Below, one piece after another: positions 1 to 64,000 of a stretch of DNA of 64,000 bases. Made by a program: the position numbers and the translations under genes. Origin of the DNA: Hoeflea marina. Its GTDB lineage: Bacteria; Pseudomonadota; Alphaproteobacteria; Rhizobiales; Rhizobiaceae. The stretch spans positions 744,001 through 808,000 of the forward strand of contig NZ_QGTR01000003.1 of NCBI RefSeq assembly GCF_003182275.1, in the 5' to 3' direction. Every line of letters begins with the position of its first letter. Positions within the stretch are counted from its first letter, which is position 1. The notes below the pieces were generated by a model. It was not told the DNA's origin, searched no databases, and saw only the letters and a list, made by a program, of their open reading frames with translations.

Positions 1-119
1 CCGACGCGGCGGGTCAAGCCTCGCGGGACCTGAACCGCCGCAATCCGGCACGACCCCGGCCGAAACTCCGGGGCGGGCGCATTTCCCCAGCCGGCAAACT
101 GGGCTAGAACCAACCCACC
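1..119. other. upstream region of actS, no gene seen
   Basis: GC-rich leader before actS. I see no credible coding frame, no RNA gene and no clear sigma-70 hexamers. The actS start is not preceded by a good Shine-Dalgarno sequence, so the promoter may lie outside the window. Confidence 0.4.
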
Positions 120-1457
120 ATGACGACATTTCCGACCCTACTTGACGATCACGCCATGCGGCACCGGCTGCGGCTACAGACCCTGACGCGGCTGCGCTGG
201 CTGGCGGTCTTCGGGCAGAGCGCGGCCGTGCTGATCATTTCCCAGGGCTACAGCTTTCCGATGCCGGTGGCTTTCTGCTTCGTGCTGATCGCCTGTTCGG
301 CCTGGCTCAACATCTTTCTGACCGTGCGCTTTCCCGCCGCCCACCGCCTGCCGCCGCTGGCGGCGATGGCGGTGCTGTCCTTCGACGTGCTGCAGCTTTC
401 GGGCCTGCTGTTCATGACCGGCGGACTGTCCAATCCGTTCTCGGTGCTGATCTGCGTTCCGGTGATCATCTCCTCGGCCTCGCAACCGGTTCCCTACACC
501 CTGGGGCTTGGCGCCCTGTCGGTGACGGCGGTGACGTTGCTGGCGTTCTTCTCGCTGCCGCTGCCGTGGCACCCCGACAATGCCTTCACCATGCCGTTCC
601 TGCTGATTGCGGGCATCTGGATCGCCATCGTCTCGACCACCGCCTTCGCCGCCTTCTATGCCTACCAGGTCTCTGTGGAGGCCAATCAGCTCGCCGACGC
701 GCTGGCGGCGACGGAACTGGTGCTGCAGCGCGAACAGCACCTCTCCGCGCTCGACGGCCTGGCCGCGGCGGCCGCGCACGAGCTCGGCACGCCGCTGGCC
801 ACGATCTCGGTGGTGGCGCGTGAAATGGAAAAGGCGCTCGGACGGGACCCGCGCTATGCCGAGGACGTGCAGTTGCTGCGCAGCCAGAGCGAACGCTGCC
901 GCGACATCCTGCGGCGACTGACCAGCCTGTCGGCCGCCGACGAGGACCACATGCGCTGGCTGCCGCTGCATTCGCTGGTCGAGGAGGTCGTGGCGCCGCA
1001 CCGGGAATTCGGAATCGGCATCGATGTCGTGACCAGCGACGACGGCTCGCCCGAACCGGCCGGCCGGCGCAATCCCGGCATTCTGTTCGGGCTCGGCAAC
1101 CTGATCGAGAATGCGGTGGATTTCGCGGCCAACAGGGTCATCGTCGAAGTCGTGCAGGATCGGGAGAAGGTGGAGATCACCTTCATCGACGACGGGCCGG
1201 GATTCGCCCCGGACGTCCTGGCGCAGATCGGGGTTCCGTTCATGAACCGCAAGAACCGGACCAATCGCGAGCAGGCGGGCGGATTGGGCCTCGGCCTGTT
1301 CATCGCCAAGACGCTGCTCGAGCGCTCCGGCGCCACGCTGACCTTCTCCAACAACGCCGCGCCGCCCGGCGCGCGCGTCTGCGTCAGCTGGCCGCGGGAT
1401 AAGATGGACATCGCCGACAACGCCGCCAATGGCAGGCTTGATCCGCAAAGGCGATAA
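120..1457 (+). CDS. actS: Redox-sensing sensor histidine kinase ActS/RegB
   Basis: Membrane sensor kinase of the RegB/PrrB/ActS family. It phosphorylates the response regulator encoded next to it in response to the redox state of the quinone pool. About six hydrophobic segments span residues 25-185. The family's ubiquinone-binding heptapeptide GGLSNPF is at 101-107. The H-box AAAHELGTPLATI has the phospho-acceptor at His220, and Cys260 (SERC) sits where the redox-active Cys265 of Rhodobacter RegB lies. The N box and the GPGF and GLGLG boxes of the ATPase domain follow, ending near residue 425. Length (445 aa) is normal. Start at ATG 120; a second ATG at 156 is possible because neither has a strong ribosome-binding site. 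It is followed by actR on the same strand. Confidence 0.95.
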   Translation: MTTFPTLLDDHAMRHRLRLQTLTRLRWLAVFGQSAAVLIISQGYSFPMPVAFCFVLIACSAWLNIFLTVRFPAAHRLPPLAAMAVLSFDVLQLSGLLFMTGGLSNPFSVLICVPVIISSASQPVPYTLGLGALSVTAVTLLAFFSLPLPWHPDNAFTMPFLLIAGIWIAIVSTTAFAAFYAYQVSVEANQLADALAATELVLQREQHLSALDGLAAAAAHELGTPLATISVVAREMEKALGRDPRYAEDVQLLRSQSERCRDILRRLTSLSAADEDHMRWLPLHSLVEEVVAPHREFGIGIDVVTSDDGSPEPAGRRNPGILFGLGNLIENAVDFAANRVIVEVVQDREKVEITFIDDGPGFAPDVLAQIGVPFMNRKNRTNREQAGGLGLGLFIAKTLLERSGATLTFSNNAAPPGARVCVSWPRDKMDIADNAANGRLDPQRR

Positions 1458-1513
1458 TTCAGGGTTGAACAGGGCCGGTGCGCGCGCCATACATTGCAGA
1501 TAAGGTGAGTATC

Positions 1514-2080
1514 ATGACCGAACTTGGCGCAGCAGACGAAACCGAAAAAGTCGAACCCGGCACCACGTTGCTGCTGGTTGACGACGACGGCCCATTCCTG
1601 CGCCGCCTCGCGCGCGCCATGGAGACCCGCGGCTTCAGCGTCGAGATCGCCGAATCGGTGGCGGAAGGGCTCGCCAAGGTGCGCGCGAAGCCGCCGCAAT
1701 ACGCGGTGGTCGACATGCGGCTCGGCGACGGCAACGGCCTCGACGTCATCGAGGCCATCCAGGAAAAGGGTGACAACACCCGCATGATCGTGCTGACCGG
1801 CTATGGCAACATCGCAACCGCTGTCACGGCGGTGAAGCTCGGCGCCATCGACTACCTCGCCAAGCCCGCCGACGCCGACGAGGTGTTCGCGGCGCTGACC
1901 CGCAAGCCCGGCGAAAGGGCCGAAGTGCCCGAGAACCCGATGTCGGCGGACCGGGTCCGCTGGGAGCACATCCAGCGGGTCTACGAGATGTGCGAGCGCA
2001 ATGTTTCGGAAACGGCGCGCCGGCTCAACATGCACCGCCGGACGCTGCAGCGCATCCTGGCCAAGCGCGCGCCGCGCTGA
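1514..2080 (+). CDS. actR: Response regulator ActR/RegA
   Basis: Partner of the upstream kinase. It is a 188-residue two-domain regulator with a receiver domain at about 18-130 (acid pocket VDDD, phospho-acceptor Asp67 in VVDMRLGDG, Lys near residue 117 in LAKPAD). A short linker leads to a Fis-type helix-turn-helix at the C terminus (NVSETARRLNMHRRTLQR), the near-invariant DNA-binding helix of RegA/PrrA/ActR. Family members control respiration, carbon and nitrogen fixation and acid tolerance. ATG 1514 is chosen over an in-frame upstream ATG at 1478 because the family starts close to the receiver domain. It lies 56 bp from actS, so co-transcription is likely. Confidence 0.95.
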   Translation: MTELGAADETEKVEPGTTLLLVDDDGPFLRRLARAMETRGFSVEIAESVAEGLAKVRAKPPQYAVVDMRLGDGNGLDVIEAIQEKGDNTRMIVLTGYGNIATAVTAVKLGAIDYLAKPADADEVFAALTRKPGERAEVPENPMSADRVRWEHIQRVYEMCERNVSETARRLNMHRRTLQRILAKRAPR

Positions 2081-2089
2081 CGGCGCCGC

Positions 2090-2572
2090 TCAGAACCGGT
2101 GACCGGCGGCGGCCAGTTCGGCATGGAGCAAGCGTTCGGCGGCCACACGCGCGAAGCGTTGCGTCAGCGCCTTGCGGGCGGGCGCGGACAACCGGTGCTC
2201 GGGCGCGTCGCGCAGCAGGTGGCCACTGTAGGCATCGGCGACGATCAGCCCGCAATCCTCCGGAAAGATCGATACCGGCACCGCGGCGTGGGTGGCGAAG
2301 AACAGCCGGTCGCAATGCAGTCGGTATTCCGGCCACTTGCTGTCGACCCGGAAATCCTCGATCGATGACTTGATCTCGACAATCCAGATGTCGCCCCGTT
2401 CGCTGAGCGTGATCAGGTCGGCGCGACGTCCCGACGTCAGCGACAGTTCCGGCAACACCGCGTGGCGCATGTCGATGAGGAGCCGCTGCACCCCGCGGCG
2501 CACCATCAGCGCACGCGCGGATTGCCGACCGTCGAGGAGGGGCTGGTCGTTGTGCGGCGAAATGATCGGCAT
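2090..2572 (-). CDS. mmcB: MmcB-family DNA repair nuclease-like protein
   Basis: A 160-residue protein of the MmcB family (COG5321), first linked to mitomycin C resistance in Caulobacter. The central part carries a PD-(D/E)XK-like signature: RRADLITL followed by IWIVEIKSS (residues about 49-69), where Asp, Glu and Lys would coordinate the metal. It is converged upon by actR, with only 9 bp between the stop codons, so it is transcribed separately. I looked upstream (2573-2780) for the alphaproteobacterial LexA box (GTTC or GAAC half sites 7 bp apart) and saw none. Biochemical activity has not been shown for most members. Confidence 0.82.
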   Translation of the reverse strand: MPIISPHNDQPLLDGRQSARALMVRRGVQRLLIDMRHAVLPELSLTSGRRADLITLSERGDIWIVEIKSSIEDFRVDSKWPEYRLHCDRLFFATHAAVPVSIFPEDCGLIVADAYSGHLLRDAPEHRLSAPARKALTQRFARVAAERLLHAELAAAGHRF

Positions 2573-2778
2573 CCGCCAAGCCTGCCATCATGTCCGGCCA
2601 TCCGCAATGCGGCGGCGCCGGTTTGTTGCAGAAAAGCAATTGGCGCAATTATTGCAATGGCGAGGCGGCACGGACTGGGGGCATGGCCCTTGCGCTCCGC
2701 CCCATTATTCAAAATAAAGCAACGTCCCAGGCGCCGAATCAACGAGCAGCTGGCCTCCCTCGCCACATAGAGATGTAA

Positions 2779-3435
2779 ATGACCCTTCGTTCTGCCCTTG
2801 CCGCATTTGGACTGGCCGCCACCTTGGCGCTCGCCGGCTGTTCAACCAGCACCGAGAACGGCGCATCCGGTTCATCGCTTGAAATCTTCACTTCCGAATA
2901 CGGCGCCGTCAAGGATGCCGCCTATTCCGTCCCGGCCGTTCCGATCGCCAAGCTCGACAAGCGCTTCCATCGCCAGACGGTCAATTACAACACGAAGGAA
3001 AAGCCGGGCACGCTGATCGTCGATACACCCAACCGGTTCCTGTATCTGGTCATGCCGGGCAACAGGGCGATGCGCTACGGCATCGGCGTCGGCAAGGCGG
3101 GATTTGCCTGGGAAGGCGAAGCCTATATCGCCTGGAAGCAGGCCTGGCCCAAATGGACCCCGCCGCAGGAAATGATCGGTCGCCGCCCGGACCTGGCGAA
3201 ATACGGCGACGAGGGCATGAAGCCCGGCCTCCAGAACCCGCTCGGCGCCCGCGCGCTCTACCTGTTCAACCAGGACGGCGAGGACACATTGTTCCGGCTC
3301 CACGGAACGCCGGAATGGGCCTCGATCGGCACCGCCGCCTCGTCCGGCTGCATCCGGCTGATGAACCAGGACATCATCGATCTCTACGACAGGGTCCGTC
3401 CCGGCAAGTCGGCCAAGGTCATCGTCAAGCAGTGA
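2779..3435 (+). CDS. Lipoprotein L,D-transpeptidase (YkuD domain)
   Basis: Periplasmic enzyme that forms or modifies 3-3 peptidoglycan cross-links or attaches protein to the wall. The N terminus is a lipoprotein signal with lipobox ALAGC, so Cys21 would be acylated. The YkuD catalytic domain runs from about residue 75 to the end, with His175 (HGTPEW) and the nucleophile Cys191 in SSGCIRL. Length (218 aa) suits the rhizobial ErfK/YbiS/YcfS/YnhG subgroup. A good rho-independent terminator follows. Which substrate it uses cannot be read from sequence. Confidence 0.9.
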   Translation: MTLRSALAAFGLAATLALAGCSTSTENGASGSSLEIFTSEYGAVKDAAYSVPAVPIAKLDKRFHRQTVNYNTKEKPGTLIVDTPNRFLYLVMPGNRAMRYGIGVGKAGFAWEGEAYIAWKQAWPKWTPPQEMIGRRPDLAKYGDEGMKPGLQNPLGARALYLFNQDGEDTLFRLHGTPEWASIGTAASSGCIRLMNQDIIDLYDRVRPGKSAKVIVKQ

Positions 3436-3470
3436 TCCTGACGCGCTGCCGGCTCCGGCAGCACAATTGA

Positions 3471-3505
3471 AAGACCCGCCACTGCCAAGCAGCGGCGGGT
3501 CTTTG
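3471..3505 (+). terminator. Rho-independent terminator after the L,D-transpeptidase gene
   Basis: A 10-bp perfect stem (AAGACCCGCC ... GGCGGGTCTT) with a loop of about 13 nt, ending in CTTTG. It lies 35 bp after the stop codon. Confidence 0.75.
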
Positions 3506-3621
3506 TCGTTGCGCCATCGCGCTTTTCCTGCTCGCAGACTGCAGAAGCGCCCGAAGTCATCGATCCGGCGCCTTGCGCGGCGACGAAGCGAGGGCGGCGT
3601 TCCGCAGAATTGCCCCGGAGC

Positions 3622-5790
3622 TCAGCCGCGTGCCTTGAGCTCCTGGCGGCGGCGGTGAAGCACCGGCTCCGTGTAGCCATTGGGCTGGTTGCGGCCGTCA
3701 AGCACCAGTTCCAGCGCGGCCTGGAAGGCGATGGAATGCTCGTAGTCCGGCGCCATCGGGGTGTAGGCGGGATCGCCGGCATTCTGTCCGTCGACGACCG
3801 CGGCCATCCGCTTCATCGTCTCGACGATCTGGACTTCGGAGACCACCTTGTGGTGGAGCCAGTTGGCCATGTGCTGGGCCGAGATCCTGAGGGTGGCACG
3901 GTCTTCCATGAGCCCGACATTGTTGATGTCGGGCACCTTGGAGCAGCCGACGCCCTGATCGACCCAACGCACGACATAGCCCAGGATGCCCTGCGCATTG
4001 TTGTCGAGCTCGTGCTGGATCTCCTCGGCTGTCCAGTTCGGCCTGCTGGCCACCGGCACCGAAAGAATGTCGTCGAGGCTGGCGCGGCCGCGACCGCGCA
4101 AAGCCGCCTGCACTTCGGCGACATCGATCTGGTGATAATGGGTGGCGTGCAGCGTCGCCGCCGTCGGCGACGGCACCCAGGCTGTGTTGGCGCCGGCCTT
4201 CGGATGGCCGATCTTCTGTTCCAGCATCGCCGCCATCAGGTCTGGCATGGCCCACATGCCCTTGCCGATCTGGGCGTGCCCGGCGAGACCGCATTCCAGG
4301 CCGATGTCGACATTCCAGTTCTCGTAGGCCGAGATCCAGGCGGCCTGCTTCATGTCGCCCTTGCGGATCATCGGGCCAGCCTCCATCGAGGTGTGGATCT
4401 CGTCGCCGGTGCGGTCGAGAAAGCCTGTGTTGATGAAGACGACGCGGCTTGCTGCCGCGCGGATGCATTCCTTCAGATTGATCGTCGTCCGGCGCTCCTC
4501 GTCCATGATGCCCATCTTGATCGTGTTGGGGGCCATGCCGACGGCCTGCTCGACGCGGCCGAAGATCTCGGCGGCGAAGGCGACTTCCTCGGGGCCGTGC
4601 ATCTTCGGCTTCACCACATACATCGAGCCGGCGCGCGAGTTCATGTGCCGTCCCCCGGCGCCGATGTCGTGCAGCGCGATCAGACCGGTGATCATTGCAT
4701 CCATCATGCCTTCCGGCACCTCGTGGCCATCGCGGTCATGGATCGCCGGATTGGTCATGAGGTGTCCGACATTGCGGATCAGCATCAGCGAGCGGCCGGG
4801 CAGGCTTGCAGGGTTGCCCCGGGCGTCGAGGAACTGCAGGTCGGGATTGAGCGCGCGGTCGAAGCTCCGGCCGCCCTTGGTCACGGTTTCCTTGAGGTTG
4901 CCCTTCATCAGGCCGAGCCAGTTGCGGTAGATGACCAGCTTGTCGGCGGCATCGACGGCGGCCACAGAATCCTCGCAGTCCATGATGGTGGTCAGCGCCG
5001 ATTCGAGAACGAGATCCGAAATGCCGGCAGCGTCCGAGGCGCCGATGGTGCTGGACCGGTCGATAACGATCCGGGTGTGGAGACCGTTGCGGGCCAGGAT
5101 CACCGCAGATGGTGCGGCAGCTTCGCCCTCGTAGCCGACGAACTGCGTCTGGTCGGCCAGCGCGACCGCACCGGCCCGGGTCGACACGGCAAGTCCGGTC
5201 CCGGAGACGGCCAGACCGGTGGCATCGGCCCAGCTGGCGGTGGCCAGCGGGGCGGACTGGTCGAGGAACTTGCGGGCCCAGGCGATCACGCGGGCGCCGC
5301 GCGCCGGATTGTAGCCGCCGCCGCGCTCGGCACCGTCGTCCTCGGAAATGGCATCCGTGCCGTAGAGCGCATCATAGAGCGAACCCCAGCGCGCGTTGGC
5401 GGCGTTGAGCGCATAGCGCGCATTCATCACCGGCACGACGAGCTGCGGCCCGGCGACGCCGGCGATCTCCGGATCGACATTTTCTGTCGAGACCGAGACC
5501 GGTCCACCCTCGGGCAGCAGATAGCCGATGCCGGTGAGGAAGGTCCGGTAGACAGCCATGTCGACCGGTGCGCCGTTCTTGCGATACCAGGCATCGATCT
5601 CGGCCTGCAGATCGTCACGCTTGGCCAGCAGCGCCCGGTTGCGCGGCCCCAGCTCGTGAACCAGGTCGGCGAATCCGCTGAAGAATGTTCCGGCATCGGC
5701 GCCGGTGCCGGGGAGGGCTTCCTCCACCAGAAAATCATGGAGCCCGCGGTCCCAGACAAGTCCGTTTTTTTCGATCGTGGTCACGCGCAA
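3622..5790 (-). CDS. glcB: Malate synthase G
   Basis: Condenses glyoxylate with acetyl-CoA to malate in the glyoxylate/glycolate route. The 722-residue length matches the monomeric G isoform (723 aa in E. coli). Visible signatures are [12 protein letters not shown], the [21 protein letters not shown] active-site block, and EDRATLRIS, where Asp630 lines up with the catalytic base Asp631 of E. coli GlcB. The motif [12 protein letters not shown] precedes it. No isocitrate lyase gene is in the window, so its partner pathway is elsewhere. It is the last gene of a minus-strand run after hyuA, separated by 108 bp, and may have its own promoter. Confidence 0.96.
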
Positions 5791-5898
5791 TCTCCGTCGT
5801 TCATGAATGGTCGGGGCGGCAGGGCCCGACCCTGCCCGCGCCGGGCTTTTGTGTCAATTCATCGAAGATGCCAAGCACTTGTCCCCGATTGGAACAAA

Positions 5899-7902
5899 TC
5901 AGCCCGCGGCAATGCGCGGGCGGCCGCTGGCGGTGGCGACAAAGCGGGCCTCGACAAGCTTTTCCAGTCCCTCGATCACCGGTGCCAGGATGGTCTGGCT
6001 GCGCTGGATCACAGGTGATTCGGCGCCGCTCCGCAGGGCCAGAGCAAGGGCTGCGCGGTCGCCGATGTCGCGCGCCAGTTCAAAGGCGTCGTCGCGCCGG
6101 ACCAGGCGGTGGCTCTCGCCGCCGCCATTGACGGCAAACAAGCCGTCCTCCAGCTCGGTGACGAACACTGTGACGCTCTCGCGCACCTGCCCGACCACCG
6201 CACCCAGCGCGTTGGCAACGCCGGCGTGCAGCGGGATGACGCTCTCGGCCCCGATCATGGCGGCGATCGCCGGATAGTGCACCTGCGCCGACGCGCCGAG
6301 CGCCACCAGCGGGCGGTCGAGTTCCAGCCGGAAGCGGATGAAGCCCGATTCCCGTCTCAGGGCGCGATCGACCAGCGAAGAGCCGGCCGGGTCGACGCCG
6401 GTGATTCCGTCCTCGGCAACCAGCGCCGTCAGGATGGCCTCGCAGCTCTGCCGGGTCATGCGCGCCGACACCATGTCGGCGATCGAATGGGCGCCGTCGG
6501 CCAGCGCCCGGCCGGCACCGTCCTTGCGCCGGGCGAACAGCTCGGCGCCGATGCAGGCCGCCTGGCTGTTCCACTGGCCCTGGCGGCCGAGCACATGCAT
6601 GGCGTCGGACGGCGTGAAGCCGGCGATCTGCACCAGGCCGCGGCCCACCAGACGATCCAGCGTGGCTCGCTGCGAGGTGCTGGTGAGCAGGGTGTCAAGC
6701 GGCTGCGGCACCGCGCTCATGCGCTCGTAAAGCGCCAGTTCCTGGCTGGTCAATCCCGCGGCAAGCGCATCGGGCAGGCCGGTGCTGACCGCGAACCGCC
6801 CTTCCGCCCGGCCCGGATACGGCTGCCGCAACTGCCGCTCCAGCGCCGCCAGGACCGGCTCGGGATGCATGTGGGCGGCGAGACTGAGAGGCATCAGCCG
6901 GCGCGGTCCGAGAATGAGGCCCGGCTTCAAGCCGCCCTCGTCGAGTCTCACCTCGGAATCGCCGCCCAGACCGAATGTGTGCATCGCCACCGCTTCGACC
7001 ATGGTGCGGTAGGACCCTACCACCGCGCCCTCCTCATCGAGGCGCGGACGGCCGTTCTCGAGCACGGCCACATCGGTGGTGGTGCCGCCGATATCGGAAA
7101 TCACCGCCGCGTCGAGGCCAGTGAGATGGCGGGCGCCGACGAGGCTCGCCGCCGGACCCGACAGGATCGTCTCGATGGGCCGGATCAGGGCCTCCTCAGC
7201 CGAGATCAGCGCACCGTCGCCGCGCACCACCATCAGCGGCGCCGAGATGGCGCGGGTGGCGAGGAAAGTCCCGGTGGCGCGGATGAGCCGCGAGATCATC
7301 GAGATCAGCCGGGCATTGAGCAGCGTCGTCAGGGCACGGCGCGGCCCGCCGAGCTTCGATGTGAGCTCGTGGCTGCAGGTGACGGGCAGGCCGGTGGCCT
7401 CGCGCACCAGGTCGCGAACGGCCAGTTCATGCGCCGGATTGCGGACCGCGAAATAGCCGGCGACGGCCACTGCGGAGACTTCATTGGGTAGATCGGCAAG
7501 CCGCGCGGCCAGCGGGGCGAGATCGAGCGGCGTCTCGCGGCCATGGACGTCATGACCTCCCGCGAGATACAGGACGGGATCGCCGCCCAGCGCCTCGGCG
7601 AGGCCGCTGCGGGCCAGATCGGCGGGTCCGAAGCCTATCATGATGAGAGCCACCCGGCTGCCCTGGCCCTCGACCAGCGCATTGGTGGCAAGCGTCGTGG
7701 ACAGCGATACCAGCGAGATGCGGCCGGCGTCGCCGCCGGTCTCGGCCAGCACCGCGTCGACAGCTCCGGAAATGCCGATGGCGAGATCATGCCGGGTCGT
7801 CAACGCCTTGGCTGTGGCAAGGATGCCGTCGGTTTCGCTGAAAAGCACCGCGTCGGTGTAGGTGCCGCCGGTATCAATGCCCAACAATATCTGAGATGCC
7901 AC
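5899..7902 (-). CDS. Hydantoinase/oxoprolinase family protein (HyuA-like ATPase subunit)
   Basis: Belongs to the hydantoinase A/5-oxoprolinase superfamily, ATP-dependent cyclic amide hydrolases with an actin-like fold. The N-terminal phosphate loop LLGIDTGGTYTDAV and the block LSTTLATNALVEG are clear. The second nucleotide loop is ISDIGGTTTDVA, and GLGGDSEV follows. The start is set at GTG 7902, which has GAGG about 9 nt upstream; the longer frame from TTG 7935 has no obvious ribosome-binding site. Known N-methylhydantoinases and acetone carboxylases need a partner HyuB subunit, and none is adjacent. The substrate is therefore unknown, and the protein may act alone or with a subunit encoded elsewhere. 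Confidence 0.83.
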   Translation of the reverse strand: MASQILLGIDTGGTYTDAVLFSETDGILATAKALTTRHDLAIGISGAVDAVLAETGGDAGRISLVSLSTTLATNALVEGQGSRVALIMIGFGPADLARSGLAEALGGDPVLYLAGGHDVHGRETPLDLAPLAARLADLPNEVSAVAVAGYFAVRNPAHELAVRDLVREATGLPVTCSHELTSKLGGPRRALTTLLNARLISMISRLIRATGTFLATRAISAPLMVVRGDGALISAEEALIRPIETILSGPAASLVGARHLTGLDAAVISDIGGTTTDVAVLENGRPRLDEEGAVVGSYRTMVEAVAMHTFGLGGDSEVRLDEGGLKPGLILGPRRLMPLSLAAHMHPEPVLAALERQLRQPYPGRAEGRFAVSTGLPDALAAGLTSQELALYERMSAVPQPLDTLLTSTSQRATLDRLVGRGLVQIAGFTPSDAMHVLGRQGQWNSQAACIGAELFARRKDGAGRALADGAHSIADMVSARMTRQSCEAILTALVAEDGITGVDPAGSSLVDRALRRESGFIRFRLELDRPLVALGASAQVHYPAIAAMIGAESVIPLHAGVANALGAVVGQVRESVTVFVTELEDGLFAVNGGGESHRLVRRDDAFELARDIGDRAALALALRSGAESPVIQRSQTILAPVIEGLEKLVEARFVATASGRPRIAAG

Positions 7903-8031
7903 TTGCCGCTGCCTCGCCTGGTTGACCCCGCCCAAACCGGCCGGCTGCCTGTCCCTGTTCTATTGCTGATAGGATACTTCGCAAGAGCCGTCATTGTCAG
8001 CCGCGACGTTTGCCGCCGTGGTCGGGCGAAA

Positions 8032-9441
8032 TCAGCGCCGGGTGACCCGCATCGGAAGACCGCCCTGCGGCTGGGTGGTGAGCTTCTGGACCGGCCAGGG
8101 CCTGGTTTCCGGCACGCACTCGAACCGGTAGCGGCCAAGCAGCACGGCAAGGGCGATGACCGCCTCCTGCAGCGCAAAGGTGGCGCCGATGCAGATCCGC
8201 GGGCCGACGCCGAACGGCAGGTACTGAAAACGGTCGATGCGGCCGCGATTCTCGGGCAGGAACCGCGACGGCACGAAATGGCGCGGCCTGTCCCAGAGCA
8301 TTTTGTGCCGGTGCAGTGTCCAGGGCATGATCAGGATGGTGGTGCCTTCGGGAATGTCGACCGAGCGGCCGTCCGGACCCTCCCATCTGTCCGGTTTGAT
8401 CGCCGCACGGTTGATCGACGGCGCCGGCGGGTAGAGCCGCATCGCCTCCTCGAACACGGCGCGGGTCCAGGGCATCTTCTCGAGCCAATGCACGGGATCC
8501 GCCTCGCTCGCGGTCACGCGGTCCACCTCTTCCTCCACCTCGGCCAGATCGAGCGGCGAATTGGCCAGACAGTACAGAGTCCAGGCCAACGCGCGGGCCG
8601 TGGTCTCGTGGCCGGCGCCGATGAAGGTGATGATGTTGTCCTCGATTTCCTCGATGCTCAACCCGTCGGGTCCGCGTTGGCGCAGCAGCAGGGTGAGAAA
8701 ATCCTCCGGCACCGTGTCCGGATGGTCGCGCATGCCGCGCTCCCGGCTTTCAATGGTCTGCTTGACGATGCCGCGGAACTTGGCCAGCACCCGGCGCCCC
8801 ATCAGCCGCCGCAATCGCGGCACCCAGCGCGGCGCCTTGAGAAGGTCGAGGGGATCGACGCTGCCCATGGTCGAGAGCAGACGATCGACGTCCTGGGCGA
8901 ATTCGCTTTCGCGGCCGGCGACCTCGCCGGAGAACAGCGTTTCCGACAGGATCTCGAAGGTGAGTTCGGTCATGTCGCGGGCAACGTCATGCACCCGGTC
9001 ATCCGTCTGGCCCTCGCCGGGTCCCGACGTCTCGTAGCGGGCGACAAAGGCGCGCGAGCGCGACAGCATCTGCTCGGCGAAGCCGCGGGAGTGGCGCGGC
9101 GTGAAGACCGGCGCCATCGCCTTGCGCGACCGGCGCCAGGTTTCGCCCTCGGCAGTCAGCAGGCCGTCGCGCAGGATCGGCCTGAGGATGAGCTGACGAA
9201 TGGTCCCCATGCGGTAATTGGCGGCATTGTCGACCAGCACATGGCGCACGAGGCCCGGATCGTTGACAATGAGCGAGCGCTCATTGATGAACCTGGTCAT
9301 GATCCAGGGCAGGGTGAAGGAGGGTTCTCCCCACAATTCCAGCGGGTTGCGCATCACCGTCCGGATGATCTCCATCCTGCTGGGCGGCGTGGTCCTGGGG
9401 ATCGGCGCCGGCGCTTCGAAGGGAAGAGGGGTTGCATCCAT
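8032..9441 (-). CDS. Cytochrome P450
   Basis: Soluble heme-thiolate monooxygenase of 469 residues. It has the I-helix oxygen-activation motif AGHETTARAL, the K-helix ExxR (EEAMRLYPP), and the heme-binding loop FGVGPRICIG with Cys417 as axial ligand. There is no N-terminal membrane anchor, as usual for bacterial P450s. The start ATG 9441 is chosen because the preceding 100 residues of the open frame are translated promoter DNA that overlaps gyrB. No ferredoxin or reductase gene is nearby, so the redox partner and substrate are unknown. It is divergent from gyrB and sits 129 bp upstream of hyuA in the same direction. Confidence 0.92.
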   Translation of the reverse strand: MDATPLPFEAPAPIPRTTPPSRMEIIRTVMRNPLELWGEPSFTLPWIMTRFINERSLIVNDPGLVRHVLVDNAANYRMGTIRQLILRPILRDGLLTAEGETWRRSRKAMAPVFTPRHSRGFAEQMLSRSRAFVARYETSGPGEGQTDDRVHDVARDMTELTFEILSETLFSGEVAGRESEFAQDVDRLLSTMGSVDPLDLLKAPRWVPRLRRLMGRRVLAKFRGIVKQTIESRERGMRDHPDTVPEDFLTLLLRQRGPDGLSIEEIEDNIITFIGAGHETTARALAWTLYCLANSPLDLAEVEEEVDRVTASEADPVHWLEKMPWTRAVFEEAMRLYPPAPSINRAAIKPDRWEGPDGRSVDIPEGTTILIMPWTLHRHKMLWDRPRHFVPSRFLPENRGRIDRFQYLPFGVGPRICIGATFALQEAVIALAVLLGRYRFECVPETRPWPVQKLTTQPQGGLPMRVTRR

Positions 9442-9516
9442 GATAATGCCCTTTGTGCACAGGTCCGACACCCTATATATGGTCTTGGAAACCCGCAAAT
9501 CCACGCGGTCCGAGAT

Positions 9517-9545
9517 TTGGTTTTCATTTCTCCACCCCCTATAGT
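9517..9545 (+). promoter_or_regulatory. Candidate sigma-70 promoter of gyrB
   Basis: TTGGTT at 9517-9522 and TATAGT at 9540-9545 are separated by 17 bp, in a local AT-rich stretch about 70 bp upstream of the gyrB start. Confidence 0.45.
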
Positions 9546-9547
9546 GA

Positions 9548-12049
<2,502 letters not shown>

Positions 12050-12087
12050 TCCGCGGGCTCTCCGCCCCAGTTACTTCGACATGTGAT

Positions 12088-12120
12088 CCGGCCGCGGCAG
12101 TGCTGCGGCCGGTTCTGTTT
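12088..12120 (+). terminator. Terminator hairpin after gyrB
   Basis: The stem CCGGCCGC ... GCGGCCGG encloses GGCAGTGCT and is followed by TTCTGTTT. Confidence 0.65.
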
Positions 12121-12151
12121 CCGGCCAGGTCCGGGTCGATCGGAGGAACGC

Positions 12152-12976
12152 ATGCGCATTGTCCTGGGTCTGCTTTTCTGTCTGACGGGCTTGTCCGGCG
12201 CACTCGCCGAGACGATTCCCGTTCCGACGCCGGCTCCGCGCGATGCGGGGTCGACAGACTCCGCGCAACCCGCGCCGCAGTCGGACCCGTCCCCGGATGC
12301 GGCGGCACGGCCCGCCAGCGACGCCGGCACGAGCGAGAGCAAGGACGGGCCGGAGAAATCCACAATGGCCGACAAGCTCGCCGATGCTCCCGAAGCAACC
12401 GACAATCCGGCCTGCGAGGCGTTGCTCAAGGAATTCGGCGTCACCTATGACAAGCTCGATCCGATCAGGGGAGACGGCGGCTGCAGCATCCCCGAGCCAT
12501 ACCGGATCATCGAGATCGCGCCCGGCGTGAGCGTCGAACCGGCCACCCAGCTGCGCTGCGAGGCCGTGCTGGCCCTGGCAAGGTGGACCCGCGCCATGGT
12601 GCTTCCGGGCGTGGAGGCGCTGAGCGTGCCAGGCTATGACGGCAAGGCGCCGCCGGTGGCCAAGCTGAAGGCGATCCGGCAGGCATCGACCTATGCCTGC
12701 CGTCTGCGCAACAACCTGTCGAGCGGCAAGGTCAGCGAGCATGCGGTCGGATCCGCCATCGACATTGCCGCCTTCGTCTTCGAGGGGCGCGACGACATCA
12801 AAATGCTGCCGCGGGCCGGCGACGGCACGCGCGAGGAAGCCTTCCAGCGGACGATGCGGGCCTCTGCCTGCCTGTATTTCACCACCGTGCTCGGCCCTGG
12901 CTCCGACAGCACCCACATGGATCACATGCATCTCGACCTGGCGGAGAGGCGGGGCGGCTTCCGCCTGTGCCAGTGA
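12152..12976 (+). CDS. Extensin-like family protein, secreted
   Basis: A 274-residue exported protein. Residues 1-18 are a signal peptide (MRIVLGLLFCLTGLSGALA), followed by a Pro/Ala/Asp-rich low-complexity spacer to about residue 80. The C-terminal 'extensin-like protein C-terminus' domain contains SEHAVGSAIDIAAF and DHMHLDLAERRGG. This domain has a peptidase-like fold with conserved His/Asp (compare D-Ala-D-Ala/MEPE-type Zn peptidases), so wall hydrolase activity is possible but unproven. ATG 12152 has GGAGGA 5 nt upstream, which decides the start against a longer frame beginning at 12083. Convergent with the ABC transporter genes. Confidence 0.8.
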   Translation: MRIVLGLLFCLTGLSGALAETIPVPTPAPRDAGSTDSAQPAPQSDPSPDAAARPASDAGTSESKDGPEKSTMADKLADAPEATDNPACEALLKEFGVTYDKLDPIRGDGGCSIPEPYRIIEIAPGVSVEPATQLRCEAVLALARWTRAMVLPGVEALSVPGYDGKAPPVAKLKAIRQASTYACRLRNNLSSGKVSEHAVGSAIDIAAFVFEGRDDIKMLPRAGDGTREEAFQRTMRASACLYFTTVLGPGSDSTHMDHMHLDLAERRGGFRLCQ

Positions 12977-12992
12977 CGCCGGCGCCGGCCGC

Positions 12993-13802
<810 letters not shown>

Positions 13803-13815
13803 CGGCAGTGTCCTT

Positions 13816-14481
13816 TCAGGCGTTGGCGCGCCGCAGATGGCGGGTGACACGGTGTTCCACCTTCTGTCCGAGCCAGGATGTCAGCACCACCAGCAGCCAG
13901 TAGCAAAGCGACAGCACCAGGAACGGCTCGACATAGGTGAAGGTCTCGGCGGCCATGGTCTGGGTCTCATAAAGCAGTTCCGGCACGGTGACGACCGAGA
14001 GAATGGCGGTCTCCTTGCTCAGGATGATGATGAAATTGGTCAGCGGCGCGGTGATCAGCACCAGCATCTGCGGCAGGACGATGCGGCGCAGAATTGCCGC
14101 CTCGCCGAGCCCCACGCATCGGGCAGCCTCGATCTGGCCTTCCGGGATCGAGCCGAAACCGGAGCGGAAGATCTCGGAGAAATAGGGACTGCCATAGATG
14201 ACGAAGCTCAGGATCCCCGCCTGCACCGGAGACAGCACAAGTCCGACATAGGGGCCGCCGTAGTAGAGGATGAAGAGCTGGATCATGAACGGCGTGCCGC
14301 GGATGAGTTCGACATAGGCCTGCAGAAGCCAGCGCACGGGCCGCCAGGACCAGCGATAGAGGCAGGCAATGGCAAAGCCGAGAACGATGCCGCCGATGGA
14401 ACCCGCGACCCAGCAGAGGATCGTCACGCCGAAACCGCGCAGCAGCGCCGGCCCGTAACGGTGGAAGAGCTCGAACTCCAT
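13816..14481 (-). CDS. Amino-acid ABC transporter permease (HisM/GlnP type)
   Basis: Inner-membrane permease of 221 residues with about five transmembrane segments. It has the EAA-type cytoplasmic loop ([21 protein letters not shown]) that docks on the ATPase. The N-terminal pattern [18 protein letters not shown] and the block [18 protein letters not shown] are hallmarks of the polar amino-acid permease family. It lies 12 bp downstream of the other permease gene; the pair would form the heterodimeric channel. Confidence 0.92.
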
Positions 14482-14493
14482 TGCCGGCCTCCC

Positions 14494-15171
14494 TCAGTTG
14501 AGCTGCAACCGCCGCTCGGCGACGCGGCCGAGTTGCGAAATGACGAGATTGATGAGGAAATAGATCGCCGCGGCGGCGATGTAGACTTCCAGTGGCCGAT
14601 AGGTCTGCCCGGTGATGTTCTGCGCCACGCGGGTGAGCTCGCCGATGCCGACGACGGAGGCCAGCGACGACACCTTCACCAAGAGGATGAGTTCGTTGAC
14701 CAGCGACGGCATGCCCAGGCGCAGGGCCTGCGGCACCAGGATGCGGCGCCAGAGCCAGACCGGCGACATGCCCAGGGCATCGGCGGCTTCGGTCTGTCCG
14801 GCCGGTATGGCCTGCAGGGCGCCGCGCAGGATCTCGGCCGTGTAGGCGGCCGAGCACATGCCGACGGCGAGAATCGCCGCCGCCATGGCCGGCAGATCGA
14901 TGCCGACATGGGGCAGCATGTAGAAGAACACCAGCAGTTGCACCAGCAGCGGGACTCCGCGGAAGAAGCTGATGTAGACCGCCGCGGCCCGGCGCAGCCA
15001 GGCGGCGCGCGAAATGCGGGCGGCACAGATGAAGATCCCCAGGAAGATGCTGATGGCCATGCCGGCAACGGAGATCAGCAGGGTCCATTTCGCCGCCGCC
15101 AGCAGAAAGGGCAGATTGTGCAGAATGACCTTGAAGGAAAAATCCACGTCTGACGCCCCCGGAAGCGGCAC
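14494..15171 (-). CDS. Amino-acid ABC transporter permease (HisQ/GlnP type)
   Basis: Second permease of the importer, about 225 residues. It has similar topology to its neighbour, the block YISFFRGVPLLVQLLVFFY, and an EAA loop (EAADALGMSPVWLWRRILVPQ). The start is uncertain. Position 15171 is a GTG, an internal GTG at 15147 is also possible, and neither has a convincing ribosome-binding site. It follows the binding-protein gene by 39 bp. Confidence 0.91.
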   Translation of the reverse strand: MPLPGASDVDFSFKVILHNLPFLLAAAKWTLLISVAGMAISIFLGIFICAARISRAAWLRRAAAVYISFFRGVPLLVQLLVFFYMLPHVGIDLPAMAAAILAVGMCSAAYTAEILRGALQAIPAGQTEAADALGMSPVWLWRRILVPQALRLGMPSLVNELILLVKVSSLASVVGIGELTRVAQNITGQTYRPLEVYIAAAAIYFLINLVISQLGRVAERRLQLN

Positions 15172-15210
15172 CCGGCCCGGCGAAGATCCGGACCGGGTCT
15201 GATTGCTGGA

Positions 15211-16032
15211 TTATTTGGCGTCCGGCATGGTGGTGGGCAGCTCCGGCGGCGAACCGAGCCATTTAGTGTTGATGGCTTCCAGACGGCCATCCTCGTGCAT
15301 CTTCACGATCGCATCGTTGATCGCAGCGATCAGGCTGGCACTCTCCTCGCCGGGGCGGGCAACCCAGGCGAAATATTTCGGATCACCGAATGGCGGCATC
15401 ACCAGCGCGAAGACTTCGGGACGCTCGACGGCGGCATAGCCCATCAACGGCATCGAGTTGGCGACCGCATTGATGCGGCCGGCGGCCAGATCGGCCAGCG
15501 CCTCATCGATGTTGACATATTCGCGCACGTCGACAGGCGAAGGCAGGGTGGCCGAAAAGGCCTTGAGCTGTTCGAGCTGGGCGGACCCCTTCTGCGAACC
15601 GGCGATCTTGCCGGCAATGTCTTCCGGCTTGGTGATCGACTCGTCGCCTGCCTTCTTGGCCAGCGCCACCGTGGCATTGCCGATCGGCAGGGTGAAGCTG
15701 TAGCGCTGCATGCGCTCGGCGGTGATCGTCACCGGCGCGTTGACGATGTCGAACTTGCCGGCTTCCAGACCCGGCAGCACGCTGGACCAGGGAAGATCGA
15801 GGAACTCGACCTCGACGCCGAGCTCCTTTGCCACTTCCGTGAAGAGGTCGTGGCAGATGCCCTCATACTTGCCGTCAACCAGCATGTCGAAGGGCGCGAA
15901 ATGCATCTCGGTGGCCGCGACGATCTTTCCGGCCTTCTTGATGTCGGCCAGCTGGTCGGCCTGCGCGGGTGCCGCAAGGCCGAGCCCAAGTGCGATGGCG
16001 GCGACGGCGCCAAGTATCCGATGTCTTGCCAT
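15211..16032 (-). CDS. Amino-acid ABC transporter substrate-binding protein
   Basis: Periplasmic binding protein (SBP_bac_3 family) of 273 residues with a signal peptide ending at AQA (about residue 24). The mature start DQLADIKKAGKIVAATEMHFAPF is typical of polar amino-acid binders. The block GICHDLFTEVAKELGVEVEF follows and AERMQRYSFTLP is present. The ATG at 16032 has GGGAG 10 nt upstream, so the 36 extra codons of the longer frame are leader DNA. First gene of the operon. Ligand not deducible; cationic or polar amino acids are the usual range. Confidence 0.92.
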   Translation of the reverse strand: MARHRILGAVAAIALGLGLAAPAQADQLADIKKAGKIVAATEMHFAPFDMLVDGKYEGICHDLFTEVAKELGVEVEFLDLPWSSVLPGLEAGKFDIVNAPVTITAERMQRYSFTLPIGNATVALAKKAGDESITKPEDIAGKIAGSQKGSAQLEQLKAFSATLPSPVDVREYVNIDEALADLAAGRINAVANSMPLMGYAAVERPEVFALVMPPFGDPKYFAWVARPGEESASLIAAINDAIVKMHEDGRLEAINTKWLGSPPELPTTMPDAK

Positions 16033-16170
16033 GTCAGGAATCTCCCTCGGGGTGGAATTGAACCGGTCTGTCGTCATGTCCATGGAGGAGAGCCATGCCG
16101 ATGGTGGCGGCATGCAGCTGCCATCGGGACCCGGACCCATGTCGATGCCGAGCGTATGACGTGACTTTTC

Positions 16171-16186
16171 TTATGTCTACACATAA
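16171..16186. promoter_or_regulatory. Inverted repeat upstream of the transporter operon, candidate operator
   Basis: TTATGT-CTAC-ACATAA is a perfect 6-bp inverted repeat, about 140 bp upstream of the binding-protein start, in an otherwise GC-rich region. It is flanked by a direct repeat of GTGAC (16161 and 16188). The TGT-N4-ACA core fits several regulator families, and the T-N11-A spacing also fits LysR types. The regulator is unknown. Confidence 0.35.
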
Positions 16187-16233
16187 TGTGACAGGCCGAA
16201 TCGACCCGCCAGATCGGCGGCGTCGCCGGCGGT

Positions 16234-16803
16234 TCAGCCGGCCTGGGGCGGGCCGCACGGATCGAGGCTGACCAGCAGAATTGTAGCCCCGTCCTCAAGC
16301 CGGATTTCGGTGATCTCGTCGCGCAGCAAGGCGGTGTCGCCCTTGCCCAGAACCGTGTCTTCGCCCGCTGCGACGCGGCCGGACATGCAGTGCAGCAGCC
16401 GTCGCTGCCCGCCGCCCGCGGCGACGAAGCGCTGCCCCGGCCCCGCTATCGCCACGACCGAGCCGCCGAACCGATCGGGCGCGAAGAAGAGATTGAAATC
16501 CCGCAAGGCACCGTCGCGCAACACGGAGCTGACCGCCATGCCGCCGTCAAAGAGGACCGGAACGCCCGGCAGGGCGACGAGCGTCCCTGCCGGGGTGAGG
16601 AGGTCCATTCCGGCCCCATCGATCACCGTGAGAATCCGCATCAGGCCGCTGAAATCGGAAAAGGCGCCGTCGCTGTCCACATCCGCCATGCTCACACGCC
16701 AGACCAGCGCCCCGTCCTCATGGACGGAGGCGATGTCGCGGGTGACGCCGCCGCCATTGCGCCATGGCACTTCGATGAGGTCCGCAAACCGGAAAATGTC
16801 CAT
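16234..16803 (-). CDS. hutD: HutD family protein
   Basis: A 189-residue protein of the HutD family, a cupin-fold protein thought to damp histidine catabolism, perhaps by binding formylglutamate or urocanate. It shows the opening motif VPWRNGGGVTRDIA, WRVSMADVDSDGAFSDFSG (residues about 35-53) and the later LPGVPVLFDGG. ATG 16803 is chosen because the homologous region starts within 12 residues. No hutH, hutU, hutI or hutG is in the window. It lies 67 bp after the lysR stop and 200 bp before the amino-acid transporter, all on the minus strand. Confidence 0.82.
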   Translation of the reverse strand: MDIFRFADLIEVPWRNGGGVTRDIASVHEDGALVWRVSMADVDSDGAFSDFSGLMRILTVIDGAGMDLLTPAGTLVALPGVPVLFDGGMAVSSVLRDGALRDFNLFFAPDRFGGSVVAIAGPGQRFVAAGGGQRRLLHCMSGRVAAGEDTVLGKGDTALLRDEITEIRLEDGATILLVSLDPCGPPQAG

Positions 16804-16870
16804 GCTCTCGCTCCCGTTGCCGCCGTCGCCTCTCCAACCGCGCGTGACGATGCCGGAGGTGCTATCGATC

Positions 16871-17782
16871 CTAAGCTGCGGACTGCGCTCCGCGGGCATA
16901 GGCCCGCAAGGCATCGAACAGAAAATCGGACACGAAGCGCATGCGCGGACTGTGGCGCAGATCGGTGTGCATGGCGAGATATATCGGAAGAGTGGGCAGG
17001 TCCAGCGTTTCTAGGCAGCTTTCCAGATCCGTCGAGGCGGACACCATCGGCGCATGGGCGAAACCGATGCCGGATCCGGAGCGCAGCGCTTCCCAGAGCA
17101 CGAGATGATTGTCGGAGCGGATCTTGAACACCGACCGCTGCACCTTGATGCCCTGCTGGGCAAAGCCGGAAATGATGGCGTCGGACTGGTCAAATCCGAT
17201 GAGATCGTGATCCGACAGGTTTTCGGGGACCTGCGGCTTGCCGCGCCGTTCGAAATAGGCCCGGGACGCGCAGGTCACCAGCGGCACGTCGGCGACATGG
17301 CGGATGGCCAGGTCCAGCTGGTGTGGCCGCATCATCCGAATGGCGATGTCGGCATCGCGGCGCATCAGGTCGCCGATCGTGTTGGACGCGACGATCTCGA
17401 TCTCGAGATCGGGTTCCGCCTCGCGCATCCGCTGGGCGATGGCGGGCAGGACAAGCGCGCCGATGATCTCGCTGGCGGTGATGCGGACAGGCCCGGCAAT
17501 ACCGGCTTTCTGGCCGAGCGCCACCCGGGCGAATGAATCGGCGGCCTGGCCCATTCGGCGGACATCCGCGATCAGCTCCTGACCGGCATCGGTCAGTTCG
17601 CGCCCGCCCGGGCTCCTGCGGAACAGGACCCGATCAAGGATCCGCTCCAGTTCGGTGATGTGACGGCTCACCGTGGGCTGGCTCGTGCCCAGCTGGCCGG
17701 CGGCCGCCGATAGATTGCCATGGTCGGCGACTGCGAGAAAGCTGCGCAGAAGCGACCAGTCGATCGCGTCGATATTGTTCAT
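16871..17782 (-). CDS. LysR-family transcriptional regulator
   Basis: A 303-residue regulator with an N-terminal winged HTH (residues 8-66: LLRSFLAVADHGNLSAAAGQL, then TSQPTVSRHITELE) and a C-terminal effector-binding domain from about residue 95. Start ATG 17782 or ATG 17797 five codons upstream. Upstream in-frame codons to 18259 are non-coding leader. Its neighbours on the same strand are hutD and an amino-acid transporter, making those plausible targets, while phaZ is divergent. Confidence 0.88.
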   Translation of the reverse strand: MNNIDAIDWSLLRSFLAVADHGNLSAAAGQLGTSQPTVSRHITELERILDRVLFRRSPGGRELTDAGQELIADVRRMGQAADSFARVALGQKAGIAGPVRITASEIIGALVLPAIAQRMREAEPDLEIEIVASNTIGDLMRRDADIAIRMMRPHQLDLAIRHVADVPLVTCASRAYFERRGKPQVPENLSDHDLIGFDQSDAIISGFAQQGIKVQRSVFKIRSDNHLVLWEALRSGSGIGFAHAPMVSASTDLESCLETLDLPTLPIYLAMHTDLRHSPRMRFVSDFLFDALRAYARGAQSAA

Positions 17783-17797
17783 CTCTGTCCAATCCAT

Positions 17798-18257
17798 CCC
17801 GATCGGGAGCAGTTCATCCCTCAATCCGAAGGCCGCCCGGCCCCCGGCGGACGTCGCGCCAGCGGCCAGGCCGTGGCGCCATCGTCCGTCGCGCATGCCG
17901 AGCCCGTCTTTACCCTTGCGCCGCTCGCATATGGTGGCTGCGGTTCGGCATGACAAGCACGCCGCGGATCGGGGCCGCAGCGCCGCCACCTGTCGGCGCG
18001 GACAGGCCACGCATGCGATCAGCACGGCGGGAATCCGCCTGCCCTGGTTCCGGAAAAGCTGGTGTGGCTCAAGGTGTTTCAGCCGGAGCGCAGCGGCTGG
18101 CGATGGCACGATCGAAGCATATATTGCAATGCAACAGAACCATGATAGGGTTGATCGGGGTCCGCATTGACGGTCCTGGTCATGGTGCGGCAAGCTTTGG
18201 GCCCCATGATGGTGAAGACCAGGCAGTCGGATCGGGCTGTCGAAGAAAGGTATCGCC
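17798..18257. other. 460-bp divergent intergenic region between lysR and phaZ
   Basis: No convincing gene. The GC-rich part next to lysR shows nothing recognisable. The region 18115-18150 is AT-richer and contains the TTGCAATGCAA repeat listed separately. It should hold the promoters of both divergent genes. Confidence 0.5.
18124..18134. promoter_or_regulatory. TTGC-N3-GCAA palindrome upstream of phaZ, candidate PhaR/AniA-type site
   Basis: TTGCAATGCAA is a perfect inverted repeat about 125 bp upstream of phaZ. It resembles the TGC-N3-GCA form reported for PHB-responsive PhaR regulators in alphaproteobacteria. Assigned by similarity and context only. Confidence 0.3.
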
Positions 18258-19541
18258 ATGTTCTACCAGTTATATGAACTCAACCACGCGGCGATCGCCC
18301 CGTGGCGGGCTTATGCCGACAGCATGCAGCTGGTCTTGCGCAATCCGGTCAACCCGTTTTCGCACACGCCGATTGCGCGGGCGATTGGCGCCGGTCTCGA
18401 GGTGTTCGAGCGCACGACGCGACGCTATGCCAAGCCGGAGTTCGGCCTGAAGGAAACCAAGTTGACGACGGGACCGGTTTCGGTTCACGAAAAGGTGGTC
18501 TGGTCGCGTCCGTTCTGCAAGCTCATTCATTTCGAGCGCGCCCTGCCCGACCGCCATCGCGCCGACCCTAAGATCCTGCTTGTGGCGCCGATGTCCGGCC
18601 ACTACGCGACCCTGCTTCGCGGCACAGTGGAAACCCTGCTGCCCAACGCCGAGATCTACATCACCGACTGGACCGACGCCCGCATGGTGCCGGTCGCGGA
18701 CGGCCGCTTCGACCTCGACGACTATATCGACTACATCATCTCGATGCTGCATGTGCTGGGTCCCGATACCCATGTCATGGCGGTGTGCCAGCCGTCCGTG
18801 CCTGTCCTGGCCGCGGTGGCGCTGATGGAGGAAAACGGCGACAAGTACGCGCCCTCGAGCATGACGCTGATGGGCGGGCCGATCGACACCCGCATCAACC
18901 CAACCGGCGTCAACGAACTGGCGCAGAACAAGCCGCTGGAATGGTTTGCCGACAACGTCATCATGCAGGTCCCCTTCCCGTTGCCCGGCTTCACACGCTC
19001 GGTCTATCCGGGCTTTCTGCAGCTGACCGGTTTCATGACGATGAATCTCGACCGCCACATGATCGCGCAGAAGGATTTCTTCATGCACATGGTCAAGGGC
19101 GATGGCGATTCGGCCGAGCGGCACAGGGATTTCTACGACGAGTACCTGGCCGTCATGGACATGACCGAGGAGTTCTATCTGCAGACCGTTGATGCCGTGT
19201 TCATCAAGCACTCGCTGCCCAAGGGCGAGCTGATGCATCGCGGCCATCGCGTTGATCCGAGCGCGATCAAGTCAGTGGCGCTTCTCACGGTCGAAGGCGA
19301 GAACGACGACATTTCCGGCCTGGGACAGACCGAAGCCGCCCACACGATCTGTTCCAACATCCCGCAGGACATGCGGCACCATTACGTGCAGCCGGATGTC
19401 GGCCATTACGGTGTGTTCAACGGCTCCCGATTCCGCTCCGAAATCGCGCCGCGGATTCTCGATTTCATGCGCACCCACGCGCAGGCCAACCGGGGCAAGT
19501 CCCCCGTCCGCGGCGTCATCAAGGGCGGCAAGAGCGCCTGA
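18258..19541 (+). CDS. phaZ: Intracellular poly(3-hydroxybutyrate) depolymerase
   Basis: Mobilises stored PHB granules. The 427-residue sequence matches the intracellular PhaZ1 family, opening MFYQLYELNHAAIAPWRAYAD with an alpha/beta-hydrolase core. The nucleophile is Cys, not Ser, in VMAVCQPSVP (Cys about residue 177). The distal catalytic His is in PDVGHYGVFNG. There is no signal peptide, as expected for a granule enzyme. It has its own upstream region of 460 bp and a strong terminator, so it is probably monocistronic. Confidence 0.93.
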   Translation: MFYQLYELNHAAIAPWRAYADSMQLVLRNPVNPFSHTPIARAIGAGLEVFERTTRRYAKPEFGLKETKLTTGPVSVHEKVVWSRPFCKLIHFERALPDRHRADPKILLVAPMSGHYATLLRGTVETLLPNAEIYITDWTDARMVPVADGRFDLDDYIDYIISMLHVLGPDTHVMAVCQPSVPVLAAVALMEENGDKYAPSSMTLMGGPIDTRINPTGVNELAQNKPLEWFADNVIMQVPFPLPGFTRSVYPGFLQLTGFMTMNLDRHMIAQKDFFMHMVKGDGDSAERHRDFYDEYLAVMDMTEEFYLQTVDAVFIKHSLPKGELMHRGHRVDPSAIKSVALLTVEGENDDISGLGQTEAAHTICSNIPQDMRHHYVQPDVGHYGVFNGSRFRSEIAPRILDFMRTHAQANRGKSPVRGVIKGGKSA

Positions 19542-19564
19542 GCCGCTGATGCCGCAAGTTCAGC

Positions 19565-19600
19565 CACCCGGATTTCCTGATAGAATCCGGGTGTTTGTGC
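19565..19600 (+). terminator. Rho-independent terminator after phaZ
   Basis: A 10-bp perfect stem CACCCGGATT ... AATCCGGGTG with a 9-nt loop, followed by TTTGTGCGTTTGT. Confidence 0.8.
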
Positions 19601-19698
19601 GTTTGTCGTGCGGCAATTCTTGAATCGGCGGGCCGGACCTACCAAATCAGAATCACGAGGTGACGATCCCCGTTCCTCTTCTGACGAGGTTTCGACTG

Positions 19699-20127
19699 AT
19701 GACACATTCCGCAATGATCCGCCCGGCCTGGACGCCGGCGACCATCGCCCTGATGGTGCTCGGTTTCATGGTGTTCTGGCCGCTGGGCCTGGCCATGCTG
19801 GCCTACATCCTCTGGGGTGACAGGCTTGACGCGTTCAAGGCCGATGTCAATCGCGCCACCGACGGCTTCGCCCGTTCCTGCCGCCGCGGCGGCAAGCGCG
19901 GCATGCACTCGCAGTCGGGCAATGTCGCCTTCGACGAATGGCGCGAAACCGAACTGACGCGTCTGGACGAAGAGCGCCGCAAGCTCGACGAAATGCGCCG
20001 CGAGTTCGACCAGCACATGCGCGACCTGCGCATGGCACGCGACCGGGAGGAATTCGACCGGTTCATGGCCCGGCGCGACGCTGCGCAGAGAACCGGCGCT
20101 GCCCCGGCCTCGGAGATCGACGGCTGA
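19699..20127 (+). CDS. DUF2852 domain membrane protein
   Basis: A 142-residue protein of unknown function found mainly in Rhizobiales. Two closely spaced hydrophobic segments at about residues 10-38 form a membrane hairpin. A basic stretch with RRGGKRG follows. A charged, likely coiled-coil cytoplasmic tail covers residues 75-135 (repeated EERRKLDEMRREF-type heptads). ATG 19699 has GAGG 10 nt upstream; the upstream ATG-equivalent at 19660 is rejected. No functional inference beyond membrane location. Confidence 0.78.
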   Translation: MTHSAMIRPAWTPATIALMVLGFMVFWPLGLAMLAYILWGDRLDAFKADVNRATDGFARSCRRGGKRGMHSQSGNVAFDEWRETELTRLDEERRKLDEMRREFDQHMRDLRMARDREEFDRFMARRDAAQRTGAAPASEIDG

Positions 20128-20238
20128 CAGGGTTTGGTCTGATGGAGGGCGGCGGCTTCGGGCGCCGCCCTCTTGTCACAAATGCGGGAGAGGCGGCCGA
20201 TCTCCCCGATTCCCTGGGGCCCGTACTTGGGTTATGAG

Positions 20239-20991
20239 ATGACCATGTTCGGATTCGGCCGCAAAGCTCCCCCTGCCCCCGCCCCGCGCCGGCTTGACCT
20301 CGAGGTCAACGGCCGCAGCCTGCCGCTTGCAATCCGCGAAAATTCCCGCGCCACCCGGATCACGCTCCGCATCGAGCCGGGCGGCCACGCGCTGCGGCTG
20401 ACCGTGCCGCCCGGCCTGCCCGCCGGCGAAATCGACTCCTTCCTCACCCGTCACCACGGCTGGCTGATGACCAGGCTGGCGCGCCTCCCCGAGAATGCGG
20501 CGGTCGCCGGCGACGCGATGGTGCCGATCCGCGGCATCAACCACCGCATTTTGCTCACCGGCAAGCTGCGCGGGCTGGCGGAAGCGGGGATGGACAAGGG
20601 CGAGCCGGTGCTGTTCGTCTCGGGCGCGCCGGAACACACGGCGCGGCGGGTGGCCGACCATCTCAAGCGCGAGGCCAGGCGCGATCTGGAAGCCGCGGTG
20701 GCCATCCACGCCGCGACCCTCGGCCGCCCGGTGCGGTCGATCGCCTACAAGGACACAAGGAGCCGCTGGGGCTCGTGCTCGTCGGACGGCAATCTGTCCT
20801 TCTCGTGGCGCATCGCCATGGCGCCGCCGCATGTCATCGACTATCTGGCGGCGCATGAAGTGGCGCATCTGAAGGAAATGAACCACGGGCCGCGCTTCTG
20901 GGCCGCCTGTCGCATGCTCTGCCCCCGCACCGACGAGGCCAAGCGCTGGCTCAAGCAGCATGGATCTCGGCTGCAAGCCTGGCGATTCTGA
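20239..20991 (+). CDS. YgjP-like zinc metallopeptidase (M48/DUF45)
   Basis: A 250-residue soluble protein. The zincin motif HEVAHLKEMNHGPRFW supplies the HExxH ligands plus a third His. DTRSRWGSCSSDGNLSFSWR just before it is the family hallmark, as in SprT/YgjP-like proteins. Start ATG 20239 is chosen over 20173 because residues before it do not resemble the family. Whether it acts as a peptidase has not been shown for most members. Confidence 0.85.
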   Translation: MTMFGFGRKAPPAPAPRRLDLEVNGRSLPLAIRENSRATRITLRIEPGGHALRLTVPPGLPAGEIDSFLTRHHGWLMTRLARLPENAAVAGDAMVPIRGINHRILLTGKLRGLAEAGMDKGEPVLFVSGAPEHTARRVADHLKREARRDLEAAVAIHAATLGRPVRSIAYKDTRSRWGSCSSDGNLSFSWRIAMAPPHVIDYLAAHEVAHLKEMNHGPRFWAACRMLCPRTDEAKRWLKQHGSRLQAWRF

Positions 20992-21062
20992 CGCAGACGC
21001 CGTGCCCGGTCAGTCCGATGTGGATCTCGACTCCGGCGCCGATATATGCGAGGTGACCGCTC

Positions 21063-21740
21063 ATGAAAACCAGGATCAAGATGTGCGGCTTGAGCACCAG
21101 GGAAGCGGTGGAGCGTGCCGCATCCCTCGGTGCCGTGTGGGCGGGATTCATCTTCTTCCCGAAAAGTCCCAGGCATGTGACGGTGGCCACGGCCGCCGAT
21201 CTGGCCGAAGTGGCGCGGCGGGCCGGATTGAAGACCGTCGCCGTCACCGTCGACGCCGACACCGAGCAGCTCGACCGGATCGTCGCCGAAATGAAGCCTG
21301 ACATGCTTCAGCTGCATGGCGCGGAGACGGTCGCGCAGGTCCGCGCCGTCAAGGCCCGCCATGGCCTGCCGGTGATGAAGGCCTTCGCGATTCGCGAGGC
21401 CGCCGATCTCTATGCGCTCCGGCCCTATGTGGGCGTCGCCGACATGTTCCTGTTCGACGCCAAACCGCCCCGCGGCTCCGACCTTCCCGGCGGCAACGGC
21501 CTCAGTTTCGACTGGCGTCTGCTGGCGGCGCTTGACCCCGGCGTGGATTACATGCTTTCGGGTGGGCTGACCAAGGACAATGTCGGCGAGGCGCTGGCAC
21601 TGACAGGCGCCGGCGCGGTGGATATTTCATCCGGCATCGAGCGCGCGCCAGGGATCAAGGACCTCGACATGATGGATGGCTTCGTTCAGGCTGTCCGGAC
21701 GTATGAAGACAACAGGCATGCAACAGCCGGGAGTGTATGA
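21063..21740 (+). CDS. trpF: Phosphoribosylanthranilate isomerase
   Basis: Third step of tryptophan synthesis, an Amadori rearrangement on a TIM barrel. [14 protein letters not shown] holds the catalytic Cys near residue 8. [13 protein letters not shown] has the general acid Asp, and the phosphate loop [14 protein letters not shown] is present. Length 225 aa is normal. It overlaps or abuts trpB: the TGA ends at 21740, immediately before the likely trpB GTG. Confidence 0.97.
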
Positions 21741-21741
21741 C

Positions 21742-22962
<1,221 letters not shown>

Positions 22963-22964
22963 CC

Positions 22965-23804
22965 ATGACGACGCGCATCGACACCAAATTCGCCAGCCTC
23001 AAGGCCGAGGGCCGACCGGCGCTGGTCACCTATTTCATGGGCGGCGACCCGGACTACGCCACCTCGCTGGCGATCATGAAGGCCCTGCCCGGCGCGGGGT
23101 CCGACGTCATCGAGCTCGGCATGGCCTTTTCGGACCCGATGGCCGACGGCCCGGCGATCCAGCTGGCCGGACAGCGGGCGCTGAAGGCGGGACAGTCGCT
23201 GGTCCGCACGCTCGACCTGGCGCGCGACTTCCGCAAGGAGGACGACACCACGCCGATCGTACTGATGGGCTATTACAACCCGATCTACATCTATGGCGTC
23301 GAGCGCTTTCTCGTCGATGCCAAGGCAGCCGGCGTCGACGGGCTGATCGTGGTCGACCTGCCGCCGGAGATGGACGATGAACTCTGCATCCCGGCGATGG
23401 CCGCAGGGCTGAACTTCATCCGGCTGGCGACGCCGACCACCGACGCCAAGCGGCTGCCCGCCGTGCTCCACAACACCTCGGGATTCGTCTATTATGTGTC
23501 GATGAACGGCATCACCGGATCGGCCATCGCAGACACGACGAAGATCGAGGCGGCGGTCAGGCGCATCAAGCAGCACACCGACCTGCCGATCTGCGTCGGA
23601 TTCGGGGTGAAGACGGCGGAGCATGCGCGGGTGATCGGCCAGTACGCCGATGGCGTCGTCGTCGGCACCGCGATCGTCAACCAGATCGCGCTGTCGCTGG
23701 ATGCCGAAAACCGCGCAACCGCCGACACGGTGCAGAGCGTGGCAACCATGGTGCGCGGCCTCGCCACCGGCGTGCGCGCCGCGCGCCTTGCCGCCGCAGA
23801 GTGA
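22965..23804 (+). CDS. trpA: Tryptophan synthase alpha chain
   Basis: Cleaves indole-3-glycerol phosphate and channels indole to TrpB. Catalytic Glu in [16 protein letters not shown] and Asp in the same block; [13 protein letters not shown] and the phosphate-binding [10 protein letters not shown] follow. 279 aa. ATG 22965 lies 2 nt after the trpB stop, with GGAGC inside the trpB end as ribosome-binding site. Confidence 0.97.
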
Positions 23805-23841
23805 AGACCCCACATAGGGTCAGGATATCGGAGAGATCGCT

Positions 23842-24753
23842 TTGAACTGGATCACCAACTATGTCAGGCCGAAGATCAATTCGATGCTCGGCCATCGCGA
23901 GGTTCCCGAAAACCTCTGGATCAAGTGCCCGGAGACCGGTGAAATGGTCTTCCACAAGGATCTGGAGGAGAACCACTTCGTGATTCCGGCCTCCGGCTAT
24001 CATATGAAGATGTCGGCGAAGGCGCGACTGAAGCACATCTTCGACGACGGCACTTACGAGCTGCTGCCGGTTCCCAAGGTACCGCAGGATCCGCTCAAGT
24101 TTCGTGATTCGAAGAAATATGCCGACCGGCTGAAGGAGAACCGGGTCAAGACCAGCCTCGAGGACACCATCGTCTCCGGCTACGGGTCGGTGCGCGGCGT
24201 CAAGCTGGTGGCCTGCGCCCATGACTTCAGCTTCATGGGCGGTTCGCTCGGCATCGCCGCCGGCGAAGCCATCATCCAGGCCTTCGAGGCGGCGATCAAG
24301 CGCCACTGCCCGCTGGTGCTGTTCCCGGCCTCGGGCGGCGCGCGCATGCAGGAGGGCATCCTGTCGTTGATGCAGATGCCGCGGACCACCGTCGGCGTCG
24401 AAATGCTGAAGGAAGCCGGCCTTCCCTACATCGTCGTGCTCACCAACCCGACCACCGGCGGCGTATCGGCGTCCTATGCGATGCTCGGCGACGTGCATCT
24501 GGCCGAGCCAGGCGCGGAAATCTGCTTTGCCGGCAAACGTGTGATCGAGCAGACGATCCGCGAGAAGCTGCCGGAAGGCTTCCAGACCTCGGAGTATCTG
24601 CTGGACCACGGCATGGTCGACATGGTGGTTCACCGCCACGACCTGCCGGACACGATAGCCCGCCTGCTGAAGATCTTCCTCAAGCAGGACGGACCGGTCG
24701 CCATTGCAGAGACCGATCTGGAACCGGTGAAAATTGCCGCCGCGGCGGAATGA
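23842..24753 (+). CDS. accD: Acetyl-CoA carboxylase carboxyltransferase subunit beta
   Basis: Beta half of the carboxyltransferase that makes malonyl-CoA. TTG start at 23842, supported by GGAGAG 6 nt upstream and by [13 protein letters not shown] being the usual N terminus. The crotonase fold carries [16 protein letters not shown] and [14 protein letters not shown]. The N-terminal zinc ribbon is degenerate: only one Cys ([14 protein letters not shown], near residue 29) remains of the usual four. Placed between trpA and folC, as in many alphaproteobacteria. Confidence 0.96.
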
Positions 24754-24792
24754 TCCTGCCGGATCGGATGACGCGCATCGGGAGACTGCAAC

Positions 24793-26127
24793 ATGGTGAT
24801 GGTGTCGGCCGCCGAAGCGGAAATCAATGAGCTGCTGACACTGCACCCGAAGGGTTTCGACCTTTCGCTTGACCGGATCAGCCGCCTGCTGGCGGCGCTC
24901 GGCAACCCGCAGGAGCGGATGCCTCCTGTCATCCATGTGGCCGGCACCAACGGCAAGGGATCAGTCACGGCCTTCAGCCGCGCCATGCTCGAAGCTGCGG
25001 GGCTCCGCGTGCATGTCCACACCTCGCCGCATCTGGTCAATTGGCACGAACGCTACCGCATGGGTCAGCCGGGCGGCAGCCGCCTGGTCGAAGACGCCGT
25101 GCTGGCAGAGGCCATCCATCGCGTCGCCGCCGCCAATGGCGGAGCAAAGATCACGGTGTTCGAGATCCTCACCGCGGTGATGTTCCTGCTGTTTTCCGAA
25201 CATCCCGCCGATGTGGCCATCGTCGAGGTGGGGCTCGGCGGCCGCTTCGACGCCACCAATGTGATCGCCAGGCCCGCCGCCTGCGTGATCACCTCGATCT
25301 CGCTCGATCATCAGGCCTATCTCGGTGACCGCGTCGAGCTGATCGCGGCCGAGAAGGCCGGCATCATCAAGCCCGGCGTGCCGGTGGTCATCGGCGAGCA
25401 GCCCGAGGACGATGCGCGTGCGGTGCTGGTGACGACGGCGGAGCGGCTGCACGCGCCCTCGACGGTCTATGGACAGGACTACTTCACCTTCGCCGAACGC
25501 GGACGCCTGACCTATCAGGACGAGGACGGCCTGCTCGATCTGCCGTTGCCCCGCCTGACCGGCCGCTACCAGTACGCCAACGCGGCTGCGGCCATCCGCG
25601 CGATCAAGGCCGCCGGATTTGCGGTGTCCGAGGATGCGATCGCCCAAGGCATGGAAACGGTCGAGTGGCCGGGGCGGATGCAGCGGCTGAGCCACGGCGC
25701 CATTTTCGACCTGGCCGTCCCCGGCGCGGAAATCTGGCTCGACGGCGGCCATAATCCCGGCGCCGGCAGGGTGATCGCCGAAGCCATGGCCAATCTGGAA
25801 GAGATTCAGTCGCGGCCGTTGTTTCTCGTCACGGGGATGATCAACACGAAGGATCCCGTCGGCTATTTCGAGGCATTCGCCGATCTGGCCCGGCATGTCT
25901 TCACGGTGCCGATTCCGAGCTCCGACGCCGGACTGGACCCGCTTGCGCTTGCCGATGACGCGCTCGACGCCGGCCTGACGGCGGAACCCGTCGATTCGGT
26001 GGAAGATGCCCTGGCGATGATCGCGCAGGTCAGGGACACCAGCCAACCCGCGCCGCGCATTCTGATCGGCGGATCCCTGTATCTGGTCGGCGAGGTGCTG
26101 CGGGCAAACGGCACGCCGCCTGTCTGA
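24793..26127 (+). CDS. folC: Bifunctional folylpolyglutamate synthase/dihydrofolate synthase
   Basis: ATP-dependent Mur-ligase-family enzyme that adds glutamate to dihydropteroate and to folates. P-loop HVAGTNGKGSVTAF near residues 48-61; HTSPHLVNWHERYR, VEVGLGGRFDATNV and the C-terminal ligase motif WLDGGHNPGAG are present. 444 aa. ATG 24793; a second in-frame ATG lies at 24799. Follows accD by 39 bp, so it is probably part of the trp-acc-fol operon. Convergent with trxA. Confidence 0.95.
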   Translation: MVMVSAAEAEINELLTLHPKGFDLSLDRISRLLAALGNPQERMPPVIHVAGTNGKGSVTAFSRAMLEAAGLRVHVHTSPHLVNWHERYRMGQPGGSRLVEDAVLAEAIHRVAAANGGAKITVFEILTAVMFLLFSEHPADVAIVEVGLGGRFDATNVIARPAACVITSISLDHQAYLGDRVELIAAEKAGIIKPGVPVVIGEQPEDDARAVLVTTAERLHAPSTVYGQDYFTFAERGRLTYQDEDGLLDLPLPRLTGRYQYANAAAAIRAIKAAGFAVSEDAIAQGMETVEWPGRMQRLSHGAIFDLAVPGAEIWLDGGHNPGAGRVIAEAMANLEEIQSRPLFLVTGMINTKDPVGYFEAFADLARHVFTVPIPSSDAGLDPLALADDALDAGLTAEPVDSVEDALAMIAQVRDTSQPAPRILIGGSLYLVGEVLRANGTPPV

Positions 26128-26133
26128 GACCGG

Positions 26134-26165
26134 AAAAAACCCGCCAGGCTGACCAGGCGGGTTGA
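26134..26165 (-). terminator. Terminator after trxA (and facing folC)
   Basis: The stem AACCCGCC ... GGCGGGTT has a 10-nt loop. Read on the minus strand it is followed by six T residues, so it serves trxA best. On the plus strand it may also stop folC transcripts. Confidence 0.75.
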
Positions 26166-26210
26166 TGGGCAGGTGATCGGAGCGATCGGGATCCGACGGA
26201 CGCGGACTGC

Positions 26211-26534
26211 TCAGCCGACAGCGCCGGCGATCCAGTTCGACAGGGCGGTCTTCGGCGAAGCGCCCACCTTGATGTCGGCTACTGCGCCTTGCTTGAACAT
26301 GGCCAGCGTCGGAATCGAGCGGATGCCGAACTGCGATGCGAGCTCCGGATTCTCGTCGATGTTGAGCTTGACCACCTTGATCTTGCCTTCCATCTCATTG
26401 GAGATTTCCTCGAGGCTGGGCGCGATCATCTTGCAGGGACCGCACCATTCGGCCCAGAAATCCACAACGACGGGGACGGTGGAATCAAGGACTTCACTCT
26501 GGAAATTGGCGCTGTCAACTTTCACGGTTGCCAT
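26211..26534 (-). CDS. trxA: Thioredoxin
   Basis: A 107-residue disulfide reductase with the canonical active site WAEWCGPCK (Cys31, Cys34), the cis-Pro loop SIPTLAMF, and Asp25 in VVDFW. The ribosome-binding site AAAGGAG lies upstream of ATG 26534. Downstream of addA by about 100 bp on the same strand, an arrangement common in rhizobia. Confidence 0.97.
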
Positions 26535-26637
26535 ATCGAGGCACTCCTTTGGGACTCAGTTCGGATAGATGCAATGTGATGACTCGGAGGGGTATATTCA
26601 AGAGCTTTGATGCCGCAGCGGTCGGGCAACAGCGGGT

Positions 26638-29600
26638 TCATGCGCCTCCAAGCCTGGCAAAGGCCAGGTCGAGTTCATCAGCGCCGAGCCTTATGAGCAG
26701 CGGGCCGGCGGTGTAGAGCAGCGCGGCGGTGATGGCATGGGCCGGATAGAGCGGCTTGAGCAGCGCCCGATAGATCGCCAGCTGGGCCACATGGCCCGCG
26801 GGAACCGCATCCGGCGCCGGCGGCTGCCCGGTCTTGTAGTCGATGATCAGCACCCGGTCACCGTCGACCGCCAGTCGATCGATTCGGCCGGTCACCGTGC
26901 GCTCCGCTCCGCGGAGCGACAGCGTGCCCATGACCGAGACCTCCGCAGCGGCAGTCCCCTCGAAGGCGGCGGCGAAGGCGGGATCGGACAGGATGGCGAG
27001 CACGCGGCCGACCATCGCCTGGCGGTCGGCGTCGGGGAGACCCGGAAGGGCGCGGGAGACATAGCGTTGCGCCGCGGCGGGCCGCTCGCCCGCCGCCATC
27101 CCGGGCAGCACCTGCAGCAGCCGGTGCATGGCGCGCCCGCGGTCCAGCGCCGGCGTCGGCAGCGCCGCCGGTCCTTGGAACGGAGAGGAGGGCGGCCCCT
27201 CCTCCGCGTCGTCGATCACCGCACCCACGCCGGAGGGCACCAGCGGGCGCGGCAATTCGCGGTCGGGCGGGAGGGGCGAGGACGGGCACTCGAACGGCGG
27301 CGCGGCGGCGGGCGGCGGCGCTGGCATCACGTCGGCCGGGCGGGCGGGCGGCGCCCGGTCATGCAGCAGGCAACGCACCGAGAAGGCGCTGTCGCCCTCT
27401 CCATGGGTGATATCGCTGACCGATCGGCCGCTCGCACCATCGGCCGCCGCCCGGTCGAAGCCGGCGGTCACAAGGCTGTGCCAGGTCGGCGACTTGGCCT
27501 CGCGCAGGCCGCGGTAGCCGCAGACCACCAGCCGGTCCGCCGCCCGCGTCAGCCCGACATAGAGAAGACGCCGGTATTCCTCCTCGGCCTGCAGCTTGAG
27601 CACGGCGTGAGTGGCGTCGCTGGCCCCGGTGCGGTGGTCCTTGGTGGGGAACCAGACCGGCACCGAACCCGGGCCCGTCTCGCCCGGTCGCTCCGGGAGC
27701 AGCCAGACGCGTGGCAGATGCGAAGGCTGAAACGCCTCTCCACCCGAATCGACCAGGAAGACGAAGGGCGCCTCCAACCCCTTGGCGGCGTGCACGGTCA
27801 TGACCCGGACGGCGTCCGTGCCCTGCTCCATCTCGCGCTTGATCTCCGGCGATTCGGTTTCCAGCATCGCCAGGAAGGACTGCAGGCCGGGAATGCCGGC
27901 TTCCTCATGGTCGAGCGTCAGGCCGAGAAATTCATCGAGGACGTCGCCGACCTCCCGGCCCAGCCGGGCGAGGAACAGCTCCCGACCGCCGCCGGGGCCG
28001 ATGACGGTCGCGTAGAAATCATGCACCGAGAGCCTGCGGGCCAACCCACACCAGTGCGAAAGCCGGGCCGACATCCGGGCGAAGTCCGCATCGTCGGCGG
28101 AGAGCAGATCGAGATGGTCGGAAAGGCTCATGCCGTCGGGCCGCCCGGCCGCCAGCCGGAACAACTGATCCTCGCTCAGTCCGACCAGCGGGCTCTTGAC
28201 CAGCGCCGCCAGCGACAGGTCGTCATCGGCCAGCAGCGCGTGCCGGCCGAGCGCCATCAGATCCTGAACGGCGACGTGGTCGGTCAGCCGCAGCCGGTCG
28301 GCGCCGGCCACCGGGATGTCGCTGGTGGCCTTCAATGTCCTGAGCAGGGTCGGTACGAAGCCGTCCCGCTTGCGCACCAGCACCAGCACGTCGCCAGGGC
28401 TGACGGGGCGCAGCAGCCCGGTCCTGGCATCCATGATGCGGTCGTGGCCGATCCAGGCCTGAAGCACGGTGGCAATGCGGCTGGCCAGGCGAGCGGCGGG
28501 CGCCGTTTCGGGAGTGTGGTCGAACGGCTCGGTCCAGCTTTCGCTCTCCTCGGACGCGTCGCTTGCCAGCATCTCCCACAGCTCCGCCCGCCCGGGGGCG
28601 GACAGCCGGGCGGTTTCATGAATGACGGCGGCGCGGTCCTCGCCCAGTCCCTGGCTGGCGTCATCGGAGGCGAAGACCAGATCGACCAGGGTGAGGATTT
28701 CCCGTGCCGAGCGGAAGGAGACCCGGAGCGATATGCGCTCGAACTGCATCCTCGCGGCGCGGGCGCGGCGTTCGGTGAGACTGCGCTCCTCGGCGAACTG
28801 CTCCGGGCGCGCGCCCTGGAACGAGTAGATCGACTGCTTTTCGTCGCCGACCGAAAACAGCGTCCGCAGGCCGGGGCGGGCACCGGAGCCGGCAAAGAAC
28901 TCGGCCGACAGCGAGCGGATGACGCTCCACTGCAGCGGCGCCGTGTCCTGGGCCTCATCGACCAGGATGTGGTCGATGCCCTGGTCGAGCTTGTAGTGCA
29001 CCCAGGCGCCGGCGCCGCTGCGTGCCAGCAGCGATTCAGTGCGGTCGATGAGGTCGTCATAATCGAGATAGGCCTGCCGATGCTTGAGCTCGTCGAACTC
29101 GCCGAGATAGCGGCGGGCAATGATCATGGCGGCAAGACTTGATTCCAGCGCCGCATGGGCGCGCAACGCATCCTCCGTGGCGACGACATGAGCGAGCGCC
29201 TGGGCGAGGCGGTCCTCGATATCGGGCAGCGTGGCGGCAACGGCCTTGCCGGCAACCGTCGACAGGCTTCGCGGCTTGCCCGCCTGGGTGAAGAAGATCT
29301 CGCGTACCTGCGCCAGCCTCTCCTGCGGGTCTGACTGGCCCGCCGCCAGCAGGCCCGTGGCAAAGGCGCTCGCAGTCTTCAACTTGGCTGCGGTGGCGAC
29401 CGCCTCGATGTCGCGCAGGATCGCGTCCGGCAGGCCGGGCAGCGGCCAGATCCGCGCTTCCACATCGGCGCGGCTTTCCCCTTCCGCGACGCCGAGTGCG
29501 CGCCTGAGGCAAGGCTCGACGCCACCCTGCGCTTCGGCCTTGCGGCGGAAGGCCGCAATCTCGCGGCGGCGCGAATAGAGCCCGCCCAGCAGCTGGTCGA

Positions 29601-30192
29601 AACCGTGCTCGCCGCCGAGATCGAGCGCCGTCATCACCGCGCCCGGCAGCTGCGGGTCGGTTTCGAAATGGGACGTCGAAAACAGCATGCGGCGGGATTC
29701 GGCAAGCAGATTGGCGGCGGCCTGGTCGTCGAGCACGTTGAAGCGGCCGGCCACATTCGCCTCTAGCGGAAAACGCTGCAGCACCGCCTCGCAGAAGGCA
29801 TGGATCGTCTGGATCTTGAGCCCGCCCGGCGTTTCCAGCGCCGTGGCGAAGAGCTGCCGGGCGCGCGTGAGGTCGGCGGCGGACGGCTCCGTGCCCTGGA
29901 TCCGCGCAATTCGCCCGCTCAGCGCCGGATCATCCAGCCGCGACCACTCGGCCAGCATGCGGAACACGCGGTTGGACATTTCCGCCGCGGCCGCCTTGGT
30001 GTAGGTCAGGCAGAGAATGGCCGACGGCCGGGCGCCGCCGAGCAGCAGTCGGATGACCCTCTGGGACAGCACGTGGGTCTTGCCCGATCCGGCATTGGCG
30101 GACACCCAGGCGGAGAGCGACGGGGTCGATGCCCTGCGCTGCCGCAGTCCGGTTTCGGTGACGAGATCGGCGGACAGGCTGTCGTCACTCAT
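26638..30192 (-). CDS. addA: Double-strand break repair helicase-nuclease AddA
   Basis: ATP-driven 3'-5' helicase and nuclease subunit of the AddAB recombination complex (the alphaproteobacterial counterpart of RecBCD). The UvrD-type core has Walker A ANAGSGKTHVLSQR at about residues 34-47, HILVDEAQDTAPLQW and TVHAAKGLEAPFVFLVD. The C-terminal PD-(D/E)XK nuclease has RAMHRLLQ and VLIIDYKTGQPP. 1184 aa from ATG 30192, which overlaps the end of addB by 8 bp. The longer frame from 30288 runs into addB and is rejected. Confidence 0.95.
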   Translation of the reverse strand: MSDDSLSADLVTETGLRQRRASTPSLSAWVSANAGSGKTHVLSQRVIRLLLGGARPSAILCLTYTKAAAAEMSNRVFRMLAEWSRLDDPALSGRIARIQGTEPSAADLTRARQLFATALETPGGLKIQTIHAFCEAVLQRFPLEANVAGRFNVLDDQAAANLLAESRRMLFSTSHFETDPQLPGAVMTALDLGGEHGFDQLLGGLYSRRREIAAFRRKAEAQGGVEPCLRRALGVAEGESRADVEARIWPLPGLPDAILRDIEAVATAAKLKTASAFATGLLAAGQSDPQERLAQVREIFFTQAGKPRSLSTVAGKAVAATLPDIEDRLAQALAHVVATEDALRAHAALESSLAAMIIARRYLGEFDELKHRQAYLDYDDLIDRTESLLARSGAGAWVHYKLDQGIDHILVDEAQDTAPLQWSVIRSLSAEFFAGSGARPGLRTLFSVGDEKQSIYSFQGARPEQFAEERSLTERRARAARMQFERISLRVSFRSAREILTLVDLVFASDDASQGLGEDRAAVIHETARLSAPGRAELWEMLASDASEESESWTEPFDHTPETAPAARLASRIATVLQAWIGHDRIMDARTGLLRPVSPGDVLVLVRKRDGFVPTLLRTLKATSDIPVAGADRLRLTDHVAVQDLMALGRHALLADDDLSLAALVKSPLVGLSEDQLFRLAAGRPDGMSLSDHLDLLSADDADFARMSARLSHWCGLARRLSVHDFYATVIGPGGGRELFLARLGREVGDVLDEFLGLTLDHEEAGIPGLQSFLAMLETESPEIKREMEQGTDAVRVMTVHAAKGLEAPFVFLVDSGGEAFQPSHLPRVWLLPERPGETGPGSVPVWFPTKDHRTGASDATHAVLKLQAEEEYRRLLYVGLTRAADRLVVCGYRGLREAKSPTWHSLVTAGFDRAAADGASGRSVSDITHGEGDSAFSVRCLLHDRAPPARPADVMPAPPPAAAPPFECPSSPLPPDRELPRPLVPSGVGAVIDDAEEGPPSSPFQGPAALPTPALDRGRAMHRLLQVLPGMAAGERPAAAQRYVSRALPGLPDADRQAMVGRVLAILSDPAFAAAFEGTAAAEVSVMGTLSLRGAERTVTGRIDRLAVDGDRVLIIDYKTGQPPAPDAVPAGHVAQLAIYRALLKPLYPAHAITAALLYTAGPLLIRLGADELDLAFARLGGA

Positions 30193-33100
30193 CGCCGTCA
30201 CCCTGGTCGCTGTCGACAACGGTCTGCCATTCGGCGACCCGTGCCAGATGGTCGAAATCGCCGCCATAGCTGCGGGCGCTCTCGGCAATCACCCGGGACA
30301 TGAAGCCGCGCCGCCCCGACCGGAGCGCGGCGACAAGGCCGGTGAGCTCCTGCGCCGCCTTGCCGGCCAGCTCGTCCGGCCGCAGCGGTTCGTCGCGGGT
30401 TCTCGATCCCGGCGCATCGTCGATGCGATCCACGAACTTCTCCTTGCCGGTAAGCCGCACATACAGCAGTTCCGAGACCGGCATGGCGGCCACGCCGTCG
30501 AACCCGCCATTCATCACCGCATAGGCCTCGAGCGCCAGCTGCGGGTCGATCAGGATGCGCGCGACCTTGCGCGAAGGCGTCGTGCCGGTCTTGTAGTCGA
30601 TCAAGACGGCGGTTCCGTCCGAGCGAAGGTCGATGCGGTCGGCAATGCCGCTGACGCTGACCTCGGGCGAGATGGCGATGCGGCCGCGGCATTCCACCAG
30701 CCGCCGGACGATGTCGGGCGCGCGCCCCGCCTCCCAAGACTCCAGCGCCTGCGCGGCCTGGTGGATACGGTGGCGCCAGACCGCAGCGACGTGGTCGGGA
30801 AGATCCTCTCGCGCGATCAGTTCATCGGCGATCCGCATCAGCCGCCCGCTCGTCAGCTCGGCGGGGGAGGCGTCGCGGACGAACCTCTCGAGGATGGCGT
30901 GGAAGAGCGTGCCGCGCTCGCGCGGACCGGGATCGCCGACAAAGGCGTCGAGCGGGTCGAGCCTGAGGATCCGGCGGCCATAGATCGCATAGGGATCGCG
31001 GCGGAGCCTGCCGACCTCGGAAAAGGAGTAGGACGCCGGTTGCAGGGCGGCGGGCGGCCGTGGCTCCGGCCGTCTCGCCGATGCCGTTCCCGTCACTCGG
31101 TCGCGCAGCCGCACATGCTCGACAATCGCGCGGCCGCGCCCGCGCATCTCCGCGGCCGATGCTGCGCCGGCGACGGCGAGCAGCCTCTGCAGCCAGCGCG
31201 ACGGCACCGTGGGCGACTTGCCGACCCGCTCCGAACGGGACAGGACGACATTCGGAGCGCCCATGGCCATCTGGAAGTCATGCGCCGCCTGCCCGACCCG
31301 GCGTTCGGGGGGCTCCAGGCCGATGGCGGCCTTCATCGAGCGCGACAGGAACGGATCTTCCGCGCCGGGCGCCGGCCAGGTGCCCTCGTTGAGGCTGGCG
31401 AGAATCAGCGTGTCGACCTGCTGTAGCCGCGCCTCGAGCGCGCCCCAGATGAAGGCGCGCGAATGGCCGCCGGCACCCGGCTTGACCATGTGCCCGGACA
31501 TCAGCGCCTCCAGCGCGGAGATCCACTCATGCCCGTTGAGCGCCAGCGCCGTGCGGCTGTCTCGGGTTTCGAGCAGGATTGCCGAAAGTGCTTCGCCGGA
31601 TTCGCTTGCCCACAGGCCAGCGAGCGAGCCCGCCTCGTCCACGGCAATCAGCTCCAGGCTGGCAGCGGTCGCCGAGGCGAGAGCGGCGATGGGAAAGTCG
31701 GGCCTCAGGCTCAGTCCCGCCGGCGTCTCCACTCCATGCAGCAGCAGCGAGGTCAGCGGCGCGAGCGCCTGCGTGATCCGACGGGCGTGGATTTCGGCCG
31801 CGGCGAATTCGGCGTCGGTGACCCGCGCCAGCCATTGCGGCGCATGCCGGTCGCCGCGCCGTCCGGCGCGATCGGCCAGCAGTCCGGCCAGGTCATCCAC
31901 GTCGGCGGCACCGGCGCCGCCCCTGAGCGCGAGACGTTCGACGAGGCTGCCGAGATCGCGCGCCGCCGCCGCGCTCTGCCCGAAGCGGGCCAGCGGATGC
32001 TTGATCAGCGCGGCGAGGGCCACCGGGTCGCCGGGCGCGAAGGCGACATGCGCGACCAGCCGAGCGAGGCTGCCGGTCTCGGTCTTGGCCAGCGGCAGGC
32101 CGCCCGAATCATTGGCCTCGATGCCGTAGCGAGAGAGTTCGATGACGACGCGGCGCGCGAGATTGCGGTCCGGCGTCACCAGGGCCACGGTCGGCGCGGC
32201 CCGATCCGGCGCGGGCTCCAGTGCCCTGCGCATGGCGGCCGCCAGGGCCGCGGCCTCTTCGCGCTGGTTGGCCGCCTCGATCAGCCCGACGCGGGCGAAT
32301 GCCGGCGCGATCTCCGTCTCCTCCGGCAGGACGCCGGTCTCGCTCCAAGCGGCGGTGGCCGATGGAGGAAGCAGAGCCAGCGACACGAGCGCCGCGCGGG
32401 TCCTGAGTTCGGGTACCGGCGTTGCCAGTTCGGGGATCGCTCCGACAGCGCCGGCATCCAGTCCGAGGAACGACAGGAGATGCAGGAGGCCGTATTGCGG
32501 GTGGCTGCGGATGGTGATCGGCGCCAGCTGATCGACCTGCCAGCCGCCGGGCGCCGGAAGCGGCCGGGCGGCCCGCTCGATGAGCTGCCAGTGATCCGCG
32601 CGCATATGCTGGTCGAGGCCGGGCAGCACCACCGCGCCCTGCGGCAGATCCGACACCGCCGCGATCAGCCGCGCCGTCGAGGGACGCGTGCCCGTGGATC
32701 CCGCCACGATCACCGGCCCGGCATGGCCGCCGGCGGCAATGCGCCGGGTCTCCGCATCAAGCAGCACATTGTGGTGCCGGGCGGGGCTCGATTGTCCCTG
32801 CTCGGCCAGGGTTGCGGGCCAGTACTGCCGGGCAATGCGGAGAAATTCACTGGTCAGCTGCCACCATTGCTGCAGCGAATCATCGACCATGCCGTCGAGC
32901 CGGTCGAAATCGGCTTCCTCGGATTCCACCGCCTGGATCAGGTCGTAGAGGCTGCGCCCCAGCCAGATGGCATCGGCCGGGTTGGCGGGAGCGACCAGAG
33001 GCGAGCCCTGCAGGTGATCGGTCACCGCCTTCGGCAGGGCCTGCTTCCACGCCAGCACCAGGTCGGCCAGCCTCAGAGTGGCCTGGACGGTGGCGACCGG

Positions 33101-33412
33101 CGGGTTGAGGTCGAGCGCCACCGGATCGGTTTCGTCAAAGAAGCCGCTGTCGTCGTCGGTCTCCCCCAGCGGCCGGATCACCGGCAGCACGGCGCTGCCC
33201 TGGCCGATCCAGTCGGCGATCTCGGAGCGCAACGCGCGCGCGGCTCGGCGGGTCGGGACGTAGATGGTGGTGGCGGCAAGCGCCAGCGGATCCTCCGGAC
33301 GGTGCGCCAGGCCGGGAATGAGGCGGCCAGCCAGGATCGCATCGGCCAGCGTGGACAGAAAGGGCACGCCGGACGGGATGGTGAAGACCCGTGATGCGCC
33401 GCCGCCGGTCAC
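30185..33412 (-). CDS. addB: Double-strand break repair protein AddB
   Basis: Partner of AddA, 1075 aa. The N-terminal part resembles a helicase with a poor ATPase site: the expected GxGKT loop is absent, replaced by TIYVPTRRAARALRSE near residues 48-63. The C-terminal nuclease domain has RGTLFHAILERFV and AVLIDYKTGTTPSRK. The four-cysteine iron-sulfur motif of Firmicutes AddB is not seen, as usual in this group. Its ATG overlaps the murU stop (ATGA) and its end overlaps addA by 8 bp, indicating tight coupling. Confidence 0.93.
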   Translation of the reverse strand: MTGGGASRVFTIPSGVPFLSTLADAILAGRLIPGLAHRPEDPLALAATTIYVPTRRAARALRSEIADWIGQGSAVLPVIRPLGETDDDSGFFDETDPVALDLNPPVATVQATLRLADLVLAWKQALPKAVTDHLQGSPLVAPANPADAIWLGRSLYDLIQAVESEEADFDRLDGMVDDSLQQWWQLTSEFLRIARQYWPATLAEQGQSSPARHHNVLLDAETRRIAAGGHAGPVIVAGSTGTRPSTARLIAAVSDLPQGAVVLPGLDQHMRADHWQLIERAARPLPAPGGWQVDQLAPITIRSHPQYGLLHLLSFLGLDAGAVGAIPELATPVPELRTRAALVSLALLPPSATAAWSETGVLPEETEIAPAFARVGLIEAANQREEAAALAAAMRRALEPAPDRAAPTVALVTPDRNLARRVVIELSRYGIEANDSGGLPLAKTETGSLARLVAHVAFAPGDPVALAALIKHPLARFGQSAAAARDLGSLVERLALRGGAGAADVDDLAGLLADRAGRRGDRHAPQWLARVTDAEFAAAEIHARRITQALAPLTSLLLHGVETPAGLSLRPDFPIAALASATAASLELIAVDEAGSLAGLWASESGEALSAILLETRDSRTALALNGHEWISALEALMSGHMVKPGAGGHSRAFIWGALEARLQQVDTLILASLNEGTWPAPGAEDPFLSRSMKAAIGLEPPERRVGQAAHDFQMAMGAPNVVLSRSERVGKSPTVPSRWLQRLLAVAGAASAAEMRGRGRAIVEHVRLRDRVTGTASARRPEPRPPAALQPASYSFSEVGRLRRDPYAIYGRRILRLDPLDAFVGDPGPRERGTLFHAILERFVRDASPAELTSGRLMRIADELIAREDLPDHVAAVWRHRIHQAAQALESWEAGRAPDIVRRLVECRGRIAISPEVSVSGIADRIDLRSDGTAVLIDYKTGTTPSRKVARILIDPQLALEAYAVMNGGFDGVAAMPVSELLYVRLTGKEKFVDRIDDAPGSRTRDEPLRPDELAGKAAQELTGLVAALRSGRRGFMSRVIAESARSYGGDFDHLARVAEWQTVVDSDQGDGDE

Positions 33413-34143
33413 GAGGCGGGACGCCCGAAATAGGTGCGCATGGCCGACTCGGCTTCGCCGATCGCCTGCGGCGTGCCGACGGTCAGCCAGTGGCCCGCCA
33501 GCGGCAGGCCATGCAGGCGCCCGGCGGCGATGGCCGCGTCAAAGCAGCGGTTGAGCGAAAAGACGCGCTCGGAGATGCCGGCAAAGATGCGCGGATGCAG
33601 GATCAGCGCGCCGGCATAGATCAGCGGCTCGCCATCGCCGCGAAAGCGCTTCAGCCGGTTGTCGGCATCGGCGAAGAAATCGCCCGGGCCGCTGTGGCCG
33701 GTGGCCTGGTCGGGGCGGGCCGTCAGCATGAGAATGTCCATCCGCTCCGGATCGAAACCGGCCTGCAGCGCGGCGAGATTGCCGCGACCAGCGGCGGGAT
33801 CCTCGACCCAGAAGGTGTCGGCATTGAGAAGCAGCAGGGGCTGGTTTCCCAGTTGCGGCAGGGCATGGACCACCGCGCCGCCGGAATCGAGCAGTTGCTC
33901 GCGCTCGTCGGAGATGAGGATGCGTGCGCCAGTGCGGCGGTCGAGCCAGTCCGTCAGGACGTCGGCGAGATAGTGGACATTGACGACGATGGTGCCGACA
34001 CCCAGGCGCTCAAGCGCTTCGAGGCTGTAGGCGATGAGCGGCTTGCCGCCGACCTCGACCAGCGGCTTCGGGATGGTGTCGGTGATCGGACGCATGCGGG
34101 TGCCGAGACCTGCGGCCAGCACGATTGCAGATCCTGTTTCCAT
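33409..34143 (-). CDS. murU: Nucleotidyltransferase, MurU-like (MurNAc-1-P uridylyltransferase)
   Basis: A 244-residue NTP transferase. It has the nucleotide-binding signature AIVLAAGLGTRMRPITDTIPK and PLVEVGGKPLIAYSLEAL, then LLLNADTFWV for metal binding. It lies directly after the TsaE-AmgK fusion gene (18 bp), and AmgK/MurU together recycle MurNAc to UDP-MurNAc in Pseudomonas and Caulobacter. That context favours MurU over mannose-1-phosphate guanylyltransferase. ATG 34143; the preceding GTG at 34146 is also possible. Overlaps addB by 4 bp. Confidence 0.82.
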   Translation of the reverse strand: METGSAIVLAAGLGTRMRPITDTIPKPLVEVGGKPLIAYSLEALERLGVGTIVVNVHYLADVLTDWLDRRTGARILISDEREQLLDSGGAVVHALPQLGNQPLLLLNADTFWVEDPAAGRGNLAALQAGFDPERMDILMLTARPDQATGHSGPGDFFADADNRLKRFRGDGEPLIYAGALILHPRIFAGISERVFSLNRCFDAAIAAGRLHGLPLAGHWLTVGTPQAIGEAESAMRTYFGRPAS

Positions 34144-34161
34144 CACTGGCGTCTTCCCGGT

Positions 34162-35679
34162 TCATGATTCGGTCGTGCCGATTCCAGCCGCTGTGAACCA
34201 TGAGCGCAAGGGGCGCAATGCCTCGTGGCCGAGAGCGGTCGAGATATAATGCTCGATCCGGGGCAGGTGCTTGAGATAGCCGGGCTTTCCGTCGCGCTGC
34301 TTGAGCCGCACGAAGATGCCGAGGATCTTGGCGGCGCGCTGCGCGGCCATGATCGCATAGGCTTCGCGGAACATCTTCCGGTCAAAACCCGGATCGGATG
34401 CCGCGCGCAGCTCTTCGTACTGGCCGAGAAGCCGGTCGGCCATCTCCACCGGGACTGTCACCCGCGCATCCTGCAGCAGCGAGGCGACGTCATAGGCGGC
34501 GGGTCCGATGAGCGCATCCTGGAAATCGATGATTCCGATGCGGGCAAGACCGCCGCGTTCGGGGCACCAGATCAGGTTGGGCGAATGATAGTCGCGCAGC
34601 ACCACCGCCTTTTCGGCAGCCTGGAGGCGCCCGAACAATTCGTCCCAGCAATCGAAATAGGCCTGCCTGGTTGCGGCGGACACATCAGCTTGGCCGCGCC
34701 AGGGCAGGTACCAGTCGACCAGCAGGGCGACTTCGATGCGCATCGCCGCCTCGTCATAGGCCGGCAGGCGATAGGCCTGGCCATCGCCGAGCCCCAGGTC
34801 GAGGCTCCCCGGCAGGGACCTTTCATGCAGTGCGGCAAGGCATTCGACCGCAACGCCGTAGCGCTCCGGATCGGGCCGGCCGGCGGCATCGAGAACCGTC
34901 TGGCTGCCCAGATTCTCGACCAGGAGAAAGCCGGATTCGGTGTCGGCCGCCGGAATGTCCGGCGCCGAGAAGCCTTGCGCGCGCAGCCAGCGGGCGACGG
35001 CGACGAAGGGCACGACATCCTCGGCGAGATGCGCGATTCGGGAATAGGGCAGCCCGTCCTGGATCGGCGGCCCGTCCGGCCGGCGGGGCGAATTCATCAG
35101 AATCACGGGCTCTGCGGCACCGTCGCGGATCATCTCGTAGGTTCTCGCCGAGGCGTCGCCCTGCAGGAAGCGGCGCGCGCTGCCGGAATGGCCGTGGGCG
35201 GCCAGGAACGTGCGCGCCAGCCTGGACCGGGCGAGGCGCTGCATGAAGCCGGCGGGACCGGTGACGCGGATCCGCCGGCTGTCGCCGCTGCCGTCGATGC
35301 GGAACAGGATGTCGTCCCCCGAGACCCGGTCGCCGGCCCGCTCCGGCCATTCCACCAGGGCCGCGCCGCGGCTGAGCGCATCGTCAAGGCCGAGCTCCTC
35401 CAGCTCGTCGACCGAGGTCAGGCGGTAGAGGTCGAAATGACCGATGGGAAGGCGCGTCTCATAGCTCTGGACCAGCGTGAAGGTGGGGCTGGGAACATCA
35501 AGGTCCGGATCATCGGCCATGGCGCGGATGAGCGCCCGGGCGAAGGTCGATTTGCCCGCGCCGAGATCGCCGGACAGGCAGAGGCAATCGCCGGGCGCCA
35601 ACGCCATCGCCGTGTCCTCGGCAAACAGCCTCGTCTCGCTCTCGTCGCGCAGGATGAGCTCCAGCACGTCAGGTCCCAC
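34162..35679 (-). CDS. tsaE: Fusion of TsaE (t6A tRNA modification ATPase) and AmgK-like sugar kinase
   Basis: A 505-residue two-domain protein. Residues 1-145 are TsaE, the ATPase that drives threonylcarbamoyl-adenosine formation in tRNA, with Walker A GDLGAGKST (37-45), SPTFTLVQSY, HFDLYRL and VEWPER. Residues about 155-505 are an aminoglycoside-phosphotransferase-fold kinase: LVENLG, catalytic loop LRDYHSPNL (Asp363, Asn368), and GIIDFQDA (Asp385). This matches AmgK, the anomeric MurNAc/GlcNAc kinase, and murU follows immediately. GTG start with GGAG 9 nt upstream inside the divL end. The fusion is known in alphaproteobacteria; I infer both activities. Confidence 0.9.
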   Translation of the reverse strand: MGPDVLELILRDESETRLFAEDTAMALAPGDCLCLSGDLGAGKSTFARALIRAMADDPDLDVPSPTFTLVQSYETRLPIGHFDLYRLTSVDELEELGLDDALSRGAALVEWPERAGDRVSGDDILFRIDGSGDSRRIRVTGPAGFMQRLARSRLARTFLAAHGHSGSARRFLQGDASARTYEMIRDGAAEPVILMNSPRRPDGPPIQDGLPYSRIAHLAEDVVPFVAVARWLRAQGFSAPDIPAADTESGFLLVENLGSQTVLDAAGRPDPERYGVAVECLAALHERSLPGSLDLGLGDGQAYRLPAYDEAAMRIEVALLVDWYLPWRGQADVSAATRQAYFDCWDELFGRLQAAEKAVVLRDYHSPNLIWCPERGGLARIGIIDFQDALIGPAAYDVASLLQDARVTVPVEMADRLLGQYEELRAASDPGFDRKMFREAYAIMAAQRAAKILGIFVRLKQRDGKPGYLKHLPRIEHYISTALGHEALRPLRSWFTAAGIGTTES

Positions 35680-35685
35680 GCGCGA

Positions 35686-38190
35686 TCACTCCGCGGCGTC
35701 CCTGCTGGCTTCCAGATCATGCGGGATCCGGCAGGTCACCTGCGTGCCTTCTCCTTCACGACAATCGATCGTCACCTGGCCGTGGTGCAGGCCGACAAAG
35801 CTCTCCACGATCGACAGGCCGAGGCCCGCACCGCGGCGCCGGCCGCCCTGGCCGCCGGTCTCGAAGCGGGAAAAGGCATTCTTGAGCATGTCGGACGGGA
35901 TGCCGGGTCCCGAATCGCTGATCGTGAAGACCGTGTCGCTGGTGTCGCGCCAGCAGGCCAGACGGATCACCGACCCTTCCGGGGCGAAATTGGCGGCATT
36001 CATCAGCAGCTTGAACAGAATCTGCTTGAGACGCTGGTGGTCGCCCTGCATGGCTGCCGGAGCGTTGGCGATGTCGATCTCCAGCCGCAGGCCGTCCTCT
36101 TTCAGGCGGTCGGCGATCAGGGCCGCCGCCTCGGCCACCAGATCCGCCGCGGCGACATCGCCGATCTCGAGCCGCATGATGCCGGCATCGACGGTCGCCA
36201 GATCGAGGATGTCATTGACGATCGTCAGCAGCATGGATGACGAGGTGGAGATGTGGTCGAGATATTCGGCCTGCCGGTCATTGAGTTCGCCCATCCCGGG
36301 CGTCCGCAAAAGATCGGTGAAGCCGATGATGTTGGTCAGCGGCGAGCGCAGCTCATAGGAGACGTGCTGGACGAACTCGTTCTTGAGCTTGTCGGCCTTC
36401 TGCAACGCCTCGTTCTTTTCGGTCAGCATCCGCTCGGCGCCGACGCTGTCGGTGACATTGGCGAAGGCGATCATGGTCTGCGCATCCGGCAGCGGCACGA
36501 CGGCGTAGTCGAGGATCAGGCCCGTGGCCAGTTCGATGCGGCCGTCGCGGGTCTTGCGCTCATCATCGAAGCCGGTGATCGATCCAGCGAACATCCGCCA
36601 GCCGTCCGGCTGGTCATAGGATGGGCGACACAGCGCTGTGACATCACGGATATGGGCGCCGGGCCGCGTTTCGGCTTCGCTGAGACCCCAGAGGGCGCGA
36701 AAGGCGGTGTTGCACAGGCGCAGCTTGCCGTCCGGCCCGAAGACGCAGATTCCCTCGGCAAGATGGTCGATGGTCTCGCCCTGGACACGCAGCAGCGTGT
36801 TGTAGCGCGCTTCCAGGTCGACCTTCTCGGTCAGGTTCTCGAATATCCAGGTGGCGCCGCCCTGCGGATGCGCATTGGCGAAGACGTTGAGCGTCTGTCC
36901 GTCCGGCAGATGCCAGAGATGCGGCTGCGCCTCGATGGAGCGATAGACCGACAGCACCTGCTCCTTCCAGTCGCGCCAGGAGTGCGGCTCCGGCAGCTTG
37001 CCTTCGACCCGCAGCCGCTCGAGGAACTCGCCGTTGTCGGGTCGTCTGGCGAGATAGGGTGCGTCAAGATCCCAGAGTCGCTGGAAGGCCTGGTTGAAGA
37101 ACTGCAGCCGCTGGTCGCGGTCGAAGATGGCCACCGGCGTGGCCAGGTGGTCCAGCGTGTCGGCATGGCTGCGCAAGGTGCGGCGCAGCTCCTCGCGGAC
37201 ATCCTCCTCGATGGAGACGTCGCGAGCCAGGCCGGCAAAGCCGGCTCCGGAGCGCACGTCGGTCACATCGAGGAAACGGCGGTGACCGCCGATGACCGTG
37301 GAGACCTTTTCATGGAACGGCCGCTCGGTGGTGGCCGCCGCGCGCACCCGCTCGCGTGTCGCGGTTCCGAGCAGCTCCAGCTTGCGGTCAAGCACATCAT
37401 GGAGGTCGGCGCCCTCGACCGCCTGGACATAGGCGGAATTGACCCAGTTCAGGTTGCCGTCCGGGTCCCGCAACCACACCGGCATGTCGAGCACGTCGAA
37501 CAGTGTCTGCACGATGTCGAGGGACGCCACCAGCCGGGCGCGCTCGGCCTTCAGGCTGGCGAGTTCGGCGCGCACATTGGAAAGGGCGACGAAGCGGACG
37601 AAGGCACGGCCGCCCGACACCCGCCCCTGGGCCTCGATGACATGGCCGCGGACCGTCTCGAGCACCAGGTCGAAGCGCTCGGCGCTGGAGCGGAGCTGGT
37701 CGATGGCCTGCTGCAGGCCGGCGGCCGACCGCGCATCGAGCCAGCGCCCGAACGCCAGGAAGTCGGCCGTCGATTGCGGCGCGCCGGTCTCCGCGGGCAG
37801 ATTTCCCAGGAATTCCGCCGGAAGGCCCACTCCTTCCCAGATGATGATGCGGCGGTCGCGGTCGACGACCAGCGCGTGATAACGGGCGACATGGGCATTT
37901 GCGTCGGCCAGGGAGCTGCGCAGGACGGCATTCTCCGCGTCGATCTTGCCGCGTTCGCGGATGAGCCAGATGGCCGAGATCATCGCCGCGGAGATGGCGC
38001 CGATGACCATCGCGAAATTGACGACTTCAAGCGACGACACCGAGAATTCGGAGGCGGCCTCGGCCGCGCCGGCCGATGCCGTCACCAGGGCGGTGGTGCC
38101 TGCCAGGAGGGAGCGGAGCGACTTCGACGCAATCCGTGCGCGCGGGGTTTTCACCTGCTTCATTGCATCCAAATCAACCTGCACCGGCAT
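35686..38190 (-). CDS. divL: DivL-type PAS-domain pseudo-histidine kinase
   Basis: Polar cell-cycle regulator that tunes the CckA-CtrA phosphorelay. One N-terminal transmembrane segment lies at about residues 45-70, followed by PAS modules (about 80-580) and a kinase-like C-terminal half. In the H-box VQHVSYELRSPLTNI the acceptor His is replaced by Tyr612, the defining feature of DivL. The ATPase boxes are intact (LLMNAANFAP, SDSGPGI, GAGLGLS). 834 aa from ATG 38190 (AAGGGGA 8 nt upstream); a TTG at 38220 would be ten codons longer. It is 6 bp upstream of the tsaE-amgK gene. Confidence 0.9.
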   Translation of the reverse strand: MPVQVDLDAMKQVKTPRARIASKSLRSLLAGTTALVTASAGAAEAASEFSVSSLEVVNFAMVIGAISAAMISAIWLIRERGKIDAENAVLRSSLADANAHVARYHALVVDRDRRIIIWEGVGLPAEFLGNLPAETGAPQSTADFLAFGRWLDARSAAGLQQAIDQLRSSAERFDLVLETVRGHVIEAQGRVSGGRAFVRFVALSNVRAELASLKAERARLVASLDIVQTLFDVLDMPVWLRDPDGNLNWVNSAYVQAVEGADLHDVLDRKLELLGTATRERVRAAATTERPFHEKVSTVIGGHRRFLDVTDVRSGAGFAGLARDVSIEEDVREELRRTLRSHADTLDHLATPVAIFDRDQRLQFFNQAFQRLWDLDAPYLARRPDNGEFLERLRVEGKLPEPHSWRDWKEQVLSVYRSIEAQPHLWHLPDGQTLNVFANAHPQGGATWIFENLTEKVDLEARYNTLLRVQGETIDHLAEGICVFGPDGKLRLCNTAFRALWGLSEAETRPGAHIRDVTALCRPSYDQPDGWRMFAGSITGFDDERKTRDGRIELATGLILDYAVVPLPDAQTMIAFANVTDSVGAERMLTEKNEALQKADKLKNEFVQHVSYELRSPLTNIIGFTDLLRTPGMGELNDRQAEYLDHISTSSSMLLTIVNDILDLATVDAGIMRLEIGDVAAADLVAEAAALIADRLKEDGLRLEIDIANAPAAMQGDHQRLKQILFKLLMNAANFAPEGSVIRLACWRDTSDTVFTISDSGPGIPSDMLKNAFSRFETGGQGGRRRGAGLGLSIVESFVGLHHGQVTIDCREGEGTQVTCRIPHDLEASRDAAE

Positions 38191-38317
38191 GCCTCCGTCC
38201 CCTTGCCGCCTGATTGACAAGACACCGCCGATTCATCCCGTCGGCCCGTTCCGACCCTGAGCGAATCAATTGCCAAAAACATACCGGTTTCGCGAATCAC
38301 GGTGAAGGGGACAGGGG

Positions 38318-38358
38318 TCAAAAAGAAACCGCATCCTTGTTGTCAAGAATGCGGTTTC
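38318..38358 (-). terminator. Rho-independent terminator after ahcY
   Basis: On the minus strand the stem GAAACCGCAT ... ATGCGGTTTC is followed by TTTTTGA. It is 28 bp from the ahcY stop and separates it from divL. Confidence 0.8.
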
Positions 38359-38385
38359 AAGATGTTGTGGTTATGGACAGATAAA

Positions 38386-39786
38386 TCAGTACCTGTAGTG
38401 TTCCGACTTGAACGGGCCCTTCGGGCTGACGCCGATATAGGCGGCCTGTTCGTCGGACAATTCGGTCAAACGCGCGCCGAGCTTGTCGAGATGCAGCCGC
38501 GCCACCCGTTCGTCGAGGTGCTTGGGCAGGACATAGACCTGATTCTCGTAGTTCTCGCCCTTCGAATAGAGCTCGATCTGGGCCAGAACCTGATTGGTGA
38601 AGGACGCACTCATGACGAAGGACGGGTGGCCCGTGGCGTTGCCCAGGTTGAGCAGCCGGCCTTCCGAGAGCAGGATCATCCGCTTGCCGCCGGGGAACTC
38701 GATCATGTCGACCTGCGGCTTGATGTTGTCCCATTTGTAGTTGCGCAGCGACACGACCTGGATCTCGTTGTCGAAGTGACCGATGTTGCCGACGATCGCC
38801 ATGTCCTTCATCTCGCGCATGTGTTCGATGCGGATGACGTCGCGGTTGCCGGTGGTGGTGATGAAGATGTCGGCGGAGGCGACTACGTCCTCGAGGCGAA
38901 CGACTTCAAATCCGTCCATGGCGGCCTGCAGCGCGCAGATCGGGTCGGCCTCCGTCACCTTGACGCGGGCGCCGGCGCCGCTGAGCGATGCAGCTGAGCC
39001 CTTGCCGACGTCGCCGTAACCGCAGACGACGGCAACCTTGCCGGCCATCATCACGTCGGTGGCCCGGCGGATGCCGTCGACCAGCGATTCCTTGCAGCCA
39101 TACTTGTTGTCGAATTTCGATTTGGTGACCGAATCGTTGACATTGATGGCCGGGAAGGGGAGCAAGCCCTTCTGATGCAGCTGATAGAGCCGGTTGACGC
39201 CGGTCGTGGTCTCTTCGGTGACGCCGCGAATCGCATCCCGCTGCTTCGTGAACCAGCCCGGCGACAATTCCATCCGCTTGCGGATCTGCGCGAACAGGAT
39301 CTCTTCCTCTTCCGAGGCGGGGTTCTTGAGAACATCCTCTCCAGCCTCGGCACGGGCGCCGATCAGGATGTACATTGTGGCATCGCCACCGTCGTCAAGG
39401 ATCATGTTGGAGAAGCCGCCATCGGGCCACTGGAAGATCCGATCGGAATAGTCCCAGTATTCCGTGAGCGTCTCGCCCTTGACCGCGTAGACCGGAACGC
39501 CGCTCGCCGCGATGGCGGCCGCCGCATGGTCCTGGGTCGAGAAGATGTTGCACGAAGCCCAGCGCACTTCCGCACCGAGCGCCACCAGGGTTTCGATCAG
39601 CACCGCAGTCTGGATCGTCATGTGCAGCGACCCGGTGATGCGGGCGCCCTTGAGCGGCTTGGAGACGCCGAACTCTTCGCGGCAGGCCATCAGGCCCGGC
39701 ATTTCCGTTTCGGCGATGGTGATTTCCTTGCGTCCGTAATCGGCCAAGGCAATGTCGGCTACTTTGTAGTCCTGGGTGGCGGACAT
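38386..39786 (-). CDS. ahcY: S-adenosylhomocysteine hydrolase
   Basis: Splits S-adenosylhomocysteine to adenosine and homocysteine, keeping methylation reactions running. 466 aa with the NAD-binding loop [16 protein letters not shown], the N-terminal substrate region ([16 protein letters not shown]), [11 protein letters not shown] with the catalytic residues, and the C-terminal KSEHYRY cofactor hook. Separate from the upstream HPr gene by 133 bp, which contains a long palindrome, and followed by its own terminator. Confidence 0.98.
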
Positions 39787-39870
39787 GGAGGTCTCCCGCT
39801 GGATGGCGCCGCCACCGGAGAGCCCGGAGCGATCAGTTCGGCGGTGCCATATCAGGAATCAGAAGCGCGT

Positions 39871-39908
39871 GCAACCATGACATAAAGATGTCTTTATGTC
39901 ATGGTTGC
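39871..39908. promoter_or_regulatory. 38-bp near-perfect palindrome between ptsH and ahcY
   Basis: Two 18-bp arms, GCAACCATGACATAAAGA and its exact reverse complement, flank a 2-bp TG centre. It lies 85 bp upstream of ahcY and 12 bp after the ptsH stop. The core ACATAAAGA-N2-TCTTTATGT looks like an operator for a dimeric regulator. From memory it resembles sites reported for the ArsR-family SahR regulator of methionine-cycle genes; I could not check this. As RNA it would form a very stable hairpin but lacks a U tract. Confidence 0.7.
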
Positions 39909-39919
39909 CAGGATGCGCA

Positions 39920-40210
39920 TCATGCTTCCTCGCCGAACCGGTCGACGATCAGGGCCTCCAGCGCGTCGAGCACCTCGACGGCCTGGCGGCCGCTGGCGGC
40001 AACGTGAATGACACAGCCCGGGCTTGCCGCCAGCATCATCAGCCCCATGATCGACGTGCCGCCGACCGTATTGCCGTCGCGCGTCACCCGGACGTCGGCA
40101 TCATACCCTTCAACGGTCTGGACAAAGCGCGCCGAGGCCCGCGCGTGCAGGCCACGCTTGTTGATGATCAGCAGTTCCCTGGCCTGGGTGGAGTCGGCGG
40201 ACGCGATCAT
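39920..40210 (-). CDS. ptsH: HPr family phosphocarrier protein
   Basis: Small phosphocarrier, 96 aa. The phospho-His22 is in NKRGLHARASARF, and the regulatory Ser53 is in GGTSIMGLMML, the site targeted by HprK. In Rhizobiales this HPr belongs to a sugar-independent regulatory PTS (PTS-Ntr-like) fed by PtsP encoded elsewhere. Overlaps the EIIA gene by 4 bp (ATGA). Confidence 0.95.
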   Translation of the reverse strand: MIASADSTQARELLIINKRGLHARASARFVQTVEGYDADVRVTRDGNTVGGTSIMGLMMLAASPGCVIHVAASGRQAVEVLDALEALIVDRFGEEA

Positions 40211-40608
40211 TTTCCGGTCAGGAGGCGGCTTGCCACGTTGATGTATTTGCGGCCGGCTTCCTGGGCATCAAACAGCGCCTTCTCCATGTCGGTCGTCGAG
40301 CGGATGCCGGCAAGTTTGATCAGCATGGGCAGATTGACTCCGGCAATGACCTCGACGCGTCCGGCCTCCATGACCGAGATCGAGAGATTGGAAGGGGTGC
40401 CGCCGAACATGTCGGTCAGGATGATGACGCCCTTGCCGCCCTCGGCGCGAGCGACGGCGCCGACGATGTCGAGGCGACGCTGGTCCATGTCGTCCTCGGG
40501 GCCAATGCAGACGGTCTCAAATGCAGTTTGCGGCCCGACCACGTGCTCTAGCGCATGCCGGAACTCTTCCGCGAGCTTGCCATGGGTGACAAGCACCAAT
40601 CCGATCAT
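40207..40608 (-). CDS. PTS EIIA component, mannose family (EIIA-Man)
   Basis: A 133-residue cytoplasmic EIIA domain. Phospho-His9 in LVLVTHGKLAEEF and the DMFGGTPSNLS block are diagnostic. No EIIB, EIIC or EIID transporter gene is present, so it probably acts as a regulatory phosphate acceptor from HPr and not in sugar uptake. It follows hprK after a 158-bp AT-rich gap that probably contains a promoter. Confidence 0.93.
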   Translation of the reverse strand: MIGLVLVTHGKLAEEFRHALEHVVGPQTAFETVCIGPEDDMDQRRLDIVGAVARAEGGKGVIILTDMFGGTPSNLSISVMEAGRVEVIAGVNLPMLIKLAGIRSTTDMEKALFDAQEAGRKYINVASRLLTGK

Positions 40609-40766
40609 TTTGCCTCCACCAGCATTTCAATCCGCCAATATCGCCCTATGCGAGCGCCTATTATTGCTTTGCAACCGTATAATTTTTTTCGTTTTTCATC
40701 TTGGCCAGACGAGCGTGAAGTTCAAGTGCAAAAAGGCAGCGGCATGATTGTTTCGAAAGCGGCGAA
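40609..40766 (-). other. AT-rich gap between hprK and the EIIA gene
   Basis: Contains a run GTATAATTTTTTTCG on the plus strand (40676-40690) and an AT-rich stretch. On the minus strand TTGCAA followed 17 bp later by GCATAG could be a promoter for EIIA-HPr. No gene is seen. Confidence 0.35.
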
Positions 40767-41231
40767 TCACGCGTCCGCGGCGAAGAACCGCTGCCCCAAG
40801 AGTCGCAGCACGGCCAGAGGATCCGCCGGCGCGTCATAGAGAATGCGCAAAACGGGGAGCGCAAGACCTTCGAAGTCGGCGGTCTCGTTTTCGACCGGCA
40901 CCCGGTCGGCACCGCTCGCCGCGCCGGGCGCGACGACGACGTGGATGACCGCAACCGGACACGCCGGAACCAGGACCAGCCCGCTGCCGCGGACTTCCGC
41001 CAGCCCGGCGATCGAGGCTGGGGAGCGCGCCAACAGCATGCCGCAAGCGGCGTCCAGCCGCACCCGGTCGTCCGCGACGAGCGCGTGGTGCCAGCCCAGC
41101 AGGCCGGCCGCCTGAAGGCATCGCAGCGCCAGCATGGTCTTGCCCGCGCCGGATGGGCCGGTGATCAGCAGGCCGGTTTCACCAACGACGATAGCGGTGG
41201 CGTGGGTGGTCCGGCTCGGCCCGTCCGCCAT
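40767..41231 (-). CDS. hprK: HPr kinase/phosphorylase, short alphaproteobacterial form
   Basis: Phosphorylates HPr on its regulatory serine. Only the C-terminal catalytic domain is present (154 aa against about 310 in Firmicutes), which is normal in alphaproteobacteria. P-loop GPSGAGKT at 25-32, LVADDRVRLDA with the catalytic Asp pair, and AEVRGSGLV corresponding to the family signature ExRG. Its ATG shares one base with the chvG stop (TGATG), so it is co-translated with the sensor kinase. Confidence 0.93.
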   Translation of the reverse strand: MADGPSRTTHATAIVVGETGLLITGPSGAGKTMLALRCLQAAGLLGWHHALVADDRVRLDAACGMLLARSPASIAGLAEVRGSGLVLVPACPVAVIHVVVAPGAASGADRVPVENETADFEGLALPVLRILYDAPADPLAVLRLLGQRFFAADA

Positions 41232-43018
41232 CAGTCGCGCTCCACCGGAAGGTCGATGGTAAACCGGGCGCCGGCCCAGCTGCCCTCCTCGGAACCCGGC
41301 ATGTTTTCCGCCGTCAGGGTGCCGCCATGCGCCTCGATGATCTGGCGGCTGATCGACAGCCCAAGTCCGGAATTCTGGCCGAAATCCTCGGCGTCCGGAC
41401 GATCGGTGTAAAAGCGTTCGAACACCCGTTCGATGTTCTCGGCGCGAATGCCGGGACCGTTGTCCTCGATCGTGATGACAACCGAGTCCCCGGGGTGGGC
41501 AAGGCGGACCAGAATCCGACCGCCCGGGTCGGGAACGAAGGAGCGGGCGTTTTCGATCAGGTTGGTGATCACCTGGCCGAGCCTGAGATCGTGGCCCGAA
41601 ACCACGAAGCCCGTCTTGCCGGCCCCGCGGCGGTCGACCTTGAGCTCGATGGCGACCTCCTTGTGCCGGGTGCTGACCTGCCGGGCAATATCGACGAGCC
41701 CGGTGACCAGTTGCTGCAGGTCCACCTGGGCGCCGTCCTGGCGAGCCAGTTCGGCGTCCAGCCGGGAGGCGTCGGAAATGTCGCTGATCAGCCGGTCCAT
41801 GCGGCGGACATCGTGCTCGATGACCTCGAGCAGCCGCTTGCGCGCCGCATCCGTGCGGACCACCGGCAATGTCTCGACGGCGCTGCGAAGCGAGGTCAGC
41901 GGATTTTTCAGTTCGTGACTGACATCGGCGGCAAAGCTCTCGATCGAATCGATCCGGTCGTAGAGCGCCGTGGTCATTTCCCGCAGCGCGATCGACAGAT
42001 TGCCGATCTCGTCCTGACGGGCGGAGAAGTCGGGTATCTCCTCGCGCGCCTTGGCTCCGCGGCGAACCCGGATCGCCGCCGCCGACAGCCGCCGCAACGG
42101 CGTGGCGATCGTGCTTGCCAGCAACAGCGACAGGACGATCGTGACGGTCGAGGCGACGCCGAAGACCCGGAAGATCGCCATGCGCTCGGCATGCACGATC
42201 TTGTCGATGTCGCCGGCCTGGGTGGAGAGCAGCAGGACGCCGAGCACGGCGCGAAAGCGCTGGATCGGAACCGCCACCGAGACGATGAGCTCGCCCTGCT
42301 CGGTGACGCGCACCACGGCGCCGCGCCCGCCGGTCAGCGCATTCATAACCTCGGGATAGATCGAGCCGTCCGAACCGGGCGGCTCCCGGTAGACCGCCAG
42401 ATCTCGGCGCTGGAACAGGCGGTTGAACAGTCCGGTCACGATCTCGCTGATGCTGCGCGATTCGGGTTCTGCCGGCGGCAGGCCGAACCGCAGCACCTGA
42501 CCACTGGAATAGAGATAGCGCGAATCCAGCAGCAGGCTGGCATCGGCATCATAGATCCGGGCCCGGGTGCGGGTCGGCGATATCAGCCGCCGGAGCACCG
42601 GGGCCACCCGCTCGGGATTGATCGGAAATTCAAGGTTGTCGCTGTTGGCATTGGGCGAGATCGTCTCGCCGGCCTGAAGCTCGAGGAGTTTTTCCGGGTC
42701 GATGGTGATGGAATTGGTTTCCACCGAGGCCGAGGCGGCGATGGCGCCGGCGATGATCTCGCCCTGGGTGAGCAGGCTCTCGACCCGGGCATCGATCAGG
42801 CCCTCGCGGAACTGGTTGAGGTAGAGGATGCCCGACACCAGCACCAGAAGCGCGACCAGATTGAGGAACAGGATGCGGCGGGTCAGGCTCGAGAACAGGA
42901 TGTTGCCGAAGACCCGCCGGATCAGGGTCACGGGATGGCCGAGCCCGCGCCACTGCGCGCGGGCCGTCCGGCGGGCCGCATCACCCGCAGTGCCGCTCTC
43001 GTCTGTCTCAGCAACCAT
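41231..43018 (-). CDS. chvG: Sensor histidine kinase ChvG
   Basis: Membrane kinase sensing acidity and envelope state in rhizobia and Agrobacterium (ExoS in Sinorhizobium). Two transmembrane helices (about residues 42-66 and 265-290) flank a periplasmic domain. A HAMP linker follows, then the H-box FAADVSHELKNPLTSLRS and an ATPase domain with LIENARSF, EDNGPGI and GLGLSISRQ. 595 aa. It is 45 bp downstream of chvI and overlaps hprK by one base. Confidence 0.95.
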   Translation of the reverse strand: MVAETDESGTAGDAARRTARAQWRGLGHPVTLIRRVFGNILFSSLTRRILFLNLVALLVLVSGILYLNQFREGLIDARVESLLTQGEIIAGAIAASASVETNSITIDPEKLLELQAGETISPNANSDNLEFPINPERVAPVLRRLISPTRTRARIYDADASLLLDSRYLYSSGQVLRFGLPPAEPESRSISEIVTGLFNRLFQRRDLAVYREPPGSDGSIYPEVMNALTGGRGAVVRVTEQGELIVSVAVPIQRFRAVLGVLLLSTQAGDIDKIVHAERMAIFRVFGVASTVTIVLSLLLASTIATPLRRLSAAAIRVRRGAKAREEIPDFSARQDEIGNLSIALREMTTALYDRIDSIESFAADVSHELKNPLTSLRSAVETLPVVRTDAARKRLLEVIEHDVRRMDRLISDISDASRLDAELARQDGAQVDLQQLVTGLVDIARQVSTRHKEVAIELKVDRRGAGKTGFVVSGHDLRLGQVITNLIENARSFVPDPGGRILVRLAHPGDSVVITIEDNGPGIRAENIERVFERFYTDRPDAEDFGQNSGLGLSISRQIIEAHGGTLTAENMPGSEEGSWAGARFTIDLPVERD

Positions 43019-43063
43019 TGCGCCTGCTTGGTCCGATCCGGCCTGCCGCCCCTGCCGGCATCA

Positions 43064-43774
43064 TCAGGCGGCTTCGCGGAAGCGGTAGCCAACACCGTAG
43101 AGGGTCTCGATCATGTCGAAGTCATTGTCGACCATCTTGAACTTCTTGCGCAGCCGCTTGATGTGGCTGTCAATGGTACGGTCATCGACATAGACCTGCT
43201 CATCATAGGCGGCATCCATGAGCGCGTCACGGCTCTTGACCACACCGGGTCTCTGGGCGAGTGACTGCAGGATCAGGAATTCGGTCACCGTCAGCGTCAC
43301 GGGCTCATCCTGCCAGGTGCAGGTGTGCCGCTCCTGGTCCATCACCAGGTGGCCGCGCTCCAGCGACTTGGTCGGCGTGGTCGATGGGCGGCCGGCAGCC
43401 CCGGCCTCGCGGCTGGCCGCGCGCCGAAGCACCGCCTTGACGCGTTCGACCAGGAGCCGCTGCGAGAAGGGCTTGGTGATGAAATCGTCGGCTCCCATCT
43501 TCAGTCCGAAGAGTTCATCGATCTCCTCGTCCTTCGAGGTCAGGAAGATGACCGGGATGTCGGACTTCTGGCGCAGGCGCCGCAACAGCTCCATGCCGTC
43601 CATGCGCGGCATCTTGATATCGAAAATGGCAAGCTGGGGCGGCCGGGCGGTCAGACCGTCGAGTGCCGAGGCGCCATCCGTGTAGGTCTCGACACGATAT
43701 CCCTCGGCCTCCAATGCCATGGAAACCGATGTCAGGATATTGCGGTCGTCGTCGACGAGCGCGATTGTTTGCAT
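43064..43774 (-). CDS. chvI: Response regulator ChvI
   Basis: OmpR/PhoB-type regulator, 236 aa. Receiver domain at 1-120 with LVDDDRN, phospho-Asp in [13 protein letters not shown] and Lys in ITKPFSQ. The winged helix at the C terminus ends [10 protein letters not shown]. Start ATG 43774 ([12 protein letters not shown]) matches known ChvI proteins and has GGAGAA 8 nt upstream. First gene of the chvI-chvG-hprK unit and divergent from pckA. In rhizobia it controls succinoglycan, acid response and envelope genes. Confidence 0.96.
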
Positions 43775-44133
43775 AAGTTCATTCTCCATCATGAGCAGGC
43801 CAGACCTCTTGGAAGCGCCCCCGCCTTGATCCGCGTCGACGCCCCCGTGGACGCCCGCAGCGAATTCCCGCGACCCGTCCATGAGGATAAAGTAAGAACA
43901 AAATGTGGCACAGATTGCCGGCGCTGTCATTCGGCGTTTGAATCGGCGGCGGTGAAGGCTTCGGCACTGTGAGGCCGACTGAACCGATTGAATCAGACAC
44001 TTGGCTGTTTAAATCGATTAATATACTGATTTCATTGAGCATTCAACGGATTGGATGTTGTGTTTTCACTTTCTCGAACCTATGGTCCCGCGAAATCTCA
44101 CTGCACAGCCAGTGCAACGCAAGGGTATCGGAA
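43775..44133. other. Divergent regulatory region between chvI and pckA
   Basis: 359 bp without a gene. The chvI side is GC-rich. The segment 43975-44060 is markedly AT-rich and holds a LacI-like operator and likely promoter for pckA, described separately. Confidence 0.6.
44000..44027 (+). promoter_or_regulatory. Candidate pckA promoter with overlapping LacI-type operator
   Basis: CTTGGC (44000-44005) and TATACT (44022-44027) are separated by 16 bp. Between and over them lies TTTAAATCGATTAATA (44008-44023), an imperfect palindrome centred on CG, as bound by LacI-family repressors. A related ACCGATTGAA lies upstream at about 43983-43992. Rhizobial pckA genes are controlled by the LacI-family PckR, so this is a candidate PckR site. 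Confidence 0.42.
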
Positions 44134-45747
44134 ATGACGCAAGAGTTCGGGATTCGCAATTCGGAAGCGGGCATTGACCTCGCCGGCCTGACAAGAACGG
44201 GATCGGTGCGGTACAATTTCGGCGAAGCCGAGCTTGTGGAGCTGGCGGTTGCGCGCGGCGAGGTCAACCTGACCGCCCATGGCGCCGTGCGGGCATTGAC
44301 CGGCCAGCACACCGGCCGTTCGGCCAAGGACAAATACGTGGTCCGCGACGAGTCCACCGACGGCCAGATCTGGTGGGACAACAACAAGGCGATGTCGCCC
44401 GAGGCCTTCGACCTGCTGCACGCCGACATGATGGCGCACGCCGAGGGCCGCGACCTGTTCGTGCAGGACCTGGTCGGCGGCGCGGATGCCGAGCACGCGT
44501 TGCCGTCGCGCATCGTCACCGAATACGCCTGGCATGCCCTGTTCATCCGCAATCTTCTCATCCGACCGGAGCGCTCCGAACTCGCCGGATTTGTCCCCGA
44601 GCTGACAATCATCAACCTGCCGAGCTTCCGGGCCGATCCGCAACGTCACGGCTGTCGCAGCGAGACCGTGATCGCGGTCAATTTCAGCCGCGGCCTGGTG
44701 CTCATCGGCGGCACATCCTATGCCGGAGAAATGAAGAAATCAGTCTTCACCGTGCTCAACTACCTCCTGCCCTCGCGTGACGTCATGCCGATGCACTGCT
44801 CTGCCAATGTCGCGCCGGACGGCGCCTCGGCGGTGTTCTTCGGTCTCTCGGGCACGGGCAAGACGACGCTGTCAGCCGACCCGAAGCGCACGCTCGTCGG
44901 CGATGACGAGCATGGCTGGGGACCGGACGGCATCTTCAATTTCGAAGGCGGCTGCTATGCCAAGACCATCCGCCTGTCGCGGGAGGCTGAACCGGAGATC
45001 TTCGCCACCACGGAGAGATTCGGCACGGTGCTGGAGAATGTGGTGCTGGACGCAAACCGGATTCCCGATTTCAACGACGGCTCGCTGACAGAGAACACCC
45101 GCTGCGCCTATCCGCTGCATTTCATCCCCAACGCCAGCGACAGCGGCCGCGCCGGTCACCCGACCAACATCATCATGCTCACTGCCGACGCCTTCGGCGT
45201 CATGCCGCCGATCGCCAGGCTCACGCCGGAGCAGGCGATGTATCACTTCCTGTCGGGCTACACCGCCAAGGTCGCCGGCACCGAGAAGGGCGTGACCGAG
45301 CCGGAGGCAACGTTCTCCACCTGCTTCGGGGCGCCGTTCATGCCAAGGCACCCGTCCGAATACGGCAATCTGCTGCGCCGCTTCATCAACGATCACGGCG
45401 TCAACTGCTGGCTGGTCAACACCGGCTGGACTGGCGGCGCCTACGGCATCGGCCGGCGGATGCCGATCAAGGCGACACGGACCCTGCTGTCAGCGGCGCT
45501 TGACGGATCGCTCAGCGATGCCCGGTTCCGGATCGACGATAATTTCGGATTCTCCGTGCCAGTCGCTGTCGAGGGCGTCGACACGGCCATTCTCGATCCG
45601 CGGTCGACCTGGTCCGACAGCGCAGCCTACGACCGGGCGGCCGACCGGCTGGTCCAGATGTTCATCGCGAATTTCGCCAAGTTCGAGGCCCATGTCGACG
45701 GCGCCGTTCTCGATGCGGCACCTGCCTTCCGGATCGCGGCCGAATAG
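44134..45747 (+). CDS. pckA: Phosphoenolpyruvate carboxykinase (ATP)
   Basis: Gluconeogenic enzyme converting oxaloacetate and ATP to PEP. 537 aa, P-loop [11 protein letters not shown], the block LVGDDEHGW with the Mn/Mg site, the substrate-binding [13 protein letters not shown] and the [14 protein letters not shown] loop. ATG 44134 is selected by homology; the upstream part of the open frame is the AT-rich promoter. Divergent from chvI. Together with malate synthase and PHB depolymerase it supports growth on C2-C4 acids or stored carbon. Confidence 0.97.
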
Positions 45748-45775
45748 CCGGCCAATCCGGCGGCAAGCGGTTTTG

Positions 45776-45802
45776 CAGGCCCCGTTGACCGGACGGGGCC
45801 TG
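45776..45802 (+). terminator. Stem-loop after pckA
   Basis: A perfect 10-bp stem CAGGCCCCGT ... ACGGGGCCTG with a 7-nt loop, 29 bp after the stop codon. There is no T tract, so it may be a 3'-end protector or a weak terminator. Confidence 0.55.
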
Positions 45803-45952
45803 TCGCGCATCCTAGGGCGAGACGTCCCGATTCAGGCACAGCCGCTCCCCATGACCGTTGCACCACCAGTCCGATCATCGCCCGCCTGCCGGATTTCCCC
45901 TGGCGGGACAGCCGTGCGCGGGCGACGGCCAGCCGGAACCCGGATCTAGACC

Positions 45953-46387
45953 ATGGCCTCCGCTCCGCTTCACGCCGCCCGCGGGATCGTCATCGCCGGC
46001 TGGGAACTCGACGAGAGCTTCATCCGCGCCTCCGGTCCCGGCGGACAGAACGTCAACAAGGTGTCGACCGCCGTCCAGTTGCGGTTCGATATCCGCAATT
46101 CCCCCTCGCTGCCGGAGCGGGTGAAGACCAACGCGATCCGCCTCGGCGGCAGCCGGGTGTCGAAGGAGGGCGCGATCATCATCGAGGCCAACCGGTTCCG
46201 CACCCAGGAGCGAAACCGGGCCGACGCCCGCGCCCGGTTGCTTGAACTGATCGACGAGGCCTCGGAGCCGCCGCCGCCGCCGCGGCGGAAGACCAGGCCC
46301 GGGCGGGGCGCGATCGAGCGGCGGCTCACATCCAAGGCGGGCCGCGGCCAGCTCAAGAGAACCCGCGGCAAGGTGAGCGAGGAGTGA
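45953..46387 (+). CDS. arfB: Alternative ribosome-rescue factor ArfB (YaeJ)
   Basis: Peptidyl-tRNA hydrolase that frees ribosomes stalled on broken mRNA. The release-factor core has the catalytic SGPGGQNVNKVSTAVQLRF at about residues 25-43. A basic, flexible tail (Lys/Arg-rich, GAIERRLTSKAGRGQLKR) follows, which family members insert into the empty mRNA channel. 144 aa is the normal length. Stands alone between pckA and the LysM gene. Confidence 0.94.
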   Translation: MASAPLHAARGIVIAGWELDESFIRASGPGGQNVNKVSTAVQLRFDIRNSPSLPERVKTNAIRLGGSRVSKEGAIIIEANRFRTQERNRADARARLLELIDEASEPPPPPRRKTRPGRGAIERRLTSKAGRGQLKRTRGKVSEE

Positions 46388-46471
46388 TGTCCGGTCCCAG
46401 GCCTCACAAATCGGGTTTGCAAGCCCCGGCGCCCGTGCTTTAGTCGGGCGCGGTTCAACAGGAGAGTCTCC

Positions 46472-46984
46472 ATGGGTATCTACGACTTCATCAAATCGGC
46501 CGGCAAGAAGCTTGGCCTGGGCGGCGATGACGAGCCGGACGCCGAGGCCATCAAGAAGGAACTGGACTCGCACAAGCTCGGAACCGAGAAGATCGACGTC
46601 AGCGTCGACGGCGACAAGGTAACCCTGCGCGGCGTGGTCAAGGATCAGTCGATCTTCGAGAAGGCGATCGTCGCCGTCGGCAACACGCTCGGCATCTCCA
46701 TGGTGGAGGCGGCCGAGCTGAAGGTGATGGTGCCCGATTCCGGCCTCTCGCTCGATTCCGCCGACATGACGGAACTGGTCAAGGCATCCACCGCGGCGGT
46801 GGAACCCCGTTTCCACACCGTCAAGAAGGGCGACAATCTGTGGAAGATCGCCGAGGCAGCCTACGGCAAGGGCAAGGGCAGCAAGCACACGGTCATCTTC
46901 GAGGCCAACCGGCCGATGCTCTCCCACCCCGACAAGATCTATCCGGGTCAGGTGCTGCGGATTCCGGAGCTGGAGACCGCCTGA
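46472..46984 (+). CDS. kbp: BON-LysM protein (YgaU/Kbp-like)
   Basis: A 170-residue protein with an N-terminal BON domain (about 25-95) and a C-terminal LysM domain (about 112-168: FHTVKKGDNLWKIAEAAYG ... YPGQVLRIPE). The layout matches E. coli YgaU/Kbp, a K+-binding protein induced by osmotic stress. There is no signal peptide, as in Kbp. The ribosome-binding site AGGAGAG lies upstream of ATG 46472. It may share a transcript with alkB 26 bp downstream. Confidence 0.88.
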   Translation: MGIYDFIKSAGKKLGLGGDDEPDAEAIKKELDSHKLGTEKIDVSVDGDKVTLRGVVKDQSIFEKAIVAVGNTLGISMVEAAELKVMVPDSGLSLDSADMTELVKASTAAVEPRFHTVKKGDNLWKIAEAAYGKGKGSKHTVIFEANRPMLSHPDKIYPGQVLRIPELETA

Positions 46985-47010
46985 GCACCGCCGATCCCGG
47001 GAGTGAAGCG

Positions 47011-47622
47011 ATGATGGTCTTGCCGAAAGGCGTTCGCCATATTCCCGGGCGGCTCGACCGCCCGGGCCAGCAGGCGCTCGTCGACGACATCAGGGCGGTG
47101 GTCGAGGCGGCGCCGCTGTTCCGGCCGGAAATGCCCAGAACCGGAAAGCCCTTCAGTGTGAGGATGACCAATTGCGGTTCACTCGGCTGGGTCGCCGACA
47201 AGGGTGGGTATCGCTACCAGGCAAACCATCCGGTCACCGGTGAGCCCTGGCCGGCGATTCCCGATCGGCTGCTGCAGATCTGGCGCGAATTCTCCGGCTA
47301 CGACTTTCCGCCGGAAGCCTGCCTGGTCAATTTCTATGAGGCAGGCGCTCGCATGGGGCTGCACCAGGACCGCGACGAGCAGGACTTCGACGCACCCGTG
47401 CTCTCCGTGTCGCTCGGGGATGCCTGCCTGTTTCGCATCGGCGAGGCCAGCCGGTCCGGACCCACCCGGTCATTCCGGCTGGAAAGCGGCGACATCGTCG
47501 TGCTTGGCGGCGAAGGCCGGCTGGCCTTCCACGGCGTCGACAAGATCTATCCGATGACCTCGACGCTGCTGAAGAACGGCGGCCGGATCAACCTGACCCT
47601 GCGGCGCGTGACCCGGCCGTAG
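47011..47622 (+). CDS. alkB: Alpha-ketoglutarate-dependent dioxygenase AlkB
   Basis: Fe(II)/2-oxoglutarate enzyme that removes alkyl groups from DNA or RNA bases. 203 aa. The iron facial triad is in LHQDRDE (His, Asp) and AFHGVDKI (His). The 2-oxoglutarate arginine is in NLTLRRV, and NFYEAGARMGLHQD is the typical run-in. ATG 47011 (or the adjacent ATG 47014). The longer frame from 46840 runs inside the LysM gene and is not coding. No ada gene is close. Confidence 0.93.
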   Translation: MMVLPKGVRHIPGRLDRPGQQALVDDIRAVVEAAPLFRPEMPRTGKPFSVRMTNCGSLGWVADKGGYRYQANHPVTGEPWPAIPDRLLQIWREFSGYDFPPEACLVNFYEAGARMGLHQDRDEQDFDAPVLSVSLGDACLFRIGEASRSGPTRSFRLESGDIVVLGGEGRLAFHGVDKIYPMTSTLLKNGGRINLTLRRVTRP

Positions 47623-47751
47623 AGCACTTTCCCGTTCTGCAAGATCGGAGAGGCGCTCAGGACTGTCGGTCGGTCGCGGCGTCCCGCGGACCCGATCATC
47701 TCGCCCGGACATCTTAACCCGTCCCCTGACCGTGGCCTCGCCGGCACGGCA

Positions 47752-48738
47752 TCAGAGCTTGCGCAGCGCGACCTGCTCGATGAGGTGGTCGGGTCCCTTG
47801 CGCAGGATCAGGTCGGCGCGCGGCCGCGTCGGCAGGATGTTCTGATGCAGGTTGCGCAGGTTGATGGTCTGCCACAGGTTCTCGGCGATGGCGCGCGCCG
47901 CCTCCTCCTTGATCGCCGCATAGCGATGGAAGAACGAATCCGGATTGCGGAACGCGGTGTCCCTCAACCGCATGAAGCGATCGACATACCAGGTGTGGAT
48001 GTCTGCCTCGTCGGCGTCGATGTAGATCGAGAAATCGAAGAAGTCCGAGACGAAGGGGACAATCTTGCCGCCCTCCGGCAGATCCCGGACCTGCAGCACA
48101 TTGATGCCCTCGAAAATGAGGATGTCGGGCCGGTCCACCACCTGGAACTCGCCCGGCAGCACGTCGTAGGTCATGTGCGAATAGCAGGGCGCACTGACAT
48201 TGGGCCGGCCGGCCTTGATGTCGGACAGAAAGCGCAGCACGGTGCCGACATCGTAGCTTTCCGGGAAGCCCTTGCGGTCCATCAGATTCTCGCGCCGCAG
48301 CACCTCGTTGGGGTAGAGGAAGCCGTCGGTGGTCACCAGATCCACTTTCGGGCTGGCCGGCCAGCGCTTCAGCAGTTCCGCCAGCACACGGGCGGTGGTG
48401 GACTTGCCCACTGCCACCGAACCGGCGATGCCGATGATGAACGGCGTCTTGGAGACATCGGACAGGTTGAGGAAGCGCTTGCGCTGCTCGAACAGCATCT
48501 GCGAGGATTCGACATGCGCCGACAGCAGTCGCGACAGCGACAGATAGATGCGCCGGACCTCGTCGAGATCGACCGGATCATTGAGCGACCTCAGGCGGCG
48601 GACTTCGTCCTCGGTCAGCGTCATGGGCGTGTCGGCGCGGAACCCGGCCCAGTTCTCCGTGGTGAAGAATCGGTAGGGTGAAAAATCGTCGCCGCGAAAG
48701 TGATCCAGTGCGGCCGGCGCGTTGTTCATCTGGTCCAT
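47752..48738 (-). CDS. coaA: Pantothenate kinase, type I
   Basis: First step of coenzyme A synthesis. 328 aa with P-loop [33 protein letters not shown] and FEGINVLQV. The start is uncertain: ATG 48738, ATG 48729 or a TTG at 48744. It is the last gene of the his operon, directly after hisE, an arrangement frequent in rhizobia although the pathways are unrelated. Confidence 0.95.
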
Positions 48739-48740
48739 AC

Positions 48741-49064
48741 TCAATCCGATCGTCGGGCCGCCTTCTCCGCAAGTCCCGATTGCGCCGTCCGCGCCTCAAG
48801 TTCGGCCAGCACGTCGGCCAGCGGAATGTCCGCCACCCTTAACACGACCAGCAGGTGAAAGAGAAGATCGGCCGATTCCAGCACAAGGGCCGGGCGGTCG
48901 CCCGTGACCGCGGCAATGACGGTCTCGACCGCCTCCTCGCCGAGCTTCTTCGACGCCTTTGCCATCCCGCCCGCCACCAGCCTGGCGGTCCAGGACTGGG
49001 TCGGGTCGGCTTGCGCCCGCTCGGCGACAATGCGCTCAAGGTCTTCAAGTCGGAAATCTGTCAT
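48741..49064 (-). CDS. hisE: Phosphoribosyl-ATP diphosphatase
   Basis: Second step of histidine synthesis. 107 aa, MazG-like fold, with [17 protein letters not shown] holding the metal-binding Glu residues and [16 protein letters not shown] 49064 by homology. Its stop lies 2 bp from the coaA ATG. Confidence 0.95.
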
Positions 49065-49086
49065 TGCTGCTGCTCCGCCATCCGCA

Positions 49087-49863
49087 TCATGCCAAGCGGA
49101 CCGCCAGGCCGGCTGCGGCCATGTGCTTCTTGGCCTCGAGGATTGTATAGGTCCCGAAATGAAAGATCGAGGCGGCCAGCACCGCGGTGGCATGACCGTC
49201 GCGGATTCCCGCGACCAGATGATCGAGGGTACCGACACCGCCCGAGGCGATCACGGGCGCCCGGATGGCATCGGCGACGGCGCGCGTGAGCGCGATGTCA
49301 TAGCCGGCCTTGGTGCCGTCGCGGTCCATCGAGGTGAGCAGGATCTCGCCGGCGCCGAGCGCCACGACCCGATCGGCGAACTCGATCGCGTCTATGCCCG
49401 TGGGCGTTCGGCCGCCATGGGTGAAGATCTCCCAGCGTTCGGACTCGCCCGGACGCGAGACCTTCTTGGCGTCGATGGCGACGACGATGCACTGATTGCC
49501 GAACTTGTCGGCCGCCTCGGCGACGAAATCCGGATTGCTGACGGCCGCGGTGTTGATCGAGACCTTGTCGGCACCGGCGAGCAGGAGCTTGCGGATGTCG
49601 CCGACGGCCCGGACGCCGCCGCCGACGGTCAGCGGCATGAAGCACTGGTCGGCGGTGCGGGCGATGACATCGAAGATCGTCTCGCGGTTGTCGGATGACG
49701 CGGTGATGTCGAGGAAGCACAGTTCGTCGGCGCCGGCCACGTCATAGGCGCGCGCCGCCTCGACCGGGTCGCCGGCATCGACGAGATCGACGAAATTGAC
49801 GCCCTTGACGACACGGCCGTCCTTGACGTCGAGACAGGGGATGACGCGGGACTTGAGAGTCAT
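49087..49863 (-). CDS. hisF: Imidazole glycerol phosphate synthase cyclase subunit
   Basis: TIM-barrel cyclase that works with HisH. 258 aa with [17 protein letters not shown] (catalytic Asp12), [24 protein letters not shown] (second catalytic Asp) and [14 protein letters not shown] 49863 overlaps the preceding small membrane protein gene by 4 bp. Confidence 0.97.
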
Positions 49864-50198
49864 TGAGCCGGATTCCTTCCTTGTCGGCGCATCACCAGTC
49901 CGAGGACCAGGACGATGAGCCATACCGCCAGCGCGGCCGCCCCGGCGGGGACCGTGAAAAACATGAACCAGCCGGCCACGAACATGATGGCCAGCGTCTC
50001 GCCGTGATCGACGCCGGCGATGACGCAGGGGTGGACGCCGCCCTCGTTGAGCACGCAGTCATTGGCCGCGGCGATCCAGCTCGACAGCAGCACAGACAGC
50101 AGGGGGGCCGTGGCAAACAGGATGATGACGACCAGCAGCACCGACATGAGCGCGGCAAAGCCGCGCCGGCGTCGCGGCGTCTGCGCGGCGGCGATCAT
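49860..50198 (-). CDS. Small membrane protein of unknown function within the his operon
   Basis: A 112-residue protein with a basic N terminus (TPRRRRG) and two strong hydrophobic segments (about 14-42 and 70-100). They are joined by a loop containing two Cys ([18 protein letters not shown]) and a His-Gly (DHGET), which could be periplasmic and disulfide-linked. Four-base overlaps with hisA upstream and hisF downstream show it is a real, translationally coupled gene. I do not recognise the family, and nothing links it to histidine synthesis by sequence. Confidence 0.75.
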
Positions 50199-50941
50199 CG
50201 TTGCGCATCCGCCTTGAGAAGCGCCAGCGCCTCAGCCGGGTCGATGCGTCCGTCATAGAGCGCCCGGCCCGAGATCACGCCTTCCAGCCGGGCTGCATCC
50301 GGCATCGTCATGCGCACGATGTCGGCCATGGACGCCAGCCCGCCCGACGCGATGACAGGGATGGAGACCGCCTCGGCGAGATCGATGGTCGCGTCCCAGT
50401 TGATGCCGGAGAGCACGCCGTCGCGATCGATGTCGGTGTAGATGATGGCGGCAACGCCGGCGCCCTCGAACTTCCGCGCCAGCTCGATGACGTCGAGTTC
50501 GGAGGCTTCGGCCCAGCCCTCGACGGCAACCTTGCCGCCCTTGGCATCGATGCCGACGGCGATCCGGCCGGGGAACAGCCTGCAGGCCTGCCTGACGAGC
50601 TCCGGATCGCGCACCGCGACGGTGCCCAGAATGACGCGGGCGAGGCCCCTGGAAAGCCAGCTTTCGATATGGGCGAGCGTGCGGATGCCGCCGCCGAGCT
50701 GCACCGGGTTGGCGGTCGCCGCGAGAATGGCCTCGACCGCTCCTCCGTTGACCGACTGGCCCTCGAAGGCTCCGTTGAGATCGACCACATGCAGCCAGTC
50801 GAAGCCCTGCTCCTCGAAGGCCCGCGCCTGGGCGGCGGGATCGTCGTTGTAGACGGTGGCGGTGGCCATGTCGCCGAGCTTCAGCCGCACGCACTGGCCG
50901 TCCTTCAGATCGATAGCGGGAAAGAGGATCTTGCTCGTCAT
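50195..50941 (-). CDS. hisA: ProFAR isomerase (phosphoribosylformimino-5-aminoimidazole carboxamide ribotide isomerase)
   Basis: Fourth step of histidine synthesis. 248 aa, TIM barrel with [14 protein letters not shown] (catalytic Asp), QLGGGIRTL and [12 protein letters not shown] (second catalytic Asp), and [14 protein letters not shown] 50941 follows the hisH stop by 25 bp. Confidence 0.97.
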
Positions 50942-50966
50942 GGGAATGTCACCGTCCCGTTCATCG

Positions 50967-51617
50967 TCATGGCTTCCAACGGAGAAAATTGGCAATCAGC
51001 GCCAGGCCCAGCGTCTGGCTCTTCTCCGGGTGAAACTGGGTGCCGGCCCGGTTGCCGCTGACCACCGCCGCCGTCACCGGGCCGCCGTAGTCGGTTCGCG
51101 CCAGAACGTCGTCGGCGGACGCGGCCTTGAGATGATAGGAATGCACGAAATAGGCGTGCAGCCCGTCCGGGCCGGTGGGGATGCCATCGAACAGCGGGTG
51201 CGGGCGCGCCAGGTCCAGGGTGTTCCAGCCGATCTGCGGAATCTTCAGCGCCGGATCGTCGGGCGTGATCTCGACGACATCGCCGCCGATCCAGTCGAAT
51301 CCCGGCGACACCGTCTTTTCCAGCCCCCGCGTCGACATCAGCTGCATGCCGACGCAGATGCCGAGAAAAGGCCTCGCCCTGGTCTCGACCACCTCGCGCA
51401 AGGCTTCGTGCATGCCGGGCACTGCGTCCAGGCCGGCGAGACAATCCGCATAGGCGCCAACTCCGGGCAGCACCACCCGGTCGCAGCCGGCGACCAGATC
51501 CGCATCCGCCGTCAGGAGAATGTCGGCGGCGATCCCGGCCTCGCGAGCGGCGCGCTCGAAGGCCTTGGTGGCGGAGCGGAGATTGCCCGAGCCGTAATCG
51601 ATGATGGCGACCTGCAT
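50967..51617 (-). CDS. hisH: Imidazole glycerol phosphate synthase glutaminase subunit
   Basis: Class I glutamine amidotransferase that supplies ammonia to HisF. 216 aa, with [13 protein letters not shown], the nucleophile Cys in GICVGMQLM, and the His-Glu pair in [13 protein letters not shown] 51617 is preferred; an upstream ATG at 51638 would overlap the DUF2628 gene. Confidence 0.96.
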
Positions 51618-51622
51618 CGGCC

Positions 51623-52093
51623 TCAACCCTTCTGCCATGGAACAAGACCGATGGAGGCCCGCTCATCGCCGGCGGCCGAACGAGCCCGTGCAGGCGCGGC
51701 CGCAGCCGGACGCAGCACCCGCGCGGCATCAGGCCAGCCGGCCACATGCATGTCGAAGGCGGTCTCCGCATCCGGCGCCTCGATGACATCGACTAGACGC
51801 CAGCCGCGCCGCACCAGAGTTCTGACACGCCAGTTGGCGCCTTCCAGACCGACGCACAGAACGATGCAGAAGGCGAGAACACATCCCGCGAGGGTCCAGT
51901 GCGGTGTGGCCATGGCCAGGACGGCGATCACAAGGCCGAAGATGACCAGCGCCGCCTGCAGCCACAGCCGGCTCGTCAGCAGCCAGAGGGCGCTGAACCA
52001 GAATGCCGGCCACGAAAACGAATCCCTGATGACGACGGAGCCGTCATCAGGCAGGGGCGCCTCGGGGCGGGCGAGAATGAGCTGAGTTGCCAT
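51623..52093 (-). CDS. DUF2628 domain membrane protein
   Basis: A 156-residue protein of unknown function with a DUF2628-like core. [20 protein letters not shown] precedes hydrophobic segments at about 30-95, then a cytoplasmic tail rich in Ala and Arg. Located between hisB (35 bp) and hisH (5 bp), a position it also occupies in other rhizobia. Role in histidine synthesis is doubtful. Confidence 0.78.
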
Positions 52094-52128
52094 GACGATC
52101 TTCCATCAACGATCCGACCCGGCCGGGT

Positions 52129-52737
52129 CTACACCAGCGTGCCCTTGGTCGAGGGCACGCGCCCGGCCTGGCGCGGGTCGATCTCGCAGGCGGTCCGGAG
52201 CACACGCGCCACCGCCTTGAAGCAGGATTCCGCGATATGGTGGCTGTTGGCGCCGTAAAGATTGTGCACATGCAGGGTCACTCCCGCATGCTGGGCCAGC
52301 GCCTGGAAGAATTCGCGCACCAGCTCGGTGTCGAAGCCGCCGATCTTGGGGGCGGTGAATCGCACATCCCAGACCAGAAACGGCCGACCGGACACGTCGA
52401 TGGCCGCGCGGGTCATGGTTTCATCCATCGGCAGGTCGATGGAGGCATAGCGGCAGATGCCCTTGCGATCGCCCAGCGCCCGCGACAACGCCTGGCCGAT
52501 GGCGATACCAGTGTCCTCGACGGTGTGGTGATCGTCGATGTGCAGGTCGCCGCTGGCGGAAATCTCCATGTCGATGAGGGAATGCCGCGACAGCTGCTCG
52601 AGCATGTGGTCGAAGAAGCCGATGCCGGTTGCGATGCTGCCCGCCCCGGTTCCATCGACGGAAACGCTCACGGCTATTTCGGTCTCATTGGTCTTTCGCG
52701 ACACCGCTGCGGCGCGTCGGGTTTCGGCAAGTGCCAT
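52129..52737 (-). CDS. hisB: Imidazoleglycerol-phosphate dehydratase
   Basis: Sixth step of histidine synthesis, Mn-dependent. 202 aa with the metal-binding blocks [14 protein letters not shown] and [14 protein letters not shown], plus [12 protein letters not shown]. Monofunctional, with no phosphatase domain. ATG 52737. First gene of the operon, divergent from hslV. Confidence 0.97.
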
Positions 52738-52898
52738 CGGGCATCTCCGGAGAATGGTTTGGCCGCTCCATAACAGCCCGGGGCGCAAATATCCAGAACG
52801 GCTTTCGCCGCACGCGCCGCGGCGGATTTGCATTCCCGTGCGCCGTCCTTACATATGCCGGAAGCCGCGCGGATGCGGCAATCAGCAAAGGATGTTCC
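52738..52898. other. Divergent promoter region between hisB and hslV
   Basis: 161 bp with TTTGCATTC and CTTACATAT near 52829-52857, which could be part of a heat-shock promoter for hslV. The spacing and match are too poor to call. No gene is seen. Confidence 0.3.
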
Positions 52899-53459
52899 AT
52901 GGGCGAGCACAACCCCTACGGCACCATGCATGCCACGACCATCATCACCGTCCGCAAGGGCAGCCAGGTGGTGATGGCCGGCGACGGACAGGTCAGTCTC
53001 GGACAGACCGTGATGAAGGGCAACGCCCGCAAGGTGCGGCTCATCGGCAAGGACGGCCATGTCATTGCCGGCTTCGCGGGCGCGACCGCCGATGCCTTCA
53101 CGCTGCTCGAGCGGCTGGAAAAGAAGCTCGAGCAGTATCAGGGCCAGTTGATGCGGGCGGCGGTCGAGCTTGCCAAGGATTGGCGCACCGACAAGTATCT
53201 GCGCAATCTCGAGGCCATGATGCTGGTGGCCGACAAGTCGATCACGCTGGCGATCACCGGCAACGGCGATGTGCTGGAACCCGAGCATGGCACCATCGCG
53301 ATCGGTTCGGGCGGCAACTACGCCTATGCAGCCGCACGCGCATTGATGGACACCGACAAATCCGCCGAACAGATCGCCCGTCGCGCCATGGAAATAGCCG
53401 GCGACATCTGCGTCTACACCAACGGCAATATCGTCATCGAGACCCTCGAGCTTGATTGA
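52899..53459 (+). CDS. hslV: ATP-dependent protease subunit HslV (ClpQ)
   Basis: Proteolytic dodecamer of HslUV. 186 aa; processing before TTIITVRKG (Thr13) exposes the N-terminal Thr nucleophile. [21 protein letters not shown] and [14 protein letters not shown] are diagnostic. It overlaps the following GNAT gene by 8 bp, while its ATPase partner lies two genes downstream. Confidence 0.96.
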
Positions 53460-54015
53460 CGCCGCCCGCATCAGCTTCCGGCCGGTCACGCGGGATGATC
53501 TTCCGCTGCTCGGGCGGTGGATGGAGACAGCGCACTGGCGGCAGTGGTGGGGCGAAGCCGAAACGGAACTGGGGCAAATCCGCGACATGGTCGAGGGCCG
53601 GGACACGACAAGGCCGTTCCTGTTCCTGCTCGACGACCGACCGGCGGGTTACATCCAGATCTGGTATGTCGGCGATCATCTGTGCGAACCATTTCTGACC
53701 CAGGCGCCTTGGATGCGGAATGTTCCGGCCGACAGCGTCGGCGTCGACCTGTCGATCGGCGAGGCGGCCGACCTCTCGAGAGGGCTGGGCAGCGCGGCCC
53801 TTGGGGCTTTTGTCCGCCGGCTGGTCGCGGAAGGTCATGACAGCATCATCATTGATCCGGATGCGGCCAATGCCAGAGCCGTGCGGGCCTACGAAAAAGC
53901 CGGATTCCGACCGTTTCTCGTATCACCCGACCCTGGCGGCAACGCTGCCCAGGCCACGCTCATCATGACATTTGCGGGCAATGACGCAGCCCCCAGCCAC
54001 AGGACGCAGGCATGA
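53452..54015 (+). CDS. GNAT family acetyltransferase, AAC(6')-like
   Basis: A 187-residue GNAT protein. It resembles aminoglycoside 6'-N-acetyltransferases: [33 protein letters not shown], and the acetyl-CoA loop [31 protein letters not shown] is at the end. TTG start overlaps hslV by 8 bp, and the end overlaps the next gene by 4 bp, so it is translated within the hslV-hslU unit. The substrate may be a metabolite or protein; resistance is only one option. Confidence 0.85.
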
Positions 54016-55175
54016 TAGACGAAGCAACGCTTGATCGCGCGGTCACCGCCGGCATTCTCAATCCGGCGCAGCGGCAGGCCCTGTTGGCGCTTGCGCGCAG
54101 CGGCGGTGAACCCCCGTCCCTTGCCGATGCAGCCGAAACCGGCTCGGTCGACGAGCAGATGCGGCTGGTCGGCGGCGGCAACGATCTGTTCGTCACCGTC
54201 GGCATCGTGCTCCTGTTTTCGGGAGCCCTGTTCGCCCTCACCGCGCTGATGCCGGGCAGCTGGACCAGCATCGCGGCGCTGCTGCTGGCGGGAACCGTCG
54301 TCGTCGCGGAAATCGTCACCCGCCAGCGGCGGATGCGCCTGTCGAGCACCGTGCTCGGCCTCGGCTACTCGGCCGCCGTGCTCACGCTGCTGGTCTATCT
54401 GGTGGCGCAGCGCTTCGACCTCATGGCGATCAACTCGCTGGTCAAGGCCGTCGCGCTGCGCGGCGATGCCGTCCAGATCGGCATGATCGTGGCAGGCGGC
54501 GGAATCGCGGCCGTGGCCGCCTATTTCTGGCGCTTCCGGGTTCCGGTTCTGGCCGCCGTGACGGCGCTGCTCTTGACCGGCCTGGCGTTTCTGTTCGCCG
54601 TGCTGTTCCTCTACGATTCCGTGGTCACCGGAGCCATCGCCGCTCCGACGGCCGAGCAGCTTCCGGCCATCCTGGAAAAGGCGCTGATCGTGCCGCTGCT
54701 GTGCGGCGGCCTGATTTTCGCCGGCGCCGTGGCGCTCGACCTGCATGACCGCAATCGTGAAACGATCTGGTCGGACTGCGCCTTCTGGCTGCACGTCGTC
54801 TCGGCGCCGCTGCTGGTGCACCCGCTGTTCATCCTGGCAACCGGCCAGGACGTGGCGTTCGGACGCATCGACCCGGACACCACCGCCGGCATCCTGCTCG
54901 GCGTGCTGATCGCGTCGTTCGTCTTCATCGCACTGGCCATCGATCGCCGCTCGCTGCTGGTTCCCACTCTGGCCTATTTCGGCTCGATCGGGATTTACTA
55001 CCTTGTCAGCAACGCCGCCAACACCACCGGTATTCCACCCTTCGCTTTGATTTTGCTGGCGATCGGCTCGCTGGTCATCCTCTTCGGCGCGGGCTGGCAG
55101 CGGATCCGGCGCTTGATTGTTGGCTCCATCCTTCCCACATCGCTGATCAACAGACTTCCTCCCATCAGGGCTTGA
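54012..55175 (+). CDS. Polytopic membrane protein of unknown function between hslV and hslU
   Basis: A 387-residue protein. A short soluble N terminus (residues 1-55) has the pattern [21 protein letters not shown], recalling DUF2157-like proteins. About ten transmembrane segments follow. ATG overlaps the GNAT stop (ATGA), and its end is 5 bp before the hslU ATG. I do not recognise a transporter motif or catalytic residues. Its position suggests co-expression with HslUV. Confidence 0.72.
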
Positions 55176-55180
55176 ACCGC

Positions 55181-56485
55181 ATGTCGACTTTCTCCCCCCG
55201 CGAAACGGTCTCCGAACTGGACCGCTTCATCATCGGTCAAAAGGATGCCAAGCGCGCCGTGGCGATCGCGTTGCGCAACCGCTGGCGCCGGCAGCAATTG
55301 TCCGGTCCGCTGCGTGACGAGGTGATGCCGAAGAACATCCTGATGATCGGACCCACGGGGGTCGGAAAGACCGAGATCTCGCGCCGCCTGGCCAAGCTCG
55401 CCGGCGCGCCCTTCATCAAGGTGGAAGCGACGAAATTCACCGAGGTCGGCTATGTCGGCCGTGACGTGGAGCAGATCATCCGGGATCTGGTCGAAGTGGG
55501 TATCGGCATCGTGCGAGAGCGCAAGCGAGACGAGGTCAAGGCCAAGGCGCATCTGAACGCGGAAGAGCGGGTTCTCGACGCCCTCGTCGGTTCCACCGCA
55601 TCACCCGCCACCCGGGAATCGTTCCGCAAGAAGCTGCGCGACGGCCTGCTCGACGACAAGGACATCGAGATCGAGGTCGCCGAATCGGGCACGCCGCAGT
55701 TCGAACTGCCGGGGATGCCGGGCGGCAGCATCGGGGTGCTCAACATCGGCGACCTGCTCGGCAAGGCGATGGGCGGCCGCTCCAAGAAGATCAAGACCAA
55801 GGTGAAGGATTCCCACGACCTGCTGGTCAACGACGAATCCGACAAGCTCTTGGACATGGAGCAGGTGCACCAGGAAGCGCTGCGATCGGCCGAGAACGAC
55901 GGCATCGTCTTCATCGACGAGATCGACAAGATCGCCAGCCGCGACGGCGCCATGGGCGGCGCCGGGGTTTCGCGCGAAGGCGTGCAGCGGGACCTGCTGC
56001 CGCTGGTCGAAGGCACGACGGTGGCCACGAAGTACGGGCCGGTGAAGACCGATCACATTCTGTTTATCGCCTCCGGCGCCTTTCATGTCTCCAAGCCATC
56101 GGACCTGCTGCCGGAACTGCAGGGCCGGCTGCCGATCCGGGTCGAGCTGAGGGCGCTCGGCAAGGACGATTTCCGGCGCATCCTGACCGAGACGGAAGCC
56201 AGTCTGATCAAGCAATACATTGCCTTGATGGCGACGGAACAGGTCGGCCTGAGTTTCACCGAGGACGCGATCGATGCGCTGGCGGAAGTGGCGGTCCACC
56301 TCAATGACAGCGTCGAGAACATCGGTGCGCGGCGGCTGCAGACGGTGATGGAACGGGTTCTGGACGAAATTTCCTTCGATGCGCCGGACAAGCCAGGGTC
56401 GACAATCACGATCGATTCAGACTATGTCCGCAAGCATGTCGGCGATCTGGCGCAGAACACCGACCTGTCCCGTTTCATCCTGTAG
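55181..56485 (+). CDS. hslU: ATPase subunit HslU (ClpY)
   Basis: AAA+ unfoldase for HslV, 434 aa. Walker [16 protein letters not shown], the pore loop region [10 protein letters not shown], an intermediate I-domain (about 105-240), Walker [12 protein letters not shown], and the C-terminal tail ending RFIL that activates HslV. ATG 55181; a TTG at 55172 overlaps the preceding gene and is less likely. Confidence 0.97.
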
Positions 56486-56571
56486 GTCGCCTCCAAGGCG
56501 TGCAATCGGCAGGATTCCCTTTCGTCGAGCCGGCGCGCCGGGCTCGACACGTCTCGAAGGAGCCCTGCGTG

Positions 56572-57540
56572 ATGGCCGCAAATCCGCGTCACTTCCTCGT
56601 CGTCGCCGGTCTTGCCTTGGCCACCCTTTTCTCCATGGGGCCTGCAGCCGGCGCAGTGGAGGTCGTTCCCCCCGGAAACCGCCACAGCGAGCAGCCCGAC
56701 ATTCCCGGCGCGTCGGTGCGCCGCACCAAAGCGACCAAATCCACCTTCGACGCCAAGTACGAGCGGATTCGCGATCTCATCGAGCGCGATTCGGGACTGC
56801 GCGGAAAGATCAAGAAGGCCGCCTCGAGTTACGGGATCGACCCCATCCACATCGTCGGCGCCCTGGTGGGCGAGCACACCTACAATGTGGATGCCTATGA
56901 CCAGCTGCAGACCTACTACGTCAAGGCGATTTCCTATGCGGGCGAGAGCTTCCGTTTCGAGCACGCCGGCGAGGCAATCATGGATTTCGTCGCCCGCCCG
57001 CAATTTTCCGAGTGTGACAGGATCAAGAGCTCCTACGCGCTGTGGTCATGCCGCGAGAACGTCTGGAACACCGTATTCCGCGGCAAGAAAGTCGATGGGA
57101 AGTCCTTTCCCGACGACCGCTTCAGCGCGGTGTTCTTTCAGCCTTTCTACGCCGGACAGACCTTCGGGCTTGGCCAGCTGAGCCCGCTGACGGCGCTGAT
57201 GAACAGCGACCGCGTGGCGGCCGTGTCGGGTGCGTCGCGACTGCAGGCGAGCAACGCCGCCAGCATCTACAAGGCGATCATGGATCCGGATTCGAGTCTT
57301 GCCTACATGGCGGCCGATATCCGTGAGGCGATCGACGCCTACAGGACCATCGCCGGTTTCGACATATCCCGCAATCCGGGCCTGACGGCGACGCTCTACA
57401 ATGTGGGCAATTCGGTCCAGCGCGCCCGCGACATCGCGCGCAAGAACCGCAGTGGCGACAAGCGCCTGCCGGAGGAGAATTATTACGGCTGGCTGATCAA
57501 CGACAGGGAAGCCGAGCTCCGGGCCGTGCTGGCTCACTGA
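56572..57540 (+). CDS. Secreted DUF1402 family protein
   Basis: A 322-residue exported protein with a signal peptide (cleavage near AGAVE, about residue 28). The DUF1402 domain covers the rest: GIDPIHIVGALVGEHTYNVD, GLGQLSPLTAL, NPGLTATLYNVG. The block with Glu in GEHTYNV and GLGQLSPLTAL recalls lysozyme-like transglycosylases (compare AxAxGxxQ motifs), so peptidoglycan cleavage is conceivable. ATG 56572 or GTG 56569. Follows hslU by 86 bp. Confidence 0.78.
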   Translation: MAANPRHFLVVAGLALATLFSMGPAAGAVEVVPPGNRHSEQPDIPGASVRRTKATKSTFDAKYERIRDLIERDSGLRGKIKKAASSYGIDPIHIVGALVGEHTYNVDAYDQLQTYYVKAISYAGESFRFEHAGEAIMDFVARPQFSECDRIKSSYALWSCRENVWNTVFRGKKVDGKSFPDDRFSAVFFQPFYAGQTFGLGQLSPLTALMNSDRVAAVSGASRLQASNAASIYKAIMDPDSSLAYMAADIREAIDAYRTIAGFDISRNPGLTATLYNVGNSVQRARDIARKNRSGDKRLPEENYYGWLINDREAELRAVLAH

Positions 57541-57555
57541 CGCTCAAGACCATGG

Positions 57556-57948
57556 CTACCGGTGCCTGTCCGGCGGGGGCCGGCGGTCCTGCGGGTTCGC
57601 CGAAAGCAGCAGCCGGTCGAGCTCGTCCAATGCCTGTTCATCGAGATGCCGCATCCCGGCCGAAAGCCGGTTGGCAATTTCGGTTGCCCTGGCCGACAGG
57701 CCGGCGGTGTCGATGACCACCCGCGGACGCGACAGCGACGCCAGCCGCTGAAGCTCTTCCGCATCGTCCCATATGACATTGAAAAAACCGATGATCCGCT
57801 GCACCGTTTCCCAATTGGGCTCCGAGCGGTGCCCGTGCTCGAGAGCTGACAGATAGGCGGCGGAGACCCCGAGGGCAGCGGCCATCTGCCGCTGGGTGAC
57901 GCCGCGCTCGGTGCGGAGCTTTCTGATCGCGGCGCCGAAAGGGGTCAT
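57556..57948 (-). CDS. XRE-family helix-turn-helix regulator
   Basis: A 130-residue regulator with an N-terminal HTH_XRE domain (residues 5-65: LRTERGVTQRQMAAALGVSA followed by YLSALEHGHRSEPNW). An alpha-helical C-terminal part ends in a Pro/Arg-rich tail. Its ATG overlaps the smr stop by 4 bp, so it is the last gene of the timA-mltA-smr-xre unit. Targets unknown. Confidence 0.88.
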   Translation of the reverse strand: MTPFGAAIRKLRTERGVTQRQMAAALGVSAAYLSALEHGHRSEPNWETVQRIIGFFNVIWDDAEELQRLASLSRPRVVIDTAGLSARATEIANRLSAGMRHLDEQALDELDRLLLSANPQDRRPPPDRHR

Positions 57949-58511
57949 GCCGGATCGTCCCGCTGCCGCCGGAGCCGGATATACATGGCGCCGTCACCGC
58001 CATGCCCGCGTGCGGCCGGTTCATGGCCCGAGACCAGAAAGCGGAATTCCGGCTTGACCAGCCATTGCGGAACCGCGCGCTTGAGCACACCCTCGCTGCC
58101 CATTGATGAGCCCTTGCCGGTCACCACGAGCACATGACGCGAGCCGCGCTGATGGGCGCGCATCAGAAAATCGAAAAGAAGGTTGTGCGCCTCGCTCTGG
58201 TTGAGCCCATGCAGGTCGATCTTGCCGTCTATCGCCAGCCGTCCGCGCGCCAGCTTCTTCTGCACCGGCCTCTCGATCGGATGCAGCCGCGGCTGCGGCT
58301 TGACGGTGCGGGGCGGATGCGCCGGATCCGCGACGGGCCTTTTGACGTCAGCCGGCGCCGCGGCATCGGCGGCAGGCGACATCAAACCGTCCATGGTATC
58401 ATTTTCGACGACGACCGGGTGGGCCTGGCCGGACAATCGCCGCACGGTGCGGGCGACGGTCTCCCAGACGATGCGGTCCTCGTGGGTGAGCTTGCGATCC
58501 CTGTCAGCCAT
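57945..58511 (-). CDS. Smr-domain protein
   Basis: A 188-residue protein whose C-terminal Smr domain (about 95-185) carries the DLHGLNQSEAHNLL signature, the VVTGKGSS loop and a final GAMYIRLRR. Smr domains bind or nick nucleic acids, and recent work ties some to collided ribosomes. The N-terminal 90 residues are charged and Pro-rich, with HPIERPVQKKLARGR before the domain, typical of the alphaproteobacterial form. Overlaps mltA by 8 bp. Confidence 0.9.
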   Translation of the reverse strand: MADRDRKLTHEDRIVWETVARTVRRLSGQAHPVVVENDTMDGLMSPAADAAAPADVKRPVADPAHPPRTVKPQPRLHPIERPVQKKLARGRLAIDGKIDLHGLNQSEAHNLLFDFLMRAHQRGSRHVLVVTGKGSSMGSEGVLKRAVPQWLVKPEFRFLVSGHEPAARGHGGDGAMYIRLRRQRDDPA

Positions 58512-59628
58512 GGCGGGCCAGTCTCGACGCATCGAAGATCTTCGGCAACAGGATTGTGAAGCTCGCATGGTTCCGGATCGCGCCGGCCAGGTCGCCTGCC
58601 GAATCGCCGGAACCGGTGAACAGGTCGCCCCGGGCCGGCCCGAGGATGGCCGACCCCGTGTCCTGGGCAATCATCAGCCGCGCAAACGGCCGCGCGGCTG
58701 CGAAATCCTTCAGATCGGGGGCAGAGACAAAGAACGGGGTGCCGAATGTGTGGATGGTGCGGTCGACCGCCATGGAACGGCCAGGCTCCAGGGGCACCTT
58801 CGCCGCGGCGACGGGACCCAGCGATTCATCGTCGACGGGCGCCTCGCGGAAAAAGATGTAGGACCGGTTCTCCCGCATCAGCCCGTCCGCCTGCAGCGGA
58901 TGGGCGGCGAGCCACGACCGGATCGACTGCATCGAGATCTCGCCCAAGGGTATTTCGCCGCGGTCGACCAGCAAACGGCCGATGCCGGTGAACGGATGAC
59001 CGCTCTTGGCGGCATAGGTGATGCGCGTGCGGGTGCCGTCGCCGAAATCCAGTCGCGCCGCACCCTGGACATGGGCGAAGAACACATCCGCCTTTTCCGC
59101 GGCATAGGCGATCTCCAGGCCCTGGCCCGCCAGGGCGCCGGTCTCGATGGCCCCCCGGTCCGGGCAGATCCGCCAGGTTTCGCCGTCCCTCATGCAGAAG
59201 GCGAAGCCTTCGGGGATGCCGGTCGGCGGATTGGCCGGGTCCAACACCTTGATGAGCGAGAGCGGCGGGCGGAGAAACGGATGGACATGGCGCGCATCGG
59301 GGGTGGCCCGGACCTCGACGACAGGCTCGTAAAAGCCGGTCACCAATCCGCTTCCGCCATCATCGAGCGTTATGGCGTAGGGCAGAAACCAGGTCTCGAA
59401 GAACCGGCGCGCCGCCCCGGCATCGAGGTGCTGATTGCCCGTCTCCGCGGCGGCGGCGAAGGCCGGCCGGAAGTCCTCATGACCCGCACCGATGCGGCCG
59501 GTGCGGTAGGGCCCGACAGAGATGGCCTGTCGGGCGGAGCGGCGAAAAGCCACAAAGGCGCGGTCGACGGAGTCTTCCGACCAGCCGCGCAGGTCGCCGT
59601 AGGCGGATCGCCGAAGCGAAAACCCCAT
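58504..59628 (-). CDS. mltA: Membrane-bound lytic murein transglycosylase A family
   Basis: Peptidoglycan-cleaving MltA/3D-domain protein, 374 aa. FYEPVVEVR, YAAKSGHPFTGIGRLLVDRGEI, NRSYIFFRE and the catalytic Asp region AQDTGSAILGPARGD (compare Asp308 of E. coli) are seen. No signal peptide or lipobox is found at the N terminus (MGFSLRRSAYGDLRGWSEDS), although the enzyme should act in the periplasm. Start ATG shares one base with the timA stop (TAATG), so no longer version with a signal is evident. Confidence 0.9.
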   Translation of the reverse strand: MGFSLRRSAYGDLRGWSEDSVDRAFVAFRRSARQAISVGPYRTGRIGAGHEDFRPAFAAAAETGNQHLDAGAARRFFETWFLPYAITLDDGGSGLVTGFYEPVVEVRATPDARHVHPFLRPPLSLIKVLDPANPPTGIPEGFAFCMRDGETWRICPDRGAIETGALAGQGLEIAYAAEKADVFFAHVQGAARLDFGDGTRTRITYAAKSGHPFTGIGRLLVDRGEIPLGEISMQSIRSWLAAHPLQADGLMRENRSYIFFREAPVDDESLGPVAAAKVPLEPGRSMAVDRTIHTFGTPFFVSAPDLKDFAAARPFARLMIAQDTGSAILGPARGDLFTGSGDSAGDLAGAIRNHASFTILLPKIFDASRLARHG

Positions 59629-60329
59629 TACTGGTCCGCTTCCGTCGCAATCAGCCTCCAGTTCGGATCGCGCGAACCCGTGTCACGGGCGAAGGTCCAG
59701 ACGTCGTTGACCTCCGTCACCTCCTCGGTGTCGCCCTCGATCACCTTGCCGTCCCGGTCAAGAGTGGCCGAAATCAGCTGACTGACGATGCGGACCGTGA
59801 GATTGGCTTCAGATCCCTTCATCTCGGCCTGGATGATGCTGGCCTTTTCGATGCCCACGAAATTCGACCGGACTGTCTCGCCGCGCTGCTCGCGCTCGGT
59901 GATGGCAGTCACGAAGCCGTCGTAGACCTCGCGCGACAGCAGGTTCTTCAGCGTCTTCCGGTCCCCCTCGGCGAAGGCTGTGACGATCATCTCATAGGCG
60001 GCGCTCGCTCCCTTGACGAATTCCTCCGGCACGAACGACGGATCGCTGGCATGCAACTGCTTGAGCCCGGCGTTGAGATCGGTGCCAGGCACGGCATAGG
60101 CGTCGATGACGGATGTGGCTTCTGCCTCCTGGCCTTCGCGGGGCCGGCGCGGCAGGGTGACCACCTTCGGGTCATCGCGCGCGTCGGGAGCCGGCACGCG
60201 GTCGCGCGCGCTCACGTCCACCGGCGGACGTTCCTTGCCGGTCCGCTTGCCGAGGACCGAACGAAGCTGGATGAATATGATCACCGCGGCGACAAAGAAG
60301 AAGAACGTCACAAAATCAAAAGAACCCAT
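59628..60329 (-). CDS. timA: Tim44/TimA domain protein
   Basis: Single-pass membrane protein of 233 residues: N-terminal anchor (about 4-24), a charged linker, and a Tim44-like domain from about 90 to the end (EFVKGASAAYEMIVTAFAEGDRKTLKNLL). Similar to Caulobacter TimA, the bacterial relative of mitochondrial Tim44. First gene of the timA-mltA-smr-xre unit, divergent from fxsA. Confidence 0.9.
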   Translation of the reverse strand: MGSFDFVTFFFFVAAVIIFIQLRSVLGKRTGKERPPVDVSARDRVPAPDARDDPKVVTLPRRPREGQEAEATSVIDAYAVPGTDLNAGLKQLHASDPSFVPEEFVKGASAAYEMIVTAFAEGDRKTLKNLLSREVYDGFVTAITEREQRGETVRSNFVGIEKASIIQAEMKGSEANLTVRIVSQLISATLDRDGKVIEGDTEEVTEVNDVWTFARDTGSRDPNWRLIATEADQ

Positions 60330-60365
60330 CGGCGCCTTCTTTCAGTTTCAAAATTACAGGCTTGC

Positions 60366-60393
60366 ATATAATCCCGGCACAGCCATCAATCAA
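60366..60393 (-). promoter_or_regulatory. Candidate promoter of the timA operon
   Basis: On the minus strand TTGATT (60393-60388) and TTATAT (60371-60366) are 16 bp apart, about 37 bp upstream of timA. The same AT block reads TATAAT on the plus strand (60367-60372) and might also serve fxsA. Confidence 0.4.
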
Positions 60394-60464
60394 ACGCAAG
60401 CACCATTCAAAATGGCATTCGGGACACTTATATGCCAGCTGCCTGACCATCGGATCGAATAATC

Positions 60465-61025
60465 ATGCGTTTCTCGTTCATACCCCTGCTGCTGCTGGCA
60501 GTGCCACTGGCGGAAATCGCCGTCTTCGTCTTTGTCGGCGGCCTCATCGGCGTCTTTGCCACCCTGGCGCTGGTGCTGGTGACCGCCGTCATCGGAACGG
60601 CGCTGCTGCGCTGGCAGGGATTCGGCATCATGGCCCGGATCAGCGCCGAGACCAAGGCGGGCAGGGTGCCGGGCCGCGATCTGGCCCATGGCGCCATGAT
60701 CCTGGTGGCCGGCGTCCTGCTGCTCACGCCGGGTTTCGTCACCGACAGCCTCGGCTTCCTGTTGTTCGTCCCCGCCATCCGCGACATGGCCTGGCGGCTG
60801 ATCAGGTCGCGGATCACGGTGGTTGCCGCGGGTGCGGCGGGCGGATCCTTCGCCTCGGGCTTTCCGCCGCGGCCCGACGGAGGTCCGCGCCCCACGGACG
60901 GCAGCCCTGTTGTGGATCTTGATTCCGAAGACTATCGGCGCGATCCCGATTCGCCCTGGTCGGGCGGGAATGGACGCTTGTCGGATGGGCAGCATCGCCG
61001 CCGCGACTCAGAAGACGGGTTGTAA
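60465..61025 (+). CDS. fxsA: FxsA family membrane protein
   Basis: A 186-residue membrane protein of the FxsA family. Three or four hydrophobic segments lie in the first 125 residues, with the EIAVFVFVGGLIGVFATLALV and LLLTPGFVTDSLGFLL motifs. A hydrophilic tail of about 60 residues follows, rich in Gly, Pro and Asp. FxsA in E. coli blocks F exclusion of phage T7 by PifA. The cellular role in rhizobia is not known. Confidence 0.9.
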   Translation: MRFSFIPLLLLAVPLAEIAVFVFVGGLIGVFATLALVLVTAVIGTALLRWQGFGIMARISAETKAGRVPGRDLAHGAMILVAGVLLLTPGFVTDSLGFLLFVPAIRDMAWRLIRSRITVVAAGAAGGSFASGFPPRPDGGPRPTDGSPVVDLDSEDYRRDPDSPWSGGNGRLSDGQHRRRDSEDGL

Positions 61026-61108
61026 GCGCCGGATCGAAATGCTAGCCAATCGGGCGAAAATCAACCGCCTTTCCGCAAGCGCAGGGCATTTGGACGAGGA
61101 TCTGCCAC

Positions 61109-61624
61109 ATGGCAAAAGACGAAACGAGCAAGAGCGAAACCGGCAAGGTTGACGCTCCGAAGCCAAATGGCGAAGCACCGATGCTCAAAGTGCTGGCCCA
61201 GTATGTGAAGGATCTCTCCTTCGAAAATCCGGGCGCACCGAAATCGTTGGGCCAGCGCGAACGCGCGCCCGACATCAGCATCAACGTCAACGTCAACGCC
61301 AATCCGATTGCGCAGAACGATTTTGACGTGCTGCTGACGTTGAACGCGGAGGCCAAGGACGGCAGTGCCGTGCTGTTCAATGTCGAGCTTGTTTACGGCG
61401 GCGTGTTCCGGATCACCAATTTCCCGCAGGAGCACATGCTGCCGCTGCTGTTCATCGAATGCCCGCGGCTCATCTTCCCGTTCGCCCGCCAGATCGTCTC
61501 GGAAGCCACCCGCAACGGCGGCTTTCCGCCGCTGATGATCGACCCGATCGATTTCGCGCAGATGTTCTCGCAGCGCATGGCCGAAGAGAGCGCCCGAGCC
61601 AAGGTCTCCGCGCCGACCAACTGA
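61109..61624 (+). CDS. secB: Protein-export chaperone SecB
   Basis: Tetrameric chaperone delivering preproteins to SecA. 171 aa with [31 protein letters not shown] and the [33 protein letters not shown]-type C-terminal half split over residues 124-155. GAGGA lies 8 nt upstream of ATG 61109. fxsA is 83 bp upstream. Confidence 0.96.
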
Positions 61625-61650
61625 GGCCGGCAAGGCAGGACTGAGAGTGT

Positions 61651-61675
61651 GGCCCGCGGATTCGCGGGCCTTTCA
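61651..61675 (+). terminator. Terminator between secB and dnaQ
   Basis: GGCCCGCG-GATT-CGCGGGCC followed by TTTCAG. It overlaps the last codon of the converging dnaQ gene. Confidence 0.7.
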
Positions 61676-62368
61676 GTTTGCGGCAGGCCAGATCGCCTTC
61701 GACCCCAGACGGGCAACCAGACGGGCATGGGCCTCGAGCTCCAGCTCGGTCAGCCGCGGGGGCAGGATGTCGGGCCGGGCACCGATCTGGATGACTACCT
61801 CTTCGCGGGCGACGACGACCGTTGCGGCAGGCTCGGCCATCAGTCCGAGCGCCGCCTGGCGGCCGCCGAGCATTTCGATATAGACATCGGCCAGCAATTC
61901 GGCGTCGAGAAGCGCGCCATGGCGGTTGCGATGCGAATTGTCGATGCCGTAGCGCCGGCAGAGCGCATCGAGGCTGTTCGGCCCCATCGGATGGCGGCGG
62001 CGGGCAAGCGAGAGCGTGTCGATGACCATCTCCGCATCGATCGGCGGTATGCCGAGCCGCGCGAACTCCGCGTTCAGGAACCCCATGTCGAAATTGGCGT
62101 TGTGGGCGACATATTTCGCGCCGTCGAAGAATGCGAGGATTTCCTCGGCCACGGCAGCGAATGTCGGCTTGTCGAGCAGGAACTGATCGGTGATGCCGTG
62201 CACGGCGAGCGCATCCGGATGCACCTTGCGTCCATCCGGATTGATGTAGATGTGCAGCGTCCGGCCGGTGGGAAACTGGTTCTCGAGTTCGATGCCGCCG
62301 ATCTCGATGATCCGGTCGGAGCGGTTGTCGAGCCCGGTGGTTTCGGTGTCGAAGATAATCTCACGCAT
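61673..62368 (-). CDS. dnaQ: DNA polymerase III epsilon subunit (3'-5' exonuclease)
   Basis: Proofreading exonuclease. 231 aa with Exo I FDTETTGLD, Exo II HNANFDMGF and Exo III HGALLDAELLADVY, the DEDDh family. The C-terminal helix binds the polymerase subunit. ATG 62368 gives an 8-bp overlap with coaE; ATG 62377 is a near alternative. Convergent with secB. Confidence 0.96.
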   Translation of the reverse strand: MREIIFDTETTGLDNRSDRIIEIGGIELENQFPTGRTLHIYINPDGRKVHPDALAVHGITDQFLLDKPTFAAVAEEILAFFDGAKYVAHNANFDMGFLNAEFARLGIPPIDAEMVIDTLSLARRRHPMGPNSLDALCRRYGIDNSHRNRHGALLDAELLADVYIEMLGGRQAALGLMAEPAATVVVAREEVVIQIGARPDILPPRLTELELEAHARLVARLGSKAIWPAAN

Positions 62369-62972
62369 CGGTTCCATCCTTCCCCTGCGCCTCGGCGCGC
62401 AGGCGGGCGACCAGCTCGGCGACCTGGCGTTGCGCCGCTTCCAGCCCCAGGCCGGTGTCGATGACATGGTCCGCCCTGGCCCGCTTCTCGCTGTCGGGCA
62501 ACTGCCGGGCGAGAATAGCCTCGAACTTGTCCGCGGTCATCCCGGGCCGGGCCAATACACGCTCTTTCTGGATGTCCGGATCGCAGCTGACGACCACGAC
62601 CCGGTCGACCCGGCCGGTGGCGCCGCTCTCGAACAGCAGCGGAACATCGACGAGGACAAGTTCTGCCCCTGCGCGGCGGTGCTGCTCGACAAACGCCTGC
62701 TCGGCCGCCCTGACCAGCGGATGCACGATCGCTTCGAGCCGCTTGAAGCCGCTCGGATCTGCAAGCAGCCGGGCTCCGAGCATCTGGCGATCAACCCGCC
62801 CATTGACGGTCGTGCCGGGAAAGGCGCTCTCGACAAGCGGTGCGGCCTCGCCCTCGTAAAGATCATGGACGACGTCGTCGGCACTGATGACGGGAATGCC
62901 CTCGGCGGCGAACATTGACGCGGTGGTGGTTTTCCCCATGCCGATCGAACCGGTCAGGCCGATGACGATCAT
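62361..62972 (-). CDS. coaE: Dephospho-CoA kinase
   Basis: Last step of coenzyme A synthesis. 203 aa with P-loop [28 protein letters not shown], and [15 protein letters not shown] 62972 overlaps the aroE stop by 4 bp (ATGA). Confidence 0.96.
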
Positions 62973-63820
62973 TGCCCCATCTCCATGTCGTCGATGACCA
63001 GCTGCCGGAGCTCCGGCGTCACCCTGGGGCGAAGGCCGAACCAGATCTCGAATCCGGGCACCGCCTGGTGCAGCAGCATGCCAAGTCCATCCGCCGTCGG
63101 CCGACCCTGCGCGCGCGCCATGGCCAGGATCGGCGTCATCAGCGGGACGTAGACGATATCGGTCACCAGGCCGCCCTCTGCCATCGGGCTGAAGTCGATG
63201 GGCGGCACGTCCGAGCCGTCCATGCCCAGAGAGGTGGTGTTGACGAACAGATCGGCGCCAGCCATGAGATCGGGCAGATCGTCCAGCCCGAGGGCGCTGA
63301 CCCGCGGTCCGAAACGATCGGACAACTCCACCGCTCTGGCCTTGCCGCGGTTGCTCACCCGGACGGAGCCGAATCCGCGCTGCAGAAGCGCGTGGATCAC
63401 CGCCCGGCTTGCGCCGCCGGCACCCAGCACCACGGCGGTGGCTCCGCTGTCCCATCCGGGGTGACCTTCATCCAGGTTGGCGGCGAAGCCATAGGCGTCG
63501 GTGTTGGTGGCCCGAATCCGTCCTTCCTCGAGCCAGACCGTGTTCGCCGCCCCGATCAACCGGGCAGTCTCGTCGACATCGTCGGCAAAGCCGAAGACCG
63601 CTTCCTTGTGGGGGATGGTGACATTGCCGCCGACGAAGGGCGCACTGCCATCCTTCATCGAGCCGATGAACGCGCCGAAGGCCTCGGGCGCAATCTCGAG
63701 CTTTTCGTAGGATCCTGGGATGCCGGCCGTCTTCAGCCAGTGGCCATGGATGAGGGGGGAGCGCGAGTGCCTCACCGGATGGCCCGCGACAAAGGCCCGC
63801 GGCGGAACCGTCTTATCCAT
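62969..63820 (-). CDS. aroE: Shikimate dehydrogenase
   Basis: NADPH-dependent reduction of 3-dehydroshikimate. 283 aa with [13 protein letters not shown], the catalytic Lys in [13 protein letters not shown], Asp in ATNTDAYGF, the NADP loop [12 protein letters not shown] and [12 protein letters not shown] 63820 lies inside the maf end, an 8-bp overlap. Confidence 0.96.
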
Positions 63821-64000
63821 CGATCGCTCCCAGGCGCCGCAATTCTGCAAGCAGCGGCAGGAGCGGCAGGCCGAGAATGCTGAAATAGTCGCCCTCGATC
63901 CGGTCGAACAGCTGTACGCCTTCACCCTCGAGCTGATAGGCGCCGACGCTCGACAGCACCCGGTCGCCGGCCACCGCGAGATACCGACCGACAAACCCCG
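63813..64000 (-). CDS. maf: Maf-family nucleoside triphosphate pyrophosphatase, 5' end missing
   Basis: Only the C-terminal 61 residues fall in the window; the start lies beyond position 64000. The tail reads [11 protein letters not shown] ... [20 protein letters not shown], then [20 protein letters not shown], and ends AIDG before TAA at 63815-63813. YQLEGEG and [14 protein letters not shown] are strongly diagnostic of Maf/YceF/YhdE house-cleaning pyrophosphatases. Leads into the aroE-coaE-dnaQ operon. Confidence 0.92.

Follow-up and report, generated by a model that had tools for sequence, protein, structure and literature searches.

A Long Palindrome Upstream of ahcY in Hoeflea marina: A Predicted SahR Operator with Lineage-Specific Outer Arms

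The Palindrome and Its Surroundings

The window, a stretch of 64,000 nucleotides of Hoeflea marina DNA, carries a 38-bp near-perfect palindrome at positions 39871–39908; no strand is assigned to it or to its symmetric parts. It lies between two genes of the minus strand, ptsH (39920–40210), the upstream neighbour encoding HPr, and ahcY (38386–39786), which encodes S-adenosylhomocysteine (SAH) hydrolase and is the predicted regulated gene. The protein-family matches (PF00381, E 1e-24, and PF05221, E 9e-146, respectively) agree with the placement between the HPr gene and ahcY given in an earlier note on this DNA. Between the palindrome and the ahcY ATG lie 84 bases, and between it and the last base of the ptsH stop codon 11. 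Its arms, 39871–39888 and 39891–39908, pair at 18 of 18 positions (100% complementary) around a 2-nt TG centre. With spacers of up to 8 nt allowed, no other perfect inverted repeat in the window is as long, the four runners-up reaching 10 nt, and in a control of 30 first-order Markov sequences, each as long as the window, the maxima are 9–12 nt. The window scan and the Markov control thus bear out what the earlier note had said of the exact 18-bp arms and their 2-bp centre: the palindrome is real and far beyond chance.

The palindrome consists of a 20-bp core, ACATAAAGATGTCTTTATGT (39880–39899), and an outer arm of 9 bp on each side. The core is a predicted SahR operator, on the strength of five places in the organism's own genome and its conservation in the family. 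The −35 element of the ahcY promoter, TTGCAC (39869–39874, minus strand), has its first four bases within the outer arm on the ahcY side (39871–39879) and is followed by an extended −10 element, TGATATGGC (39846–39854, minus strand). Both elements are unmapped and were placed by alignment with relatives alone, a scan of the palindrome region for the sigma-70 consensus having returned no promoter. In that alignment, all 70 ahcY leaders with the core have TTG 2–6 nt downstream of it, and TTG together with TGNTA, the extended −10, occurs at a fixed distance in 64 of the 70 (shuffles: mean 0.1, maximum 2). The core has a fixed place beside a conserved promoter-like sequence. The outer arm on the ptsH side (39900–39908), which from the standpoint of ahcY precedes the operator, probably repeats the −35 side in inverted form, as discussed below.

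The Core Motif and the Predicted SahR Regulon

At up to three mismatches, the core, ACATAAAGANNTCTTTATGT, is found at five places in the 5.26-Mb genome, while the reversed-pattern control is found at none. All five are at SAM-cycle genes: ahcY, sahR-metF, bmt, the gene for the pterin protein of a split MetH, and metK. The bmt site belongs to a betaine/homocysteine S-methyltransferase (NCBIfam PRK07534) and the pterin-protein site to a protein of the methyltetrahydrofolate:corrinoid methyltransferase type (PRK07535), while the metK site lies 55 bp upstream of its gene. Because the PRK07534 and PRK07535 proteins match distinct parts of MetH, methionine synthase appears to be split into separate proteins in this genome, two of which carry a core site of their own.

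The genes of the split enzyme lie on contig C4 (L006, L007), where homocysteine, corrinoid and pterin proteins are accompanied by two SahR-type sites. The same region encodes an AcsV/RamA-like activase, an MttB-like methyltransferase and a second MTHFR-like protein, and the methionine synthase genes adjoin an apparent glycine-betaine ABC transporter set, the transporter being named by eye.

The putative regulator gene has its own site, with the core 16 bp before the sahR start codon. It lies on contig C13, is followed by metF, and encodes a protein of 338 aa in which an ArsR-type winged helix (HTH_5, E 1.4e-13) is joined to a SAM-methyltransferase-like domain. Its identity as SahR is assigned from these domains, the site and the metF neighbour rather than by comparison with a known SahR sequence. 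Of 17 congeners, 16 have long matches to it at 73–75% identity; the remaining one is a genome that is 77% complete.

The core is also widespread among relatives. In a sample of 101 genomes drawn from the family, H. marina included, it is present at up to two mismatches in 93, and the control pattern in 2. Eighty further sites, 77 from this sample and 3 from two additional genomes, show the same association: 77 have a SAM-cycle match starting 9–167 bp downstream, and 3 match none of the proteins tried. These matches are to ahcY (15), sahR (21), a homocysteine-methyltransferase or MetH domain (29), the pterin protein (7) and metK (5). Upstream of ahcY itself, the core is present at 28 of 30 loci of relatives (from 37 matching genomes, H. 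marina included) and at 42 of 79 named loci, a count from which L100 was dropped as it comes without upstream DNA. The 37 named loci that lack the core all come at or below L104 in the list, and their titles assign most of them to Rhodobacterales. The earlier note had proposed that the palindrome serves a methionine-cycle repressor of the ArsR family, similar to SahR, as its operator, had advised a genome scan for the core, and had held that the lack of both a second core near methionine-cycle genes and conservation in related ahcY leaders would speak against it. The scan returned the sites at sahR-metF, bmt, the pterin part of MetH and metK, the core recurs in related ahcY leaders, and the proposal is supported.

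Of the 70 ahcY leaders, 25 carry a third half-site (AYATAAAG, up to two mismatches; 9 exact copies) adjoining the core in tandem on its upstream side, as against 3 with one adjoining it downstream, where the −35 element lies. The exact copies are from Rhizobium-like genera and Pseudochrobactrum (example leaders L072, L073, L078, L081, L084 and L110). This tandem half-site may give SahR a second contact.

Leyn et al. (2014, PMC4239095) describe the SahR of Alphaproteobacteria as having a 20-bp palindrome and a core regulon of sahR, ahcY, metH, metF and metK, with bhmT as a further target in some; sahR mutant data exist for Ensifer aridi (PMC8877191). The system described here is like the published one in its 20-bp palindrome, its type of regulator and its target genes ahcY, metF, metH and metK, the likeness of the operators being judged by length, symmetry and target genes. 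It differs in that the palindrome extends to 38 bp at ahcY and about 42 bp at sahR, as opposed to 20 bp, and in that methionine synthase looks split, with two parts that have their own site. The SahR regulon itself is thus already published, and the predicted operator in the core is most likely an ordinary one.

Judged from sequence comparison, the probability that the inner 20 bp are the operator for this genome's SahR is roughly 85%. The predicted repressor would bind next to the ahcY −35 element, on its upstream side, and would repress ahcY jointly with metF, bmt, the split metH and metK. Rising SAH would then release it, a response taken from published SahR work and predicted for H. marina.

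Distribution of the Outer Arms

The outer arms are distributed quite differently from the core. None of 17 Hoeflea congeners has a further symmetric pair adjoining the core at ahcY, and among 18 genomes of the genus the 34-bp extended pattern is confined to H. marina. The comparison of ahcY leaders called for in the earlier note therefore has a divided outcome: the core is conserved, but the full arms are absent from 17 of 17 congeners. H. marina has a second case at sahR, where the palindrome spans about 42 bp with one mismatched pair and includes an 11-bp perfect run beyond the core.

Perfect runs of at least 7 bp beyond the core are present in 3 of 66 distinct ahcY leaders, those of H. marina, L042 (genome G001) and L088 (Martelella lutilitoris), versus 0.05 expected from shuffled flanks. 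H. marina had been singled out as the extreme case before it was included in this test, which favours chance symmetry around a real operator. Without the Hoeflea rows, however, and with all site types considered, such runs are still present in 2 of 90 sites versus 0.06 expected, in rows that share ancestry and so are not independent trials. The 11-bp run at the sahR of H. marina and one of 14 bp in Martelella L190, whose perfect arms reach 23 bp, are separate instances, and chance is scarcely credible as an explanation.

The symmetry could instead mark the whole 38 bp as an extended DNA site, in which the outer arms are touched by SahR, or by SahR and a further protein, and owe their continued symmetry to selection. 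In two groups the arms have indeed been kept. Runs of at least 4 bp beyond the core are present in 12 of 17 Hoeflea sahR leaders, with two apparent two-sided changes (position 13 in H. marina and position 16 in L156), and runs of at least 5 bp in 9 of 13 Martelella ahcY leaders, with one apparent two-sided change (position 11 of L187). Elsewhere, however, most sites have no outer symmetry. Among 80 other sites the longest run beyond the core is 4 and 76 have a run of 2 or less; a mixed subset of 30 of these has no run of 3 or more, and the run is 0 in all 17 congener ahcY leaders. Furthermore, by inspection, the outer arms vary in sequence from locus to locus and from lineage to lineage. An extended motif common to SahR sites in general was rejected: the outer symmetry of 90 non-Hoeflea sites averages 0.339, versus 0.327 for shuffled ones (P 0.20), and their excess over shuffles is a tail of long runs only. 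An extended site is therefore unlikely, though it retains some weight. As far as sequence conservation can tell, the outer 9 bp of each arm are lineage-specific and not part of the conserved operator, and they are probably unneeded for SahR recognition.

RNA Hairpins, Terminators and Riboswitches

A palindrome of this kind could also act in RNA, as a hairpin that closes the ptsH message (a terminator, a processing signal or 3'-end protection) or, at sahR, as a structure hiding the Shine-Dalgarno sequence. The predicted hairpins are strong (−27.8 kcal/mol, z −7.3, at ahcY and −28.3 kcal/mol, z −6.4, at sahR), as expected for any perfect palindrome of such length. Mismatches within the arms point in both directions. 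G.U pairs prevail over A.C pairs in the outer positions of Hoeflea sahR, with 8 G.U, 0 A.C and 2 other mismatches in 102 cells at positions 11–16 and 15 G.U, 6 A.C and 13 other in 85 cells at positions 17–21, and also in 44 ahcY cores of other genera, with 30 G.U, 16 A.C and 13 other in 396 cells. The opposite is seen in the Hoeflea cores, where G.U is absent and A.C accounts for 14 of the 162 ahcY cells (a single position supplies all 14) and for 15 of the 153 sahR cells; at outer positions 11–16 of ahcY in other genera the two are equal, 24 against 24. In Martelella cores they are even, 2 and 2. The cells in all these counts share ancestry.

Two further points weigh against a role in RNA. 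The extra arms at ahcY are found in none of the 17 congeners, and at sahR the core appears to cover the −10 element of the sahR promoter, as judged by eye, so that the left arm would be untranscribed from the gene's own promoter. An intrinsic terminator was rejected, as the palindrome has no stem followed by a T-run; the sole terminator-like site in the scanned stretch is at 40143–40157 on the other strand. The second role suggested in the earlier note, a hairpin parting the PTS genes from ahcY, thus finds weak support at best given the lack of a T-tract terminator, the missing arms in congeners and the mixed mismatch counts, and a hairpin function at either gene is very improbable.

SAH and SAM/SAH riboswitches control ahcY or metK. 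PMC4239095 describes such riboswitches as controlling methionine-cycle genes in other Proteobacteria. They answer to the same metabolites, but here a riboswitch was rejected, the Rfam covariance models giving no match at the gathering threshold across the 64-kb window.

Origin of the Outer Arms

Template switching offers a mutational origin for the arms. At quasipalindromes, it can write a reverse-complement copy that creates or perfects an inverted repeat in one step, two-sided changes included (PMC8794818, PMC7202029). At ahcY, replication would have switched template at the palindromic core, and the downstream −35 flank would thereby have been copied in inverted form to the upstream side. 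When the upstream 20 nt of H. marina are reverse-complemented and compared with the −35 flanks of its congeners, the mean score is 6.5, versus a mean of 2.4 and a highest value of 4.1 for the congeners' own upstream flanks; the downstream flank of H. marina scores 3.4 with the downstream flanks of its congeners. Shuffles reach the mean of the reverse-complemented flank in 0.3%, 0%, 0% and 0.1% of 2000 trials for 14, 18, 20 and 24 nt. The resemblance arises in part because the arm mirrors a −35 region found throughout the genus, and beyond the perfect arm it is weak (P 0.04 and 0.09).

A small inversion of the region would be another route. The downstream flank of H. marina scores 3.2 with the inverted upstream flanks of its congeners, hardly below the 3.4 of the uninverted comparison. 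The downstream side, however, keeps TTG and TGNTA at the positions that they occupy in other leaders, making an inversion doubtful.

Other lineages give a mixed view of the direction of copying. Relative to two congeners, G001 has changed at 4 of 7 bases upstream and at 1–2 of 7 downstream, and the flanks of H. marina and G001 together fit inverted copying of the promoter side onto the opposite flank. The order at pair 11 of Martelella L187 is the opposite of the proposed direction: the change on the promoter side seems to have come second, L188 having the other half only. In L190 the downstream flank is identical to that of L188, while the upstream DNA is wholly different between the sister species; because it has been replaced, no ancestral upstream flank is left for comparison. 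In L187–L191 generally, the gene upstream of ahcY varies between sister species and the alignment ends just past the upstream edge of the operator.

The history of the locus in Hoeflea has its own complications. In the AhcY tree, the congeners' proteins group with some AhcY of Rhodobacterales and that of H. marina does not, while its ptsH and SahR, unlike AhcY, are closest to those of the same genus. This suggests an exchange of the ahcY coding region. The genus-wide comparison of leaders is less secure because AhcY does not group with the congeners and no very close relative was found.

Template switching during replication is the most likely origin of the outer arms, but the comparisons above give it only about an even chance; any regulatory role of the arms is hypothetical. 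For the persistent arms, those of Hoeflea sahR and Martelella ahcY, re-perfecting by template switching and selection for a longer site would each account for the pattern. PMC8794818 describes such re-perfecting for RNA hairpins, whereas in the present case a transcription-factor operator would act as the seed. In a literature search by title, covering part of the matches, none concerned template switching that lengthens bacterial operators. We tentatively suggest, at somewhat less than even odds, that short operator palindromes seed palindrome growth, such that template switching at SahR operators repeatedly copies one flank, mostly that of the promoter side, onto the other and gives long perfect arms that differ in sequence between lineages and are perhaps then re-perfected.

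Implications

For H. marina, the outcome is a predicted SahR regulon that includes a split methionine synthase. More broadly, where symmetry continues past a known motif, neither a longer binding site nor an RNA element has to be assumed. Should template switching be a general feature of operators, it would give their symmetry a simple mutational path both to emerge and to persist. If operators do seed palindrome growth in this way, long promoter palindromes would be mutational scars and not evidence of longer binding sites.
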